From the NCBI GenBank assembly GCA_945903705.1, contig CAMDOZ010000004.1, forward strand, positions 1 to 61,102: a DNA stretch of 61,102 bases. The letters run 5' to 3'. The DNA is from Fidelibacterota bacterium (GTDB lineage: Bacteria; Pseudomonadota; Alphaproteobacteria; Rhodospirillales; Rhodospirillaceae). Made by a program: the position numbers and the translations under genes. The notes under the pieces are model-generated. The model was not told where the DNA came from. It worked only from the letters and a program-made list of their open reading frames with translations, and made no database searches. Positions 1-61,102 of the stretch are shown here, piece after piece (position 1 is the first letter of the stretch; every line of letters begins with the position of its first letter).

Positions 1-729
1 CAGGACACGACCAACGATCCCATCACCATCGCCCGCCGCCCCCAGCCCTGGTCAAGCTGGCAGCGGAGCGAGGACTATTACTCCGAAGGCCTGCTCGTCT
101 GGCTCGATGTCGACACGGTGATGCGCGAACTCTCCGGCGGTCGACGCTCGCTCGACGACTTCGCGCGTGCGTTCTATGGCCAGGAGGACGGCGCGTGGCA
201 GAAGCCGGCCACCTATAAGTTCGACGACGTCGTCGCGATCCTCAATGAATTCGTAAAGCATGACTGGGCGACCTTCCTTCGCCAGCGGCTCGACGGCCAC
301 GGGCCCGGTGCGCCGCTCGACGGGGTCACACGCGGCGGCTACCGCCTCGTCTATACGGACGAACCGACCGAGCTGTTCAAGACGCTGGAGACGCAGCGCC
401 GCGTCGCCGACCTCACCTACTCCTTGGGCGCGAGCATCAATTCCGAAGGCCAACTGACGAGTGTTCTGTGGGATGGCCCGCTGTTCAAGGAGGGTTTCGC
501 CATCGGCGCGCGGATTCTCGCCGTCAACGGCAAGGCGTTTGAAATCGACCGCGTGAAGGAGGCGGTGAAGGCGACCAAGACCGGGGGAAAAATCGAATTG
601 ATCGTCAGGGTCGGGGACGATGTCCGGACCCTGACGATCGATTACAACGGCGGACTAAGATATCCGCGTCTCGAGCGCATCGAGAAGACGCCCGCGCGTC
701 TCGACGATATCGTCGCCGCAAGGAAGTAG
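1..729 (+). CDS. M61 family glycyl aminopeptidase, C-terminal part
   Basis: The reading frame is open from base 1, so the gene starts upstream of the window and only about 242 C-terminal residues are seen. The fragment begins with DTTNDPITIARRPQPW and continues with QRSEDYYSEGLLVWLDVD and RSLDDFARAFYG, a block typical of the catalytic region's end in M61 (glycyl aminopeptidase) peptidases. A PDZ-like domain follows (roughly fragment residues 135-225, with GPLFKEGFAIGARILAVNG), as usual for this family. The HEXXH zinc site must lie upstream and is not visible. M61 enzymes remove N-terminal residues from peptides and are usually periplasmic in Gram-negatives, but the signal peptide is outside the window. 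The stop is TAG at 727-729, close to the convergent gene at 734. Confidence 0.88.
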   Translation, partial: QDTTNDPITIARRPQPWSSWQRSEDYYSEGLLVWLDVDTVMRELSGGRRSLDDFARAFYGQEDGAWQKPATYKFDDVVAILNEFVKHDWATFLRQRLDGHGPGAPLDGVTRGGYRLVYTDEPTELFKTLETQRRVADLTYSLGASINSEGQLTSVLWDGPLFKEGFAIGARILAVNGKAFEIDRVKEAVKATKTGGKIELIVRVGDDVRTLTIDYNGGLRYPRLERIEKTPARLDDIVAARK

Positions 730-733
730 AGGT

Positions 734-1102
734 CTAGCGCTTCGCGAGCAGCGTGTCGGCTTCAGCTTTGTCGATGGTGACAATCTGCTGGATCATGCAG
801 ATCGCGCCAACCGGCTGAAGCACGGTGATCGAGTCCGACGTGCAGAGCTCGGCGGTCGGGGTGGTGTGGCCGATGCCGCTGAACTTCATGCCGGAGCAGG
901 AGCCGCGCATGTCGACGCGCTTGAAATCGTCCCGGCCGCGCATCTCGAGGACGATGGTCTTGTCGTCGATGATCGGGGAAGCCAGGATCTGGCTCAAGCG
1001 AACGCATTTATGGGTGGAGCCGACCGGATCGGCCGCGACGGCCGCCGTGGCGCCGATGCCGAAGGTCAGGGCAGCCGCGAGTGCGATGAGTGAAGTCTTC
1101 AT
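734..1102 (-). CDS. small secreted DUF6491-like protein
   Basis: A 122-residue protein with a clear signal peptide (MKTSLIALAAALTFGIGA, cut likely after AVAA). The mature part reads CVRLSQI, then IDDKTIVLEMRG, CSGMKF, LCTSDSITVL and GAICMIQQI. This pattern of a Cys-Ile/Val-x-Leu start, an 'IDD-T-v--MRG' strand and a 'LC--D-ITVL' strand resembles the DUF6491 family of small exported proteins of unknown function. Four conserved-looking cysteines suggest two disulfides in the periplasm. The ATG is preceded by an AGAGAGG ribosome site on the minus strand. The 157 bases upstream of it (1103-1259) show no gene. Family assignment is from motif memory; function unknown. Confidence 0.75.
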   Translation of the reverse strand: MKTSLIALAAALTFGIGATAAVAADPVGSTHKCVRLSQILASPIIDDKTIVLEMRGRDDFKRVDMRGSCSGMKFSGIGHTTPTAELCTSDSITVLQPVGAICMIQQIVTIDKAEADTLLAKR

Positions 1103-1259
1103 GTGAGCCTCTCTGTGATTTGCTCGAATAGGTACGTCTCGTAAGACCTCAGATAGCGACCAATTTGGGCAAGATTATGCTGACGTGATATTAAGAGAGA
1201 CGACAACCAGCGCCCAAAAAGTCCCTGGAAGGACGAATAAATCCCCGCCGGCGAAGACT

Positions 1260-1952
1260 CTAGCCGGTCTGGAGCCGGTAGCCCACCCCCGGTTCGGTGA
1301 CGAGGTATTTGGGCGCCGCCGGCTCCTTCTCGAGCTTCTGGCGTAGCTGGCCCACATAGACCCGCAAATATTGGGTTTCCTCGACGTAGGCCTGTCCCCA
1401 AACCTCCTGCAGGAGCTGCTGATGGGTAATCACCTTCCCGGGGTGGGACGCTAGGATACGTAAGAGGTCGTATTCCTTGCGCGAGAGCCGCACGGGCGTC
1501 CCGCCGACGGTCACCAGGCGCTTCGCGAGGTCGATGGCGATATCGCCGGCCGTCACGACCGGTTCAGCTTCGGCGCCGGTCCCCGGGCCTTGCCGCAGTG
1601 CAACCCGCATCCGGGCCAGCAGCTCGCCCATACTGAAAGGCTTGGTGACGTAGTCATTCGCCCCGCGGTCCAAAGCCTGGATCTTGTCGGAATCGTCGGA
1701 GCGCAACGAGAGCACGATGATGGGAATGCTCGACCATTCGCGCACCAGCTTGATCACGTCCAGACCGTCCATGTCCGGCAACCCTAAATCGAGGATCAAC
1801 AATTCCGGTTTTTGCACCGTGCAGGCGCGCACGCCTTCTTTGCCGTTCTCGGCCTCGATCACCTGATAGTCGTGCGCCTGCAGACTCGCGCGCAGGAAGC
1901 GCCGGATCTGCGGCTCGTCGTCGACGATCAACACTTTGGGTCCGGTGATCAT
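1260..1952 (-). CDS. kdpE: KdpE-like OmpR-family response regulator
   Basis: A 230-residue OmpR/PhoB-type response regulator. The receiver domain (about 6-118) has the acidic pair in VLIVDDEPQIRRFLR, the phospho-acceptor Asp in LLILDLGLPDMDGLDVI, and the Lys in GANDYVTKPF. The C-terminal winged helix (about 132-228) has RLSRKEYDLLRILASHPGKV and the closing YLVTEPGVGYRLQ, both close to KdpE. It lies 13 bases downstream of the KdpD-like kinase on the same strand, so the two form a pair. KdpDE normally controls the potassium pump KdpFABC, but no kdpFABC is in this window and the pair follows the zinc uptake genes zur-znuC-znuB on the same strand. The real target is therefore uncertain. Confidence 0.88.
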   Translation of the reverse strand: MITGPKVLIVDDEPQIRRFLRASLQAHDYQVIEAENGKEGVRACTVQKPELLILDLGLPDMDGLDVIKLVREWSSIPIIVLSLRSDDSDKIQALDRGANDYVTKPFSMGELLARMRVALRQGPGTGAEAEPVVTAGDIAIDLAKRLVTVGGTPVRLSRKEYDLLRILASHPGKVITHQQLLQEVWGQAYVEETQYLRVYVGQLRQKLEKEPAAPKYLVTEPGVGYRLQTG

Positions 1953-1965
1953 GCCCGTCAGAGTC

Positions 1966-4012
1966 TCATACCTCGGCCGTAACGGCTACATCGGGCGTCT
2001 TGACCGGCAGCCGCAGCCGGATCGTCGTGCCATGCCCGAGGCCTTCGCTTAAGGCTTCGATGGTTCCGCCGTGGGCCTCGATGATCCCCTTGCAGATCGC
2101 AAGTCCAAGGCCGGTGCCGGGGACCGTGCGATCGCGATGCCGCGCGCGGTAGAACTTGTCGAAAATCGCGCCGAGTTCCTCCGCGGAGATCCCGCGGCCC
2201 TGATCGGAGATGTCGATGCCGACGTCCTCGCCAAGCCGGCGTGCCGTGATCTGGATCGAGGTTTCGGCCGGCGAATATTTGGCCGCGTTGTCGAGCAGGT
2301 TCACAAGCACGCTTTCCATCAGCACGAAGTCGACGTTGACCAGCGGGAGCTTGTCCTCCACGTCCGCATAGATTTCATGCAGCGAGAGTCTGCGGTGCGC
2401 CGCATCCAGCGCCGTCGAAAGCAGGTCGCCGACGTCCGCCCACTGCAGTCGCGGGACGAGGGCACCGGCCTCCAGCCGGTTCATCTGCAAGACGTTCTTG
2501 ACGAAGCGGTTGAGGCGCTCGGCTTCCTCGAGGATGGTCGTCAGAAGCTCGGCGGTCACTTCGGGCGGATAGCTGCGGCCGTAGGAGATGAGGCTGGTGG
2601 CCGACCCGATGATCGAGGCCAGCGGCGTGCCGAAGTCATGGGAGATGGCCGATAGCAACGCCGACCGGAGCCCTTCGGTGCGCGAGACGACGCGCGCATT
2701 TTCCAGCTCCTGCTTGCGCAACGTGTGCTCGACCGCAAGAGCCGTGAGCCGGCAGATGGATCCGATGACCCGGCGGAAGCTTGCCGATCTCACGATTTCC
2801 CGCGCGGTATTGCGCAGCACGAGCACGGCAACGGTCCCTTCGCTGGTCTCGAGCGGTTGAAACGTCGCCTGCATCTCCGGCCACATCCCTGTACCGCGCC
2901 CAGCCGGTAGGCCTTGATTGAAGACCCAGCGGGCCGCTTCGATATCTTCTTGCGTCAGGCCGGCATGAGGCGGATACGCCGCCTGCAGGGCCGCCGCCCG
3001 GGCACGCGGCGAAGCCAAAGCAAGTGTCTCGCTCCCACCGCCGGTGAAAGGCGTGAGCAGCGTGGTCTCGCACTCGAAGATGTCGTTGCACTGATGCACG
3101 ATGGCGCGGAAAATTTCCTGCGTATCGCGCGCGACCGCGATGTCGCGTGTGAGTTGGAAGAGCGCGCGTGCCTCGCGCGCCTGGCGTTGCGCGCGGCTTG
3201 CCTGTTGCCGCAAGTCTCCCGACAGATTGCTGGTAATTGCGCCGATCACCAGGAAAAGGATCAGCACCAAAACGTCGCCGGGCGAGTTGAACCCGATCTC
3301 GTAGCGGGGTTCATCGAAGAAGTAATTGAAGATGGTGACGCTGAGGAGGCTCGTGAAGCTCGCCGCCGCCATCCCATAGGCGCTCGCGCTGTATACGACC
3401 GCAGTCAGGAACAGAATGGCCAGGCTTTCCGCCGGCACCAAGGCCGTCCAGGAGCTGCACAAGGAGACTCACCAGGCTCATCGCGAACGCACCCAGAATG
3501 TAGGCGTGGTACCAAGGGCGCTGTTCGTCGACGCGCCAGGCCAGACCAAGCCGCGGCGCCGCGCCGCTCTCGTGGCTGAGGTCGGGTATGACGTCGATCC
3601 CGAGCGGCTTGGCGGCTTGCTCGATGCGCGCCGCCATGGCTCCGGGAAGTCCATGAAGCAGCGAGTGACTGCGCTTCGTTCCCAGAATGACCGCGGCCGG
3701 GGGCCGCACGGCCCATCCGCCGATCATGGCTTCCAGATCCCCGCGGCTGCGCCACGGCACTAACGTGATATCCCAGCGCTCGGCGAACACGGCGAGATCG
3801 TGAATGGTGTCGAGCCCCATAAGCTCCGAGCGCAGGCGTGGCGTGGCGCGAACCGCAAGCGTAAGCGGCAGGTCCCGCTCCTGTGCCGCCCATAGGGCTT
3901 CGCGCGCGAATTGCAGCAGGTCCGGAGCCGGGCTTGCGATCGCAAGCATATGCGTTGCGCGGCTCGCGCTGGGCGTCGGGTGGTGAGAAGGGCCAAGGGT
4001 CATGGCTCCCAT
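1966..4012 (-). pseudogene. kdpD: KdpD-like sensor kinase, N-terminally short and frameshifted
   Basis: Two overlapping minus frames together encode one KdpD-like histidine kinase. The upstream frame (from ATG 4012, or ATG about 3952 at MLAIASPAPD) encodes a universal-stress-protein-like domain and the first membrane segment (HAYILGAFAMSLVSLLVQLL). The downstream frame, open from 3468 to 1966, supplies the other three segments of the four-helix DUF4118 region (SLAILFLTAVV; TSLLSVTIFNYFF; LVLILFLVIGAI), a GAF-like region, HisKA (AISHDFGTPLAS) and HATPase (LVNLLDNAAKYSP, DQGRGI, GTGLGLAICKG). A -1 shift near 3427-3433 joins them smoothly as GLGAGG/ESLAILF, so one base seems lost. The N-terminal KdpD Walker-A domain is absent altogether. 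Frame B has TGA at 3469-3471, so no full-length protein is made without frameshifting. A sequencing error is possible. Confidence 0.8.
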
Positions 4013-4038
4013 TATGGCCCAATTTCGCGGGAATTGCT

Positions 4039-4839
4039 TTACGCGCGCAAGCGCATTAGGCCCCCGGCGGCGAGGCTGAGCGCAAAGATTGCCGCGGCGG
4101 CGGCAACGATGGCGGCGCCGGAGGGAAAGTCCCAGGCGAAGGAGGCGGAAATACCGGCGATGGTTGCCGCGCTTCCGACAGCGATCGTGACCAGCGTCAT
4201 TGCTTCCGGGCCGCGCGAGAGGCGGCGCGCTGCGGCGGGCGGGATGATGAGAAGCGCCGTGACCAGGAGGATACCGACGATCTTCATCGCGATCGCCACC
4301 GTGATGGCGATGAGCACGGTGAAGCCGAGGCGCACGCCGGTCCCGGCGTACCCTTCCGCGCGCGAGATGTCCTCGTTGACCGTCAGCGCGATGAGGCGCC
4401 GCCATAGAAGCGCGAGCGCGCCGAGCACGATGAATCCGCCGCCGTAAATCCAAGCAAGGTCGGCGTCGGTGATGGCGAGGATGTCGCCGAACAGATAGGC
4501 GGTGAGGTCGAAGCGAATGTTTTGCATCGTGCTGACGGCAATCAGACCCAAGGCCAGCGCGCTGTGCGACAGAACGCCGAGCAAGGTGTCCGTCGGTACG
4601 CGCCGCTGGAACTGAAGAGAGAAGAGGAGCGCGCCGATCAGAATGCACGTCGTGAGCACGCCGATGGTCGGATCCACGCCCAGAATCAGGCCGAGGGCGA
4701 TACCCATCAGGCCGGCATGGGACAGGGTGTCGCCGAAGTAGGCCATGCGTCGCCAGACCACGAAGCAGCCCAGCGGCCCGGCTACCATCGCAATTCCGAG
4801 ACCCGCCAAGACCGCGCGGATCATGAAAGGTTCAAACAT
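4039..4839 (-). CDS. znuB: zinc ABC transporter permease ZnuB
   Basis: A 266-residue polytopic membrane protein of the ABC-3 family. It starts MFEPFMIRAVLAGLGIAM and has GPLGCFVVWRRMAYFGDTLSH, the family signature just after the first membrane segment. About eight hydrophobic segments are visible, including LLVTALLIIPPAAARRL, which is characteristic of ZnuB/MntB permeases. It forms the inner-membrane channel for zinc, energised by ZnuC. The start lies 8 bases after the znuC stop on the minus strand and the gene is followed after 26 bases by the KdpD-like gene, so all are probably co-transcribed from the zur promoter. Confidence 0.95.
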   Translation of the reverse strand: MFEPFMIRAVLAGLGIAMVAGPLGCFVVWRRMAYFGDTLSHAGLMGIALGLILGVDPTIGVLTTCILIGALLFSLQFQRRVPTDTLLGVLSHSALALGLIAVSTMQNIRFDLTAYLFGDILAITDADLAWIYGGGFIVLGALALLWRRLIALTVNEDISRAEGYAGTGVRLGFTVLIAITVAIAMKIVGILLVTALLIIPPAAARRLSRGPEAMTLVTIAVGSAATIAGISASFAWDFPSGAAIVAAAAAIFALSLAAGGLMRLRA

Positions 4840-4847
4840 GGCACATC

Positions 4848-5648
4848 TCAGTGCGGATGATGATGGCCATGGGGATGGTCATGGTGATGATCGTGATGTC
4901 CTCCCTCGACCGTACCGTCAGGCGCGTGGACGTGATCATGATGGTGCGTGTATGGCGCAAGGGTCTGGCCGGCCGCTTCGCCGAAGAGGGCGACGAAAGC
5001 GCGGTCACGCCCCACGTCCGTCGGCTTGCCGGAACAGCAGATGTGCCCGTTCAGGCAGTAGACGCGGTCCGTGGCGGCCATCACGACGTTCAAGTCGTGC
5101 GAGACCAGAAGCACGCTGCACCCGGTCCGCGCCCGCTGCCGGGCGACGACCTGGTAGATCTCCAGGGCGCCCGTCGCGTCCACATTCTGGGTCGGTTCGT
5201 CCAGGACCAGGAGATCGGGTTCGCGCAATAGCGCGCGCGCCAGCATCACGCGCTGCAGCTCGCCGCCCGACAATCTCAGAGCGGAAGTGTCTAGCAAGCG
5301 GCCGATATTGAGTTCTTCCAACATCGCCTGCAGGCGCTCCTCGGCCGGCGTGTGCGTGAGCGTGAGGATGCGGCGCACCGACAGCGGCAAGGCATGATCG
5401 AGTTGGTAGCGTTGGGGAAGGTAGGCGAGTCTCAGCCCCGGAGCGAGGCGAAGGGTGCCTTCGTCCAATGTCTCAAGGCCGAGGACCGCGCGGAGCAGGG
5501 TCGATTTTCCCGCGCCGTTGGGGCCGATGACGGTCACGATTTCGCCGCGGCCTACGGTGAGGTCCACGTGATCGAGCACAAGGCGACCGTTGCGTTTCAT
5601 CACCGCGCCCGAAAGGCTGGCGGCAGGAGACAGGTCGGTCCCGGTCAT
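4848..5648 (-). CDS. znuC: zinc ABC transporter ATP-binding protein ZnuC
   Basis: A 266-residue ABC ATPase. Walker A is GPNGAGKST, the Q-loop follows in YLPQRYQL, the signature is LSGGELQRVMLARAL, Walker B is LLVLDEPTQNVD and the switch His is in LLVSHDLNVV. It ends in a strikingly His-rich tail: after HHHDHVHAPDG comes a run of HHDHHHDHPHGHHHPH, as in many ZnuC proteins, which likely buffers zinc near the transporter. I chose ATG 5648 because it overlaps the zur stop (ATGA) and MTGTDLSPA fits better than the longer frame that begins at 5675 inside zur. The two genes are probably translationally coupled. Confidence 0.95.
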   Translation of the reverse strand: MTGTDLSPAASLSGAVMKRNGRLVLDHVDLTVGRGEIVTVIGPNGAGKSTLLRAVLGLETLDEGTLRLAPGLRLAYLPQRYQLDHALPLSVRRILTLTHTPAEERLQAMLEELNIGRLLDTSALRLSGGELQRVMLARALLREPDLLVLDEPTQNVDATGALEIYQVVARQRARTGCSVLLVSHDLNVVMAATDRVYCLNGHICCSGKPTDVGRDRAFVALFGEAAGQTLAPYTHHHDHVHAPDGTVEGGHHDHHHDHPHGHHHPH

Positions 5649-6175
5649 GGGCGGCGCACGTCTTGGTCGCTGCAATGCGCGCAGAGGCCCTGGATTTCAA
5701 TGATCTCGATCTCGGGAATGAATCCGTGCGCGGTCAGCGTCTTCTTCACGGCGCGTGTCACCGCCGCGCCGTCCATTTCCGTCGCCGACTTGCACGCTCG
5801 GCAAATCAGGAAGTGTGCCGTATGCCGCTCGTCGGCCAGCGCGCAACCGATAAAGGCATTGAGGCTTGCCAGGCGATGGACAAGGCCGTGCTCCATCAGG
5901 AAGTCGAGCGCCCGGTACACGGCCATGGGCGCGATCTTGCCCGAGTCCGCGTTCAGGCCCGCGAGAATATCGTAGGCGCCGATGGGAGCGTGGCTGGACC
6001 ATACCGAGGTCAGAACGCGCCGTCGGATATCGGTCAGCCGCGCGCCGCGCTTCGTGCAGATCGCTTCCGCCGTACGCATGGCGTCGGCCGCACACCGGGT
6101 GTGATCGTGGTGCGGATGTGGAAACATTCCTGCCCGCGACGGGGCGGGGTGGGGTTTGCGGGCGCGGGAGGCCAT
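5645..6175 (-). CDS. zur: zinc uptake regulator Zur (Fur family)
   Basis: A 176-residue Fur-family repressor. The winged-helix part contains GARLTDIRRRVLTSVWSSH, GAYDILAGLN and MAVYRALDFLMEHGLVH; the dimer/metal part contains the structural CxxC pairs CRACKSATEM and CAHCS. The family senses zinc and represses uptake genes. A longer frame up to 6262 exists, but it would read through the palindrome at 6193-6209, so ATG 6175 is preferred; ATG at about 6127 (MFPHPHHDH) is a further option. The N-terminal HPHHDHTRC is histidine-rich. It heads the minus-strand series zur-znuC-znuB-kdpD-kdpE and is divergent from znuA, so it likely represses itself and both arms. Confidence 0.93.
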   Translation of the reverse strand: MASRARKPHPAPSRAGMFPHPHHDHTRCAADAMRTAEAICTKRGARLTDIRRRVLTSVWSSHAPIGAYDILAGLNADSGKIAPMAVYRALDFLMEHGLVHRLASLNAFIGCALADERHTAHFLICRACKSATEMDGAAVTRAVKKTLTAHGFIPEIEIIEIQGLCAHCSDQDVRRP

Positions 6176-6192
6176 TGTCGGGACCGGAGTTA

Positions 6193-6209
6193 ATGTTATA
6201 ACGTAACAT
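6193..6209. promoter_or_regulatory. putative Zur box
   Basis: A perfect inverted repeat, ATGTTA-N5-TAACAT (ATGTTATAACGTAACAT), in the short AT-rich gap between the divergent zur and znuA. Zur operators in proteobacteria are AT-rich palindromes with GTTATA/TATAAC-like halves, which this matches. It sits 17 bases upstream of the zur ATG and 44 bases upstream of the preferred znuA GTG, a good place to repress both directions when zinc is plentiful. Binding by Zur is inferred. Confidence 0.8.
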
Positions 6210-6253
6210 ACGTGGCCCGCCGCGTGCGGGCAAGGGACCGATCGGGCTTCGAT

Positions 6254-7159
6254 GTGAGACATATCTTCTTCCTCATCACCGTGCTGTTGAGCGCCTCGCC
6301 TGCGGCAACCGCGGAAGTGCCGGCGGTCGTTGCGTCCATACGCCCCGTTCAGGCCATCGCCGCGACCGTCATGGCCGGCGTTGGAACGCCGGACCTTTTG
6401 TTACCCAACATCGCCTCGCTTCACGCCCACGCTTTGCGTCCCTCCGAAGCCCGCCTCCTCTCCCGGGCCAAGGTCGTGTTCTGGGTCGGTCCGTCGCTAG
6501 AGGCGTTTCTCGCAAAACCCCTGGAGGCGCTGGCCGGCAAGTCCCACGTGGTGACCTTGATGAACGCGCCGGGCCTGCAGCCGCTGCCGTCACGGACCGG
6601 CGGTTTGTGGGAAACCGACGGGCACGCCGAGGATGGGCATTCGAAGCTTCCCGACGGCCATATCTGGTTGGATCCCCGCAACGCCGTTGCGATGGCCAAC
6701 GCAATGGCTGAGGCCCTCGCGGTCGCCGATCCCGTCAATGCCGCCGAGTATTGGGCCAATGCGGAGAATTTCTCGCGAGAAGCCATGGCCTTCGACAAGG
6801 CCCTTCATGTCCGTCTGACGCCGATCCGCGAAAAACCCTTTCTGGTGTTTCACGACGCCACCCAGTATTTTGAAGCCCGCTATCGGCTGGCGGCGCTGGG
6901 AAGTGTGAGCGTGACGCCTGACCAGCCACCCGGCGCGCGGCGCCTTGCCGCGATCCAGGAAAGACTGCGCGAGGTTGGGGCCGTGTGCATTTTCTCTGAG
7001 CCGCAGTTTGAGCCGCGTACCGTACAGATGCTCGTCGAGGGCTCTGGCGCGCACACCGGCGTGCTCGATCCCGAGGGTGCTACGCTGAAAGACGGGTCCG
7101 GTCTCTATTTCACGCTGATGCGGAACCTCGCCGATGAGCTCTTGCGGTGCCTCGCATGA
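6254..7159 (+). CDS. znuA: zinc ABC transporter substrate-binding protein ZnuA
   Basis: A 301-residue periplasmic metal-binding protein of the cluster A-I (ZnuA/TroA) family. The chosen GTG 6254 gives a good signal peptide (VRHIFFLITVLLSASPAATA); the frame also opens at GTG 6212, which would add arginine-rich residues and overlap the operator region. Likely zinc ligands are the His in ASLHAHALRPSEA, the His in DGHIWLDPRNA, the His in LVFHDATQYFEARY and the acidic residue in GVLDPEGA. The loop after the second strand is short but His/Asp-rich (DGHAEDGHSKLPDGH). It delivers zinc to ZnuB/ZnuC, encoded divergently. Its stop overlaps the start of the next small gene (ATGA). Confidence 0.94.
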   Translation: MRHIFFLITVLLSASPAATAEVPAVVASIRPVQAIAATVMAGVGTPDLLLPNIASLHAHALRPSEARLLSRAKVVFWVGPSLEAFLAKPLEALAGKSHVVTLMNAPGLQPLPSRTGGLWETDGHAEDGHSKLPDGHIWLDPRNAVAMANAMAEALAVADPVNAAEYWANAENFSREAMAFDKALHVRLTPIREKPFLVFHDATQYFEARYRLAALGSVSVTPDQPPGARRLAAIQERLREVGAVCIFSEPQFEPRTVQMLVEGSGAHTGVLDPEGATLKDGSGLYFTLMRNLADELLRCLA

Positions 7160-7452
7160 TCTGGCGCAGCCGGTTCCTCGTTTGGGTAACGCCGATCCTG
7201 CTGCTGGCGCAGCTGGCGCTCGCCGTTCACCAGCTCGAACACCGGATCGCGCCTGACGTCCTCACGACCGCGCACGAGTGCGTTCTTTGTAACGTCACCT
7301 CTGGGGCGGCCCCGCCGCCTGCGCCTTTCGTCGTTCTCCCGCCGGACCTGGGTCCGGACACTCTCGTCCATGCCGCTGTCGACGCCGCCTGCTGCGCGCA
7401 CGTCGACACGCCTTTCCACTCCCGAGCTCCACCTGCCTTCGTTGCCATCTGA
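7156..7452 (+). CDS. small exported Cys/His protein between znuA and znuD
   Basis: A 98-residue protein. I chose ATG 7156, which overlaps the znuA stop as ATGA, over the GTG nine bases upstream. It begins with a hydrophobic signal/anchor (FLVWVTPILLLAQLALA), followed by HQLEHRIAPD, HECVLCNV, a proline-rich linker, then ACCAHVDTPFHSR. The Cys/His pairs could bind metal or form disulfides. I do not recognise a named family with certainty; small proteins of this layout (DUF2946-like) are often found next to metal TonB receptors. Its position between znuA and znuD points to a role in zinc handling in the periplasm, which is inference. Confidence 0.75.
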   Translation: MIWRSRFLVWVTPILLLAQLALAVHQLEHRIAPDVLTTAHECVLCNVTSGAAPPPAPFVVLPPDLGPDTLVHAAVDAACCAHVDTPFHSRAPPAFVAI

Positions 7453-7457
7453 TCCGT

Positions 7458-7475
7458 AGCGGGCTTTCGCCCGCT
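7458..7475 (+). other. hairpin between the small zinc-region gene and znuD
   Basis: A perfect stem AGCGGGC / GCCCGCT with a TTTC loop lies just after the small gene and 28 bases before the znuD start. It is followed by only a loose T-rich stretch (ACTCTTTTC), so it may be a weak terminator or attenuator that lowers znuD expression, or a processing/stability element. Function unproven. Confidence 0.45.
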
Positions 7476-7503
7476 GTGACTCTTTTCAGCAACGGAGATA
7501 CCC

Positions 7504-9540
7504 ATGCGTCGCCAGCACTCTGGCGTCGCGCTACTGTCCATAGTAGCCGCGACACATCTATTTTCAGTCACCGCTTCCGCCGCCGAGGCGAACAGCAATC
7601 AACTTCATATCGACGAAATATTCATCACCGGCTCGCCGCTCGGGCACGACCGCTTCGACGTGGTCCAGGGCACAAGTGTGCTGACCGGCGATAAACTCGC
7701 CGCAGCCTTGCGCTCGTCCATCGGCGAGACGCTCTCCAGCCAGCCGGGCGTGACCTCGACTTTCTTTGGTCCCTACGCCAGCCGCCCCATCATCCGCGGC
7801 TTCGACGGCGACCGCATTCGCGTGCTGTTCGACGGCATCGGCAGCATCGACGCGTCGTCCGTCAGTCCCGATCATGAAACCGCCGGCGATTCCATGGGCG
7901 CCGAGCGCATCGAGGTCCTGCGCGGGCCGGCCACCTTGCTCTACGGAACCTCCGCTATTGGAGGTGTGGTCAACATCATCGACGGGCGGATCCCGCAAGA
8001 GCGGCCCGCAGGCGGCTATCACGGCCACGCCGTCGCCGGCCTCGGATCGAACGCGGACGAAAAGTTTCTAAGCGGCGGCACCGATGTCGACCTCATGCGC
8101 GGCCTCATGATTCATGCCGACGGCAGCTGGCGGAAGACCGGCGACTATAGAGTGCCGGGTTTCGCCAGCGCCGAGGCCCAGGAGGAGGGCATTCGCGGCC
8201 GGGTGGAGAACACCGATGGGCGAACGGTCAGCGGCGCGGGCGGGATGTCCTATGTCTGGGAGAACGGTGTCGTCGGTGCGTCCATACAGCGGTTCGCCTC
8301 CAACTACGGCGTGGCGGGCCATCATCATCACGAGGAAGAGGGCGGAGAGGGCGTCGAGCTTCCGCACGAAGAAACTCTCGTGCGCATCGATCTCGACCAG
8401 ACGCGCATCGACGTTAAGGGAGAGGTGCGAGACCTTGGGTCGTTCATCACCACCGTGCGGGTGCGCGCCGCGGTCGGCGACTACAAACACTTGGAACTCG
8501 AAGGCCCCGAAGTGGGAACCCGGTTCACGAACGAAGGCTGGGAGGGTCGCTTGGAGGCGATTCATGCGCTACTCGGTCCACTCAACGGAATCTTCGGGAT
8601 TCAATACCGCAAGCGCGATTTCGCCGCCGTGGGCGAGGAGGCTTTCACGCCGCCGTCCCTCACGCGTCAGTTCGCCGCGTTTCTGCTTGAAAGCGCGGTC
8701 GTCGGCGACTGGCGTTTCGAAACCGGCGTGCGTCTCGAAGGGACCAGCATCGATCTCGCCAGTGGGGCGGAGCGCGACTTCAATTCAACCGCAGGCTCCG
8801 GATCGATTGCATACGAGTTCGCGGAGGACACACTGCTCGGGGTCACCGCCTCTTGGACCGAGCGTCCACCGACTGCCGAGGAATTATTCTCCGAAGGGCC
8901 GCACCTCGCCACCAACCAATTCGAACGCGGCAATCCCGCCCTTGGCGAAGAGCAGGCGGTCAATCTTGAGGTGACGTTCCGGCGCGGCGTAGGTCCGGTG
9001 ACGGGATCGATCAGCCTCTATCGAACCTGGTACGATCGCTTCATCTTCGCCGAGCAGGCCGGCGAGGAAGAGGACGGATTGCCGGTGTTTCAGTTCGCCG
9101 CCGTCGACGCGCGATTCAGCGGCCTTGAGTCGGAAGTGACCTTCCAGGCGATCGACGAGGCGGCATATGGGATCGCTTTCGACGCCGGGCTTGACCTTGT
9201 GCGCGCGACGAACATGACGGCCGGCGAACCTTTGCCGCGCATTCCCCCGCTGCGGTATCGCGTCGGCATCGAAGGACGTTGGCAGGCCTTCGATGGGCGC
9301 TTGGAAATCGCAGGCGCGGCCGCGCAGGACCGCACCTCACCGCTGGAAACCTCGACGGATGGCTATACGTTCCTCAACGCCCGCATCGGATATCGCCCGT
9401 TTGCGGGTCAAGACGTGCAACTCGTGCTTCAGGGGCAGAATCTCACCAACGCCAGCGGGCGGCCGCACACCTCGTTCCTGAAAGATCTCGCGCCGCTTCC
9501 CGGCCGGGACCTTCGTCTGTATTTGCGGGTGAGCTATTAG
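7504..9540 (+). CDS. znuD: TonB-dependent outer-membrane zinc receptor, ZnuD-like
   Basis: A 678-residue TonB-dependent receptor. A signal peptide (through ASAAEA) precedes the plug domain with TGDKLAAALRSSIGETLSSQPGV, RPIIRGFDGDRIRVL and ERIEVLRGPATLLYG, followed by a beta barrel ending in a C-terminal aromatic strand (RLYLRVSY). A His/Glu-rich extracellular loop, HHHHEEEGGEGVELPHEE, at about residues 275-292 matches the zinc-capture loop of ZnuD. The gene lies in the same direction as znuA and the small gene, without an obvious Zur box of its own, so it is likely in the same transcript. A GGAG ribosome site precedes the ATG. Confidence 0.93.
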   Translation: MRRQHSGVALLSIVAATHLFSVTASAAEANSNQLHIDEIFITGSPLGHDRFDVVQGTSVLTGDKLAAALRSSIGETLSSQPGVTSTFFGPYASRPIIRGFDGDRIRVLFDGIGSIDASSVSPDHETAGDSMGAERIEVLRGPATLLYGTSAIGGVVNIIDGRIPQERPAGGYHGHAVAGLGSNADEKFLSGGTDVDLMRGLMIHADGSWRKTGDYRVPGFASAEAQEEGIRGRVENTDGRTVSGAGGMSYVWENGVVGASIQRFASNYGVAGHHHHEEEGGEGVELPHEETLVRIDLDQTRIDVKGEVRDLGSFITTVRVRAAVGDYKHLELEGPEVGTRFTNEGWEGRLEAIHALLGPLNGIFGIQYRKRDFAAVGEEAFTPPSLTRQFAAFLLESAVVGDWRFETGVRLEGTSIDLASGAERDFNSTAGSGSIAYEFAEDTLLGVTASWTERPPTAEELFSEGPHLATNQFERGNPALGEEQAVNLEVTFRRGVGPVTGSISLYRTWYDRFIFAEQAGEEEDGLPVFQFAAVDARFSGLESEVTFQAIDEAAYGIAFDAGLDLVRATNMTAGEPLPRIPPLRYRVGIEGRWQAFDGRLEIAGAAAQDRTSPLETSTDGYTFLNARIGYRPFAGQDVQLVLQGQNLTNASGRPHTSFLKDLAPLPGRDLRLYLRVSY

Positions 9541-9555
9541 CTGAGGCTACTCAGC
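9540..9555. terminator. weak hairpin shared by the ends of znuD and the formyltransferase gene
   Basis: GCTGAG-GCTA-CTCAGC forms a 6-bp perfect stem that contains the stop of the minus gene and begins at the last base of znuD. There is no long T tract. It could act as a weak bidirectional terminator between the convergent genes. Confidence 0.35.
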
Positions 9556-10269
9556 CGCTACCGGCTGCCCGGCGCGTACAACAACGCCGCGGCGGCCGGT
9601 GTCGAGACGGAAGGTCTGACCGTCGCGCGTGGTCGTAAGGCAGTGGTCCGGTCCTTCACCCACAGCTCGCAGCCGCTGGGCCAGTTCCACGGCCGTGAAG
9701 TTTTCCGGCAGGCGGCAAAGGGCGTCGAAGTGCTTCCGCGTCCGGCGTTTGCCTGACCATACGTCGCCGCTGTAGCGCAAGGGCGCGTAGACGTCGGCCA
9801 GCAGCGGCGCCGTGCGCTCGAGGACATGCATCAGGACGACAAGAGTGTGTGTGTCGAGCGATAGGCGATCCCAGCGCGGATCGATCGCGAAGCGCTCGAC
9901 GGAGCAGATCGCGCCGGAATCGACCGTCGCGGCCATCTCGTGGAGCGTGACCCCGAATTCCCGCGCGCCTTCGTACAGCGCGAACACCGACGGAAAGAGG
10001 CCGGGATAGTTCGGCGGGCCAGGATGCAGGTTGTAGGCGGGCGAGGACAGCTTCGCGAGCACGCGCCGCGGCACGATGACGCTGGATCCGACGGAGAGGA
10101 CGCGGCTTGCGACCGGGTCGTGCGCGAGTTCGGCTTCGAGGTCGTCCAGCGACCAGGCAAAGCTCAAAGCGGCGCGCGGCGCCGCCCGGCGCAACACGTC
10201 GCTCAGCGGTTCCTCGAACTCCCGCTGGGTCATAAGTATCAGACGGCCCACGCTCTTTATCTCCGCCAA
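9547..10269 (-). CDS. formyltransferase-domain protein
   Basis: A 240-residue protein with the formyltransferase fold signature. AYNLHPGPPNYPGLFPSVFALY carries the Asn and His of the N10-formyl-tetrahydrofolate transferase site, and GVTLHEMAATVDSGAI supplies the expected Asp. It resembles the N-terminal domain of methionyl-tRNA formyltransferase, but is too short for Fmt and its C-terminal part (after about 160) is different, so it probably formylates a sugar amine or another small molecule, or is a paralogue of unknown substrate. It is alone between znuD and the suf operon and shares a 104-base divergent promoter region with the Rrf2 gene. Confidence 0.8.
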   Translation of the reverse strand: MAEIKSVGRLILMTQREFEEPLSDVLRRAAPRAALSFAWSLDDLEAELAHDPVASRVLSVGSSVIVPRRVLAKLSSPAYNLHPGPPNYPGLFPSVFALYEGAREFGVTLHEMAATVDSGAICSVERFAIDPRWDRLSLDTHTLVVLMHVLERTAPLLADVYAPLRYSGDVWSGKRRTRKHFDALCRLPENFTAVELAQRLRAVGEGPDHCLTTTRDGQTFRLDTGRRGVVVRAGQPVAAE

Positions 10270-10311
10270 TGAAGAGAGGCTTGAAACCTCTTACCCCAAG
10301 CCCTATTAGAA

Positions 10312-10337
10312 CCTGGTAAACAGGACCGATTTAGTCC
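10312..10337. promoter_or_regulatory. candidate Rrf2 operator upstream of the suf operon
   Basis: Two overlapping inverted repeats, CCTG-N5-CAGG (10312-10324) and GGAC-N7-GTCC (10323-10337), lie 37-62 bases before the preferred Rrf2 start. The second, with CGATTTA as spacer, resembles the GAC...GTC half-site layout of IscR/Rrf2 operators. Autoregulation of the suf operon by its first gene is common in this class. Assignment is by position and symmetry only. Confidence 0.5.
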
Positions 10338-10373
10338 GAGATGGCGGCGAAAAGCCTTCAAAGGGCGATAAAA

Positions 10374-10832
10374 ATGTTTAAAGTCAATAAGTTAACAGAT
10401 TACGCGACGGTTGTTTTGATCAGTATCGCCCGCAGCCAGGTGGTGCGATCGAGCCAACATATCTCTGAAAATACGGGGATTCCGCTCCCGACCGTCGCCA
10501 AGCTGATGAAAAACCTGAACAAGGCGGGTTTGGTCAAATCCCAGCGCGGAGCCACCGGCGGCTACAACCTTGGCCGCGTCCCCGCCGAGATCTCCCTCGC
10601 CGACGTCATCCAGGCGGTCGAAGGGCCCATCGCCCTCACGGCCTGCGCGGACACCTCCGACGAGCATTGCAGCATCGAGTCCGTCTGCCCGGTGCAGGGC
10701 CGCTGGAACCGGGTCAACTCGGCCGTCCGCGCGGCGCTCAGCGAGGTGACGCTTGCCGACATGGTCGCCGACATGAATTCGTTTGGCATTCCGCAGCGCG
10801 CGGAACCTGTGTCCATCCCGGCGGCGGAGTAG
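10374..10832 (+). CDS. Rrf2-family Fe-S regulator of the suf operon
   Basis: A 152-residue Rrf2/IscR-family transcription factor. The start MFKVNKLTDYATVVL fits the family (upstream ATG 10341 would cross the candidate operator) and has an AGGG ribosome site. The winged helix contains ISENTGIPLPTVAKLMKNLNKAGLV and RGATGGYNLGR. Three cysteines in TACADTSDEHCSIESVCPV match the spacing used to hold a [2Fe-2S] cluster. Such regulators sense cluster status and control sufBCDS. It is followed after 3 bases by sufB. Annotated in related genomes as 'SUF system Fe-S cluster assembly regulator'. Confidence 0.92.
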   Translation: MFKVNKLTDYATVVLISIARSQVVRSSQHISENTGIPLPTVAKLMKNLNKAGLVKSQRGATGGYNLGRVPAEISLADVIQAVEGPIALTACADTSDEHCSIESVCPVQGRWNRVNSAVRAALSEVTLADMVADMNSFGIPQRAEPVSIPAAE

Positions 10833-10835
10833 GTC

Positions 10836-12284
10836 ATGGCCGCCAACCAAGAAACCGCCGCCGCCGTAAAGAATGTCGAACAGTACAAGTACGGCTTCGT
10901 CACCGACATTGAGTCGGACATGGCCCCGAAGGGCCTCAGCGAAGACATCGTGCGTTTCATCTCGGCCAAGAAGGGCGAGCCGGAGTGGATGCTCGAGTGG
11001 CGCCTCAAGGCCTATCGCTATTGGCTGACCCTCGCCGACGAAGAACCGACCTGGGCCAAACTCATCTACCCGAAGATCGACTATCAGGCGTCCTATTACT
11101 ACGCCGCGCCGAAGCAAAAATTGGCGAGCATGGACGAGGTCGATCCGAAGCTGCTCGAGACCTACAAGAAGCTCGGCATTCCGCTCGCCGAGCAGGCGAT
11201 TCTCGCCGGCGTGGCCGTGGATGCCGTCTTCGACAGCGTCTCGGTGGCCACCACCTATAAGAAGAAGCTCGAAGAGATGGGCGTGATCTTCAAGCCGATC
11301 TCCGAAGCCGTGCACTCGCATCCCGAGCTGGTGAAGAAATACTTGGGCTCGGTCGTTCCCTACACCGACAACTTCTATGCGACGTTGAATTGCGCCGTTT
11401 TCACTGACGGATCGTTCGTCTACATCCCCAAGGGTCTGCGCTGCCCGATGGAGCTTTCGACCTACTTCCGCATCAACGAGAAGAACACCGGGCAGTTCGA
11501 GCGCACGCTCATCGTTGCCGACGAGGGCTCCTACGTGAGCTATCTCGAAGGCTGCACCGCCCCGCAGCGCGACGAAAACCAACTGCACGCCGCCGTGGTC
11601 GAGCTCATCGCCCTCGACGATGCCGAGATCAAATACTCGACTGTGCAGAACTGGTACCCGGGCGATGCCGACGGCAGGGGCGGCATCTACAACTTCGTCA
11701 CCAAGCGCGGCGCCTGCCGCGGCAAGAACTCCAAGATCATGTGGACCCAGGTGGAGACAGGCTCCGCCATCACCTGGAAGTATCCGAGCTGCATCCTTCA
11801 GGGCGACAATTCCGTGGGTGAGTTCTACTCCGTCGCCATCACCAATAACCGTCAGCAGGCGGACACGGGCACGAAGATGATTCATCTGGGCGCGAACACG
11901 CGCTCGAAGATCATCTCCAAGGGCATCTCGGCGGGACACGCCGACAACACCTACCGCGGCCTGGTGCGCATCGGCGCCAAGGCCGACAAGTCGCGCAACT
12001 ACACCCAATGCGACAGCTTGCTGATCGGCGACAAGTGCGGTGCCCACACTGTGCCCTATATCGAAAGCCGCAACCCCTCGGCGGTAACCGAGCACGAGGC
12101 CACGACTTCGAAGATCAGCGACGATCAGCTGTTCTACTGCCTCCAGCGCGGCATGACGCAGGAAGAGGCGGTGTCGCTGATCGTCAACGGCTTCTGCAAG
12201 GAAGTCTTGCAGACTTTGCCCATGGAATTCGCCGTCGAGGCCCAGAAGCTCGTCAGCATCAGTTTGGAAGGCAGCGTAGGTTAG
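10836..12284 (+). CDS. sufB: Fe-S cluster assembly scaffold SufB
   Basis: A 482-residue SufB, the core of the SufBC2D scaffold on which Fe-S clusters are built in the cytosol. Conserved blocks seen: [20 protein letters not shown] near the N-terminus, [40 protein letters not shown] and, near the end, [21 protein letters not shown]. The C-terminal conserved Cys for persulfide handling appears in the beta-helix region ([16 protein letters not shown]). The length is standard. First structural gene of the operon, 3 bases after the regulator and 2 bases before sufC. Confidence 0.97.
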
Positions 12285-12286
12285 CT

Positions 12287-13042
12287 ATGGCTCTTCTTGA
12301 AATTAAGAACCTTCACGCGTCGGTCGCGGGCAAAGAGATCCTTAAAGGGGTCACGCTGGCGCTCGAACCCGGAGAAGTGCACGCCATCATGGGACCCAAC
12401 GGCACCGGCAAGAGCACGCTGTCGAACGTCATCGCCGGCCGCGAAGGCTACGAAGTGACCAAGGGCCAGGTGCTGCTCGACGGTGAAGACGTCCTCGCCA
12501 TGGCCGCCGACGAGCGCGCCCGCGCCGGCATCTTCCTTGCCTTCCAGTACCCGGTGGAAATCCCCGGCGTCACCACCTCGGCCTTCCTGAAGACCGCGCT
12601 CAACGCCAAACGCCGCGCGGCGGGCGAGAAAGAGATCGACGCCATGGAATTCATGAAGCTGGTCAAGAAGAAGACCGAGGCGCTCGGCATGCCCTACGAC
12701 ATGATCAAGCGCGCGCTCAATGTGGGATTTTCGGGGGGAGAGAAGAAACGCGCCGAAGTTCTGCAGATGACCATGCTCGAGCCGCGCGTTGCCATCCTCG
12801 ATGAAACCGATTCCGGCCTCGACATCGACGCGCTGCGCGTCGTCTCTGACGGCGTCAATTCCTTGCGCGCGCCCGACCGCGCCTTCCTCGTGATCACCCA
12901 CTACCAGCGCCTGCTCGACTACATCGTGCCCGACCACGTTCACGTGCTCGCCAACGGCCGCATTGCGGCCAGCGGCGGGAAAGAACTGGCCTTGGAGCTC
13001 GAAGCCGAAGGCTACGCCAAGTATCTGAACGCAGCCGCCTGA
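12287..13042 (+). CDS. sufC: SufC ATPase of the Fe-S assembly complex
   Basis: A 251-residue ABC-type ATPase. Walker A is [10 protein letters not shown], the SufC-specific signature region is [14 protein letters not shown], Walker B is [16 protein letters not shown] and the His switch is [11 protein letters not shown]. The frame is open far upstream inside sufB, but ATG 12287 ([13 protein letters not shown]), two bases after the sufB stop, is the true start by family alignment. SufC drives conformational change of SufB-SufD during cluster assembly. Confidence 0.97.
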
Positions 13043-13044
13043 CC

Positions 13045-14256
13045 ATGAAACCGTCTCTGATCACCGATCATCCGTTCGGAGAGGCCTACGCCAAGCACCT
13101 TGGCGTTGCCCCCTGGCGCGGCGACTTGCCCGGACCGAAGGTCGAGGAGTGGCGCTTCACGCCGCTGCGCAGCCTCGCGAAAATCGCCTTCGCACCGGCG
13201 TCGGAAGATGTGGACGTCGACGCGATCCCGCGCAACGTGCCAAGAATCCCCGGTGCGGTGCGATTGGTGCTCGTGAACGGCGTGTACCGCCAGGATCTGT
13301 CCGGCACCGGCCTCGGCAAGGGCGTGGAGGTCTTCCAAGGCAAGGTCGCCGCAAAGCAAGGGTCCTCGCTGGTGGCCTTGAACGCCGCCTATGCGCCCGC
13401 GAGCCTCGCCCTCCACGTGACGGCCGCCGCCAAGAAGGTGATTCACATCATCTCCATCGGAGCCGCAGGGTCCCAGCCCACGGCCTTCCACCCTCGCATC
13501 AACGTCACGGCTGAGCCCGGATCCGCGATCACGCTCGTCGAATCGCATGTGGGTTTGCCGGGCGAGACCTATTTCTCCAATCCCGTTGCAACGATCGCGG
13601 TGGGCGAGGGTGCCTCCGTGCGGCGCTATGTCAGCGTCGATGAAGATAGCGAAGCTTTCCACCTCGCGACGTCCCTGGTGACGGTCGCGGGGGGCGGGAA
13701 CTATGAAGCCTTTCATCTCGGCCTCGGCGGTGCGCTTACGCGCCAGGAAATCCGCATCGCCCTCACCGGTGAGAACGCGAATGTTCGTCTCAACGGCGCC
13801 TATGCCCTGCGCGGCGCGTCGCACCACGACTTCACTACCGTCATGGACCACGCCATGCCCCATTGCACTTCGTCGCAGGTCTTTAAGGGTGTGGTCGACG
13901 GCGAGTCCCACGGCGTCTACCAAGGCCGCATCCATGTCGCCCGCCTTGCGCAGAAGACCGACGCCCGCCAAGAGCACAAAGCCTTGTTCCTGTCTCGCGG
14001 CCCCGCGATCGATTGCAAGCCGGAGCTGGAGATCTATGCCGACGACGTGCAGTGCGCCCACGGCGCCGCCACCGGCGAGATCGACGAAAACCATATGTTC
14101 TATCTTGAGTCGCGCGGCATCGACCCCGAGACCGCCCGCGCGCTGCTGGTCGAAGGCTTCCTCGCGGACGCCGTCAACGAGATCAGCGTCGAAGCTGTGC
14201 GCGACCAGTTCGTCGCCGATATCGGCAATTGGCTGAAACGGCGCGGTGCGCAATGA
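13045..14256 (+). CDS. sufD: SufD scaffold subunit
   Basis: A 403-residue SufD, paralogue of SufB. N-terminal VEEWRFTPLRSLAK is typical, and the C-terminal beta-helix contains HHDFTTVMDHAMPHCTSSQVFKG-like repeats, ARQEHKALFLS, CAHGAATGEIDENHMFYLESRG and the final ARALLVEGFLADAV. The conserved His near the SufB interface is present (CAHG). It starts 2 bases after sufC and overlaps sufS by ATGA. Confidence 0.96.
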   Translation: MKPSLITDHPFGEAYAKHLGVAPWRGDLPGPKVEEWRFTPLRSLAKIAFAPASEDVDVDAIPRNVPRIPGAVRLVLVNGVYRQDLSGTGLGKGVEVFQGKVAAKQGSSLVALNAAYAPASLALHVTAAAKKVIHIISIGAAGSQPTAFHPRINVTAEPGSAITLVESHVGLPGETYFSNPVATIAVGEGASVRRYVSVDEDSEAFHLATSLVTVAGGGNYEAFHLGLGGALTRQEIRIALTGENANVRLNGAYALRGASHHDFTTVMDHAMPHCTSSQVFKGVVDGESHGVYQGRIHVARLAQKTDARQEHKALFLSRGPAIDCKPELEIYADDVQCAHGAATGEIDENHMFYLESRGIDPETARALLVEGFLADAVNEISVEAVRDQFVADIGNWLKRRGAQ

Positions 14257-15500
14257 ATAAGTCGTTCGCCAAACCGGTCTCCACCTTTGATGTCGCCAAT
14301 ATCCGCGCCGACTTCCCGATCCTCGCGCGCACGGTCCACGGCAAGCCGCTGGTCTTCCTCGACAGCGCCGCGTCGGCGCAAAAGCCGCGCCAGGTGATTG
14401 ACGCTGTGACCAAGGTCTACAGCCAGGAATACGCCAACGTGCACCGTGGCGCCTATTACCTGAGCGAAACCGCGACCGCGAACTACGAAGCCGCGCGTGA
14501 AAAGGTGCGGGCCTTCATCAATGCGAGAAGCGTTTCGGAAATCGTTTTCACCAAGGGCGCGACGGAGGCCATCAACCTGGTCGCGGCCACCTATGGCCGG
14601 GCGTTCCTGAAGGCGGGCGATGAAATCGTGCTCACGGCCGTAGAACACCACTCCAACATCGTGCCGTGGCAGCTCTTGCGCGACGCCACAGGCTGCGTTC
14701 TGCGTATCGCACCCGTCAGCCCCGACGGCAGCATCGACATAGCCGAGTTCGCCAAGGTCATTGGCCCAAAGACCAAGCTTGTGGCCATCGCCCACGTCTC
14801 CAACGTGCTTGGAACCGTGCTTCCCGTCCGCGAGATCGCCGATCTTGCGCATGCGGTGGGCGCTAAAATCATGCTCGACGGCTGTCAGGGCATTGTTCAT
14901 CGCCACGTCGATGTTCAAGACCTCGGCTGCGACTTCTACGTCTTCTCCGGCCACAAGCTCTATGGCCCCACGGGCATCGGTGTTCTGTGGGCGCGCGCAG
15001 CACTTCTGGACGCGATGCCACCCTATCAAGGCGGCGGCGACATGATCGATACCGTCACCTTCGCCAAGACCACCTGGGCGCAGCCGCCGGCGAAGTTCGA
15101 GGCGGGAACGCCGCCGATCGTCCAGGCCATCGGTCTTGGGGCTGCCATCGACTATTTGAATTCGCTCGATCGTATTGCGGTAGCCGAGCATGAGGACGCT
15201 TTGCTGCGCTACGCCATGACGCGCCTCGCGCAGATTCCCGGCGTGCGCTTGATCGGCACGGCTCCGCACAAGGCCGCCGTCCAGTCGTTTGTCATGGAAG
15301 GCGCGCATCCTCACGATCTTGCGACCGTTCTCGATCGCCACGGTGTTTGCGTCCGGGCCGGTCACCACTGCGCGCAGCCCTTGATGGAAGCGCTGGGCGT
15401 AACCGCGACCACGCGCGCCTCCTTCGGCCTCTACAACACCATGGAAGAGGTCGACGCCCTTGCGAACGCGCTCGTCCGCGCCCAGGAGGTGCTGTTGTGA
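14253..15500 (+). CDS. sufS: cysteine desulfurase SufS
   Basis: A 415-residue class V PLP enzyme that takes sulfur from cysteine for cluster assembly. The PLP lysine is in YVFSGHKLYGPTGIGVLW, cofactor-binding His in VLTAVEHHSNIVPW, and the persulfide-forming Cys in CVRAGHHCAQPLM. The start is ATG 14253 (MNKSFAKPVSTFD), overlapping the sufD stop as ATGA; an earlier in-frame start at 14229 lies inside sufD. It overlaps the next gene by GTGA. Confidence 0.97.
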   Translation: MNKSFAKPVSTFDVANIRADFPILARTVHGKPLVFLDSAASAQKPRQVIDAVTKVYSQEYANVHRGAYYLSETATANYEAAREKVRAFINARSVSEIVFTKGATEAINLVAATYGRAFLKAGDEIVLTAVEHHSNIVPWQLLRDATGCVLRIAPVSPDGSIDIAEFAKVIGPKTKLVAIAHVSNVLGTVLPVREIADLAHAVGAKIMLDGCQGIVHRHVDVQDLGCDFYVFSGHKLYGPTGIGVLWARAALLDAMPPYQGGGDMIDTVTFAKTTWAQPPAKFEAGTPPIVQAIGLGAAIDYLNSLDRIAVAEHEDALLRYAMTRLAQIPGVRLIGTAPHKAAVQSFVMEGAHPHDLATVLDRHGVCVRAGHHCAQPLMEALGVTATTRASFGLYNTMEEVDALANALVRAQEVLL

Positions 15501-15994
15501 ACGTAGCGCCCCTCAGCGACGACCTGCGCGCGCTCTACCAGGAGACGATCCTCGATCACGCCAAGCATCCCCGGAATGCGCGGCTTGTCGAGCATCACAC
15601 CTGCAAGGCCCAAGGCAACAATCCCATGTGCGGCGACAAGGTTACGGTCACGGCACAAGTGACCGACGATGGCCGACTTCAAGCGATCGGCTTTGAGGGG
15701 AAGGGCTGCGCTATATCCATTGCGTCCGCCTCCATGATGACCGAAGCCTTGAGCGGCCAGAGCGTTGCCGACGCACGACGGTTGTTCGACGCCGTGCACG
15801 ACTTATGTACCGGTAAGGTGGAAGCCACCGCCGTGAAGGAAAAGCTCGCCCCCGCCGCCGCCGACAGCGTCGATAAGCTCGCCTCGCTCTCCGGTGTGCG
15901 CCAGTTTCCCGTCCGCGTGAAATGCGCGACCTTGCCTTGGCATGCGCTGATCTCCTGCCTTGACGGCAAGGGCCAGACGACCACAGAGAAATGA
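15497..15994 (+). CDS. sufU: SufU-type Fe-S assembly / sulfur-transfer protein
   Basis: A 165-residue IscU/SufU homologue. The three conserved cysteines are visible in NNPMCGDKVTV, FEGKGCAISIASASMM and RVKCATLPWHAL, together with the Asp of CGDK. The extra loop between the second and third Cys is as in SufU rather than IscU. It likely accepts sulfur from SufS. GTG 15497 overlaps the sufS stop (GTGA); the frame runs upstream into sufS but has no family similarity there. No sufE is present in the operon. Confidence 0.93.
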   Translation: MNVAPLSDDLRALYQETILDHAKHPRNARLVEHHTCKAQGNNPMCGDKVTVTAQVTDDGRLQAIGFEGKGCAISIASASMMTEALSGQSVADARRLFDAVHDLCTGKVEATAVKEKLAPAAADSVDKLASLSGVRQFPVRVKCATLPWHALISCLDGKGQTTTEK

Positions 15995-16443
15995 CGATGC
16001 ACGACGAAAAACCCGAACAGCCAAAAGACACGCCGGCGCCCGACGATTTCGCCGCATACGACCCGTACGCCGACAGCGGCGAGCCGCCCAAGGAAGGCAC
16101 CACGGTTCATGCCGGGGAGCCCAAGGATCCTGCGCTGCCGGTCGCGGGCGAGGAGGCCGTGGTCGAGGCCCTGCGTTCGGTCTACGACCCCGAGATTCCG
16201 GTCAACATCTATGACCTCGGGCTCATCTACGATCTCGCGATCGACGCGAAGGGCGATGCAGTGGTCACCATGACCCTGACGGCGCCGGCTTGCCCTGTCG
16301 CGGGCTCCATGCCCAAGGAAGTGGCCGAGCGCGTGGCGGCCGTGGAAGGGATCGGCGAGGTGGATGTCGTGCTGACCTGGGATCCGCCCTGGACGCCGGC
16401 CAACATGTCCGAGGTCGCCAAAGTCGCCCTCGACATGTTCTAG
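15991..16443 (+). CDS. sufT: SufT / MIP18-family Fe-S maturation protein
   Basis: A 150-residue DUF59/MIP18 domain protein. The first 50 residues are acidic and proline-rich, low complexity. The domain holds VVEALRSVYDPEIPVNIYDLGLIYD and TLTAPACPVAGSMP with the conserved Cys, and closes with DVVLTWDPPWTPANMSE. SufT proteins help transfer clusters to target enzymes. It overlaps sufU by ATGA, confirming it is in the operon. Confidence 0.94.
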   Translation: MTMHDEKPEQPKDTPAPDDFAAYDPYADSGEPPKEGTTVHAGEPKDPALPVAGEEAVVEALRSVYDPEIPVNIYDLGLIYDLAIDAKGDAVVTMTLTAPACPVAGSMPKEVAERVAAVEGIGEVDVVLTWDPPWTPANMSEVAKVALDMF

Positions 16444-16489
16444 ACGCGAGAGATGAAATTTAGGGAATGCCTCTTATATTAGGTCCGTT

Positions 16490-16864
16490 ATGAGCACCGC
16501 ACAGACCAAAGAACCGAAGACCAAGCGCGGCCTGCCGCCGCCGATCAGCATCACGGATGCCGCGGCGAAGCGCATCAATGAGATCGTGGCGAAGGCGACG
16601 AAGCCCGTCCTGGGCGTTCGCGTGGGCGTGAGCAACAAGGGCTGTTCGGGCAAGTCCTACATGGTCGAATACGCCGAAGAGATGCGTAAGTTCGAAGACA
16701 TGGTCGAGCACAATGGGGCGAAGGTCTTCATCGACCCCAAGGCCGTCATGTACCTGCTTGGCAGCGAGCTCGACTACAAAGAGAGCAAGATGGAAAGCGG
16801 CTTCGTCTTCACGAATCCGAATGAAAAAGGCCGTTGTGGCTGCGGAGAAAGTTTCTCGGTCTAG
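16490..16864 (+). CDS. sufA: A-type Fe-S carrier SufA
   Basis: A 124-residue HesB/IscA-family carrier. The first conserved Cys is in VSNKGCSGKSYMVEY and the C-terminal pair is in GRCGCGESF, the standard three-Cys set. It takes clusters from SufBCD to apoproteins. A 46-base gap separates it from sufT, larger than other gaps in the operon, but the direction is the same and no terminator is apparent. Confidence 0.95.
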   Translation: MSTAQTKEPKTKRGLPPPISITDAAAKRINEIVAKATKPVLGVRVGVSNKGCSGKSYMVEYAEEMRKFEDMVEHNGAKVFIDPKAVMYLLGSELDYKESKMESGFVFTNPNEKGRCGCGESFSV

Positions 16865-16874
16865 AGAAACTCCG

Positions 16875-17264
16875 CTACCGCATTCCCATCACCTTCATCA
16901 GGCGCTTATCTACTTCTGCGAGCAGCATGACCGGGTGAGCCGGCTTGTAGAGCATCGCGACGCGGCCGGTCTGGAAGTCGTCATCGTCGTCGACAAGTTC
17001 CTCGACCTTGTCCGGCTGGCCTGTCACCAGAATCGTTGCGATGCCGGGCGCTTTGTCCTGCAGAATTTGGCGCAATTCGAGTCCGCCCATCACCGGCATC
17101 ATGACGTCGATGATCGCGAGATCGATAGAACTTGTTCTGATGACTTTGAGAGCTTCTTCACCGTCACCGGCTTGCAACACATCGTAGCCACGATGGCGTA
17201 AGAGTTCTGTAAACGACTCCCGCACCATCACGTTGTCGTCGACAACGAGAATGCGACCTAACAC
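16875..17264 (-). CDS. stand-alone CheY-like response regulator
   Basis: A 129-residue single receiver domain. The acidic pocket is in ILVVDDNVMVRESF, the acceptor Asp in LAIIDVMMPVMGG, the Thr/Ser switch in TILVTGQ and the Lys in AMLYKPAHP. There is an acidic insert, VDDDDDFQTG, between strands 4 and 5. No output domain and no kinase are adjacent, so partners are unknown; it may act by protein binding as in phosphorelays. Convergent with sufA, 10 bases apart. Confidence 0.9.
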   Translation of the reverse strand: MLGRILVVDDNVMVRESFTELLRHRGYDVLQAGDGEEALKVIRTSSIDLAIIDVMMPVMGGLELRQILQDKAPGIATILVTGQPDKVEELVDDDDDFQTGRVAMLYKPAHPVMLLAEVDKRLMKVMGMR

Positions 17265-17419
17265 GATGATCCCCCATCCACTGTATCCATACCCCGAGGC
17301 AGAAGGATAATCGTGAGGCCTATTTACTTCAATGTTTTAGCCTGCAACTCTGCGGTGATAATGTCACTGCAAGCCAGAAGCGAGCGCGGGCGCCCCGCGC
17401 ATTTAGACGAGTAGCCCCT

Positions 17420-17632
17420 ATGGAAAGTGTCTTCACGTTTCTTCTCGGCCTAGCGCTCGTGGCTGTGGTGGCCGTGCTGGCGACGGGGCTTGTGGCCTTT
17501 ATCGCTGGCGGAGAATTCAATCGCAAATACGCGAACAAATTAATGCGCTTACGTGTCGCGACACAGGCTGTGGCTGTGCTGCTTTTGCTGATTCTTTTGC
17601 TACTGAGGACTTTCAGCAACACAAGCGGTTGA
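17420..17632 (+). CDS. twin-transmembrane HIG1-domain protein
   Basis: A 70-residue membrane protein with two hydrophobic helices (FTFLLGLALVAVVAVLATGLV and QAVAVLLLLILLLL) joined by a basic loop containing NKLMRLRVATQ. This N-(K)LMRLRV-Q motif is the signature of the HIG_1_N family, also annotated 'twin transmembrane protein' in alphaproteobacteria. Mitochondrial relatives (Rcf1/Hig1) assist respiratory supercomplexes; the bacterial role is unproven. No strong ribosome site is seen. Confidence 0.85.
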   Translation: MESVFTFLLGLALVAVVAVLATGLVAFIAGGEFNRKYANKLMRLRVATQAVAVLLLLILLLLRTFSNTSG

Positions 17633-17676
17633 GGGAAGCGGCGCTGCGCACGGGCATTTTGCGCAACTGAATCGCA

Positions 17677-18531
17677 CTACGCGATGTTCGGCCGCTCCGG
17701 CCGGTAGACGATTTTGTTCGCACCCTCGAAATTTTCGATCTGTTGAATGAGATCACGGCGCCGCTGGCGGGTCGCCTGCACCAGCGCCGGCGTGATGCCG
17801 GCATTACCGATGGCGTTGCTGGCGATCAGTTCCTGCACGCGATCGAGGAAGGACTTGTGCGTCAGCGCCTCGGTCATGTCGGCGCAGAAACCGATGAAGT
17901 GCGAGAGCCGCACCGGGCGGTTGGGCGCTGGATGGTAGGCGGAGACGGCATAAGATCCGGTCTTGCGGTCCCGCCGCTCGAGAATGGCCGCGCGCAGATA
18001 TTGGGGAAAAGGCGTGAACACGAAGGCCGTCTGGCTGTCGTGCTCGACCGCAAGGTCCTCGAGCGCGCCGAGGATATTGCCGGCGGCTTCCGAGACGATA
18101 GAATCGGATACGTCCTCGCCGGCGGCCAGCGCCTCGACCTGAGCGATTGCCGCGTTCTCTTCACGGCTCGAGAAAATTTGGTCGCCGCCGATATGCAGCG
18201 AGGCCCAATTCTCCGGATTGTAGTCGATATCGAACTTCGAGACTTTGCGGCGCCATTGGGCGTCCCAGTCGAACTCGCTGGCATCCTGAAGGATGTTCGG
18301 ATCGCGCCTGATTTCTTCCACGACCACCGCGGCCATCCGCATCGTGCCGGGGATGTTCTGGCCGCGCACAATGGCCATGATCGTACTCATCTTCGTTTTC
18401 ACCGGGATCGTGATCCGGTTGGAGCGAAGCGTCAGTACGGGCACGTCGCGCGCGCTTTCCTCGTCGAGTTCGGCGAACTGGTGAACGACCGATTTCTCTC
18501 TGAAGAGCGTAAGTGTGCCGATCTCAACCAT
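17677..18531 (-). CDS. conserved hypothetical protein, 284 aa
   Basis: I do not recognise a family. The protein is soluble-looking, without signal peptide or membrane helices. It contains TLRSNRITIPVKTKMSTIMA, ENWASLHIGGDQIFSSREE, AFVFTPFPQYLRAAILERRD, and SHFIGFCADMTEALTHKSF, ending with a basic and Gln-rich helix (ATRQRRRDLIQQIENFEG). Composition and codon use look like the neighbours. It is flanked by a HIG1 gene and N-formylglutamate amidohydrolase with no obvious link. Confidence 0.7.
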   Translation of the reverse strand: MVEIGTLTLFREKSVVHQFAELDEESARDVPVLTLRSNRITIPVKTKMSTIMAIVRGQNIPGTMRMAAVVVEEIRRDPNILQDASEFDWDAQWRRKVSKFDIDYNPENWASLHIGGDQIFSSREENAAIAQVEALAAGEDVSDSIVSEAAGNILGALEDLAVEHDSQTAFVFTPFPQYLRAAILERRDRKTGSYAVSAYHPAPNRPVRLSHFIGFCADMTEALTHKSFLDRVQELIASNAIGNAGITPALVQATRQRRRDLIQQIENFEGANKIVYRPERPNIA

Positions 18532-18628
18532 GCCTAAGCCATACCACCCAAAGACGTTCGTATCGCGTTCGAACGACTATATTTTATAGATCAGCGCTCA
18601 GAAAGGTTTTTCAACTAGCGCGGGTGTC

Positions 18629-19534
18629 CTATTCCGCGCTGAGGCGTTCGGGACGCAGTGCCGTTCCCCACTCGCCGGCCAGAGCGACAAGACGGGCCAT
18701 GAGGGCGCCGATGTCGGCTTTCAGCACCGAAAACCCGGGCCGAGGCTCCAGCGTCGCTTCGTCCACGTAAAGGTTTCGATTGATCTCAAGTTGCAAGACA
18801 TGAGTTCCGTTGCCCGGATCGGCGTAGTGTTGCGTCGTGAAGCCGCCCGCATAGGGGTTGTTGCGCGTGACGCGGTAATGGCGCTGCGAAAGGAATGCGT
18901 CGACGGTGTCCGTGACGGCCGGCGCGCATGAAAGTCCGGTGCGGTCGCCGAGCACCATGTCGATGGTGCGCGGATCGCCTACGGCCGTCACCGGAAGCCC
19001 GGTCGACGGCATGGAATGACAGTCGATCAGGATGCAGAAGCCGAATTGCTCATGGGCGCGCGCGATAAGACCCGCGAGCGCGCGATGGTAGGGACGGTAG
19101 ACGCCCTCGATCCGGCGTTCAGCTTCGTCGAAGTACAGCTTGGTCCGGTAGATCTCACGCCGTGTCGCGACGATGCGGGGGATTGTCCCAAGTCCAGCCC
19201 CAACACGAACGGACGTCGTATTGGCAAAAGCGGGCAGTGGGTCGTTGAACATCTCCGGATCGAGCTCGTAGGGCTCGCGGTTCACATCGAGATAGGCGCG
19301 CGGATACAAGGCCCGCACCAGCGGGGCGCCGAGGCTCGGGGCGTCGGAGAAAAGTTGATCGACGTAACAATCCTCCGAGCGACGCAGCATGGCGAGATCG
19401 AGCGGCGACGCGGCCACGAACTCGGGCGGGTAGAACGAGCCCGAGTGCGGCGAGGCAAACACCAGGGGGACGCTGTGCCGGGTGGGCTCCAGGACCTCGA
19501 TGGGGTTCGTCGGCAGGGATGCTGGCGTGATCAC
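18629..19534 (-). CDS. N-formylglutamate amidohydrolase family protein
   Basis: About 301 residues. Family motifs: PLVFASPHSGSFYPPEF (His of the zinc site), EDCYVDQLF, YLDVNREPYELDPEMF, ILIDCHSMPS with metal-binding DCHS, RNNPYAGGFTTQHYA and LQLEINRNLYVDE. The family hydrolyses N-formylglutamate, the last step of one histidine degradation route, but no hut genes are nearby. The frame stays open upstream to 19774 through the tRNA gene; I use GTG 19534 because it gives the family length. GTG 19642 is an alternative. There is no ATG between the tRNA and the conserved region. Confidence 0.88.
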   Translation of the reverse strand: MITPASLPTNPIEVLEPTRHSVPLVFASPHSGSFYPPEFVAASPLDLAMLRRSEDCYVDQLFSDAPSLGAPLVRALYPRAYLDVNREPYELDPEMFNDPLPAFANTTSVRVGAGLGTIPRIVATRREIYRTKLYFDEAERRIEGVYRPYHRALAGLIARAHEQFGFCILIDCHSMPSTGLPVTAVGDPRTIDMVLGDRTGLSCAPAVTDTVDAFLSQRHYRVTRNNPYAGGFTTQHYADPGNGTHVLQLEINRNLYVDEATLEPRPGFSVLKADIGALMARLVALAGEWGTALRPERLSAE

Positions 19535-19698
19535 GGGCGGATGCGGCTGGGCGGCGTAAGGGGCTGGAAACCATGGATTGTAAGTCGATCTGTCCGGGGG
19601 CCGCCAGGGTTTCCGCCGAGGGCGCTGGCGGGGGTCTTGCACTTCCCAAAACTTGCCTTTAAACAACGCCCTCCGGGCCTTACAGGCCCCGGCAAAGT

Positions 19699-19773
19699 GG
19701 GCGCGTAGTTCAGCGGTAGAATGTGCCCTTGACATGGGAAAGGTCACAGGTTCGATCCCTGTCGCGCCCACCA
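19699..19773 (+). tRNA. tRNA-Val (anticodon GAC)
   Basis: A 75-base cloverleaf with acceptor stem GGGCGCG/CGCGCCC, discriminator A and encoded CCA at 19771-19773. The T arm is ACAGG-TTCGATC-CCTGT. The anticodon loop TTGACAT gives GAC. The anticodon stem has a G-A mismatch at the second pair (TGCCC/GGGAA) and the D stem uses a G-T pair, which may be lineage features. A small hairpin AATTCG-CACAG-CGAATT follows at 19780-19796. Confidence 0.96.
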
Positions 19774-19985
19774 TTTATGAATTCGCACAGCGAATTTGAA
19801 AATGGTCCCTCGGAGGGAAGGGTTCGGCAAAGAACCCTCTCGGCATACGAGCCGCCCACCTCCAACACCCCAGCCACCCTCGGCTGTACAATTTCCTGAC
19901 GCCGCCCGGACTGATTGCGGCCCGCAATTCACGCGTTCTTTACAGCACTGCGTGTTCAAGTCCCGGAATGCGCCACTTATCGTGG

Positions 19986-20001
19986 TGGCACGCTTCTTGC
20001 T
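19986..20001 (+). promoter_or_regulatory. sigma-54 promoter of the PEP-CTERM gene
   Basis: TGGCACG-CTTC-TTGCT matches the -24/-12 consensus TGGCACG-N4-TTGCW at every position, with the GG and GC doublets correctly spaced. It lies 62 bases upstream of the PEP-CTERM start, in the 290-base gap after the tRNA that otherwise contains no gene. RpoN-dependent transcription needs an enhancer-binding activator; none is encoded in the window. Confidence 0.85.
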
Positions 20002-20063
20002 CCTAGGAGGACGTCGATCATCGACCCCGTCCCGTTCGGGATGCGGCATTTCGGAGAAGAGCT

Positions 20064-20663
20064 ATGTTGCGTCAGTTTTTTCAATTGAAACGTATTTTTA
20101 CATGGGCGGCCGCGGCTGCGGCCCTCATAGCGATCTCGCTACCCGCCTCCGCGGCGGTGATTCAGCAGACGTCGTTCGGCATCTCTGGTGCATTCCAGAT
20201 CCCGTCCGGCCAGCACCTTGGCAATGCGGACGCCATCACCATTGGTAACGGCGGCACGATTATCGTCACGCAGGCGGACCCCTACGACCTCGCCGGCGTC
20301 GTCAACTTCGGCCAGGTCGGCACACTGCAGAATATTCCGAGCCTGTCCGCCTTCACGCCGATCATGGGCTATCTCACGCTCGCGAGCGGCGTATCCCTCG
20401 ATCTCTTGTCACTGAGCATTGTCGATCGTCAGGGCCCGACGCCCGGTTTCCTCAATCTTTTCGGTCGCGGCACCCTGCACGCGCCTGGCTTCGATGCGAC
20501 CGAAGGCCTCTTCAGCTGGGCCGGCACCACAACTGACAACCTGACCTTCACCTTCTCCGTGCACACCTCGGCTGTTCCCGAGCCGGTCCCTGTGGCGCTT
20601 CTGGGTCTCGGTTTGCTCGGCGTCGTCTACATGCGCCGCCGCCAGCTGACGGCCCGCATCTAA
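20064..20663 (+). CDS. PEP-CTERM sorting domain protein
   Basis: A 199-residue exported protein. The N-terminus has a signal peptide (basic LKRIFTW, hydrophobic AAAAAALIAISL, cut near ASA-A). The C-terminus has the tripartite PEP-CTERM signal: VPEPVPVA, a hydrophobic stretch LLGLGLLGVVYM and a basic tail RRRQ. Such signals are recognised by exosortase (EpsH/XrtA), which cuts the protein during export, usually in exopolysaccharide-producing bacteria. The body is a Gly/Thr/Ser-rich beta-type domain with no known catalytic motif. No exosortase is in this window. A sigma-54 promoter precedes and a strong terminator follows, so the gene is monocistronic. Confidence 0.9.
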   Translation: MLRQFFQLKRIFTWAAAAAALIAISLPASAAVIQQTSFGISGAFQIPSGQHLGNADAITIGNGGTIIVTQADPYDLAGVVNFGQVGTLQNIPSLSAFTPIMGYLTLASGVSLDLLSLSIVDRQGPTPGFLNLFGRGTLHAPGFDATEGLFSWAGTTTDNLTFTFSVHTSAVPEPVPVALLGLGLLGVVYMRRRQLTARI

Positions 20664-20686
20664 GGCCTCAAGTTTTATGTTGGGAG

Positions 20687-20718
20687 ATCCGCCGCGAGAC
20701 GATCCGCGGCGGATTTTT
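20687..20718 (+). terminator. intrinsic terminator of the PEP-CTERM gene
   Basis: ATCCGCCGCG and CGCGGCGGAT form a perfect 10-bp stem with an 8-base loop, followed by TTTTT. It starts 24 bases after the stop of the PEP-CTERM gene and ends next to the stop of the convergent serine hydrolase gene. Confidence 0.9.
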
Positions 20719-20719
20719 C

Positions 20720-21724
20720 TTATGACGTGATAGCCTGCACGATCTCACCCATGAGATCGTGCAGATTGCTGCGGTGGCCCGTACGGCCCGCCGGGCTGGA
20801 GTCGTCCGAGGTCATCGCGACCGTGAGATCCAGCGACGGTGCGATGTAGAGCATCTGGCCACCGAAGCCCCACGCATAGGGCACCGTGTGTCCCGCAATC
20901 TCGCGCATGAACCAACCGTAGCCATAGCCGTCGCCGGTGAAGCGCGAGTTGGTGCGCGGCTCCCATGAGGTTTCGATCCACTGCGGCGAAATAAGCTGCC
21001 GCCCGTTTCTTGCGCGGCCCGTATTGCGGTAGAGCTCGCCGAAGGCCAAGAGCGATCGCGCGCTCATGGCCATTTGGTTTCCGCCCAGGTAGATCCCTTG
21101 TGGGTCGCGCTGCCAGTCGCCGATGGCAAATCCTTCCTGAGGTCCCAGCCATTCGCGGGCGAGCTCCAGGGTGGACCGCTTCGCGGTGCGGGTGAGGATC
21201 GCCGAGAGAAGGTGCGAAGAGCCGGTGGAGTAGAGCATCGCGCCGCCCGGTTCGTCGTCGAAGGGCTGGGCGAGGGCCGTGCGCACCCAGTTCTTGCTTT
21301 GCACCCAGCGGCCGTAGTTGGCGCCCGAGGTGCGGCCGAGGCCGGCCTGCATCGAGAGGAGGTTGCCGACGGTGATCTTGAAGAGGCGCGGATCGGCCTT
21401 CGCGGGCAAATCGGCCTCGAGCACGGAGGTGATGGGCTGGTCGATGCCGGCGAGAATCCCTTTGTCGATGGCGACACCGACCAGGGCCGATATGACCGAT
21501 TTCGACGCGGACTTGATATTCGTCGCCGCGCTCGCCTTATGACCGCGATAGCCGCGCTCGGCGATGATCTCGCCCTTATGCGAGATAACGACGGTCTTCA
21601 GCGGCCGCAGACCGGCCGCTCGGTCTAAGACGGGTGCGAGCGAAGCCGCACTTGCGCCCAGCGCCGTGCGCGGCAGGGCGAGCAGAAGTGCAAATGAAAG
21701 CGCCGACCGTCTATCCATCGTCAC
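20720..21724 (-). CDS. serine hydrolase, class C beta-lactamase fold
   Basis: A 334-residue exported protein (signal MDRRSALSFALLLALPRTAL, cut near LGA-S). The SxxK catalytic motif is SASK at residues 72-75 (IKSASKSVISALVG), the tyrosine motif is YSTGSSH and the third motif is a GFGG variant near the C-terminus (AWGFGGQMLYI) instead of HTG. This fits the beta-lactamase/D-aminopeptidase/esterase superfamily, family PF00144; most such proteins are esterases or peptidases, not resistance enzymes. The convergent PEP-CTERM gene is unrelated. Confidence 0.87.
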   Translation of the reverse strand: MTMDRRSALSFALLLALPRTALGASAASLAPVLDRAAGLRPLKTVVISHKGEIIAERGYRGHKASAATNIKSASKSVISALVGVAIDKGILAGIDQPITSVLEADLPAKADPRLFKITVGNLLSMQAGLGRTSGANYGRWVQSKNWVRTALAQPFDDEPGGAMLYSTGSSHLLSAILTRTAKRSTLELAREWLGPQEGFAIGDWQRDPQGIYLGGNQMAMSARSLLAFGELYRNTGRARNGRQLISPQWIETSWEPRTNSRFTGDGYGYGWFMREIAGHTVPYAWGFGGQMLYIAPSLDLTVAMTSDDSSPAGRTGHRSNLHDLMGEIVQAITS

Positions 21725-21861
21725 GGTTATAGCAAGAAGGCTTGCATGTTTTATGCAGAAATCGCCGGGTTTCCTGCCCAGATTTTCGTTGAAAAACCGC
21801 AGTTACAATGGAATGTATCCCGCCAACGATGTGAGACGGATAAAACAGCGGACGGGAACGC

Positions 21862-23013
21862 ATGGACTTCAGGCTCACCGACGACCAGCAGGCATTTCAG
21901 GAGACCGCGCGCAAGTTCGCACGCGACGTCTTCGTGCCCAATGCTGCCCGCTGGGACGAGGAGAAGCATTTCCCGGTCGAGGAACTGCGCGAAGCTGCGG
22001 CCCTCGGTTTCGGCGGCATGTATGTCTCGCCGGACTTTGACGGCACAGGCCTTGGCCGGCTGGACAGCGCCATCATCCTCGAAGAGCTCGCCGCCGGCTG
22101 CACCTCGACCGCCGCATATATCTCGATCCACAACATGGTCGCGGCCATGATTGACCGCTTCGGCGGAGCTGAAATCAAGAAGACGTTCCTGCCGAAACTT
22201 TGTTCGATGGAATGGTTCGCAAGCTACTGCCTCACCGAACCATCCTCAGGCTCCGACGCCGCATCCTTGCGTACCAAAGCCGTACGCGACGGCGACCATT
22301 ACATTCTCAACGGCTCGAAGGCCTTTATCTCCGGCGGCGGCCGGTCTGACGTCTACGCTATCATGGTGCGCACGGGCGAGGACGGCCCGAAGGGCATCAG
22401 TTGCGTCCTGGTCGAGAACGGCACACCCGGTCTCTCATTCGGTGCGCAGGAGAAAAAGCTCGGCTGGAACAGCCAGCCTACGTCAGCTGTGATCCTTGAA
22501 GATTGCCGCGTGCCGATCACCAACCGTCTCGGCGCAGAAGGCGAGGGCTTCAAGATCGCCATGGTCGGCCTCGACGGTGGGCGCATCAATATCGGGGCCT
22601 GCTCGGTCGGCGCCGCGCGCGCCTGTCTCGACATCTCCACCGAATACGTGCAGACGCGCACGCAGTTCAGCCAAACGCTCGCCGGATTCCAGTCGGTGCA
22701 GTTCAAGCTCGCCGACATGGCCACGGATCTGCACGCGGCGCGACTGATGGTGCACGACGCCGCCATGCGCCTCGACGCGAAAGAGCCGGACGCCACCAAG
22801 TACTGCGCCATGGCCAAGCGCCTCGCGAGCGACGTGGGTTTCGAAATCTGCAATACGGCGCTTCAGCTCCATGGCGGCTACGGCTACCTCAAGGACTATC
22901 CCATCGAGCGCTTCCTGCGCGACGCGCGGGTGCACCAGATCCTCGAAGGGACCAATGAGATCATGCGCGTCATCGTCTCGCGCTACGTTCTGCAAAGCGG
23001 CGGACGGGCATGA
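21862..23013 (+). CDS. acyl-CoA dehydrogenase, likely isobutyryl-CoA dehydrogenase
   Basis: A 383-residue flavoprotein of the acyl-CoA dehydrogenase family. It starts [23 protein letters not shown]/substrate regions are [15 protein letters not shown] and [14 protein letters not shown]; the catalytic Glu lies in the C-terminal block [19 protein letters not shown]. It precedes 3-hydroxyisobutyryl-CoA hydrolase and 3-hydroxyisobutyrate dehydrogenase, so it likely oxidises isobutyryl-CoA to methacrylyl-CoA in valine breakdown. Substrate is inferred from context. It overlaps the next gene by ATGA. Confidence 0.93.
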
Positions 23014-24083
23014 ACGTCGCCGCGGCCGCCGAAGCCGAAGTGCTGTTCGAGCGCAAAGGCGCCCTCGGCTATATCCTCCTCAATCGCCCCAAGGCGCTGA
23101 ATGCTCTCACATTGAATATGTGTGAGCTCATGACGGCGCGGCTCAAGGCCTGGGCAACGGACGACAGCGTGAAGGCCGTTGTCATCCGGGGCGCGGGCGA
23201 AAAGGCCTTCTGCGCCGGCGGCGATGTCGTGCGCCTTTATGAAGACGGCAAGGCCGGTCGCCCTTACCCCACGCAGTTCTGGGCCACCGAATACCGGCTC
23301 AACACCCTCATCAAGCGCTACCCCAAGCCCTACATCGCGCTGGTCGACGGCATTGTCATGGGCGGCGGCGTGGGTGTCTCGGTGCACGGCGGCTACCGCG
23401 TCGCCACCGACCGGACGATGTTCGCCATGCCCGAGACCGGCATCGGATTGTTCCCGGATGTCGGCGGCGGTTACTTCTTGCCGCGCCTTTCCGGCTCCGC
23501 CGGCATGTACCTGGGCCTGACGGGCAAGCGCCTCAAAGGCGCGGACTGCGTGGCGCTCGGCCTCGCCGAAGCCTTGATCCCCCACGATCGTCTTGCCGAT
23601 CTCGAAGCCAAGCTCGCGAGCGACGCCGTCTCCGACCTCGATGAGATGTCCTATCTCATTGGTCAGTTCGCCGATCCGGTCAAGAACGCGCCCATCTCGG
23701 CCGATCGCACGTCCATCAGCCGCCATTTCGATCTCGGCTCCGTCGAGGCGATCATGGCCTCTCTCGCCGGCGATAGCGGTGAATGGGCCGTTGAGCAGCT
23801 CAAGGTCCTTAAAGGGAAGTCGCCCACCTCGATGAAGGTGACGTTCCGTCAGATCCGCGAAGGCACCGCCCTCAAGTTCGAAGACTGCATGAAGATGGAA
23901 TGGCGCATGGCCAACCGCTGCGCCGCCGGCCACGACTTTTACGAGGGCGTGCGCGCGCTTCTGATCGACAAGGACAACACGCCGCGCTGGTCGCCCGCAA
24001 CGCTCGCCGAAGTCACTGATGCCGACGTGGCCGCATACTTCGCACCGCTGGCCGGCAAGGAACTCGATTTGTCAGGGATTTGA
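23010..24083 (+). CDS. 3-hydroxyisobutyryl-CoA hydrolase (crotonase family)
   Basis: A 357-residue enoyl-CoA hydratase/isomerase family protein. [40 protein letters not shown] and [19 protein letters not shown] are characteristic of HIBCH rather than of simple enoyl-CoA hydratases, as are the length and the [18 protein letters not shown] block with catalytic Glu/Asp. It releases 3-hydroxyisobutyrate from its CoA ester in valine catabolism. It overlaps the acyl-CoA dehydrogenase by ATGA and is followed by mmsB. Confidence 0.95.
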
Positions 24084-24094
24084 GGAGAATAAAA

Positions 24095-24970
24095 ATGGCC
24101 AACGTCGCATTCATCGGTCTCGGCAATATGGGCGGCCCTATGGCCCAGAACCAGCTCAAGGCCGGACACACGGTGCGGGTCTTCGACCTGTCGCAACCAG
24201 CCCTCGACGCGGCGAAGGCCGCGGGCGCAAGCATCGGCGCGAGCGCGGCCGAAGCCGCGAGCGGCGCGGACTGTGTCATCACCATGCTGCCCGCGGGCGG
24301 CCACGTCCGTCAGACTTATTTGAACGGTGGCGTCCTGGATGCGGCCAAGAAAGGCGCGATCTTCATCGACTGCTCCACGATCGACGTGCCAACGGCGCGC
24401 GACGTCATCAAGGCGGCCGAAGACAAGGGTTACCTGATGGTCGATGCGCCCGTCTCCGGCGGGATCGCGGCGGCATCGGCGGGCACGTTGACCTTCATGG
24501 TCGGCGGCAGCGACAAATCTTTCGCCGCCGCGAAGCCATTCCTCGAGCCCATGGGGAAGGTGATCGTTCACGCGGGCGCCCCCGGCAACGGTCAGGTCGC
24601 CAAGGTTTGTAACAATATGCTCCTCGGCATTTCGATGATCGGCACCTGCGAAGCCTTCAAACTCGCCGAGCGCCTGGGCCTCGATGCGCAGGTCCTGTTC
24701 GACATCAGTTCGAAAGCCTCCGGCCAGTGCTGGTCGATGACGTCCTACTGCCCAGTTCCGGGTCCGGTACCGACGTCGCCCGCCAACCGCGATTACAAGC
24801 CCGGCTTCGCGGCCGCGATGATGCTCAAGGATTTGAAGCTGAGCCAAGATGCGGCGGTCGCGGCGAACATGACGACGCCCATCGGCAAGGCCGCGACGGA
24901 GTTCTACGACAAGTTCGTGAAAGACGGTAACGGCAACGTCGATTTTTCGGGTATTATCCGGGCGCTTTGA
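24095..24970 (+). CDS. mmsB: 3-hydroxyisobutyrate dehydrogenase MmsB
   Basis: A 291-residue NAD-dependent dehydrogenase. The N-terminal Rossmann signature is VAFIGLGNMGGPMAQN, substrate-binding VDAPVSGGIAAASAGTL, catalytic Lys in GNGQVAKVCNNMLLG and C-terminal DYKPGFAAAMMLKDL. It oxidises 3-hydroxyisobutyrate to methylmalonate semialdehyde. ATG 24095 has a GAGGAG ribosome site; the frame also opens at TTG 24080. The three valine genes 21862-24970 form one operon; mmsA and an enoyl-CoA hydratase must be elsewhere. Confidence 0.95.
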   Translation: MANVAFIGLGNMGGPMAQNQLKAGHTVRVFDLSQPALDAAKAAGASIGASAAEAASGADCVITMLPAGGHVRQTYLNGGVLDAAKKGAIFIDCSTIDVPTARDVIKAAEDKGYLMVDAPVSGGIAAASAGTLTFMVGGSDKSFAAAKPFLEPMGKVIVHAGAPGNGQVAKVCNNMLLGISMIGTCEAFKLAERLGLDAQVLFDISSKASGQCWSMTSYCPVPGPVPTSPANRDYKPGFAAAMMLKDLKLSQDAAVAANMTTPIGKAATEFYDKFVKDGNGNVDFSGIIRAL

Positions 24971-24992
24971 TTCAATCCTAGACGAGCGACGC

Positions 24993-25547
24993 GTGATCAT
25001 CAGTTCCATTAAGGGCTATTTCGCGAGACGGCGCCGCCAGGCGCTCCGCATGCGCACGCCGCAGCGGCAGGTCGAAGACCATATGATGGAACTCCCGAAT
25101 TCGCCGACGGGTCTTGCGGGCGAACTCGCGGCCGCGATGCTCGCGAAAAAAAGTCTCGATACCACCAAGCAGGTCGATGTGCCGTTTCCTGAAGACTACT
25201 TCACGGGGGCGCGGTCCATCGACGACGAGGCGCGCGCGACGCTGCAGATCTATGAGCACAAACTGCAGCGATTCCGCGAGCAGCTTGTTCACCGCAATTC
25301 GATCTTCACCAGCAGCGTGGCGCGCGGCGTGTCGGTCTGGATTACGTCCATTCATGCGCTTGTCCATCCGGACCTGCGCCCGAAGGGCGAGGATCTGTGG
25401 GGACGCCTCATGCGGGGCGAGGACGACCTGGAATCGGCTTATCAGATGATGCTGCGGCGCGAGGTCACCGACGTCGAGCGCGAGTACCTGAAGTTCCGGC
25501 CGACGATACTTGTTCCACGGACTTCGCCGTGGACCATGCCGGATTAG
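24993..25547 (+). CDS. hypothetical protein, 184 aa
   Basis: Not recognised. Starts with GTG 24993 (MIISSIKGYFARRRRQALRM), giving a very basic N-terminus that could touch RNA, DNA or the membrane surface. The middle is acidic and helical (LQIYEHKLQRFREQLVHR), and one moderately hydrophobic stretch, SSVARGVSVWITSIHALVH, might be a membrane-associated helix. The C-terminal EREYLKFRPTILVPRTSPW looks structured. It follows mmsB by 22 bases on the same strand but no metabolic link is visible. Confidence 0.6.
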   Translation: MIISSIKGYFARRRRQALRMRTPQRQVEDHMMELPNSPTGLAGELAAAMLAKKSLDTTKQVDVPFPEDYFTGARSIDDEARATLQIYEHKLQRFREQLVHRNSIFTSSVARGVSVWITSIHALVHPDLRPKGEDLWGRLMRGEDDLESAYQMMLRREVTDVEREYLKFRPTILVPRTSPWTMPD

Positions 25548-25561
25548 CCGCTTCGAAGGCT

Positions 25562-25936
25562 CTAGTCTTTCCAACTACATTGGTTGTTACGGCGTACGGC
25601 CATAGTGCTTTCGCGCTTGTCGCACAAACTGATGCGTTGCTCGCACATCACGTTGCCGCTGCTTGAGATTTTCAAGAGACCATCGGTGATGCGCCACTCA
25701 CGGAGATACTGGCAGCCGGGGATATTGCTCGGAAAACGGTAGGTGACCTCGTCGCTCGCCGGGATCTCGTGGGTGATGAGGTTCCATGTGTAGTCGCGAA
25801 AGGCGTAGTCGAAGGTCATGACGACCGGACCCCGACTGTCGTTGGTGATGATGATTTCGGCCTTCTCTTGGCCCTGAGCCGCCGCCGGATCCGCGGCAAG
25901 AGCCGCCAACAGCACGGTCATGATCGCTGCGTGCAT
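25562..25936 (-). CDS. small secreted hypothetical protein
   Basis: About 124 residues from ATG 25936 (MHAAIMTVLLAALAADPAAAQ, a signal peptide); an in-frame ATG at 25969 would add a polar stretch. The mature part looks like a beta-sandwich (EIIITNDSRGPVVMTFDYA, EVTYRFPSNIPG) with four cysteines (GCQYL, NVMCEQ, SLCDK, QCSW) that could form two disulfides. No known family is evident. It is convergent with the hypothetical gene before it and lies 67 bases beyond parE on the same strand. Confidence 0.65.
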   Translation of the reverse strand: MHAAIMTVLLAALAADPAAAQGQEKAEIIITNDSRGPVVMTFDYAFRDYTWNLITHEIPASDEVTYRFPSNIPGCQYLREWRITDGLLKISSSGNVMCEQRISLCDKRESTMAVRRNNQCSWKD

Positions 25937-26003
25937 AATCCGATTTCCCCGTTCCCCAAGCTCACTCAACTAGAGCGTGAGTCGGCGCCGAGATCTATGC
26001 GGT

Positions 26004-28022
26004 TTAGATATCCAGCGCCGCTGTCGCGAACTGGGCGTTTTCCTGGATGAATTTGAAGCGCTCTTCGGGCTTGCGGCCCATGAGCTGTTCCACGAGTTTG
26101 GCTGTCGCCCGCTGGACGCTCTTCTCGCTGTCGTCGGCCAGGATCACTTTCAGAAGCGTGCGGCGCGCCGGATCCATCGTGGTCTCTTTGAGATAGCTCG
26201 CCGGCATTTCACCAAGCCCCTTGAAGCGGCTGACCTCGACCTTGCCGCGCGCGTCGAAGTGGCTCTTGATGAGCTGCTCTTTGTGCGCGTCGTTCATGGC
26301 ATAAGCGATGGTCGCCTTCTGCGTCAGGCGGAAGAGCGGCGGCATGGCGAGATAAAGGTGCCCGTTCGCGATCAACTGCGGCATTTCCCGGTAGAAGAAC
26401 GTCATCAGGAGGCTCGCGATATGGGCGCCGTCGACGTCGGCGTCCGTCATGATGATGATCTTCTCATAGCGCAGCTTGCTTTCGTCGTAGCGGTCGCGGA
26501 TGCCGCAACCCAGCGCCTCGATCAGGTCCTGCAGCTCCTGGTTCGCGCGCAGCTTGTCGTCAGTAGCCGAAGCCACGTTGAGGATCTTACCGCGCAGCGG
26601 CAGCACGGCCTGCGTTTCGCGGCTGCGCGCCTGTTTGGCCGAGCCGCCGGCGCTGTCGCCTTCGACGATGAAGAGTTCGGTTCCGATCGGGTTCGTGCGC
26701 GTGCAGTCCGTGAGCTTGCCGGGCAGGCGAAGCTTCTTGGTCGCGGATTTGCGGCTGAGGTCCTGGTCCTGCTTCTTGCGCACGCGGTCATTTGCACGCG
26801 CAATGGCCGTTTCCAGGAGTGTGTTGGCCGACGCAGGATCGCCCGACAGCCAGTGATCGAAGTGATCCTTGATGACCGTATCGACCAGGCGCGACGCCGA
26901 AACCGAAACCAGCTTTTCCTTAGTCTGCCCTTGGAACTGGGGTTCCTTGACGAAGACGGAGAGCATCATGCAGGCGCCGCCCCAAAGGTCTTCACCGCTG
27001 ACGATGCCGGCGCCTTTGGTGTTGCTCATCTCGGCGTAGCTCTTGAGCGCGCGCAGGAGCGCGCTCTTCATGCCCTGCTCGTGCGTACCGCCTTCGGGCG
27101 TCGGAATGGTGTTGCAGTAGGAATTGAGGAATCCGTCTTCGTCGTCGGGCCAACACAGGGCCCATTCCACGCGGCCGCCGGAATCGTTGGAGCTGGCCTC
27201 CAGTTCCGCTTTGCCGGAGAAGAACGGCTGGATCAATCGTTTGCGCTCGCCCAGCACATGCTCGAGATAGTCGGCGAGGCCGTTTTCAAAATGCAGCTCT
27301 TCTTCAGCCGGCGTTTTGTCGTCGCCTTTGAGCAGGCTTTTCTCAACCGACCAGCGCACCCGCACGCCTTCGAACAGGTAAGCCTTTGATCGCACCATGC
27401 GATAGACGGCGGCCGGCTTGTAATGAGCGTCCTTGCCGAAAATCTGCGTATCGGGCGTGAAGCGAACGGTGGTTCCGCGCCGGTTCACCGCGCCGCCTTT
27501 TGTGAGCTTGGTCTTGACGTGGCCGCGGCTGAACGATTGGCTGTAAAGGGTCTTATCGCGCGCGACCTCCACAATCATTTCGCTCGAGAGCGCGTTCACC
27601 ACGCTGGCGCCCACCCCGTGCAGACCGCCCGACGTCTGATAGACCTTGTCCGAGAATTTGCCGCCCGAGTGCAGCGTCGTCATGATGACTTCGAGGGCGG
27701 ATTTCTTCGGGAATTTCGGATGGGGATCGATAGGGACGCCGCGGCCGTTGTCGCGCACCATCACCGCATTGTCCTCGTCGAGGTGGACCTCGATGGTCGT
27801 GGCATGCCCGGCCACCGCTTCATCCATGGCGTTGTCCAACACTTCGGCGATCAGGTGGTACATCGCCTTTTCGTCGGTGCCGCCGATGTACATGCCCGGC
27901 CGGCGCCGGACCGGCTCGAGCCCCTCCAGGACTTCGATGTCCTTCGCGGTATAGCCATCCCCACGGCTCTCCTTATCCTTGGTCTTGGCGGCGCGGGGTT
28001 TGGAAGAGAAGAGGTCAGCCAT
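26004..28022 (-). CDS. parE: DNA topoisomerase IV subunit B
   Basis: A 672-residue type IIA topoisomerase ATPase subunit. GHKL motifs: EVLDNAMDEAVAGHA, MVRDNGRGVPIDPHPK and GGLHGVGASVVNALS. The Toprim domain shows EGDSAGGSAKQARSR and MTDADVDGAHI. Ending in VEQLMGRKPEERFKFIQENA. The IDPHPKFPKKSALEVI stretch and the length point to ParE rather than GyrB. It decatenates daughter chromosomes together with ParC, which is elsewhere. ATG 28022. Confidence 0.96.
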   Translation of the reverse strand: MADLFSSKPRAAKTKDKESRGDGYTAKDIEVLEGLEPVRRRPGMYIGGTDEKAMYHLIAEVLDNAMDEAVAGHATTIEVHLDEDNAVMVRDNGRGVPIDPHPKFPKKSALEVIMTTLHSGGKFSDKVYQTSGGLHGVGASVVNALSSEMIVEVARDKTLYSQSFSRGHVKTKLTKGGAVNRRGTTVRFTPDTQIFGKDAHYKPAAVYRMVRSKAYLFEGVRVRWSVEKSLLKGDDKTPAEEELHFENGLADYLEHVLGERKRLIQPFFSGKAELEASSNDSGGRVEWALCWPDDEDGFLNSYCNTIPTPEGGTHEQGMKSALLRALKSYAEMSNTKGAGIVSGEDLWGGACMMLSVFVKEPQFQGQTKEKLVSVSASRLVDTVIKDHFDHWLSGDPASANTLLETAIARANDRVRKKQDQDLSRKSATKKLRLPGKLTDCTRTNPIGTELFIVEGDSAGGSAKQARSRETQAVLPLRGKILNVASATDDKLRANQELQDLIEALGCGIRDRYDESKLRYEKIIIMTDADVDGAHIASLLMTFFYREMPQLIANGHLYLAMPPLFRLTQKATIAYAMNDAHKEQLIKSHFDARGKVEVSRFKGLGEMPASYLKETTMDPARRTLLKVILADDSEKSVQRATAKLVEQLMGRKPEERFKFIQENAQFATAALDI

Positions 28023-28126
28023 CGTTAATTTGAATCTTAAAGTGGGACAGGGGGCGGTTGCGCCGGTAAAGTATGAGCGTTCGCGTTCCTACACAATATC
28101 TTGCGTTTTGCGGAACTCCTAAAGCC

Positions 28127-28534
28127 ATGTCCGATACCGAATCCTGCGAACTGCCCAAAGGCGAACTCGCCTTGCGTGTTTACGCCATGCCCCGGGACAC
28201 CAATGTCTACGGGCAGATCTTCGGGGGCTGGGTCCTGGGCCAAATGGATATCGGCGGGGCGATCTGCGCGGCGCAAGCCGCCGGCGGCGCGCGCATGGTG
28301 ACCATCGCCGTCGACGCCATGAAATTCCACAAGCCCATCAACAAGGGCGATGAAGTCACGATCTACACCCGCGTGGCCCGGATCGGCCGGACGTCCGTGT
28401 CTGTGGATATCGAATGCTGGGTCCGCCGCCGCACCACGGGCGCGCCGCTCTTCCAGATCAAAGTGACGGAAGGGCGCTATACCTTTGTCTCCGTCGACGA
28501 GAACGGCACGCCGGTCGAGATTCAGAAAAAGTAG
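28127..28534 (+). CDS. acyl-CoA thioesterase, YciA-like
   Basis: A 135-residue hotdog-fold protein. NVYGQIFGGWVLGQMDIGGA carries the catalytic Asp and the conserved glycine turn; AVDAMKFHKPINKGDEVTIY and SVDIECWVRR complete the fold. ATG 28127 (MSDTESCELPKG) matches the family; the frame opens earlier at 28073. YciA enzymes hydrolyse short acyl-CoAs in the cytosol. It is divergent from parE. Confidence 0.92.
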   Translation: MSDTESCELPKGELALRVYAMPRDTNVYGQIFGGWVLGQMDIGGAICAAQAAGGARMVTIAVDAMKFHKPINKGDEVTIYTRVARIGRTSVSVDIECWVRRRTTGAPLFQIKVTEGRYTFVSVDENGTPVEIQKK

Positions 28535-28558
28535 TTACTTCTCGTTTTCACTTTTATC

Positions 28559-28682
28559 GTCATGCCCGGGCTTGACCCGGGCATCCAGGGTTGCCTGGCT
28601 GGATGAATGCGGCATCGATAGTATGCGCGGCAGGCTCCACGCTTCAACAACCCTGGATCCTCGGGACAAGCCCGAGGATGAC
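28559..28682. repeat. intergenic palindromic repeat element
   Basis: A 124-base element filling the gap between two convergent genes. Its outer 35-bp arms (28559-28593 and 28648-28682) are inverted copies with 5 differences. Each arm is itself a hairpin: TGCCCGGG-CTTGA-CCCGGGCA on the left and CCTCGGG-...-CCCGAGG on the right. 'GTCATGCCCGGGCTTGACCC' type elements are dispersed in many alphaproteobacterial genomes. It may end transcription in both directions or stabilise mRNA ends. Confidence 0.8.
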
Positions 28683-28699
28683 CAAAAAACAAAAATACC

Positions 28700-29848
28700 T
28701 CAGCTCTCTCGCTTAAACGGCCCCAACTCCGTCAGCTCAGCCATCTGCTGCGTCACCGCCGCGCGCTCGCGCTTCAGGAAATCGGCGACGCCGGCGCGGA
28801 ACCCCCGGTCGGCGATCCAGTGATTGGAGTAGGTGCGGCGGGGAAGGTATCCCCGTTGAATCTTATGCTCGCCTTGCGCGCCCGCTTCCACCCACGCCAG
28901 CTTCTCGGCGATGGCGAAATCCATGGCGCGGTAGTAACACACTTCGAAATGCAGCATCGGGTAGTCCACCGCGGTGCCCCAGTTACGGCCGAACAAGGTA
29001 TCGCCCCCGCGCAAGTTTAGCGCGCCGCAGACCAGCTCGCCGTTCTCCTCGCCCATGACCAGCACCACCGCGCCTTTCAGTCGCTCGCCGAGAAGCGCGA
29101 AGAATTCACGATTGAGGTAAGCCTGGCCCCACTTGCGGTCTGACGTGTTCATATAGAAACGGAAAAAAGCATCCCAATGACAGGAGGTGATGTTGTCGCC
29201 CGTGAGGGTTTGAATCTTCACGCGCTCGTTGGCGATCTCGCGTTCACGGCGGATCGTCTTGCGCTTGCGCGAGGAGAGTGCCGCGAGAAAGTCATCGAAG
29301 GTACCGTAACCATCGTTCTTCCAATGAAACTGCTCGCTCAATCGCGGCATCAGCTCTTCGCCGGCCATGAGCTCATGCTCGGCCTCCGTGGCGAAGGTTA
29401 CATGTGCCGACGAGATTTTGAGTTGGCGCGCGAGTTCCACAATGCCGGTTGCCAGCGCGCGCTGAAGCTCCTCGCGCTGCGGTTCAGCCTCGGCCACCAG
29501 AAGCCGGGGCCCCGTCACCGGCGTGAAGGGCACGGCGCATTGAAGCTTGGGATAGTAGCGCCCGCCGGCGCGCTCATATGCCTGTGCCCAGCCCCAGTCG
29601 AAGATGTATTCGCCGTAGGAGTGGTTCTTGAGATAGAGCGGGGCGCCCCCCACCACACGACCAGCATCTTCCAGCAATAGGTGTTGCGGCTGCCAGCCGT
29701 TCTCACCGCTGACGGATCCGGAGTCCTCGAGTGCGCTTAGAAAGGCGTGGCTGACGAAAGGATTGCTCGTGCCCGCGCAGGCATCCCACGCAGCGGCCTC
29801 GACCCGATGGATGCTGGAAACGACTTTAAGTGAAAAACTGTCCGGCAA
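28700..29848 (-). CDS. FemAB/DUF482-like GNAT acyltransferase
   Basis: A 382-residue protein of the 'peptidogalycan biosynthesis/recognition' family (PF04339, GNAT superfamily). Motifs: NPFVSHAFLSALEDSGSV, GGAPLYLKNHSYGEYIFDWG, YYPKLQCAVPFTPVTGPRLL, SSRKRKTIRREREIANE and FGRNWGTAVDYPMLHFEVCYY. Homologues are widespread in proteobacteria and the substrate is unknown. Follows RidA by 5 bases on the minus strand, probably one operon. Confidence 0.9.
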   Translation of the reverse strand: MPDSFSLKVVSSIHRVEAAAWDACAGTSNPFVSHAFLSALEDSGSVSGENGWQPQHLLLEDAGRVVGGAPLYLKNHSYGEYIFDWGWAQAYERAGGRYYPKLQCAVPFTPVTGPRLLVAEAEPQREELQRALATGIVELARQLKISSAHVTFATEAEHELMAGEELMPRLSEQFHWKNDGYGTFDDFLAALSSRKRKTIRREREIANERVKIQTLTGDNITSCHWDAFFRFYMNTSDRKWGQAYLNREFFALLGERLKGAVVLVMGEENGELVCGALNLRGGDTLFGRNWGTAVDYPMLHFEVCYYRAMDFAIAEKLAWVEAGAQGEHKIQRGYLPRRTYSNHWIADRGFRAGVADFLKRERAAVTQQMAELTELGPFKRES

Positions 29849-29853
29849 CGGCC

Positions 29854-30321
29854 TTACGCAACCTCGAAGATTGCATCGACTTCCACGGGAACGCCGCGGG
29901 GCAGGGACGGTGCTCCGACCGCGGCGCGCGCATGGCGCCCGGCATCGCCGAAAACCTCGACCATGAGGTCTGACGCGCCGTTGATGACCTTGGGGTGCTC
30001 GGTGAAATGCGCATTCGCGGCCACGAATCCGGTCAGCTTCACCACGCGGACGACCCGGTCCAGGTCGCCGTCGCAGGCGGTTTTGACCTGGGCGAGAATG
30101 TTGAGGGCGCAGAGCCGGGCGGCGTTCACCGCCTCCTCCACCGTCACATCCAGCCCCACCACGCCGGCGTAATGGACTGCGCCGTTCAGAAGGGGAATTT
30201 GGCCCGCCACGAAGACCAGATTGCCTGATTTTACAAAGGGGACGTAGTTCGCCACCGGGAGCGCCGCCGCCGGCAAGGTCAGCCCTAATTGCTTAAGTCT
30301 CGCTTCGATCTTTCCGGCCAT
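29854..30321 (-). CDS. RidA/YjgF family protein
   Basis: A 155-residue RidA-like protein. Sequence landmarks: YVPFVKSGNLVFVAGQIPL, a strand pattern near AARLCALNILAQVKTACDGDLD, VVKLTGFVAA, and the end HARAAVGAPSLPRGVPVEVDAIFEV. The Arg needed for imine hydrolysis in RidA (in the ARxAVG block) is present (RAAVGAPSLP). RidA proteins clear reactive enamine/imine intermediates. Divergent from serA, which makes a serine precursor; serine-derived enamines are the classical RidA substrate, an attractive but unproven link. Confidence 0.92.
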   Translation of the reverse strand: MAGKIEARLKQLGLTLPAAALPVANYVPFVKSGNLVFVAGQIPLLNGAVHYAGVVGLDVTVEEAVNAARLCALNILAQVKTACDGDLDRVVRVVKLTGFVAANAHFTEHPKVINGASDLMVEVFGDAGRHARAAVGAPSLPRGVPVEVDAIFEVA

Positions 30322-30440
30322 TCTTTTCCCCAGCTTCTTGTGCTAATCCCCGCCCACATTACGACGGCCCTGGCCGGACAGGCCAGCTTGTCATTCAGAC
30401 AGCCGGCCTCCGGCCGGCGGCCCAGACGAAGGAATTTGCG

Positions 30441-31694
30441 GTGGTCGAACGCCTCTCCCTGCCCAAGAGCAAGATCAACGTCCTCTTGCTCGAGAATATT
30501 CACAAGAGCGCCATCGATCTCTTGAAGCGCAATGGCTACACCTCGATTCGGACCATGAACGAGGCCCTCGACGCCGAGGAGCTCAAGAAGGCGCTGAAGG
30601 ATGTGCATATTCTCGGCATTCGCTCCCGGACCAAGCTTTCAAAGGACGTCCTTGCCTCCGCGGAAAAACTCCTGACGGTGGGCGCTTTCTGCATCGGCAC
30701 GAACCAGGTGGATCTCAAGTGCGCGAAGCGCCTCGGCATCCCTGTGTTCAATGCGCCCTACTCCAATACGCGCTCGGTTGCCGAACTGGTGCTGGCCGAG
30801 ATCATCATGCTCTTCCGCGGCGTTCCTCAGCGCTCCTGGGGCGCGCACGAAGGCGAATGGGACAAGACGGTGAAGGGCGCCCGCGAAATCCGCGGAAAGA
30901 TCCTCGGTATCGTCGGCTACGGGCATATCGGCTCGCAACTCTCGGTGATGGCCGAGGCCATGGGTATGCAGGTGCGCTACTACGACATCGTCGAGAAGCT
31001 CGCCATCGGTAACGCGCAAGCCTGCCGGTCGTTCGACAACCTGCTCGCCAACTCGGATGTCGTCACGCTGCACGTCCCCGAGACGCCCGAGACCAAGAAC
31101 ATGATCACCGCGGCGAAGCTCGCCAAAATGAAGAAGGGCGCGTTCCTCATCAACGCGGCGCGGGGCAACATCGTCGATATCCCGGCGCTCGCCGACGCGC
31201 TGAAGTCCGGACATATCGCCGGCGCGGCACTCGATGTGTTTCCCAAGGAGCCCTCCGGCGCTGAAGAGAAATTCAAAAGCCCGCTTCAAGGTTTCCGTAA
31301 CGTCATCCTTACGCCGCACATCGGCGGTTCGACCGAAGAGGCGCAGACCAACATCGGGTCTGAGGTGGCTGAGAAGCTCGTGAAATATTCCGACAGTGGC
31401 TCCACCCTGGGTGCTGTGAATTTTGTCGAGGTGGCTCTGCCGCCGCAAACCGGTGCGACACGTTTCATGCACATCCACTGCGACGTGCCGGGTGTCATGG
31501 CCAAGATCTCCGAGGTCTTCTCCCGCCGGAAGATCAACATCGCCGGCCAGTATCTGCGGACGGACGGTGAAATCGGCTACGTCGTCACCGACGTGCTCGG
31601 TCGGGTCGAGGTGGGAATGGGCATCCGAAAGGAGCTGGCGGCCATCGAGGGAACCGTGCGGACTCGGTTCCTTTATGAGGCGCCCCGAACATAG
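30441..31694 (+). CDS. serA: D-3-phosphoglycerate dehydrogenase SerA
   Basis: A 417-residue enzyme of the E. coli SerA type. The substrate part begins KINVLLLENIHKSAIDLLK; the NAD fold has GKILGIVGYGHIGSQLSVMA; the catalytic region includes LINAARGNIVDIPALADAL and LTPHIGGSTEEAQTNIG with the active-site His. The C-terminal ACT domain (about 345-417, RFMHIHCDVPGVMAKISEVF) binds serine for feedback inhibition. GTG 30441 has a GAAGGA ribosome site. It commits 3-phosphoglycerate to serine synthesis. Confidence 0.96.
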   Translation: MVERLSLPKSKINVLLLENIHKSAIDLLKRNGYTSIRTMNEALDAEELKKALKDVHILGIRSRTKLSKDVLASAEKLLTVGAFCIGTNQVDLKCAKRLGIPVFNAPYSNTRSVAELVLAEIIMLFRGVPQRSWGAHEGEWDKTVKGAREIRGKILGIVGYGHIGSQLSVMAEAMGMQVRYYDIVEKLAIGNAQACRSFDNLLANSDVVTLHVPETPETKNMITAAKLAKMKKGAFLINAARGNIVDIPALADALKSGHIAGAALDVFPKEPSGAEEKFKSPLQGFRNVILTPHIGGSTEEAQTNIGSEVAEKLVKYSDSGSTLGAVNFVEVALPPQTGATRFMHIHCDVPGVMAKISEVFSRRKINIAGQYLRTDGEIGYVVTDVLGRVEVGMGIRKELAAIEGTVRTRFLYEAPRT

Positions 31695-31733
31695 GTCGGA
31701 ACCCGCCTCCTGTGCCTGGCGTTACCCTACCTT

Positions 31734-33692
31734 ATGGAACGCCAGCAAATCGCCATCCGGACTGCCTTCGCCGCCTTTGGCGTGGTCGCACTTGCTCTTC
31801 TCCTGCTCGCATTAGCTGATTTTCGCGAGCTCGCTGAACGCCGCATGAGCGCAACCCTGGGCCGGTCCGTGACAATCGGCGCGCTGGAAGTCGATATCTT
31901 TCCGCTGCAGTTCGTCGCCCACGACGTCAAAGTCCCGCCTCGGAAGGGCGAGAGCGAAGCGGCCTTGGACTCCAAGTTGATCGCCGCCCGCATTGCCTTC
32001 TGGCGCCTGGTGTTCGGCGACCTTGTCTTTCCGCGGTTGGTTGTCGCCGAGACGACTGGGATGTATGCGCGCGATGCCGACGGCCGCACCAATTGGAGCA
32101 AAGAAAAGGTCGAGGGCTCGGTTCCTTCCGAGCTCCCCGAGATTCGCGACCTTACGCTGCGCGATGTGAAGGTTCGTCTGCGCGATGCGGACAGCAAGAG
32201 CGATCTGCAGTTCGATCTCTCGACCTCCGACACGTCAAAAGGCGGCGAGCCGCTTCTGCACCTCAAAGGGTTTGGAACTTACGAGGGCGCCCGAACGACC
32301 ATTGCCGGCACCGGCGGATCGGTTCTCGCTATCCGCTCGCAAGAAACACCCTATCCCATCAATTTGAACTTCGTGTCCGGCGATACCCACGTTACTGCCA
32401 AGGGCACGGTGACCGATCCGGTGCACATCGCAGGGCTCAACGTCAGCCTCGCAATTGAAGGCAAGGACACCGCGGATCTCTACCGCATCTTTGGAATAGC
32501 GCTGCCGGCGAGCCCGCCCTACACCTTTACCAGCCGCCTCGACCGCGTCGGCGAGAAGTGGATCGCCAAGAACATTTCATGGAAGCTCGGCACGACCGAG
32601 ATGGACGGCGCCCTGACGTGGGACGTTTCCGGCAAGATCCCGCGTCTCGATGGAAAGCTCCACGCGACGACGCTCGACATGAAGGACATGGCGGGCTTCA
32701 TCGGCGGCAAGCCTGGTGAGGAAGAAACGCCGCCCGCGGTGCGCAGCGCGGCGGCTCAACGCGAGCTCGAGCGTCGTACTGTACCGGGCCAACAACAGCC
32801 GGTGGTGGCGGCGGAGCTGGTAATCCCCGATCGATTGGTCGATCTTGAGAAACTGAAGAGCATGAACGCGAGGGTCGGCCTCGTCGCCGACCGCGTCACC
32901 AATTCCGGCATCCCGCTCGATACGCTGACCGCCGAACTCGGCCTCGAGAACGGCGTGCTCATCCTCAGTCCGTTGCGCTTCGGCATCGATCCAGGTCACA
33001 TCGCCATGGATATTAAGATCGACGGAAACGCGCAGCCTGTACGCACCGCCATCACAGGTCAGGTGCAGGCCTATCCGATCAAACGCCTCATCGGTAAGGC
33101 GGGCGAAAACATGCGGAACACCACCTTCGGCGCCATTGGCGGAAAGTTCGAGTTGCACGGCAGTGGCAATTCCGCCCACCGTTTTGCCGCCTCCTCCGAC
33201 GGCAGCGTGGGCCTCATCGCCGGCGGCGGACAGTTGAGCCTCTTGTTCGTGGAGTGGGCCGGCCTCGACCTTGCGGAAGCCCTCGGCCTGATGATCGGCA
33301 AAGATCGCCCGGTCGAAATCCGCTGCGGTGTTGCCGACTTCAAGATCACAAAAGGCGTTATGAGCACCGACGCCTTTGTCGTCGACACGGAAGATACGAT
33401 CTTCCGCGGCGAAGGCTCATTGGATCTCGGGCGCGAGGTCATGGACATGAAAATCCGCCCCAAGCCGAAAGACATCTCGCTTGTGACCTTGCGTTCACCG
33501 ATCCTTGTCGCGGGCACGTTCGCGCAGCCGCGCATCGGCCCGGACATGGGCAAGGTGATGGCCAAAGGCGGCCTCGCGGCGGCTCTCTCAATTGTCTTGA
33601 CCCCGCTCGCGGGCCTGCTCGCCACCATCGATCTCGGCGGCGGCAAAGACGCCAACTGCGTGCAGCTATTTCAGGACGTGTCGCCGAAGTAG
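31734..33692 (+). CDS. AsmA-family protein
   Basis: A 652-residue protein with one N-terminal membrane helix (FAAFGVVALALLLLALADF) and a long repeat-rich periplasmic region. GALEVDIFPLQFVAHDVKVPP near the N-terminus and the C-terminal pattern STDAFVVDTEDTIFRGEG, LDLGREVMDMKIRPKPKD are characteristic of AsmA/TamB-like proteins, and it ends in a small hydrophobic segment. These are thought to bridge inner and outer membranes for phospholipid transport. Starts 39 bases after serA. Confidence 0.88.
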   Translation: MERQQIAIRTAFAAFGVVALALLLLALADFRELAERRMSATLGRSVTIGALEVDIFPLQFVAHDVKVPPRKGESEAALDSKLIAARIAFWRLVFGDLVFPRLVVAETTGMYARDADGRTNWSKEKVEGSVPSELPEIRDLTLRDVKVRLRDADSKSDLQFDLSTSDTSKGGEPLLHLKGFGTYEGARTTIAGTGGSVLAIRSQETPYPINLNFVSGDTHVTAKGTVTDPVHIAGLNVSLAIEGKDTADLYRIFGIALPASPPYTFTSRLDRVGEKWIAKNISWKLGTTEMDGALTWDVSGKIPRLDGKLHATTLDMKDMAGFIGGKPGEEETPPAVRSAAAQRELERRTVPGQQQPVVAAELVIPDRLVDLEKLKSMNARVGLVADRVTNSGIPLDTLTAELGLENGVLILSPLRFGIDPGHIAMDIKIDGNAQPVRTAITGQVQAYPIKRLIGKAGENMRNTTFGAIGGKFELHGSGNSAHRFAASSDGSVGLIAGGGQLSLLFVEWAGLDLAEALGLMIGKDRPVEIRCGVADFKITKGVMSTDAFVVDTEDTIFRGEGSLDLGREVMDMKIRPKPKDISLVTLRSPILVAGTFAQPRIGPDMGKVMAKGGLAAALSIVLTPLAGLLATIDLGGGKDANCVQLFQDVSPK

Positions 33693-33696
33693 CGCC

Positions 33697-35646
33697 TCAG
33701 TAGTCGACCGTCAGCTGCAACGTCACTTCGCGGCGCTCCGTCGCCTGGATCTGGCGCTGCGTGCCTTGAATTTCCCATTGCCACGTGTCGAACAGGTTTT
33801 GCACCTGCAGGCGAAGGCTCGCCGGCTGATCGCCCATCGTGAAGCGATAGCGTGCGCCGACATTTACTGTTGTCACACCGCTAGTCTTGAACGTGTTTTC
33901 GACGTTCGCCCAGTTCGGCGCCGCGTGATTAAGCCGCGCATCGAGCGAGAAACCTTTCCATGCCGCCGGCCCGTACTGGATGTTGAAGATCCCCGTCAGC
34001 GGGGCGGCTTCCGGCGGAACTTCGCCCATGGTGCCGTTGTCCACCAGCGGGCCGGACAGCCGCGCCTGCAATCCGACCAGACCCGCAACCACCGTCAGGC
34101 CGGGGGCTACGGGGCCGCTCACAGAGACTTCGACCCCGCGGTGGCGCACGTTGCCGAGCCGTCCGAAGACGCCGGTTGTGTCCAACTCGAAGAACGGCTT
34201 TTTCACTTCGAACACGTCGGCGACGAAATTGACGCCCGGCAGCACGAGATAGCGAAAGCCACCGTCCACTTGCTCGGTGATCGTCGCAGACGCGCTGGCG
34301 CCGGCGCTCACGGAGAACGGCGGCGCCCGCGGCGCGTCCTCGAGGCCCTTCGTATAGCTCCCGAAGAGCACGAGCTTCTCGGAGAGATAGGCGGCAACCG
34401 TGGAGTTGTAGAGCCAGGCTTTCGTCGTATCTGACGGGGTCGGATTCACAAACTTCGTAAAGCGCGTGTACTGCGTGCGCTGCAGTCCCGCGCTGAACTC
34501 GCCCACGCCTTTCCAGATAGCTTCATAGCTGACGCCCGCCGTGCCCTGGCGCACGAACTCCCGGCCGCGCGGGCCCGGCGCCCAGTCCGGCGCTGGCAGC
34601 GCAATCGGTTCGTAATATTTCGCCGTGGCGACACGGCGTGAGACGTTCCCGCCGTAAGCATTCTGGCTCGACTTGCCGCGCACGTTGAAGTGCACCGTGT
34701 GCCGCCGCTCCGCCTCGAGGAACACGCGCGAGAGGCGCGCTTCGCCCGATACGCTGGCGTTCGGTTTTTCATCGCCGGCCGTGCGCACGATCCAGAACTC
34801 GGCGTCGCCGTTGGCCTGGATGTTGCGGTGCTGGAGCTGTGCCGAATTGCCGTCGGGCTTCGCGGCCGTCGACCGGAACACACCGACCCCAAGACGCCAG
34901 TCCGTCCAATTCGCCTTGACGATGGTGCCGTAGGCGATGTCCTCATTTTTGTTGTTCGACCAGTCCTGCAAGAGGTCGGTGGAGCGGTCATATTTGAGCG
35001 GAAAGGCGTCGCTTCCCAGAAACATGAACGGACGGTTTTTTTTGTCGTACTCCCGTACCCGGCTGTAGAACGGAATCACCTCGGCGACGTCGCCGACGAT
35101 CCAGCGGCCGATCAGGGCGCCGTCGAGCGTCGTGGTCATGCGGGCATTGTCGGTGAAGTGATCGGCCGAAACGCCGATGCCCAGGCTGAAGGTGGTCGAG
35201 AGCGGAACCTGCCCGTCGACTTCGAGGGTCGCGGAGTTCGGATATCCGCCGCGCACGAGCGTGCTTACGGCAAACTCTTCACCGGGAACGCGCAGGATGT
35301 AATCGACGACGCCGGTCGGCGCTGGAAAGGGATAGGACTGCGCCGAGAGCCCGACGTGCACGTTCGACGACCCGGTCAGCCGGTTCGACATCCGCACGCG
35401 GCTGCCGCCCAAGCTCCGCGTGTCGAAATAGAGCCCATCGATGCGAAGGTTTCCGGCCTGCACCGGGCTGAAACCGCGCGCGCTGAGCGCGTTGTAAAGT
35501 CCGATGGTTTCTCCGCCAACCGTGGTGCCGAAGGCATCCTCGGCGCTCTCCAGCACGTCTTCGCCGCTCCGCTGGGCGCTGAACGCAACGTCGCTAAGCG
35601 CCGCCAACGTGGCCGCAGCGATTAAACCGGCTCTTAAACTACGCAC
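33697..35646 (-). CDS. TonB-dependent receptor
   Basis: A 649-residue outer-membrane receptor. Signal peptide MRSLRAGLIAAATLAALSDV, then a plug with ETIGLYNALSARGFSPVQ, GNLRIDGLYFDTRSLGGSRVR, followed by 20 or so beta strands and a C-terminal TLQLTVDY ending in an aromatic residue. A canonical TonB box is not clear. Substrate not predictable; no transport genes are adjacent. The gene upstream on the same strand (35767) encodes a nucleotidyltransferase-like protein, 120 bases away, with a perfect small hairpin CTCCCGG-GT-CCGGGAG at 35665-35680 in the gap. Confidence 0.85.
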   Translation of the reverse strand: MRSLRAGLIAAATLAALSDVAFSAQRSGEDVLESAEDAFGTTVGGETIGLYNALSARGFSPVQAGNLRIDGLYFDTRSLGGSRVRMSNRLTGSSNVHVGLSAQSYPFPAPTGVVDYILRVPGEEFAVSTLVRGGYPNSATLEVDGQVPLSTTFSLGIGVSADHFTDNARMTTTLDGALIGRWIVGDVAEVIPFYSRVREYDKKNRPFMFLGSDAFPLKYDRSTDLLQDWSNNKNEDIAYGTIVKANWTDWRLGVGVFRSTAAKPDGNSAQLQHRNIQANGDAEFWIVRTAGDEKPNASVSGEARLSRVFLEAERRHTVHFNVRGKSSQNAYGGNVSRRVATAKYYEPIALPAPDWAPGPRGREFVRQGTAGVSYEAIWKGVGEFSAGLQRTQYTRFTKFVNPTPSDTTKAWLYNSTVAAYLSEKLVLFGSYTKGLEDAPRAPPFSVSAGASASATITEQVDGGFRYLVLPGVNFVADVFEVKKPFFELDTTGVFGRLGNVRHRGVEVSVSGPVAPGLTVVAGLVGLQARLSGPLVDNGTMGEVPPEAAPLTGIFNIQYGPAAWKGFSLDARLNHAAPNWANVENTFKTSGVTTVNVGARYRFTMGDQPASLRLQVQNLFDTWQWEIQGTQRQIQATERREVTLQLTVDY

Positions 35647-35766
35647 GAAACCCCCGCCCTGATACTCCCGGGTCCGGGAGCTTGTCCTTCGAGATGGATG
35701 TATTAGCGCATCGGATGTGATTTTCCGAGGGCGTTACATTCGCGTTCTACGCCGCGGGGTGGGGAC

Positions 35767-36738
35767 TCAGGCCGTCTTTTTCTTGAACAACGGCAGGGTG
35801 CGCAGCGGTGTTTCTCCCGGCACGGGAAAAGCCGGGCCCAGCACCTGACGCCATTCCACCGCCGCTTCGATGAGCTTTCCGGTCTTCAGATGATGATCAG
35901 CGAGTGTTACACGCCAATAGGCCGCCTTAGCCTTGCCGTGCCATCCGTCGCCGATTTCGAGAGCTTGCGCGCCGCCCGGCGGCTTTATCGCGCAAGGCGT
36001 ACGCTTACGGCCCCAGGCCCAGAACTCCACCAGCGCCCGCTCGAGTTCGTAGGGCCGAGGCGCGCCGGCGTAGAACTCCTGCGCCAGTTGCTCGAGCGCG
36101 AAGGAGCTGATGGATGCATCCACATTGGCGCGCCAGGCCTTCAGCGCCGTGAGCAGGAGCCGCGGCCGGCCGCCGTAGAGGCTGTCGGAAAGCCGCAAGG
36201 TCGCCGCTTCGGCGACCGGGCTCGAGATGATCCAACCGCCGGCCTGCGCGCCTGCGCTGGCGCCGGGAATGAGAAATGCTTGTCCATGCTCCCGCGCCGG
36301 CATCACCCGGATCTGTACATCATCCTGCGGCACGACGACGGCGTCGCCTTCCAGGAGGGTCCCAGGGAAGCGGCTCTTGAGCACCGCCCAGACGACCCTG
36401 AGCGCATCGCCGGCCTTGGCGGCGGCCAACTTTTCCGGCAGCAGGTACATCACGTCGATGCGTGAGATGGGCGCCAGCGCCGTGCGCTTGCCCACGCCGC
36501 CGACGACGAAGTGATCCACCGTGCCGTCGCCCCGGGGATAGAGCTCGCCCCTCAGCGCCGCGACCGCCGGCACGCAGGCGCCGCGGGCGACGCCGTAGGC
36601 CGCGTGGCCCGGCACGACGCGGCGCAAGAACACGCCGAAGCAGCTGCCGATCGTGCTCTGCACGTCATCCGGCGGGAAGCCGGAGATTTTTACCGGATCC
36701 GCCGCCGGCCGTTTTGCTAAGGCTGGAGGAACCGGCAT
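35767..36738 (-). CDS. CD-NTase/OAS-like nucleotidyltransferase-fold protein with degenerate active site
   Basis: 323 residues from ATG 36738 (MPVPPALAKRP); the same frame continues upstream into nrdJ, which is not real coding. The arrangement matches SMODS/OAS-type nucleotidyltransferases: a helix (YGVARGACVPAVAALRGEL), then the turn-strand FVVGGVGKRTAL (77-88) in place of the GS motif, APISRIDVMYLLP (89-101) in place of DxD, VQIRVMPARE (131-140) where the third Asp belongs, GGWIISSP (157-164), and the helical LLLTALKAWRANVDASISS core. But G-S is G-G, D-x-D is R-x-D, and the third Asp is Arg, so metal-dependent catalysis looks lost. No effector gene (Cap/patatin/NucC) is adjacent. I infer fold from pattern memory; function unknown. 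Confidence 0.65.
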   Translation of the reverse strand: MPVPPALAKRPAADPVKISGFPPDDVQSTIGSCFGVFLRRVVPGHAAYGVARGACVPAVAALRGELYPRGDGTVDHFVVGGVGKRTALAPISRIDVMYLLPEKLAAAKAGDALRVVWAVLKSRFPGTLLEGDAVVVPQDDVQIRVMPAREHGQAFLIPGASAGAQAGGWIISSPVAEAATLRLSDSLYGGRPRLLLTALKAWRANVDASISSFALEQLAQEFYAGAPRPYELERALVEFWAWGRKRTPCAIKPPGGAQALEIGDGWHGKAKAAYWRVTLADHHLKTGKLIEAAVEWRQVLGPAFPVPGETPLRTLPLFKKKTA

Positions 36739-36823
36739 TGGAACTATGAGCAGCCGCTCGTTGTGCCACCCAACGGCGAGCGTAGCGAGGCCGACTGTAA
36801 GAAACGTGTGGCCACAGAGTTCA

Positions 36824-39800
36824 TTATGAACACCCGCTGGTGGTTCCACACGTGTCGCATTTAAGGCACGTTCCGTTCCGCAGCAGTGTGAAGTTGCCGC
36901 AGTCGCCGCAGGCGTCACCCTCGTAGCCCTTGATGCGCGCGACTTGAACTGCGCTGCGCCGGGATTCGGTGACTTCCGTCACCCGCGTCACTTTCACTTG
37001 CTCCTCCGCAAAGGCTCCTTGCGCCAAGGCCCCTTGCGCTAAGGCCTGTGCGCCACTCGACATGGTCACAGTCGGCAGGGACGGGGAGCTAACGCTGGTG
37101 ACGGCGCTCGCGTTGCCTTGCTCGGCGCCGCCGCGGGCCGACGGCTTGAGGAAGTAAAGGTTCGACGAGCGAATGAAGGCTTTCGACACCGACTTCTCTG
37201 CAATCTGAAGCAGCTTGGCTGCCTTCTCACCTTCGCCCATGGCGTCCGGCAGCATATCGGCTTCGGTGGCGTGAGCGAGGTCGTTGCGGCCCAAGTAGCT
37301 CACCGCGAGTTCGCGGAACACATAGTCGAGCAGCGACGTCGCCATCTTGATGGACGAGTTGCCCTGCACCGCGCCCGCCGGATCGAAGCGGGTGAAGGTA
37401 AAGGCGTCGACGTATTCCTCGAGCGGCACGCCGTACTGGAGCCCGATGGAGATTGCGATCGCGAAGTTGTTCATCAGGCTGCGGAAGGCCGCGCCTTCCT
37501 TGTGCATGTCGATGAAGATCTCGCCCAGTTTGCCGTCGTCGTATTCGCCGGTGCGGATATACACCTTGTGCCCGCCGACAATGGCCTTCTGGGTATAGCC
37601 CTTGCGGCGATCGGGCAGGCGCTGACGCTCGCGCTGCACCACGCGCTCGATGATGCGCTCCGCCACGATCTCGGCGCGCGACGTCGCCGGCGCCTGGGCC
37701 ACCAGGGCGACCGCGTCTTCGTCCTCATCGTCCTCGATGTCCGCGTCGCTCAGCACTTGTGCGGCTAAAGGCTGCGAGAGCTTCGAGCCGTCGCGATAGA
37801 GCGCGTTCGCCTTTAGGCCGAGCTTCCACGACTTGGTGTAGGCCTCGCGGCAGTCGGCGATGGTGGCGTTATTGGGCATGTTGATGGTCTTGGAAATGGC
37901 GCCGGAGATGAACGGCTGCGCGGCCGCCATCATTCCGATGTGGCTGTCCGCCGAAAGGGAACGTGTCCCGATACGTCCGCAGGCGCTCGCGCAGTCGAAC
38001 ACCGGAAGGTGCTCTGCCTTCAGGTAGGGCGCCCCTTCGAGAGTCATCGCGCCGCAGACATAGGTGTTCGCCTGCTCGATGGCCGACTTGGTGAAGCCCA
38101 GGGCCTCGAGCATATTGAAGCTCGGATCGTCGAGCTGTTCGGCATCGAAGCCGAGCTTCGAGATGCAGAACTCTTCGCCGAGTGAATACTTGTTGAACAC
38201 GAACTTGATGTCGAAGGCGTCCTTCAGCGCGCCTTCGATGGCGTCCAGCGCTTTCGCATCGAAGCCGCGGTCGGCGAGCGACGACGGGTTGATGGCCGGC
38301 GCGCCCTTCAAAGTCCCACGGCCTAGCGCATAGGTGGCGATCTCGCCGATTTCCTTCTCGCCGTAGCCGAGCGTGCGCAGCGCCATCGGCACCATGCGGT
38401 TGATGATCTTGAAGTAACCGCCGCCGGCGAGCTTCTTGAACTTCACCATCGCGAAGTCCGGCTCGATGCCGGTGGTGTCGCAGTCCATGACCAGGCCGAT
38501 CGTGCCGGTCGGCGCGATCACGGTCACCTGCGCGTTTCTAAAGCCGTGCGCGGTCCCGAGTTCCAGCGCCCGGTCCCAGGCGAGCTTCGCGGCACTCACC
38601 AGCGCGCTGTCGGGACAGTCGGCGGCATTCAGCGCCACAGGCATGATGTGCAGGCCCTCGTAGCCGTCGTGGGCGCCGTAAGCGGCCCGGCGATGGTTGC
38701 GGATCACGCGCAGCATGGCGCTCGCGTTCTTGGCGTAGGACGGGAAGGGGCCGTGCTCCTCGGCGATCTCTGCCGAGGCGGCATAGGCGGCGCCCGTCAT
38801 CAAGGCGGTGATGGCGCCGGCCAGTGCGCGGCCTTCTTCGCTGTCATACGCGAGGCCGTTGGCCATCAGGAGGCCGCCGAGGTTGGCGTAGCCAAGCCCG
38901 AGCGTACGAAAGTCGTACGACAGCAGCGCGATTTCCTTGGACGGGAACTGCGCCATGACGACCGAGATCTCAAGCGCGAACGTCCACAGGCGCGTCGCAT
39001 GCTCGAAGCCTTCGACGTCAAAGCGGCCGTCGGCCTTGCGGAAGCTCATGAGGTTGAGCGAGGCGAGGTTGCAGGCCGTGTTGTCGAGGAACATGTATTC
39101 CGAGCACGGGTTCGACGCATTGATGCGCCCCGACTCAGGACAGGTGTGCCAGTCGTTGATGGTGGTGTCGTACTGGAGGCCCGGATCGGCGCATTGCCAC
39201 GCCGCTTCCGCGATCTTCTCCCAAAGCGCCCGCGCCTTGAGGGTCTTCACCGCCTTGCCGGTGACACGGCTGGTCAGCTCCCAGTCGGCATCGTCCGCGA
39301 CGGCCTTCAGGAAGTCGTCCGTCACCCGCACGCTGTTATTGGAATTCTGGCCCGAGACGGTGCCATAGGCTTCCGAATCCCAGTCCGTATCAAAAATCGG
39401 CAGTTCCAGGCTCGCGGCACCCTGCGCCGCGAGTTGCAGCACGCGCTGAATCATGGCTTCCGGGATCATCGACGCCCGGGCCGCCTTGATCTCCTTGCGG
39501 AGCTGCTTGTTGGCTTTCGGGTCCAGGCGCTTCGAGGAATCGATCCCGTCCCACGAACGGCAGGCCTTGAGGATCAGGTTGAGGTGTTTCGCGGTCATCT
39601 TCGAGCCCGCCACCAAGGCCGCGACCTTCTGCTCCTCGCGCACTTTCCAGTCCACAAAGGCTTCGATGTCGGGATGGTCGGCGTTCAGGATCACCATCTT
39701 CGCCGCGCGGCGCGTCGTGCCACCCGACTTGATGGCGCCCGCAGCGCGGTCGCCGATCTTCAGCCAGCTCATGAGGCCCGAGGATCTGCCGCCGCCCGAA

Positions 39801-40534
39801 AGCTTTTCACCATCGCCGCGCAGGTTCGAGAAATTCGTGCCCGTGCCGGAGCCGTATTTGAACAGGCGCGCTTCGCGCACCCACAGGTCCATGATCCCGC
39901 CGTCGTTGACCAGATCGTCCTTGATGCTCTGGATGAAACAGGCGTGCGGCTGCGGATGCTCGTAGGAGCTCTGCGCCGCCACTAGCTTGCCGGTCACATG
40001 ATCGACGTAGTGGTGTCCCTGCGACGGCCCGTCGATACCGTAGGCCCAATGGAGGCCCGTGTTGAACCACTGCGGCGAGTTGGGCGCGCACATCTGGTTC
40101 GCGAGCATGAAGCGCAATTCGTCGAAGTAGGCGTGTGCGTCGCGGTCGCTGTCGAAGTAGCCCGCTTTCCAACCCCAGTACGTCCAGGTGCCGGCCAGGC
40201 GGTCGAACACCTGACGCGCATCGGTCTCGCCGGCGAAGCGCTGCTCCTTCGGGAGTTCGGAGAGTTCCGCCGTGGCCGCGACCTTGCGCCACAGGAAATC
40301 CGGCACGTCGTCTTCCGCCACGGGTACGAGCTTCGCCGGCACGCCGGCGCGGCGCACATACTTCTGGGCGAGGATGTCGACGGCCACCTGGCTCCAGGAG
40401 TCGGGAACCTGCATGCCGTCCTGGGCGAAGACGACCGAGCCGTCCGGATTACGAATCTCGCTGGCCTGGGACCGGAATGTGATGCCCTGGTAGGGAGACT
40501 GTCCTTCGCTGGTGAATCGACGTGTGATCCGCAT
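36824..40534 (-). CDS. nrdJ: vitamin B12-dependent ribonucleotide reductase NrdJ
   Basis: 1236 residues, class II reductase. ATG 40534 ([18 protein letters not shown]) has an AGAGGG ribosome site and fits alphaproteobacterial NrdJ; an upstream ATG at 40576 exists. Conserved: [58 protein letters not shown] (active-site region), [20 protein letters not shown], and the C-terminal zinc/redox Cys motif [20 protein letters not shown] with a [11 protein letters not shown] tail. A short Ala/Gln/Gly repeat ([12 protein letters not shown]) lies before it. Makes deoxyribonucleotides without oxygen, using adenosylcobalamin. NrdR- and DnaA-like sites lie upstream. Confidence 0.96.
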
Positions 40535-40662
40535 GGGCTCGCCCTCTGAAACAACTGCTGTCGCCGGAAGCGACAAAAACGCCGCCGCGGCCGCATGATG
40601 CGGCCCCTAATGGCTTGGTATTCCAATCTTTTTTAGCGGTCCTCTGGGTCGCGCGCCCTTGA

Positions 40663-40709
40663 ACCCCATATGTGGGGGCCCCTCCGTGCGACATCCACAA
40701 GAGTAGGGG
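40663..40709. promoter_or_regulatory. pair of NrdR-like boxes upstream of nrdJ
   Basis: NrdR operators are two 16-bp boxes of consensus ACACwATATATAGTGT spaced 31-32 bp between centres. Here ACCCCATATGTGGGGG (40663-40678; C-ATAT-T-G core) and TCCACAAGAGTAGGGG (40694-40709, degenerate) are centred exactly 31 bp apart, about 130-175 bases upstream of the nrdJ start. The first box is a fair match and the second weak; the spacing is the strongest argument. NrdR represses ribonucleotide reductase genes when ATP/dATP is plentiful. Confidence 0.6.
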
Positions 40710-40741
40710 TTAACCCCCCGGCTTTCAAGGAAAAGCCCCCC

Positions 40742-40778
40742 TGTGGATAACGTGAATCCTCTAATCTAGTGGGGATAA
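40742..40778. promoter_or_regulatory. DnaA-box cluster upstream of nrdJ
   Basis: TGTGGATAA at 40742-40750 is a perfect DnaA box (TTATCCACA on the minus strand). TGGGGATAA at 40770-40778 differs by one base, and ACATCCACA at 40691-40699 by two. All lie within the 312-base gap between nrdJ and creA, which contains no other gene. DnaA is known to regulate nrdAB in E. coli; such a role for nrdJ here is inference. The gap also holds a perfect palindrome GGCCGCAT-G-ATGCGGCC (40589-40605) in the nrdJ leader. Confidence 0.55.
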
Positions 40779-40846
40779 CTCGGGCAGGCCTTGCACCGTT
40801 GTCCTCCCGGCGACACATCTGACTAATCCCGCTCTTGGAGGCCCCC

Positions 40847-41320
40847 ATGACCCGCTTCGCGCCCGTCCTTTTCCTCGCCGTCCTGGCGTTCGTACCGGCT
40901 TCGGCGCCCCGGGCCGAGGAGGTGGGCTGCGTCTCGACCACCTTCCGCTACCTGGGAGCCGCGAACGACAAAATCTGCATCGAGGCGTTCAAGGATCCGG
41001 ACGTCGAGGGTGTGGTCTGTCACTTGAGCCGCGCCGTCACCGGCGGCCTCAAGGGCGCGATCGGCCTCGCGGAGGACACATCCGACTCTTCCATCGCCTG
41101 CCGCCAGGTCGGGCCGATAACCTTTCCCGCCAACCTGAAGGAAGAAGACGAGGTCTTCGAGGAAAACCGCTCGCTCTTCTTCAAAGAGCTGCACGTGGTG
41201 CGCTTCTACGACAAACCCAACAATACGCTCGTCTATCTCAGCTATTCCGACCGCGTGATCGAGGGCTCACCCAAGAACGCGATCTCCACGGTGCCCATCA
41301 TGCCGTGGGCCGGGAAGTAG
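40847..41320 (+). CDS. creA: CreA family periplasmic protein
   Basis: A 157-residue exported protein (signal FAPVLFLAVLAFVPASAP). CreA landmarks: EVGCVSTTFRYLGANDKICIEAF-like start (residue 25 onward), DPDVEGVVCHLSRAVTGGLKG, IACRQVGPI, SLFFKELHVVRFYD, and TLVYLSYSDRVIEGSPKNAI. Four cysteines are present. The function of CreA is unknown. ATG 40847 is preceded by TTGGAGG; an upstream in-frame ATG at 40835 is less likely. Confidence 0.93.
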   Translation: MTRFAPVLFLAVLAFVPASAPRAEEVGCVSTTFRYLGAANDKICIEAFKDPDVEGVVCHLSRAVTGGLKGAIGLAEDTSDSSIACRQVGPITFPANLKEEDEVFEENRSLFFKELHVVRFYDKPNNTLVYLSYSDRVIEGSPKNAISTVPIMPWAGK

Positions 41321-41328
41321 GCGCGAAA

Positions 41329-41356
41329 AAGGCCGGCGCATTGCTGCACCGGCCTT
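41329..41356. terminator. bidirectional terminator after creA
   Basis: AAGGCCGG and CCGGCCTT form a perfect 8-bp stem with a 12-base loop. The A-rich run before it (GAAAAAGG) and the T-rich run after it (TTCTTTGG) allow termination of both creA and the convergent lipoprotein gene. Confidence 0.85.
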
Positions 41357-41372
41357 CTTTGGTCGAAGGAGG

Positions 41373-41885
41373 TTAATCCTTGGAAGTGCCGCTGGTCGTG
41401 GTCGTTCCAGACGCATCGGGACGATATTCCGGCCGCTGCCGCAGCTGCATTGCGGTCATCTCGACCTTCACCTCGTTGCCTGCGTCGACCGACTTCAGGT
41501 CGGACCAGCGGACTTCCACGTCGCGTCCGCCGAAGCCCATAAATCCGCCGACCGTCACGATCACGGCTTCCACACGTCCGCCACTATCGAGCAGAACATC
41601 GTCGATCTCGCCGATGGTCTGGCCGGCCGGGTCCTTCACGTCTGTGCCGATGAGCGTCGCAAGATTGACCTCGTGCGCCATCGGGCCGGTTGCCCGTGGC
41701 GTCGGCGCAACGCGCGCCGTTTCGGTGCGCTGCGTCGCGCGCGGCGGGATCTCTTTCGCCGTGGGCGAGGTGATGGGAGCGGGCCGCGGCTCTTCCATCC
41801 GGGCCGCCTCTCGGGGCTGGTTGTTCGCGCAGGCGGCAAGCGCGGCGACGGATGCGGCGCCGATCAAAACAGCAGTCAACTTCAT
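41373..41885 (-). CDS. PRC-barrel domain lipoprotein
   Basis: 170 residues from ATG 41885 (MKLTAVLIGAASVAALAAC), a lipoprotein signal with lipobox LAAC. A Pro/Arg/Glu-rich linker follows, then a PRC-barrel domain: VNLATLIGTDVKDPAGQTIGEIDDVLLDSGG-like strand order ending VIVTVGGFMGFGGRDVEVRW and DLKSVDAGNEVKVEMT. A longer frame to 41927 is less likely. PRC-barrel proteins of this kind are common envelope proteins of unknown function in alphaproteobacteria, often stress induced. The 232 bases upstream hold no gene. Confidence 0.85.
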   Translation of the reverse strand: MKLTAVLIGAASVAALAACANNQPREAARMEEPRPAPITSPTAKEIPPRATQRTETARVAPTPRATGPMAHEVNLATLIGTDVKDPAGQTIGEIDDVLLDSGGRVEAVIVTVGGFMGFGGRDVEVRWSDLKSVDAGNEVKVEMTAMQLRQRPEYRPDASGTTTTSGTSKD

Positions 41886-42117
41886 GAAAACCTCCAATGG
41901 TGGATCCAGTCCAACCCGGAAGGACAACGTCGCTTGAAAAAACCTGTTCCCGGTTGTTGTGCACCGATAACTTGCACGCTTCCCGCGGAACGCTTAATCC
42001 AGTAGAATAATCAAGTATTTAGCGAGTACCGCGCAGCGGTTGTCGCGCCAAAAGAAAAAAGCCATAGTGCGGCCCGCGCCCTTAGGGGCCGCGCAGAGTT
42101 CATGGAGTGAGCGGACG

Positions 42118-42471
42118 ATGAGTTTCGGGACGTGGCTGCATACCAAGCTGAACGGCGTAAAGGTCGGTGAGGACGCCTACGGCAACGTCTACTACAAGGC
42201 GAAGAAGCGGAAGCGTTTCGGAAACCGCGAAGAGCGTTGGGTGGTCTATAACGGCGAAGCCGAAGCCTCGCGCGTGCCGCCCGAGTGGCACGCCTGGTTG
42301 CACCACACCACCGATGCGCCGATCGCCACACCCGCGCGCCCATGGATCAAGCCGCACCAGCAGAACCTCACCGGCACGGTCGAAGCCTACTATCCGCCGG
42401 GGCATGACCTGCGCGGCGGTCAACGCGCCAAGGCCAGCGGCGACTACCAGGCCTGGACTCCCGAAAGCTGA
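42118..42471 (+). CDS. NDUFA12-family complex I accessory protein
   Basis: 117 residues from ATG 42118 (MSFGTWLHTKLNGVKVGED). Motifs NVYYKAKKR, RRFGNRE-like RFGNREERWVVYNGE and SRVPPEWHAWLHHTTD are the hallmark of NDUFA12 (B17.2), an accessory subunit of NADH:ubiquinone oxidoreductase shared by mitochondria and alphaproteobacteria. It sits on the membrane arm junction of complex I. First gene of a plus-strand series with two MCE genes and DUF2155. Confidence 0.95.
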   Translation: MSFGTWLHTKLNGVKVGEDAYGNVYYKAKKRKRFGNREERWVVYNGEAEASRVPPEWHAWLHHTTDAPIATPARPWIKPHQQNLTGTVEAYYPPGHDLRGGQRAKASGDYQAWTPES

Positions 42472-42479
42472 GCAGCTCA

Positions 42480-43001
42480 GTGCTCGCATCTGAGCAACGA
42501 GAGACAATCGTGGGCGGCGTAGCGGCTATCGTGCTCGCCGTGTGCCTTCTTCTCGTTGCGATCACCAATCGCGCTGCCCATAGCACCGACGAAGGCCTCT
42601 TCCACCTCATCGCGGATTTCGACCGGGTGGACGGCGTCCATCTTGGAACGCCTGTGCGCCTCGCCGGCATCGACGTCGGCACCGTCGCGCAGATGGGCGT
42701 CGATGGACGCAGCCGCGCGGTGCTGTCGTTCCGCTTCGACGGCGCGATCGACATTCCCGACGACACGGCCGCCGTCATCGAGACCGATGGCTTGTTTGGC
42801 CAGAAGTACGTCGAGCTCCGCCCGGGCGGCTCCGATCGCAACCTCAAGAACGGTGCGCGGATTTCCTTCACTCAGGATGCCGTGATCCTCGAGGATCTTG
42901 TGGCTCTCATCGTGCAACGTGCTAAAGCGGCACAAGCCGCCGCCCAGGCGGCCGCTTCCGCTCCTCCCGTCGAAGCCGTTTCTCCAGCGCCTGCGAAGTA
43001 A
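42480..43001 (+). CDS. MCE-domain protein, MlaD-like (first copy)
   Basis: 173 residues from GTG 42480. One N-terminal membrane helix (VGGVAAIVLAVCLLLVAIT) and one MCE domain (LIADFDRVDGVHLGTPVRLAG, IDVGTVAQM, DTAAVIETDGLFGQKYVEL, RPGGSDRNLKNGARI), ending with an Ala/Pro-rich tail. Such proteins form hexameric rings that hand phospholipids between membranes. It lies 3 bases ahead of a second MlaD-like gene, so there are two MCE proteins in tandem. The Ala-rich tail may be unstructured. Confidence 0.85.
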   Translation: MLASEQRETIVGGVAAIVLAVCLLLVAITNRAAHSTDEGLFHLIADFDRVDGVHLGTPVRLAGIDVGTVAQMGVDGRSRAVLSFRFDGAIDIPDDTAAVIETDGLFGQKYVELRPGGSDRNLKNGARISFTQDAVILEDLVALIVQRAKAAQAAAQAAASAPPVEAVSPAPAK

Positions 43002-43004
43002 TCC

Positions 43005-43496
43005 ATGACCCGACGCAATCCCATCGAAACCGTCCTTGGCGCCGTGGTGCTCGTGATCGCGGCCATGTTCCTGGTCTTCGCCTACTCGGCCTCGGACCTG
43101 CGCGCGGTTACCGGCTACGACGTCACCGCGACCTTCCTCAAGGTCGGCGGGCTGGAACGCGGAAGCGACGTGCGAATCAGCGGCATCAACGTCGGCACCG
43201 TCACCAATCAGCGCCTGGACCCGCAGACGTTCGAGGCCAAGGTCACCATGTCGATCTCTCCGGACGTCCAGCTTCCCGCCGATACGACGGCCGCCATCGT
43301 TTCCGATGGTCTTCTGGGCGGGAAATATATCAACCTCGTGCCGGGCCAAGCCCCCGAGCGGATCGCCGCCGGCGGTGCCATCTCGCGCACCCGCGACTTC
43401 CAATCGCTTGAAGACCTTGTGGGTGAGATCATCTTCCTCGCCACCAACAGCGGCGGTGCGGTGCCTACGGCGCCCACGATGCCTGCCCCAGAATGA
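43005..43496 (+). CDS. mlaD: MlaD-family lipid asymmetry protein (second copy)
   Basis: 163 residues. Membrane helix VVLVIAAMFLVFAYSA, then the MCE domain with ATFLKVGGLERGSDVRISGI, NVGTVTNQ, DTTAAIVSDGLLGGKYINL and the end SLEDLVGEIIFLATN. This is the standard alphaproteobacterial MlaD (outer membrane lipid asymmetry maintenance). The domain is similar in layout to the copy before it, so this is an old duplication. It overlaps the DUF2155 gene by ATGA. Confidence 0.93.
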   Translation: MTRRNPIETVLGAVVLVIAAMFLVFAYSASDLRAVTGYDVTATFLKVGGLERGSDVRISGINVGTVTNQRLDPQTFEAKVTMSISPDVQLPADTTAAIVSDGLLGGKYINLVPGQAPERIAAGGAISRTRDFQSLEDLVGEIIFLATNSGGAVPTAPTMPAPE

Positions 43497-43921
43497 ACAA
43501 AAAGCTCGCGGATAACGTGTCCATGAGACGACCCACCGTAAAGAGTCTGGCCTTCCTCGCGCTTGGTGCATTGTTCGCGGCGCCTGCGTCGGCCACCGAT
43601 ATCCCCATGAATACCGTGGTGTTCGGCAATCTCGACAAGGTCACGGGGCGGGTGGATACCATGTCGGGGCGGGTTGATATGCCGGCGCGGTTCGGCACCC
43701 TCGAGATCATCCCCCGCGCCTGTTTCGCCCGCCCGCCCGAAGAGCCGCCCGAGAATTCGGCTTTTGTCGAGATCTACGATATTCCGGAGAAGGGCGATAA
43801 AGTCAAAGTCTTCAGCGGCTGGATGTTTGCTTCCAGCCCCGCGCTTTCGGCCCTCGATCACCCAGTCTATGACTTGTGGGTGCTCCGCTGCGAAAGCAGC
43901 AAGGCTTCCAAGTCCGACTGA
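43493..43921 (+). CDS. DUF2155 periplasmic protein
   Basis: 142 residues. TVVFGNLDKVTGRVDTMSG, RFGTLEIIPRACFARPPEEP, FVEIYDI, FSGWMFASSPALSALDHPVYD and LWVLRC are DUF2155 signatures. ATG 43493 overlaps mlaD; ATG 43523 (MRRPTVKSLAFLALGALF) gives a more typical signal peptide. DUF2155 is nearly always next to mlaD and aat in alphaproteobacteria; function unknown. Its last 55 bases also encode the end of the convergent aat gene. Confidence 0.92.
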   Translation: MNKKLADNVSMRRPTVKSLAFLALGALFAAPASATDIPMNTVVFGNLDKVTGRVDTMSGRVDMPARFGTLEIIPRACFARPPEEPPENSAFVEIYDIPEKGDKVKVFSGWMFASSPALSALDHPVYDLWVLRCESSKASKSD

Positions 43922-44535
43922 GAGACCGGCCCTTTAAACTCACCCTTGCGTGCGAGCGCCGCGCCCAGCTGCGCGAGATATTCCTTCTGTGGAATCTCGA
44001 TGGCGCCGAAGGTCTTCAGGTGATCGGTGATGAACTGCGTGTCGAGCAGCGTGAAATCGCCCTTGATGAGAATGGCGCCCAGGTGCGCGAGCGCCACTTT
44101 CGACCCATCGGTTGCGCGGCTGAACATGCTCTCGCCGAAGAACGCCGCGCCCATGGCGAGCCCGTAAAGACCGCCGGCCAGCATCGGCTTTCCGTCGGCG
44201 TTATCGCGCCACACCTCGATGCTGTGCGCCAACCCGGCTTCATGGAGCTGGATGAACAGCTCCATGATGTGGTCGTTGATCCAGGTATCGGTGCGGACGG
44301 CGGTGCTTTCCGCGCAGCCTTCGAGCACGCCGGCGAAATCGGCGTTCACGGTCACGCGAAATTCCCCGCGCCGGAGGGTTTTGCGCAAAGACCGGGAGAC
44401 ATGGAACTGATCGAGGGGGATGACGCCGCGCAGCTTCGGCTGCACCCAGAACACGTCGGTGTCGTTGCGCGACTTCGCCATGGGGAAGACCCCATAGGCG
44501 TAGGCCTTGAGCACAAGTTCCGGGGTGATGGTCAC
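43867..44535 (-). CDS. aat: leucyl/phenylalanyl-tRNA-protein transferase Aat
   Basis: 222 residues. YAYGVFPMAKSRNDTDVFWVQPK is the classical Aat start (family form 'GYFPM'), with TWINDHIMELFIQLHEAGLAHS, GGLYGLAMGAAFFGESMFSR and DTQFITDHLKTFGAIEIP. It adds Leu or Phe to the N-terminus of proteins bearing Lys/Arg, marking them for ClpS/ClpAP. It converges on and overlaps DUF2155 by 55 bases. 43 bases separate it from accC upstream. Confidence 0.96.
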   Translation of the reverse strand: MTITPELVLKAYAYGVFPMAKSRNDTDVFWVQPKLRGVIPLDQFHVSRSLRKTLRRGEFRVTVNADFAGVLEGCAESTAVRTDTWINDHIMELFIQLHEAGLAHSIEVWRDNADGKPMLAGGLYGLAMGAAFFGESMFSRATDGSKVALAHLGAILIKGDFTLLDTQFITDHLKTFGAIEIPQKEYLAQLGAALARKGEFKGPVSQSDLEALLLSQRSTHKS

Positions 44536-44578
44536 GCCGTCCTCACACTCCCTACCGGAAGGCGAGGACGTGAGGACC

Positions 44579-45931
44579 TCACTTTTCCGTCTTTAAGCGT
44601 TCGATAAAGCTTTCCAGCCAGCGGATATCGTAGTTTCCGTCGATCACCGCGGGCTCGCTCAAGATGGCCACGTGCAGCGGGATCGTCGTCTTGATGCCGT
44701 CGATCACATATTCATGCAGCGCGCGGCGCATGCGCATCAGGCACTCTTCGCGGGTCGAGCCCTGCACGATCAGCTTGGCGATCAGACTATCGTAGTGCGG
44801 GGGAATTTTGAAGCCGGAGAAGAGCCCGGAGTCCACACGAACCCGGCGTCCGCCCGGCGCGTGATAGCCGGTGATGAGTCCCGGTGAAGGTGCAAAGGTT
44901 TCCGGATCCTCGGCGTTGATGCGGCACTCCATCGAGAAGCCTTCAAACGTGACGTCTTTCTGGCTGAAGCCCAGCTCGAGGCCGGCGGCAACGCGAATCT
45001 GTTCGCGCACGAGGTCGAGGCCGGTCACCATCTCGGTCACCGGATGCTCCACCTGCAGGCGGGTGTTCATCTCGATGAAGTAGAACTTTCCGTCTTCGTA
45101 CAGGAACTCGACGGTGCCGGCATTGTCGTAGCCCAGCTTTTTCATCGCCTTGACGACGACCGCGCCGATGTCGTCGCGCTGGCCGGCATTGAGGGCCGGG
45201 GAAGGCGTTTCCTCAAAGATTTTCTGGTGCCGGCGTTGCAACGAGCAGTCGCGTTCGCCCAGGTGCACGACGTTACCGTGTTTATCGCCCAGCACCTGGA
45301 TCTCGATATGGCGCGGCTTGCCCAGATACTTCTCCATATAGAGCTCGCCGTTGCCGAACGCGGCTTTCGCTTCGGCGCCGGCGACCTGGAAGGCCTCGCG
45401 TACCTGATCCTTGTTCTGCGCCACTTTCATGCCGCGCCCGCCGCCGCCGGCACTGGCCTTCAAGAGCACCGGAAAGCCGATCTCCTCGGCGATCTTGACC
45501 GCTTCGTCCTCGGACGCCACCGCGCCGTCGGAGCCGGGCACACAGGGAATGCCTGCTTCCTTGGCGGTTTTCTTCGCCAGCACCTTGTCGCCCATGGTGC
45601 GGATATGCACCGGCTCCGGGCCGATGAAAGTGAGGTGATGGTCGGCCACCATTTCGGCGAATTCGGCGTTCTCCGAGAGGAACCCGTAGCCCGGATGGAT
45701 CGCATCCGCTCCGGTAATGGTGGCGGCGGAGATGATCGCGGCCTTGTTCAGGTAGCTCTCGCGGGCCGAGGGTGGGCCGATGCACACGGATTCGTCGGCG
45801 AGGCGCACATGCATCGCTTCCGAGTCCGCGGTCGAATGCACCGCGACGGTCTGGATGCCCATTTCGCGGCAGGCGCGCTGGATGCGCAGCGCAATCTCGC
45901 CGCGGTTGGCTATCAGGATTTTCTCGAACAT
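44579..45931 (-). CDS. accC: acetyl-CoA carboxylase, biotin carboxylase subunit
   Basis: 450 residues, standard AccC. Motifs: [52 protein letters not shown] (ATP-grasp loop), [31 protein letters not shown] and [17 protein letters not shown]. Carboxylates biotin on AccB as the first step of fatty acid synthesis. Follows accB by 7 bases. Confidence 0.97.
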
Positions 45932-45938
45932 TCGGTAT

Positions 45939-46496
45939 TTACTCGATGACCATCAAGGGCTCGCCGTATTCGACCGGCGCGCCGTTTTCCATAATGATCT
46001 GCGTGACCTTGCCGGCGCGCGGCGCTTTCACGGGATTGAATGTTTTCATCGCTTCGATGAGGCACAACGTCTGCCCTTCCGCCACCGTATCGCCGACCTT
46101 CACGAAAGGTGCAGCGCCCGGTTCGGGCAGAAGGTAGGCAACGCCGACCATCGGCGATTTCACCGTGCCCGGATTGCTCGCGAGATCGACCGGAGCCGCG
46201 GGAGCGACAGGCGCGGGCAAGGCGGCCTGCGCGGCGGGAGCGGCCATCGCCGTCGGTGCGAAGCTTCCGCCGTGATTGCGGGCCACGCGTACGCGGATTC
46301 CGCCCGCTTCGTACTCAATTTCCGTCAGCGAGGTTTCATCCAGGATGGAGGCCAGCTGTTTGACCAGGCTGCTGTCGATGCTGCGGCCTGACTTCGCCTG
46401 GGCCGGTTTCGCGGCGGCTGTGGCCGTCCCCTTCTTGGATGCGCTCTTCATCGGTTTAGCGGCGCCCTTGGCGGCTTTCTGTACGGTCTTCTTCAC
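45939..46496 (-). CDS. accB: biotin carboxyl carrier protein AccB
   Basis: 185 residues. The C-terminal biotinyl domain contains [20 protein letters not shown] with the biotin-accepting Lys, preceded by [19 protein letters not shown]. The linker is Ala/Pro-rich, and the N-terminus (first 38 residues) is a Lys/Ala-rich extension ([18 protein letters not shown]) longer than in E. coli AccB. It overlaps aroQ by 4 bases (ATGA). Confidence 0.96.
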
Positions 46497-46945
46497 TTTG
46501 CTTTCCTTGAATCGAGAATCTGCGCCATCGCGTCCATCGCGAGCTCATAGCCGTGTGCGCCGAACCCGCAGATCACGCCGGTTGCCGCGCGGCTGACGTA
46601 GGAGTGATGGCGGAACTCCTCGCGCTTGTAGATGTTGGACAGGTGAACCTCGATCACCGGCAGGTCGCTGGCCAGCAGCGCGTCTAGGATCGCGACCGAG
46701 GTGTGGGTATAGGCGGCAGCGTTAATGATAATTCCGACGGCTGAGCCGCGTGCGGCCTGGATTGCGCTCACCAGTTCGCCCTCGTCGTTGCTCTGGCGGA
46801 AGTCGGCCGCAAGCCCATGCGTCTTCGCGCGCACGACCGTGGCCGCCTTCAGGTCGTCCAGTGACCCGTGGCCATAGATTTCCGGCTCCCGCTGCCCCAA
46901 GAGATTGAGGTTCGGGCCATTCAGTACGACGACTGTTCGGCTCAC
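46493..46945 (-). CDS. aroQ: type II 3-dehydroquinate dehydratase AroQ
   Basis: 150 residues. [20 protein letters not shown] supplies the active-site Tyr region, [16 protein letters not shown] the substrate loop, and [19 protein letters not shown] the catalytic His. Dehydrates 3-dehydroquinate in the shikimate pathway. The aroQ-accB-accC order is conserved across alphaproteobacteria. Upstream lies a 205-base gap shared with the thi riboswitch, containing an AT-rich stretch (ATAAAATTTAATAG) suited to a promoter. Confidence 0.96.
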
Positions 46946-47149
46946 GCTTATCTTTTCCTACCCCCGGTTCTCGCTCCGCCTTCGTATGGGCGTTCACGGA
47001 ACCGTGACAGGGATATACCACGCCATTCGTTGCGGCAACCTTTCCGACCGCCCGAAGGGAATAAAATTTAATAGTTGCAATGCTCTAGCAGTTTTTTTAG
47101 CCCCTCCGGACCGCTTGACTTGGCGCGTTTCGTCGCCCATCTTCCGGCC

Positions 47150-47250
47150 AAACCGGGGTGCCCGACTTTATTGGTTTGGGGCTGAGACGATGCCTTCGAG
47201 GCGCCGAACCCGTTGAACCTGATCTGGGTCATGCCAGCGAAGGGAGGAGA
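47150..47250 (+). promoter_or_regulatory. TPP riboswitch (thi box)
   Basis: The conserved THI-box elements occur in order: CCGGGGTGCCC (about 47153-47163), GGGGCTGAGACGATG (about 47178), then ACCCGTTGAACCTGATCTGG and GTCATGCCAGCGAAGGGA (about 47208-47246). These form the pyrimidine and pyrophosphate sensor arms that bind thiamine pyrophosphate. The 3' strand runs into the GGAGGAG ribosome site of thiS, so ligand binding likely blocks translation initiation; no separate terminator is seen. Confidence 0.97.
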
Positions 47251-47255
47251 GCTCC

Positions 47256-47456
47256 TTGAATATCACCCTCAACGGCGACGCGCGCGCAATCCCCGACGGC
47301 CTTTCCGTCGATGGGCTCTTGCGCCACCTCGGCATTGAATCGAAGAAGGTCGCGGTCGAACGCAACCTCGAGATCGTACCGAAGTCCGCGTTTCAGGCGA
47401 CAGAAGTCGCCGAGGGTGATCGTCTGGAGATCGTCGCCTTCATCGGTGGCGGCTAA
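47256..47456 (+). CDS. thiS: thiamine biosynthesis sulfur carrier ThiS
   Basis: 66 residues. [31 protein letters not shown], and the ubiquitin-like C-terminus [11 protein letters not shown] ending in the Gly-Gly that is adenylated and thiocarboxylated. The start is TTG 47256, a weak codon that may add to riboswitch control; it is preceded by GGAGGAG. It is followed 11 bases later by thiG. Confidence 0.95.
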
Positions 47457-47467
47457 AAGGAAATGCC

Positions 47468-48259
47468 ATGAACAAGATCGACGCCACCTCTACCGATTCC
47501 TTCGTCGTCGCCGGCAAGCGCTTCAGCTCGCGACTCTTGGTCGGCACCGGCAAGTACAAGGACTTCGAGGAAACCGCCCGCGCGATTGAAGCCTCCGGGG
47601 CCGAGATCGTCACCGTCGCCGTGCGCCGGGTCAATCTCACCGATACCTCCCAGCCCATGCTGGTCGATTTCGTCGCCCCCAAAAAATACACCTATTTGCC
47701 CAACACGGCCGGCTGCTTCACCGCCGACGACGCCGTGCGCACGCTTCGGCTCGCGCGCGAGGCCGGCGGCTGGAACCTTGTGAAGCTCGAGGTGCTTGGC
47801 GACCACAAGACGCTCTATCCCAATATCGTCGAGACCCTGAAAGCCGCCGAGGCGCTCATCAAGGACAAGTTCGACGTGATGGTCTACTGCACCGACGATC
47901 CGATCATGAGCAAACGCCTCGAGGAGATCGGCTGCTGCGCCATCATGCCGCTGGCCGCGCCCATCGGATCGGGCCTCGGCATCCAGAACCCTGTGAATAT
48001 CCGCATCATCGTCGAACAGTCGAAAGTCCCGGTGCTGGTGGATGCAGGCGTCGGCACGGCCTCGGACGCGGCCATCGCCATGGAGCTCGGCTGCGACGGC
48101 GTGCTCATGAATACGGCCATCGCGGCCGCCAAGGACCCGATCAAGATGGCGAGGGCTATGAAGCTAGCGGTCGAAGCCGGCCGGCTCGCCTATCTCGCGG
48201 GCCGCATGCCGCGCAAGATGTACGCCGATCCTTCGAGTCCTCTGGCGGGGCTGATCTAA
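47468..48259 (+). CDS. thiG: thiazole synthase ThiG
   Basis: 263 residues, TIM-barrel thiazole synthase. [74 protein letters not shown] (Schiff-base Lys), and [20 protein letters not shown] are present. Condenses DXP with ThiS-thiocarboxylate and dehydroglycine to the thiamine thiazole. Only thiS-thiG follow the riboswitch here; thiC, thiE and a ThiO/ThiH source of dehydroglycine are not in the window. Converges with the next gene, one base apart. Confidence 0.97.
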
Positions 48260-48260
48260 C

Positions 48261-50036
48261 TCAGACGCTCATCGGCGAAGGCCGCTCGCCGGCACGGAAG
48301 CGCTGCGACATCTTGCGATAGAGCGACTCGATTTGGCGTGTATAGCCGAGGGTGTCGAAAAGCGGGTTTGTCGCGCGTGTCGAAAGCAAATGCGCGCGAT
48401 AGCGTCCCCGTGCTTCGCGGCTCTTTGCAAGCTCGCTCGCCTTCGTGAAGTAGGCTTCCCGGCTGGTGGTCACGAGGTCCGGAAGGCCGCTAGCGATCAG
48501 GCAACTCGCGGCCATGCGCGACACATACGTTTCGCCCGCGAGCGTCACGATTGGCAGGCCGGCCCAAAGCGCATCGGTGGCGCTCGAGCCCGCTGAATAG
48601 GGCGCCGTATCGAGAAAAAGGTCGGCGCACTGCAGGCGGCCGAAGAATCGCGCGACGGATTCGTTTTTGGCAAACAAGAGCCGGTCGGGCGCCACTCCCG
48701 CCGCTGCGGCGCGGGCCTGGAGGTTATCGGTGGGGACCGGACCAAAGTCCCGCAGCCAGAGGAGGCTGCCGGAAACGTCATTCAAGAGGCGCAACCACAA
48801 CTCGAAGATATCAGGAGTGATCTTGTGATTGCTGCAAAAGGAGCAGAAAAGAACAGCGTCTTCAGCGATCCCCAACTCCGCGCGCGACACCGGCTCCGGT
48901 TCCGGGCGATCCCATGCGCCGTTGAGAAACGGATCTCTGTGCGTGGCGGTCGCTTCCGTGAAGTGATCTGCTGAGGCGGCCCGCATGAGAGCATCATAGG
49001 TGATCATGTAGTCCATGAACGCAGCGCCGGTCGTGGCGCTATGCCCGATGAAACTGACCTGCACCGGCGCCGGCCGGAATGCGAGAATTCGCGGGCGCGC
49101 GCCGTCCGTGTGCATCCCAAGATCCGCTAGGACTTCGATCTTGTCGTCTCTGATGAGCTGGGCAATCGCCGCGTCGCTTTGCCCCTCAAGAAAGTGGACC
49201 CGGTCGCAAGCCTCGTAAATCGCGGCGCTCCGCTCGCGCCTCGCCTTCAGCGAATAGCCGATGACTTCGAAGTCGCTTCTATTGTGGGCCGCGAAGACGG
49301 CTTGAAAGTGCCGCCCGATGGGATGATGCACCTGAAGATCGGGCGATACGTAGCCGACGCGGATCTTGCGGTCTGTCGGGACCTCGGCGGGAGGGAGGGG
49401 TTTTATGCCCGCGCAGATTTTCGCGGTCCACGCTTCGGCGATTCTGCGTTGATCTGCTCCGCCAAGCTTCGGCGCCGCCAACGTGGCGCTGGGTACGATG
49501 TGCGCGCCGGGGAGGCGGCTGATGTCTGCGAGTCTCGCCAGCAGCGCATCGTAATCGCCCCAAGCATTGGTCTTTTGCCTCAGCTCGAAATCGACGAGAT
49601 CGATTTCCGGCGATACGGCGCCGGAGGCCCGGAGTTGCGCCATGGCCTCAAGCGCGGCGTCGAAGGCCTCCATCCGGATCAGGCTCTTCAGCCTGAGGAG
49701 CCGATGGTGTGCATTGGCCTGTTTGGAGTCCATCCCGCGTGCGAGGTATGCGGCGGCTTCGCTGAAGTCGCTTGCGCCGTACAGGCAAATGCCGTGATTG
49801 AGTGAATTCGCGAGGTCGCCGGGCTCGGCCGCGATGACTTTCGCCGAGGCGGCAACCGCGGCCGCATATCGTCCTTCCATGTAGTAGGCCTGGGACAGGG
49901 CTTTTTGCGCGGGGAGAAAATCCGGCTTGGCTTTGAGCGCGGCCTCGAATGACGCGGCCGCCTCCGCAGGCTTCCCAAGTGCGATCTCGTGGAGGCCCTT
50001 CTTGGTGAGGGCCTTGTAATCCGGGAGGTCGGTCAT
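48261..50036 (-). CDS. TPR-OGT (SPINDLY-type) glycosyltransferase
   Basis: 591 residues. N-terminal TPRs (about 5-170; EIALGKPAEAAASFEAALKA, GRYAAAVAASAKVIAAEP) precede a GT41 catalytic domain: RKIRVGYVSPDLQVHHPIGR, VLADLGMHTDGARPRILAFR, APVQVSFIGHSATTGAAFMDY, VLFCSFCSNHKITPDIFELW, LFLDTAPYSAGSSATDALWAG and GLPIVTLAGETYVSRMAASC. GT41 enzymes transfer sugars from UDP/GDP donors to Ser/Thr of proteins. Related genes modify flagellin in some bacteria. It is divergent from the hook gene flgE, 308 bases apart, suggestive of hook or flagellin modification but unproven. Confidence 0.9.
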   Translation of the reverse strand: MTDLPDYKALTKKGLHEIALGKPAEAAASFEAALKAKPDFLPAQKALSQAYYMEGRYAAAVAASAKVIAAEPGDLANSLNHGICLYGASDFSEAAAYLARGMDSKQANAHHRLLRLKSLIRMEAFDAALEAMAQLRASGAVSPEIDLVDFELRQKTNAWGDYDALLARLADISRLPGAHIVPSATLAAPKLGGADQRRIAEAWTAKICAGIKPLPPAEVPTDRKIRVGYVSPDLQVHHPIGRHFQAVFAAHNRSDFEVIGYSLKARRERSAAIYEACDRVHFLEGQSDAAIAQLIRDDKIEVLADLGMHTDGARPRILAFRPAPVQVSFIGHSATTGAAFMDYMITYDALMRAASADHFTEATATHRDPFLNGAWDRPEPEPVSRAELGIAEDAVLFCSFCSNHKITPDIFELWLRLLNDVSGSLLWLRDFGPVPTDNLQARAAAAGVAPDRLLFAKNESVARFFGRLQCADLFLDTAPYSAGSSATDALWAGLPIVTLAGETYVSRMAASCLIASGLPDLVTTSREAYFTKASELAKSREARGRYRAHLLSTRATNPLFDTLGYTRQIESLYRKMSQRFRAGERPSPMSV

Positions 50037-50253
50037 ACGCGACGATCGTGCCTGAAACGGGTCAAGGAGGAAGGATCTTGTTTTACAGGCCGTGCCCTCC
50101 GAAGCAACGGCCGGTGACGCACAATCGGGATCGTCATGTTTGGTCGAACGACACCGGCAATTTCTGCCGTCCTGCGCGCCCCTCTTGCCGCATGCGACCC
50201 GGCCGGGTCCGGCTCCGGTGCCCTAAGCCATTGAAATTACGCGCATGTCCCCC

Positions 50254-50269
50254 TGGCACGGCCTTTGCT
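50254..50269 (+). promoter_or_regulatory. sigma-54 promoter of flgE
   Basis: TGGCACG-GCCT-TTGCT is a full match to the -24/-12 RpoN consensus, 75 bases before the flgE ATG. It is in the 308-base divergent gap with the glycosyltransferase gene; no gene is seen in the rest of that gap. Flagellar hook and filament genes of Caulobacter and relatives are RpoN-dependent with FlbD as activator. Confidence 0.88.
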
Positions 50270-50344
50270 ACGTCCGTACCGACGCTCGAAGTGTGCGCTC
50301 TGCGAAGAGGCGTGTCTTTGGGCCCCGGATTATCGGAGAGCGAG

Positions 50345-51619
50345 ATGAGCTTAGGGCTTCAGGGGATCTTCAACACGGCCGTGCAGGGGATGCAGTCCCA
50401 GTCACAGCACATGTCGAACATCTCCACCAACATCGCCAACGTGAACACCACGGGTTTTAAGGCCCAAGGCACGCACTTCGCGACGCTGCTCAATCACACG
50501 ACGCCGTTGTCGCGCTCGTATTTCTCCGTCAACACCTTCGATTATCGCCAGGTCGACAAACAGGGCGCCCTCCTTTCCACGGGCCGCACCTTCGACGTCG
50601 CCTTGAACGGTCGCGGCCTGTTCGTCACCAACGCTCTCGCCAACGGAACGGGCGAGTTCCAGTACACCCGCGACGGCGCGTTCTTTGGCCGGGCGATCGA
50701 ACTCGATACAGATTCCAACGGCAATGGTCAGAACGACCAGGGCACGCTGTTGGTCACGGCCAACGGCAACTTCGTGTACGGCTGGACGGCGGACGAGAAC
50801 GGCGCCGTGGAAGAGTACGACGATATCTCGACCCTCACGCCCATCATGTTCAACAACAACAGTGTGTTCGAGCACAGCGCGACCACCACCATCGCGCTGC
50901 AGGGCAACGTCTCCGCCGGCACCTTCAACCGGCAGACCGCGGGTTTGCCGTTCGTCGACGCCGCGGGAAACTCGCGCACGCTCTCCGTGGGTTTCACCGC
51001 CGGAATCGGCCAGACGTGGACCCTTGATATGGAGTCGATCGGCGTCGACCTTTCGACCGTGCCTGTCAGCTTTTCGCAGGGCACCGTCGCCTTCGACGGC
51101 AAGGGCAAGATCATCGATCCCCCAGGCGGTCTGCTCGACGTCGTTGTGCACGATACCGATGGCAACCAGCCCCTGGTCCTCGACCTCAGCCGCCTGACTC
51201 AGCTCGCCGACAACGGCACCCTGACCATCCAGAACATCGAGCAGGACGGCTACCTGATGGGCCGCCTCGACAATACTTATTTCGACAACACCGGCATGCT
51301 GATCGGCAGCTATTCCAACGGCGAGACCAGAAACCTCGCCAAGCTCGCCACCGCCCGCTTCATAGCGGAGAACAACTTGGAAGCCCGCGGCGGCAATATG
51401 TTCGAACGCACCCAAGCGGCCGGCGCCTTGATGATCGGCGGCATCGGTTCCCAGATGGGTCGGACCCAACTCATTGTCGGCGCCTTGGAAAGCTCCAACG
51501 TCGACCTGGCAGATCAGTTCTCGAAATTGATCATCACCCAGCGCGCCTACACGTCATCGGCCACGGTGCTGCGCACTGCGGACGAGATGACCATGGCCGC
51601 GAGAGATCTGAAGCGTTAA
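50345..51619 (+). CDS. flgE: flagellar hook protein FlgE
   Basis: 424 residues from ATG 50345 (MSLGLQGIFNTAVQGMQS); the frame is open upstream to 50048 but lacks similarity. N-terminal rod/hook motif SQHMSNISTNIANVNTTGFK, FDVALNGRGLFVTN, and the C-terminal heptad region ESSNVDLADQFSKLIITQRA followed by RTADEMTMAARDL are typical of FlgE. The middle domains are Asp/Asn/Gly-rich. No other flagellar gene is in the window, so flgE is separated from the main cluster. A sigma-54 promoter precedes it. Confidence 0.92.
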   Translation: MSLGLQGIFNTAVQGMQSQSQHMSNISTNIANVNTTGFKAQGTHFATLLNHTTPLSRSYFSVNTFDYRQVDKQGALLSTGRTFDVALNGRGLFVTNALANGTGEFQYTRDGAFFGRAIELDTDSNGNGQNDQGTLLVTANGNFVYGWTADENGAVEEYDDISTLTPIMFNNNSVFEHSATTTIALQGNVSAGTFNRQTAGLPFVDAAGNSRTLSVGFTAGIGQTWTLDMESIGVDLSTVPVSFSQGTVAFDGKGKIIDPPGGLLDVVVHDTDGNQPLVLDLSRLTQLADNGTLTIQNIEQDGYLMGRLDNTYFDNTGMLIGSYSNGETRNLAKLATARFIAENNLEARGGNMFERTQAAGALMIGGIGSQMGRTQLIVGALESSNVDLADQFSKLIITQRAYTSSATVLRTADEMTMAARDLKR

Positions 51620-51626
51620 GCGGGAT

Positions 51627-52265
51627 TTAGGCGGCGGACGTCCGCTTGGCCTGACGCATCAACAGCTTTTCCCGGAAGACGTCGTAGATCGTTACGCCCG
51701 CCACGGCGGCGATATCCTTGGCGCTCATGGTGGTTTCGGCCAAGAGGACGCGGACAAATTCGGGCCGCGGACGCCAGGCGCTGTTCTTTCGCTTGAGGCC
51801 GCCTCGCGCACGCAAGGATTCGGCGCGGCGCCGCTTGGCCGCTTCGGCCTTCCGTTCGTCTTCGTCGAGCCCGCGGCGGATCGCGTCCGCCATCGCTTCC
51901 GCGTAACGGCGTTTCTCGGCCGCATAGCGCTCGAGCTCGGTTTGGAATCCTGTCGCGGCTTCCGCGCCGTCGCGGCGCTGCGACCACCAGCGGCCCATCT
52001 GTTCGCCGGATGCGGCGCCGAAATCCGCCGGAAAACCCGCCGGCCGGTGGTGGGGTTTGGAGCCGCGATCGTGCGGCTCCTGTGCTTCAGCGCGGTGATC
52101 GGCCATACCCGCTGCCTCGCGCAGCGAAAGGCCATGCGTGGCCGCAAGGCGCGTCGCCGCACTTAGCGCCGCCTCTCGCTCGCCTTCATAGGTCGTGGAA
52201 TTGGCGACCTCGAGCAGCTTGCGAAACCGCACGCGCTCCTTGGTCGAGAACTGCGAAACGCTCAT
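51627..52265 (-). CDS. DUF2786-like protein
   Basis: 212 residues. The N-terminal 50 residues, RFRKLLEVANSTTYEGERE plus AALSAATRLAATHGLS, match the DUF2786 helix-pair motif. The middle is His/Gly-rich linker, then a long charged helix (about 105-160, rich in Ala/Glu/Arg, probable coiled coil), then a C-terminal AKDIAAVAGVTIYDVFREKLL that looks like a small helix-turn-helix. The charged helix and HTH suggest DNA or RNA binding. Function unknown. Confidence 0.75.
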   Translation of the reverse strand: MSVSQFSTKERVRFRKLLEVANSTTYEGEREAALSAATRLAATHGLSLREAAGMADHRAEAQEPHDRGSKPHHRPAGFPADFGAASGEQMGRWWSQRRDGAEAATGFQTELERYAAEKRRYAEAMADAIRRGLDEDERKAEAAKRRRAESLRARGGLKRKNSAWRPRPEFVRVLLAETTMSAKDIAAVAGVTIYDVFREKLLMRQAKRTSAA

Positions 52266-52312
52266 CGAAACAGAACTACTTCCCCCAAACGAACTACGGC
52301 GCCCCGCGCCTT

Positions 52313-53077
52313 CTATTTCTTGCGCGCTCCGGCGATCAATTCCTTCAGATGATCCTTCTGAAGCGCGCCGGGCACAAGCGTCTCACCGACGATGATGGCG
52401 GGTGTTCCTTCGATCCCAAGCGCCTGGGCCAGTTGGTGGTTCTTGCTGAGCACCTCGTTGATCTCCGGCGCCTTCATATCGGCTTGCAGCTGCTTGACGT
52501 CCAGTTTCACATCGGCGGCGATCTTCATGATCGTTTCTTCGGTGAGCGATCCGCGGTGGCTCAGCATTGCCGTGTGGAATTCGGTGTATTTGTTCTGCTT
52601 GCGCGAGGCGAGGGCTGCGCGCGAGGCGACCACGGACGGATTGCCGAGGATAGGGAACTCCTTCACTACCAGTTTGACCTTCCCGTCCTCCTTCACCGTC
52701 TCCATCAGGGTCGGGAACACCTGTTTGCAATACCCGCAGTTGTAGTCGAAGAATTCGACCAGGGTCACGTCGCCCTTGGGGTTGCCGAGCACGGTGCCTT
52801 CCGGCGGATTGAACAGCGCGGCCTTATTCTTGGTGATCGCGGCCACCACGCCGGCGGCCTTGGCCTTTTCCTCTTTGTCCTGCAGGAGCGCAACAGCCTC
52901 CGAGATGATCTCGGGGTTCTCGAGGATGTATTCGCGCACCAGCGCCTTCATCTCTTTCTTCTGCGCTTCGCTAAAAGCGCCCTGGGCGAGAACGGGGCTC
53001 GTGAAGACGACGGCCATGGCGGCGATGCCCGCGACACGGCACGCGCGCTTGTATCCGTCGGTGAAGAGGCTCGTCAT
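52313..53077 (-). CDS. DsbA-family thiol oxidoreductase, Com1-like
   Basis: 254 residues with signal peptide (GIAAMAVVFTSPVLAQ). An N-terminal helical segment (EAQKKEMKALVREYILENPE) precedes a thioredoxin-fold DsbA domain with active-site CGYC in FFDYNCGYCKQVFPTL, an inserted helical domain and the cis-Pro loop GTPAIIVGE. This layout is that of Com1/ScsC-like proteins in alphaproteobacteria that shuffle or form disulfides in the periplasm. Upstream region holds the two palindromic repeats. Confidence 0.93.
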   Translation of the reverse strand: MTSLFTDGYKRACRVAGIAAMAVVFTSPVLAQGAFSEAQKKEMKALVREYILENPEIISEAVALLQDKEEKAKAAGVVAAITKNKAALFNPPEGTVLGNPKGDVTLVEFFDYNCGYCKQVFPTLMETVKEDGKVKLVVKEFPILGNPSVVASRAALASRKQNKYTEFHTAMLSHRGSLTEETIMKIAADVKLDVKQLQADMKAPEINEVLSKNHQLAQALGIEGTPAIIVGETLVPGALQKDHLKELIAGARKK

Positions 53078-53119
53078 CGGTCGTGTCCTTTCGCGAGATA
53101 ATCTCGAGCGCGTCCCGGC

Positions 53120-53199
53120 CTAGTGGAGCGGATTTGCCATTCGCTACCCTGTTTGCTTCTAGGCTGAGAAGCGAATGTCAAATCCATAAGCTCCACTAG
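53120..53199. repeat. palindromic repeat element, copy 1
   Basis: An 80-base inverted repeat with ends CTAGTGG/CCACTAG. The left arm (26 nt, 53120-53145, CTAGTGGAGCGGATTTG...) and right arm (30 nt, 53170-53199) pair with one mismatch and one 4-nt bulge, around a 24-base loop. The ends are the same as in copy 2, which is in the opposite orientation 13 bases away. Looks like a short non-coding MITE or REP-type element. Confidence 0.85.
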
Positions 53200-53212
53200 A
53201 CTCTATAGATAC

Positions 53213-53289
53213 CTAGTGGTCCGAATGATTCTAACATTCGCAAAACGGCTCCCGGAACTGGGATGCGAATGTTAGAATCGGACCACTAG
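53213..53289. repeat. palindromic repeat element, copy 2
   Basis: A 77-base inverted repeat. The left arm (30 nt, 53213-53242, CTAGTGGTCCGAATGATTC...) and right arm (26 nt, 53264-53289) pair perfectly except for a 4-nt bulge (AATG) in the left arm, around a 21-base loop. The terminal CTAG overlaps the end of the M48 gene: bases 53286-53288 are its TAG stop codon on the minus strand. Relative to copy 1 the bulged arm is on the other side, so the two copies are inverted. Confidence 0.85.
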
Positions 53290-55064
53290 CGCCGCCGCCG
53301 CTCTTTCATGTCGCGCATGTGGTTTTGCGCGGTGATCTTGATGTCCTGGAGGCGATACCACGTCGGCGTGCCTTTTTCGAGGAGCTTATCCGCCTGCATC
53401 GTGTAACGGGCGACATCTCCGAACTGGCCGATCAGGATGGCTTTTTCCGCAGCCGCATAGGCGCTCAAGCCCTGGTTACCGGCAAGCGCGTAGGAGCGCG
53501 CCATGAGGTCCCAGGTATAGGCGTTTTCCGGATCGAGAGCGGTGGAACGCTTCAAGGTCTCCTCCGCCTCCTTGGAATAGGCGAGATCGGCGCTCTCGAT
53601 CATCGCGTGGGCCTTGGCGTTCAGGATCTCCGTCGCGTTCGGCATGTACCTGAGCGCCTCGCGATAGGCGATGACGGCCTCCTCGGTCTTGCTGCGTGAA
53701 AGCTGCATGTCGCCTTTGATCTGCCAGAAGTATGGATCCTGCGGACGATCCTTCAGAAGATCGTCGACGAGAGGAATGGCCTTATCGAACTGCCCGCGGC
53801 GGTAATAGGCGATCGCGCGCCCGTAGCGTGCGGGAACCGATTTGTCGGTTTCTGGATAGCGCTGCAGCGTCGCGTATTGCGGCTTCAGAAAGGCATATAA
53901 CTTCGCGACCATCCGCTGGTGGCGTTCTTCGCGGTCCGGAGTCTTCTGCCCGTCTTCGAACGGTGTGTCGAAGAAGGCGCGCATCATTGCGCGTGCGTCT
54001 TCCGGCGGCATGGCTCGCGCGCCCAGGGCCAGCACATTCGCGTTGTTTTGCGCGCGTGCCGCGCGGGCGGTGGGTTCGTCGCGCACCACGGCAGGGCGCA
54101 CACCCGCACGCGGGTTGGCGGCCATCGTGCTGGCGATGCCGGTGCCGGCGCCGTTGACGACAACTCCGGCCTTGGCCGATTGGGTCTCCACCGCCTTGGC
54201 CACGACGTCGGCCGAATCCGTCGTCACCGTGCCGAGGTCCTTCACCTTGAATCCCATGCGCGCCAGATCGTCCGCGATTACCGATTTCAGCTCCACGCCG
54301 GCATGGTCGCTGGCAATAGCGATGGTATCGCCGGGCTGGGCGAGCCGCGTGTCGGGCTTCGCCGGCGCCTCGTGTTGCTTGAACGTCGAACGCTCGATAT
54401 GGGCGCGGATTGTCGCCATGCGGTCGCGGCTCATGGGGTGTGTGCGCACGTAAGGATCGCCGCGGTCGGTGATCAGCAGTTCTTCGCCGGCGAGACGGTT
54501 GAAGAACGCATAGAGTCCTTCCGCCGATTGATTGCTGCCTTCCAAAGCCTGCAGCGCGAACTGATCGGCACGGCTTTCGACGCCGCGGCTGAACGAAAGG
54601 TATTCGCCGATGGCCGCGCGCTGGCCACCCATCATCAAGGCGATGCCCAGGTCCGGGCTTCCGGCGGCGATGCCGGCCGCGACGCCCAGAAGTGTGGCCA
54701 GGAGCGAGATGGCGGTCGGCGCGACGGTGCCGTCTCCATGGGTGACGACGTGGCCTCCCGCGACGTGACCGATTTCATGGGCCAGGACGCCGATCACTTC
54801 GTTGGAGTTCTGGGCCTTAAGGATGAGACCGGTATTGAACAAGATGTGGTTGCCCGCGCCGGCGCTGGCGTTGATCGAATCGTCGACCAGCAAGTTGATG
54901 TGAAGAATGTCGGGCGGCATGCCGCCGGCCTTCAGAATGGGCCGCGCGTATTCTTGCAGCGTCGCTTCGATCTCGGTGTCGGAAATGACCGTTCCCGTAG
55001 CCAGGTCCTGCGCACGGGCCCCCGGCGAGGTCGCAACCATTCCGGCCGCGACAAAAAGGGCCAC
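53286..55064 (-). CDS. secreted M48 metalloprotease fused to an RpiB-like domain and TPRs
   Basis: 592 residues with three parts. (1) BepA/YfgC-like M48 peptidase, about 20-225, zinc site HEIGH at 96-100 and Glu in ESRAD at 163-167. (2) An RpiB/LacAB-type domain, about 236-372: TIAIASDHAGVELKSVIADD, GAGTGIASTMAAN and NNANVLALGARAM. The catalytic Cys of RpiB is Ala286, the H-D pair is R308-D309, and the EHN motif is AQN, so isomerase activity is probably lost. (3) TPRs, about 385-560. A signal peptide (ALFVAAGMVATSPGARAQ) sends it to the periplasm. GTG 55064 is the only usual start, but CTG 55103 with a GGAAGG site would give a better basic signal (TNISSFSRFQRVV). BepA normally lacks part 2. 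The stop lies inside repeat copy 2. Confidence 0.9.
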   Translation of the reverse strand: MALFVAAGMVATSPGARAQDLATGTVISDTEIEATLQEYARPILKAGGMPPDILHINLLVDDSINASAGAGNHILFNTGLILKAQNSNEVIGVLAHEIGHVAGGHVVTHGDGTVAPTAISLLATLLGVAAGIAAGSPDLGIALMMGGQRAAIGEYLSFSRGVESRADQFALQALEGSNQSAEGLYAFFNRLAGEELLITDRGDPYVRTHPMSRDRMATIRAHIERSTFKQHEAPAKPDTRLAQPGDTIAIASDHAGVELKSVIADDLARMGFKVKDLGTVTTDSADVVAKAVETQSAKAGVVVNGAGTGIASTMAANPRAGVRPAVVRDEPTARAARAQNNANVLALGARAMPPEDARAMMRAFFDTPFEDGQKTPDREERHQRMVAKLYAFLKPQYATLQRYPETDKSVPARYGRAIAYYRRGQFDKAIPLVDDLLKDRPQDPYFWQIKGDMQLSRSKTEEAVIAYREALRYMPNATEILNAKAHAMIESADLAYSKEAEETLKRSTALDPENAYTWDLMARSYALAGNQGLSAYAAAEKAILIGQFGDVARYTMQADKLLEKGTPTWYRLQDIKITAQNHMRDMKERRRR

Positions 55065-55229
55065 GACGCGCTGAAAACGGGAAAACGAGCTGATGTTCGT
55101 CAGAGGAAACCTTCCACGCCTTGAAAAGAGGTACGGGAACCGCCGTGCCGGCCTAGCTTATCAGCCCTTTCGGCCCCTCGTCTTGAGACCGGTGCTGCGA
55201 ATACATGCGAATTGTGTCATTTTCCCGCC

Positions 55230-56180
55230 ATGGGGCCTCTCTACAAATGCGTAATCATCCTTTCTTTTCTGACCCTTGCGGGAGTGCTTGGGGGCTGTGA
55301 CGGCCTGCCGCCGGTCCGGTTTCAGCTCGGCGGCCTGCAGGGCTCGGAAAACGCTGAATATGTGCGTCCGCCGCCCCGCCCGGATATGCAGGTGGTCACG
55401 TCCGATCGTGAGGCCGCTGCGGTTGCAAGAGAGATCCTTCTCGCCAAAGGAAGCGCGGCCGACGCGGCGGTCGGATTGGGCTTTACGCTGTCCGTGACCG
55501 CGCCCTCGTCGGTAAGCATCATCGGCGGAGGCGTCTGTGTGGCGCGGGACGCGAAGGGCGCCCTTGAAGCGGTCGATTTCAGGACTGCCCGCCTCGGCCG
55601 CGGCCTCTTGGGGCTCCATGCGAAGTTCGGAACGAGGCCGTGGTCCAGCCTGGTCATCTCGGCCGAAACTTTGGCGCGATTTGGTCATCGCGTGTCGCCG
55701 GCTCTCGCCGACGACATCGCCAAATACGGTGGCGTGCTCGCGAGCGACACAAGGGGCCTTCAGCAGTTCATGACCGCCGAACGGCGCCTTATCGCCGCGG
55801 GCGACGACTGGCGGCAGCCGCGCCTTTCGGACACGCTTGCGAAGATCCGCACGCCGCGTTTCCTCGATGGCAATCCTCCGACGTGGGGTGTGCCCGTGTA
55901 CAAACCCTATGAAACGGCGCTTTCGCCGGGAACGACTGGATTTGCGGTTGCCGACGACGCGGGCGCCGCGGTGGCCTGCGCGCTCACCATGGGCCGGCCG
56001 TTCGGTCTCGGCAGCATGACACGAGACGGCGGATTTCTATTCCCTGCGTCCTCGCCCCAGGATGCCATCCTCGATCAGCTTGCCCTGGCTTTCTTGACCT
56101 GCCTTAAGCAAGGCGGAGAACCGGACAAGGATGCAGCGCGTTGTCCTGCGCCGTCCTCCACCTTCAGTCTTATGCCCTAG
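55230..56180 (+). CDS. miniature gamma-glutamyltransferase-family lipoprotein
   Basis: 316 residues from ATG 55230 (MGPLYKCVIILSFLTLAG), lipobox LGGC. The mature part follows the gamma-glutamyltransferase large-subunit pattern: MQVVTSDREAAAVAREILLA, KGSAADAAVGLGFTLSVTAP, SIIGGGVCVARDAKG and EAVDFRTAR. A nucleophile-like SPGTTGFAVADDAGAAVACA near residue 250 recalls the autoprocessing site, where GGT has TTHFSV; here His is Gly. At about 300 residues it is near half of normal GGT length, lacking most of the middle. May be inactive or a specialised peptidase. A PLP aminotransferase follows 10 bases later. Confidence 0.8.
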   Translation: MGPLYKCVIILSFLTLAGVLGGCDGLPPVRFQLGGLQGSENAEYVRPPPRPDMQVVTSDREAAAVAREILLAKGSAADAAVGLGFTLSVTAPSSVSIIGGGVCVARDAKGALEAVDFRTARLGRGLLGLHAKFGTRPWSSLVISAETLARFGHRVSPALADDIAKYGGVLASDTRGLQQFMTAERRLIAAGDDWRQPRLSDTLAKIRTPRFLDGNPPTWGVPVYKPYETALSPGTTGFAVADDAGAAVACALTMGRPFGLGSMTRDGGFLFPASSPQDAILDQLALAFLTCLKQGGEPDKDAARCPAPSSTFSLMP

Positions 56181-56190
56181 GAACTTTTTT

Positions 56191-57348
56191 ATGTCGTTTA
56201 AGGTTGCCCAGCGTGGCGTCGTCCCTCCGTTTATCGTCATGGACGTGATGAGGGACGCCACCCTGCTCGAAGCCGCCGGGCGCAGCATCATTCACCTCGA
56301 GGTCGGTCAGCCGTCGACGGGCATGCCGAAGAAAGCTGCCGCGCGCGTGGCGGAGCTGCTCGCCGGGTCCGATCCGCTGGGCTACACCGTGGCGGCGGGC
56401 ATCCCCGCGCTCGCGGCGCGCATTTCGCGCTACTACGCCGACGAACACGGCGTGAGCGTTGCGCAGGATCGCGTCTTCGGCACCATTGGATCCTCCGCGG
56501 CCTTCGTGCTCGCGTTCTTGTGCGCGTTCGAAGCGGGCGATCGTGTGGCGCTGGCCTCGCCCGGGTACCCGGCGTATCGACACATCCTCAAGAGCCTTGG
56601 CGTTGTGCCCGAACTCATCGCCGTCGACGCGGCCACGCACTATCAGCTCACGGTCGATCACCTGAAGAAGCTGCCGAAGCTTCCGCACGGACTGATCATC
56701 GCGAGCCCGGCCAATCCCACCGGTTCCATCATGCCGGAAGACGCCTTCAGGGACTTGGCGCAGTTCTGCGACAAGAACGGAATCCGTCTGATTTCGGACG
56801 AGATCTATCACGGCATCACCTACGGACCGAAGGTGAGCGTAGCCTCGGCGATCTCCGACAGCGCCATCGTCGTCAACAGCTTCTCCAAGTACTTCAGCAT
56901 GACGGGCTGGCGCATGGGCTGGCTCGTGATCCCCGAGGATCTCAAGCGGCCGATGGAATGCCTCGCGCAGAACCTGTTCATCTCGCCGCCGACAGTGGCG
57001 CAGTATGGCGCGCTGTTCGCCATCGACTGCAAAGACGAACTCGACGCCAATGTTGCCCGCTACGCCCGCAACCGTACGGTGCTGCTCGAACACTTGCCGG
57101 AACTCGGGTTCGAAAAGTTCGCCCCCGCGGACGGTGCGTTCTACATTTATGCCGACATCGCTGGACTCAGCGACAATTCGGAAGAATTTTGCCGGCGACT
57201 CCTCCACGAGGCGGGCGTCGCCATCACGCCGGGCATCGACTTCGATCCTTTCCACGGGCGGCATTTCGTCCGCTTCTCATTCGCAGGTTCGACCGCCGAC
57301 ATGGAAGAGGCGTGCGCGCGTTTGAAAAAATGGCGGCAGAGGAAGTAG
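56191..57348 (+). CDS. class I/II PLP aminotransferase
   Basis: 385 residues from ATG 56191 (MSFKVAQRGVVPPFIVMDVM); the frame opens earlier inside the previous gene. Motifs: HLEVGQPSTGMPKKA, IGSSAAFVLAFLCAFEAGD, ASPANPTGSIMPEDAF, RLISDEIYHGITYG and the PLP Lys in VVNSFSKYFSMTGWRMGWLV. Similar to aspartate/aromatic aminotransferases of the AspB group; substrate not determinable. Follows the GGT-like gene closely and precedes a LysE-type exporter by 3 bases, so they may form an operon. Confidence 0.93.
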   Translation: MSFKVAQRGVVPPFIVMDVMRDATLLEAAGRSIIHLEVGQPSTGMPKKAAARVAELLAGSDPLGYTVAAGIPALAARISRYYADEHGVSVAQDRVFGTIGSSAAFVLAFLCAFEAGDRVALASPGYPAYRHILKSLGVVPELIAVDAATHYQLTVDHLKKLPKLPHGLIIASPANPTGSIMPEDAFRDLAQFCDKNGIRLISDEIYHGITYGPKVSVASAISDSAIVVNSFSKYFSMTGWRMGWLVIPEDLKRPMECLAQNLFISPPTVAQYGALFAIDCKDELDANVARYARNRTVLLEHLPELGFEKFAPADGAFYIYADIAGLSDNSEEFCRRLLHEAGVAITPGIDFDPFHGRHFVRFSFAGSTADMEEACARLKKWRQRK

Positions 57349-57351
57349 CGC

Positions 57352-57981
57352 GTGCTTGGAATCCACAGCTACTTGCTCTTCCTCGTCACCGGGATTCTCC
57401 TCATTCTCGCGCCCGGCCAGGATACCATGTTCATCATCGGCCGAAGCCTCACCGGCGGTCAGCGGGCAGGGATTGCGGCGGCCCTCGGAGTCTCCGTGGG
57501 CAGTGTGTTCCACACACTGGCAGCGGCGCTAGGCCTATCGGCGATCCTTGCAACGTCGGCGACCGCGTTCACAGTGGTGAAGCTCGTCGGTGCCGCCTAC
57601 CTGATCTATCTCGGCGTGCAGCTCCTGCGCACCAAAACGGATGCGCCGCTTGAGCTGAACGCCGCGTCCACGGCGGCAACCCCGAGATCCGCCTTTGCGC
57701 AAGGCATCCTCACTAATGTTCTCAATCCGAAAGTCGCGCTGTTCTTCCTGGCGCTCCTGCCGCAGTTCATCGATCCGGCGAGCAGCACGAAAACCCTCGC
57801 GTTCCTCGCGCTCGGCGCCACGTTCGTCACCCTCGGCACGGTTTGGTGTTTAGTGCTCGCGGTCGGAGCCGCCCGTGCGCGCGGATTCCTTATGCGCAAA
57901 CCGGCGTTCAGGGTCTGGATTGACCGCGTGACGGGAGCGCTTTTCCTGCTCCTCGGTCTTAGACTCGCGTGGATGAAATAA
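57352..57981 (+). CDS. LysE/RhtB family amino-acid exporter
   Basis: 209 residues, GTG 57352. Six membrane helices with the family patterns LILAPGQDTMFIIGRSLTGG, AGIAAALGVSVGSVFHTLAA, VKLVGAAYLIYLGVQLLR, FAQGILTNVLNPKVALFFLA and the C-terminal VWIDRVTGALFLLLGLRLA. Exports amino acids or related small molecules across the inner membrane. Start follows the aminotransferase stop by 3 bases. Confidence 0.94.
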   Translation: MLGIHSYLLFLVTGILLILAPGQDTMFIIGRSLTGGQRAGIAAALGVSVGSVFHTLAAALGLSAILATSATAFTVVKLVGAAYLIYLGVQLLRTKTDAPLELNAASTAATPRSAFAQGILTNVLNPKVALFFLALLPQFIDPASSTKTLAFLALGATFVTLGTVWCLVLAVGAARARGFLMRKPAFRVWIDRVTGALFLLLGLRLAWMK

Positions 57982-57982
57982 G

Positions 57983-58372
57983 CTAGCGCTGCTCTTCATA
58001 CAGCGGCAGGCCGTCACTCAGTTTTACGCAATCCAACTTCGTGGACGTGAAGATGTGATATTCCGGCGGGACAGCCTCGGGATCATCCAGGCTGGCCGTC
58101 GTGACGTCGATCTCGCCGGCAAGCCGGTCATCCTGAAACGTGACCTGTGTGCCGCAGATCGGGCAGAACCCCCGCCTTCCGATCGCGCTGGACTGGTACG
58201 ACGTGAGGGTTCCGCGAACGAGGACGAAGTCCGCTTTCGCAACGGAGAACCACGCCACCATCGGCGCCCCTGTGGTGCGGCGGCAGATGGAACAGTGGCA
58301 AATCGATCGATTATACGCCCGCCCGCTCGCCCGGTAGCGAACCCGGCCGCAGTGACATCCGCCTTCAAGCAT
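57983..58372 (-). CDS. GFA/CENP-V family zinc protein
   Basis: 129 residues. Zinc Cys pattern: GGCHCGRVRYRA, ICHCSICRRTTGAP, and FCPICGTQVTF; further landmarks IDVTTASLDDP and the end HIFTSTKLDCVKL. Members are named after glutathione-dependent formaldehyde-activating enzyme Gfa, although most are of unknown activity. Converges with the LysE gene, one base apart. Confidence 0.92.
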   Translation of the reverse strand: MLEGGCHCGRVRYRASGRAYNRSICHCSICRRTTGAPMVAWFSVAKADFVLVRGTLTSYQSSAIGRRGFCPICGTQVTFQDDRLAGEIDVTTASLDDPEAVPPEYHIFTSTKLDCVKLSDGLPLYEEQR

Positions 58373-58455
58373 GGGCGTCTCCGTTCTTCGGCTGAAAATG
58401 CGTTCCCCCCGCGCGCGAGATCGCGGCGGGGAGGTGCATCAAGAACGTAGTGCTC

Positions 58456-61102
58456 TTAGGTCTTGTTCGACCACCAGCCTTTGCGTGGCGGACCGGAAGG
58501 TTCCGGCTCTGCTTGCGGCTGCGCTTGCATCACCGGAGCCGGGACAGGATCCGGCCGGGCTTCAACGCGAGGCTCGGCGCGCGGCGGTTCCGCCCGTTGT
58601 TCAGGTGGGCGCGGTTCGGCCGGGCGACCCAGCACGCCTTCCTTGATCGCGCGGAAGAATCGTGACGGACCGTTGCCGTTGCGGACCTCAGCGGCGCCGT
58701 CAACACCCGCGAGATCAACGTGCGCTGGAGCAGTCGTAGGTTCTGGGGCCGGGGTATGCATTTCCGGCCAAGGACCGGCGTTCGGCTGCGCGTTGCTGTC
58801 GGATTGTGATGTCTCGCCGCCCACGGTGCTCTGATGTTCGCCGCCATGGCGCTCTCCACCGAGGTGCTCGCCGCCTTGCTGTTCACCGGGTTCACCATTG
58901 CCGCGGCGACGGCGCCGTCCGCCGCGGCGGCCTCTGCGTCGGCGGCGGGCTTCACCGTCGCGGCCCTGAGGCTCGGGCCTGCCGGACTCTTGCCCTTCGG
59001 CGCGCGGTTGACCGTCCTGAACGGCATCCGGGCTTTCTGCACTCTGTTCGCCTTCGGCGCGCGGCCCCTCTTGGCGTTGCCCCTCTGGGCGGGGCCCGTC
59101 GTGACGTTGACCCTCGTGACGTTGACCTTCATGACGCTGACCATCATGACGTTCATGGCGCGGGCCATCTCCGCGGTCTTCGCCACCGCGGCCGCGGCGT
59201 CTCTTGCGCCGGCGCTTGCGGCGCGCGCCGTCTTCTTCGCTCTCGCCGCGCGGTTGGCCGTCGTTCCGCGGTTGCCCGTGGCTGCGTGGCTCCGACGCGG
59301 CCGCTTCTTCCTCGGACTCGGCGTCGTCGGTCGCTTCGTCTTCTTCTTCAGGCTCAGGCGGCGCGATTTCGCGTACCGGCGGCGGCAGCTCTCGCGCTTC
59401 GCCTTCGCCGGGTCCGCGCATCGACTTCACGCGGTCGAGACGCAGGTTCGGCGGGATGAGGTGGGGATCGCCCAGGACGAAGATCTTGAGGCCGTAGCGG
59501 GCTTCGATGATCGCCAAGGCTTCGCGCTTGTAGTTGAGCAGGTAGAGGGCGACGTCGGGGTGAACCGTAATAGTTACTTCGCTCGAGCGCTGCCGCACGC
59601 CTTCTTCTTCCAGCATGCGCAGCGAGTGTACGGCGGCCGATTCCGTCGAGCGGATCATGCCCGTGCCGGCACAGTGCGAGCAGGGCCGGAAATTGGCTTC
59701 GATCAAGCTGGGGCGCAGGCGTTGGCGCGAAAGCTCCAAGAGGCCGAAGTGGCTGATGCGGCCCACTTGGATCCGGGCGCGGTCGGCCTTCAGCGCTTCC
59801 TTCAGCTTCCGCTCAACCGCGTGATTATTGCGGTTGTCTTCCATGTCGATGAAGTCGATGACGATCAGGCCCGCGAGGTCGCGCAACCTCAGCTGCCGTG
59901 CGATTTCCTCGGCGGCTTCCATGTTCGTCTTGAACGCCGTTTCCTCGATGTGCCGTTCCTTGGTGGCGCGGCCCGAGTTTACGTCGATGGCGACAAGCGC
60001 TTCGGTCTGCGCGAAGACGATCGATCCACCTGAACGCAACTGAACGACTGGGCTGTTGATGGACTCCATCTGCGTTTCCACCTGGTAGCGGTGGTACAGC
60101 GGAATGATGTCGTCCTTGTAGCGCTGGACCTTCTTGGCATGGCTCGGTGTGAGCATGCGCATGAAGTCCTTGGCGGTCTTGTAGCCTTCTTCGCCGTCGA
60201 CCCACACTTCCTCGAGGTCGCGGCTGTAGATGTCGCGGATCGCGCGTTTGATCAGGCTGGCTTCTTCATGGATCAGCGCGGGCGCCCGGCTCTGCATCGT
60301 CACTTCGCGGATGCTGTTCCACGTGCGCTGCAGATACTCGTAGTCGCGATTGATTTCGGCCCGGCTCCGTTCGGAGCCGGCGGTGCGCAGAATCACACCC
60401 ATATTGGCCGGCAGCTCGAGATCGCCGAGGATCTGCTTGAGGCGCCGGCGGTCCTGGGCGCTGGTGATTTTGCGCGACACCCCGCCGCCACGCACCGAGT
60501 TCGGCATCAGCACGCAATAACGTCCGGCGAGCGACAGGTAGGTAGTGAGCGCGGCGCCCTTATTGCCGCGTTCTTCCTTCACCACCTGGATCAGCATGAT
60601 CTGGCGGCGCTTGATGACTTCCTGGATCTTGTAGTGGCGCGAGGCGACGAAGCGGCGACGGCCGCTGTCATCCCGGCCTTCTTCCTCTTCATCGTCATCG
60701 CCGCCGACGGTTTCCACGACCGACTTTTCGCGCCGTTGCGGCGCGTCGCCGTTGCCGTTTTCCCCGTTGGCGTTTTCTCCACCGCCGTTTTCGCCGGCGC
60801 CATTCTCCGCGCCGGTGTTTTCGCCGGTGGTTTCGATGCCGGGCTCGGCGCCTTCCGCTAGGCCGCCATTTTCGCCGGCGGCGGACTCGGACGCGCCTTC
60901 CGCGGCGGCATCGTTATGCGCTGTATCGTCGTGATCGGCCTCGTCATGGTGGTCGTCGTGATGCTCGTCGTGCTCGTCGTCGGACGGCAGAGCGGATGTG
61001 ATCGCCGGCGGAATGAAGGCGAGCGGGATCGCGTCGCCGTCGTGGTGGTCGTCATGCCCATGATCGTGTTGGTGGTCATCCGCGTGATGATCGTGATGGT
61101 CA
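58456..61102 (-). CDS. rne: ribonuclease E, 5' end outside window
   Basis: The frame is open from 58456 to the window edge on the minus strand, about 882 residues, and lacks the N-terminus. From the edge inward: a His/Asp-rich stretch (DHQHDHGHDDHHDGD), an Asn/Gly/Glu-rich stretch (GENANGENGNGD), then HYKIQEVIKRRQIMLIQVVK, RNase H-like and catalytic DNase I-like regions with IVFAQTEALVAIDVNSGR and LIVIDFIDMEDNRNNHAV (catalytic Asp), zinc-link CSHCAGTG, and a C-terminal tail that is Arg/Gly/Glu-rich with a tandem HDGQRHEGQRHEGQ repeat, ending PPRKGWWSNKT. The insertion sits in the S1 region, as in other alphaproteobacterial RNase E. Central enzyme of mRNA decay. Confidence 0.96.
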   Translation of the reverse strand, partial: DHHDHHADDHQHDHGHDDHHDGDAIPLAFIPPAITSALPSDDEHDEHHDDHHDEADHDDTAHNDAAAEGASESAAGENGGLAEGAEPGIETTGENTGAENGAGENGGGENANGENGNGDAPQRREKSVVETVGGDDDEEEEGRDDSGRRRFVASRHYKIQEVIKRRQIMLIQVVKEERGNKGAALTTYLSLAGRYCVLMPNSVRGGGVSRKITSAQDRRRLKQILGDLELPANMGVILRTAGSERSRAEINRDYEYLQRTWNSIREVTMQSRAPALIHEEASLIKRAIRDIYSRDLEEVWVDGEEGYKTAKDFMRMLTPSHAKKVQRYKDDIIPLYHRYQVETQMESINSPVVQLRSGGSIVFAQTEALVAIDVNSGRATKERHIEETAFKTNMEAAEEIARQLRLRDLAGLIVIDFIDMEDNRNNHAVERKLKEALKADRARIQVGRISHFGLLELSRQRLRPSLIEANFRPCSHCAGTGMIRSTESAAVHSLRMLEEEGVRQRSSEVTITVHPDVALYLLNYKREALAIIEARYGLKIFVLGDPHLIPPNLRLDRVKSMRGPGEGEARELPPPVREIAPPEPEEEDEATDDAESEEEAAASEPRSHGQPRNDGQPRGESEEDGARRKRRRKRRRGRGGEDRGDGPRHERHDGQRHEGQRHEGQRHDGPRPEGQRQEGPRAEGEQSAESPDAVQDGQPRAEGQESGRPEPQGRDGEARRRRRGRRGGRRRRRGNGEPGEQQGGEHLGGERHGGEHQSTVGGETSQSDSNAQPNAGPWPEMHTPAPEPTTAPAHVDLAGVDGAAEVRNGNGPSRFFRAIKEGVLGRPAEPRPPEQRAEPPRAEPRVEARPDPVPAPVMQAQPQAEPEPSGPPRKGWWSNKT

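Follow-up and report, generated by a model that had tools for sequence, protein, structure and literature searches.

A BepA-like M48 protease carrying an RpiB pseudo-isomerase domain in one clade of an uncultured alphaproteobacterial genus

The window, by which we mean the whole stretch of 61,102 nucleotides that was analysed, carries on its minus strand a gene whose product joins an M48 protease, an RpiB domain and a TPR domain. The reading frame at 53286-55064 is open and gives 592 amino acids counted from a GTG. All residue numbers below follow this 592-residue reading, not the 605-residue reading from a probable CTG start. The gene and its parts are as follows.

55110..55115, minus strand: GGAAGG, ribosome-binding-like (putative role), 6 nt upstream of the probable CTG
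55103-55101, minus strand: probable CTG start
53286..55103, minus strand: fusion gene (signal peptide, M48, RpiB pseudo-isomerase, TPR), 605 residues from the probable CTG
55011..55103, minus strand: predicted signal peptide, judged by eye (basic n-region, hydrophobic core, ARA before Gln)
54402..54965, minus strand: Peptidase_M48 domain, from the Pfam match and invariant residues
53949..54353, minus strand: inserted RpiB pseudo-isomerase domain, about residues 238-372, from Pfam and alignments
53289..53948, minus strand: resumed host sequence TPDREERHQRMVAKL..., with two helices and then the TPR domain
53286-53288, minus strand: TAG stop of the fusion gene

Pfam placed Peptidase_M48 at residues 34-221 (86.5 bits against a cut-off of 20.3), LacAB_rpiB at residues 248-374 (109.8 bits against 24.7) and the first TPR matches at about residue 400. 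When the protein was compared with the PDB by phmmer, both flanks matched BepA and the middle matched RpiB. A preliminary description of this gene, made from the DNA letters, had proposed a BepA-like M48 and TPR protease with a whole RpiB domain between the two parts, and both searches bear this out.

The same fusion was found in three further genomes of the genus, and the four fused genes have in common the motif GTGGAAGGTTTxCCxCTG, with small changes at most. GGAAGG or the same bases precede the start in all four. Because this upstream GGAAGG is kept, we preferred the CTG start, and the fusion gene probably begins at CTG 55103-55101 rather than at GTG 55064. With the CTG start the protein is 13 residues longer and its signal peptide has a basic n-region (by eye), which is missing under the GTG start. 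The signal peptide of the preliminary description thus stands as a prediction made by eye, and its GTG start gives way to the likelier CTG. Judged from this signal peptide, the fusion product is apparently exported.

Directly after the fusion gene lies a twin-hairpin repeat of about 170 bp (window 53120-53289), which includes the TAG stop. Both halves begin with CTAGTGG and end with CCACTAG (the first hairpin was read by eye). Seven near-full copies at 81-100% identity, the copy at the fusion gene included, were found in the same genome. The repeat was matched in 9/19 genomes of the genus, with most copies in G010 and G012 and none in the other three fused genomes. In appearance it is REPIN- or MITE-like.

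The protease and TPR parts of the fusion look intact. The residues H96, E97 and H100 (HEIGH), E163 and H209-P210-x4-R215 are invariant in 27/27 aligned relatives, and they correspond to the zinc ligands and the switch His of E. coli BepA (PMC7950410). The NCBIfam equivalog model M48_BAM_BepA gave 142.3 bits, which is under its cut-off of 570, and the protein is therefore named BepA-like and not BepA. By analogy with BepA, the protein probably serves in outer-membrane protein quality control, and its residues suggest that it would be active as a protease.

The insert lies about 30 residues downstream of the switch His209. In the phmmer alignments, residue 222 is paired with position 259 of the 6sar BepA chain, and residue 411 with position 283 of a chain whose numbering runs 27 lower, which corresponds to about 310. 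In BepA, an extended linker (M263-S271) joins helix 7 of the protease to the TPR domain with helices 8 and 9 (PMC7950410). Since the phmmer positions bracket this linker, we place the insert within it, between the M48 and TPR domains; its exact insertion residue there we infer. In our full-length model the insert is succeeded by two helices (378-393 and 396-402), which probably correspond to BepA helices 8 and 9.

We found the fusion in 4/19 genomes of the genus: the window genome (G000), G004 (JAIUPE010000134), G005 (JADZAK010000134) and G011 (CANJEU010000288). The last three come, to judge by the record titles, from three different isolates, and their LacAB_rpiB matches scored 73.3, 73.9 and 105.4 bits. 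Homologues that keep the fused domain order, which the preliminary description had called for, therefore exist. In 13/19 genomes the protease is uninterrupted, with two adjoining matches and no insert between them, and in 2/19 (G003 and G013, both 79% complete) we found no such protease match. Elsewhere in the family (73 genomes) and in a sample of the order (297 genomes, at most 8 candidates scored per genome), no further spanning match was present among the matches listed by score; a spanning match is expected near the top, since the listings were ordered by score, and G011 was absent from the order-sample matches. At E <= 1e-30 and at most 6 candidates scored per genome, samples of the class (385) and the phylum (398) gave no spanning match. 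A search of public records with six short peptide patterns taken from close relatives gave no independent fusion either. With this threshold, these candidate numbers and these patterns, a diverged independent fusion could escape the searches. No description of an M48-RpiB fusion was found in the open-access literature searched.

The surroundings of the gene are conserved. Of the 19 loci compared, 13 are unfused loci of the genus and one comes from another genus; the remaining five represent three fused genomes, two of which occur twice. Genes for an aminotransferase, a gamma-glutamyltranspeptidase-like protein, the protease, a DsbA-like protein and a DUF2786 protein are kept in all of them except L004, whose contig ends before the DUF2786 gene. 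RNase E, flgE and thiG lie further out in most of the compared loci. In the window, the gamma-glutamyltranspeptidase-like gene (55212-56180) is divergently placed and short (322 aa). It is 67-71% identical to its counterparts in the other fused genomes and only 35-43% identical to those at the unfused loci compared, where the other neighbours reach 46-92%. We also observed that nine records (L046, L050, L052-L056, L058 and L059) are titled Candidatus Marinimicrobia but match contigs of genomes which the genome search assigns to one genus together with records titled Rhodospirillaceae; the Marinimicrobia titles seem to be mistaken.

The fusion has a single origin, and the RpiB domain derives from the clade's own rpiB. 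In the host tree (27 rows, of which 23 are unfused) the fused hosts formed one clade (100/100), and so did the fused RpiB domains in theirs (100/99). A 33-row tree, which adds ten further RpiBs, six of them from other families as outgroup, united the fused domains with the canonical RpiBs of G000, G004 and G005 (100/98). Trees and counts used 19 of 20 canonical RpiB rows; G059 was left out, as its row held the wrong stretch. A separate canonical rpiB is present in 3/4 fused genomes (G000, G004 and G005), and in G011 (71% complete) we found the fused copy and no separate canonical rpiB. The insert begins with the canonical RpiB N-terminus found in the genus (AQPGDTI...), and in the window it ends at the canonical TPFEGG segment. 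From the trees and the ends of the insert, it follows that a resident rpiB was duplicated once into a resident bepA-like gene in the stem of the clade. The canonical rpiB of the window genome (L064 3210-3656) encodes DHAALDLK in place of the DHAG of the other 18 canonical rows, and its product keeps the Cys and His102 equivalents.

The inserted domain has lost its catalytic residues. In the numbering of LdRpiB, and with the 19 canonical rows as reference, none of the four fusions has an equivalent of Cys69, His102, Tyr46 or Pro47. A Cys is present in 19/19 canonical rows and in none of the four fused RpiB domains; the whole window protein contains no Cys. The YPDYGH loop is deleted in 4/4 fusions (in the window after Asp286). 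The equivalents of His11, a phosphate-contact residue, and of Asp45 are each lost in 2/4. Those of Asp10, Gly70, Gly72, Asn103 and Arg113 are kept in 4/4. In Leishmania RpiB, the substitutions C69S, H102N and D45N abolish activity, while Y46F is active and P47A reduced (PMC4783025). Loss of the Tyr-Pro loop alone is thus no proof of inactivity. The loss of Cys may partly reflect life in the envelope, since the unfused hosts mostly lack Cys (20/23 rows have none in the last 430 residues) and E. coli BepA has none (PMC8423444).

These results support the view, proposed from the window alone, that the RpiB domain is catalytically dead, and correct the details. The active-site residues had been numbered 20 too low, and those meant are Ala306, Arg328 and Gln339. 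The proposed replacement of Cys by Ala holds when the domain is aligned pairwise with its two closest canonical RpiBs (Ala306); the multiple alignment gives Asn304, and the pairwise check favours Ala306. Active-site His residues had been read as replaced by Arg and Gln. Gln occupies the His102 position in 4/4 fusions (Gln339 in the window), which upholds the second replacement, but the Arg328 position, a His in 16/19 canonical rows, matches no active-site His named in PMC4783025. The deletion of the conserved YPDYGH loop had gone unremarked in the preliminary description.

We modelled the structures from two separate alignments; a joint alignment of full proteins and lone RpiBs had matched the latter to the M48 part. 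The full-length model (27 rows) reached a pLDDT of 77.3 and a pTM of 0.61, and its best match was BepA (TM 0.73-0.77 by BepA length, rmsd 6.3-8.4). Going by this model, with its pTM and rmsd and with the help of the 23 unfused rows in its alignment, the TPR part may pack on the peptidase. RpiB structures came lower in the match list (1o1x, TM 0.54; 3s5p, TM 0.61), and confidence over residues 241-380 was low to moderate, at 50-83 per ten-residue block. We also modelled the most eroded domain, that of G005, on its own (pLDDT 79.8). It matched the RpiB structures 3s5p (TM 0.82-0.83) and 5ifz (TM 0.86-0.87, both by target length), and this model leans towards the RpiB fold since it was built with 19 canonical rows. 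The match agrees with the RpiB domain expected in a predicted structure, and shows that the G005 sequence is compatible with the RpiB fold, which it may adopt.

The RpiB domain is in frame and under purifying selection. The insert is free of stops and frameshifts in 4/4 fused genomes. We used NG86 estimates of dN/dS; YN00 yielded no number for most pairs. For G005-G004, dN/dS was 0.042 in the RpiB part and 0.036 and 0.028 in the flanks. In the other five fused pairs, it was 0.25-0.38 in the RpiB part and 0.07-0.16 in the flanks. Canonical RpiBs gave 0.09-0.24 (15 pairs), and the flanks of unfused control pairs 0.04-0.19 (6/8 values; two had no dS). All of these ratios are rough, because several dS values are near or above 1. 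We also placed the base changes at random in 3/6 fused pairs. The G005-G004 RpiB part shows 6 amino-acid changes against 29.7 under random placement. Across the three pairs, the observed/random ratios for the RpiB part were 0.20, 0.68 and 0.73, and 0/500 placements were as low in each pair. The domain thus changed fast early and is tightly constrained in one lineage or more.

We propose, with a probability of roughly 55%, that the insert is a domesticated pseudo-isomerase, kept for its fold as a structural hinge module and derived from a single in-frame insertion of rpiB. In the ancestor that four species of an uncultured alphaproteobacterial genus share, a duplicate of the resident rpiB, from about codon 2 to the TPFEGG segment, would have been inserted into the M48-TPR linker of the resident bepA-like gene without breaking the reading frame. 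Having lost the Cys, His102 and the substrate loop, the RpiB part is an isomerase no longer and would have been retained for its fold. The folded pseudo-RpiB would then sit as a module in the one covalent hinge that connects protease and TPR domain, and it could give dimers. RpiB has been described as an obligate dimer in which an Asn reaches into the partner's site (PMC3212906), and the equivalent of this Asn (Asn103) is among the residues kept in 4/4 fusions. Dimerisation is the leading specific guess for these two reasons: by analogy with the family and from the one kept Asn, the insert possibly dimerises the protease. More specifically still, the obligate-dimer fold of the captured enzyme may dimerise the BepA-like protease or fix the protease relative to the TPR domain, and so change its action on the outer-membrane assembly machine. 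We offer this tentatively, as a proposal with the odds against it.

The insert may instead be a tolerated passenger, that is, a near-neutral insertion at a permissive linker which is selected only to fold without aggregating or blocking the protease. Among the searches run, the fusion was found in one small clade only, its pocket is eroded with no visible replacement, and the full-length model still matches the arrangement of BepA, as a predicted structure can suggest. The faster evolution of the RpiB part than of the flanks in 5/6 pairs also fits relaxed constraint. However, in G005-G004 the insert is held nearly as firmly as its flanks, and the frame is intact in every fused genome. We consider this explanation unlikely, about half as likely as the structural-module reading.

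The preliminary description had suggested a repurposed domain that senses a sugar-phosphate-like or cell-wall ligand and might gate the protease; in the form considered here, the RpiB pocket, or a remodelled version of it, would bind a periplasmic ligand and act through the hinge. The position of the insert in the hinge, so soon after the switch His209, speaks for this. So do the residues kept by the window copy: Asp253, His254, Asn340 and Arg350, together with the Gly-Thr-Gly-Ile loop (307-310) in the pairwise register. We counted retention at positions common to at least 18/19 canonical RpiBs, in the multiple-alignment register. Pocket sites are kept in all four fusions at 5/13 positions, against 21/41 other sites (one-sided Fisher p 0.32), and in the window alone at 8/13, against 33/41; by reading, the all-four pocket count is unchanged in the pairwise register. 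Across the four fusions, pocket sites show no preferential retention, and nothing here points to the pocket as the conserved feature. Moreover, the YPDYGH loop is gone throughout, the phosphate-contact His is missing from half of the fusions, and the loop that follows the Cys strand varies across the four in both length and sequence, being altered in the three fusions other than the window copy. With these counts and with the catalytic equivalents lost, the sensor proposal is unsupported and in our view improbable. For the clade as a whole, the data speak against sensing by the ancestral pocket. They do so least firmly for the window copy, where most of the pocket loop is kept. Anion binding by the window copy stays conceivable because of the pocket residues and the Gly-Thr-Gly-Ile loop it retains, and so does a new site.

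An active isomerase in the periplasm, suggested by the high LacAB_rpiB score, is rejected and has a negligible probability: the Cys and His102 equivalents, whose substitution abolishes the Leishmania enzyme (PMC4783025), are lost in all four fusions, and a canonical rpiB is present in the genome. A chimeric assembly or annotation artefact, a concern raised earlier and natural where all four assemblies are fragmented (220 to 400 contigs) and the three other records are titled MAG, is equally negligible and as a chimera ruled out, since four diverged genomes share the architecture, a near-identical junction region and the neighbours.

Because the domain lost its enzyme residues and was then retained under purifying selection, the question whether an inserted pseudoenzyme acquires a structural role can be tested here directly. 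With the donor gene, the recipient gene, their unfused relatives and four diverged descendants available together, one can trace how a multidomain protein was born from two resident genes and domesticated. Work on how BepA is gated, by its His switch, its lid and the contact of its TPR domain with the BAM complex, is still under way. Since the insert sits in the hinge of such a gated protease, it is a natural probe of the hinge freedom that BepA-type proteases need.

Taken together, the window protein can be compared with three known systems. It is like BepA/YfgC, the beta-barrel assembly-enhancing protease, in its HEXXH motif, its Glu as third ligand, its switch His in HP-x4-R, its pre-TPR helices, its TPR domain and the match of its predicted structure, and it differs in carrying a complete RpiB domain at the linker. 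With the RpiB/LacAB family of ribose-5-phosphate isomerases (PF02502), the insert shares sequence family and predicted fold, as expected of a domain derived from the clade's own rpiB. However, it lacks the catalytic Cys, the His at position 102 and the Tyr-Pro loop, and it is part of a fusion with a signal peptide, whereas RpiB is a free cytosolic enzyme. The unfused M48-TPR orthologues of the genus (13/19 genomes) occupy the same place between the DsbA-like and gamma-glutamyltranspeptidase-like genes and are 53-65% identical to the window protein in the M48 part and 62-66% in the TPR part, but in them a short linker joins the two parts without an insert.
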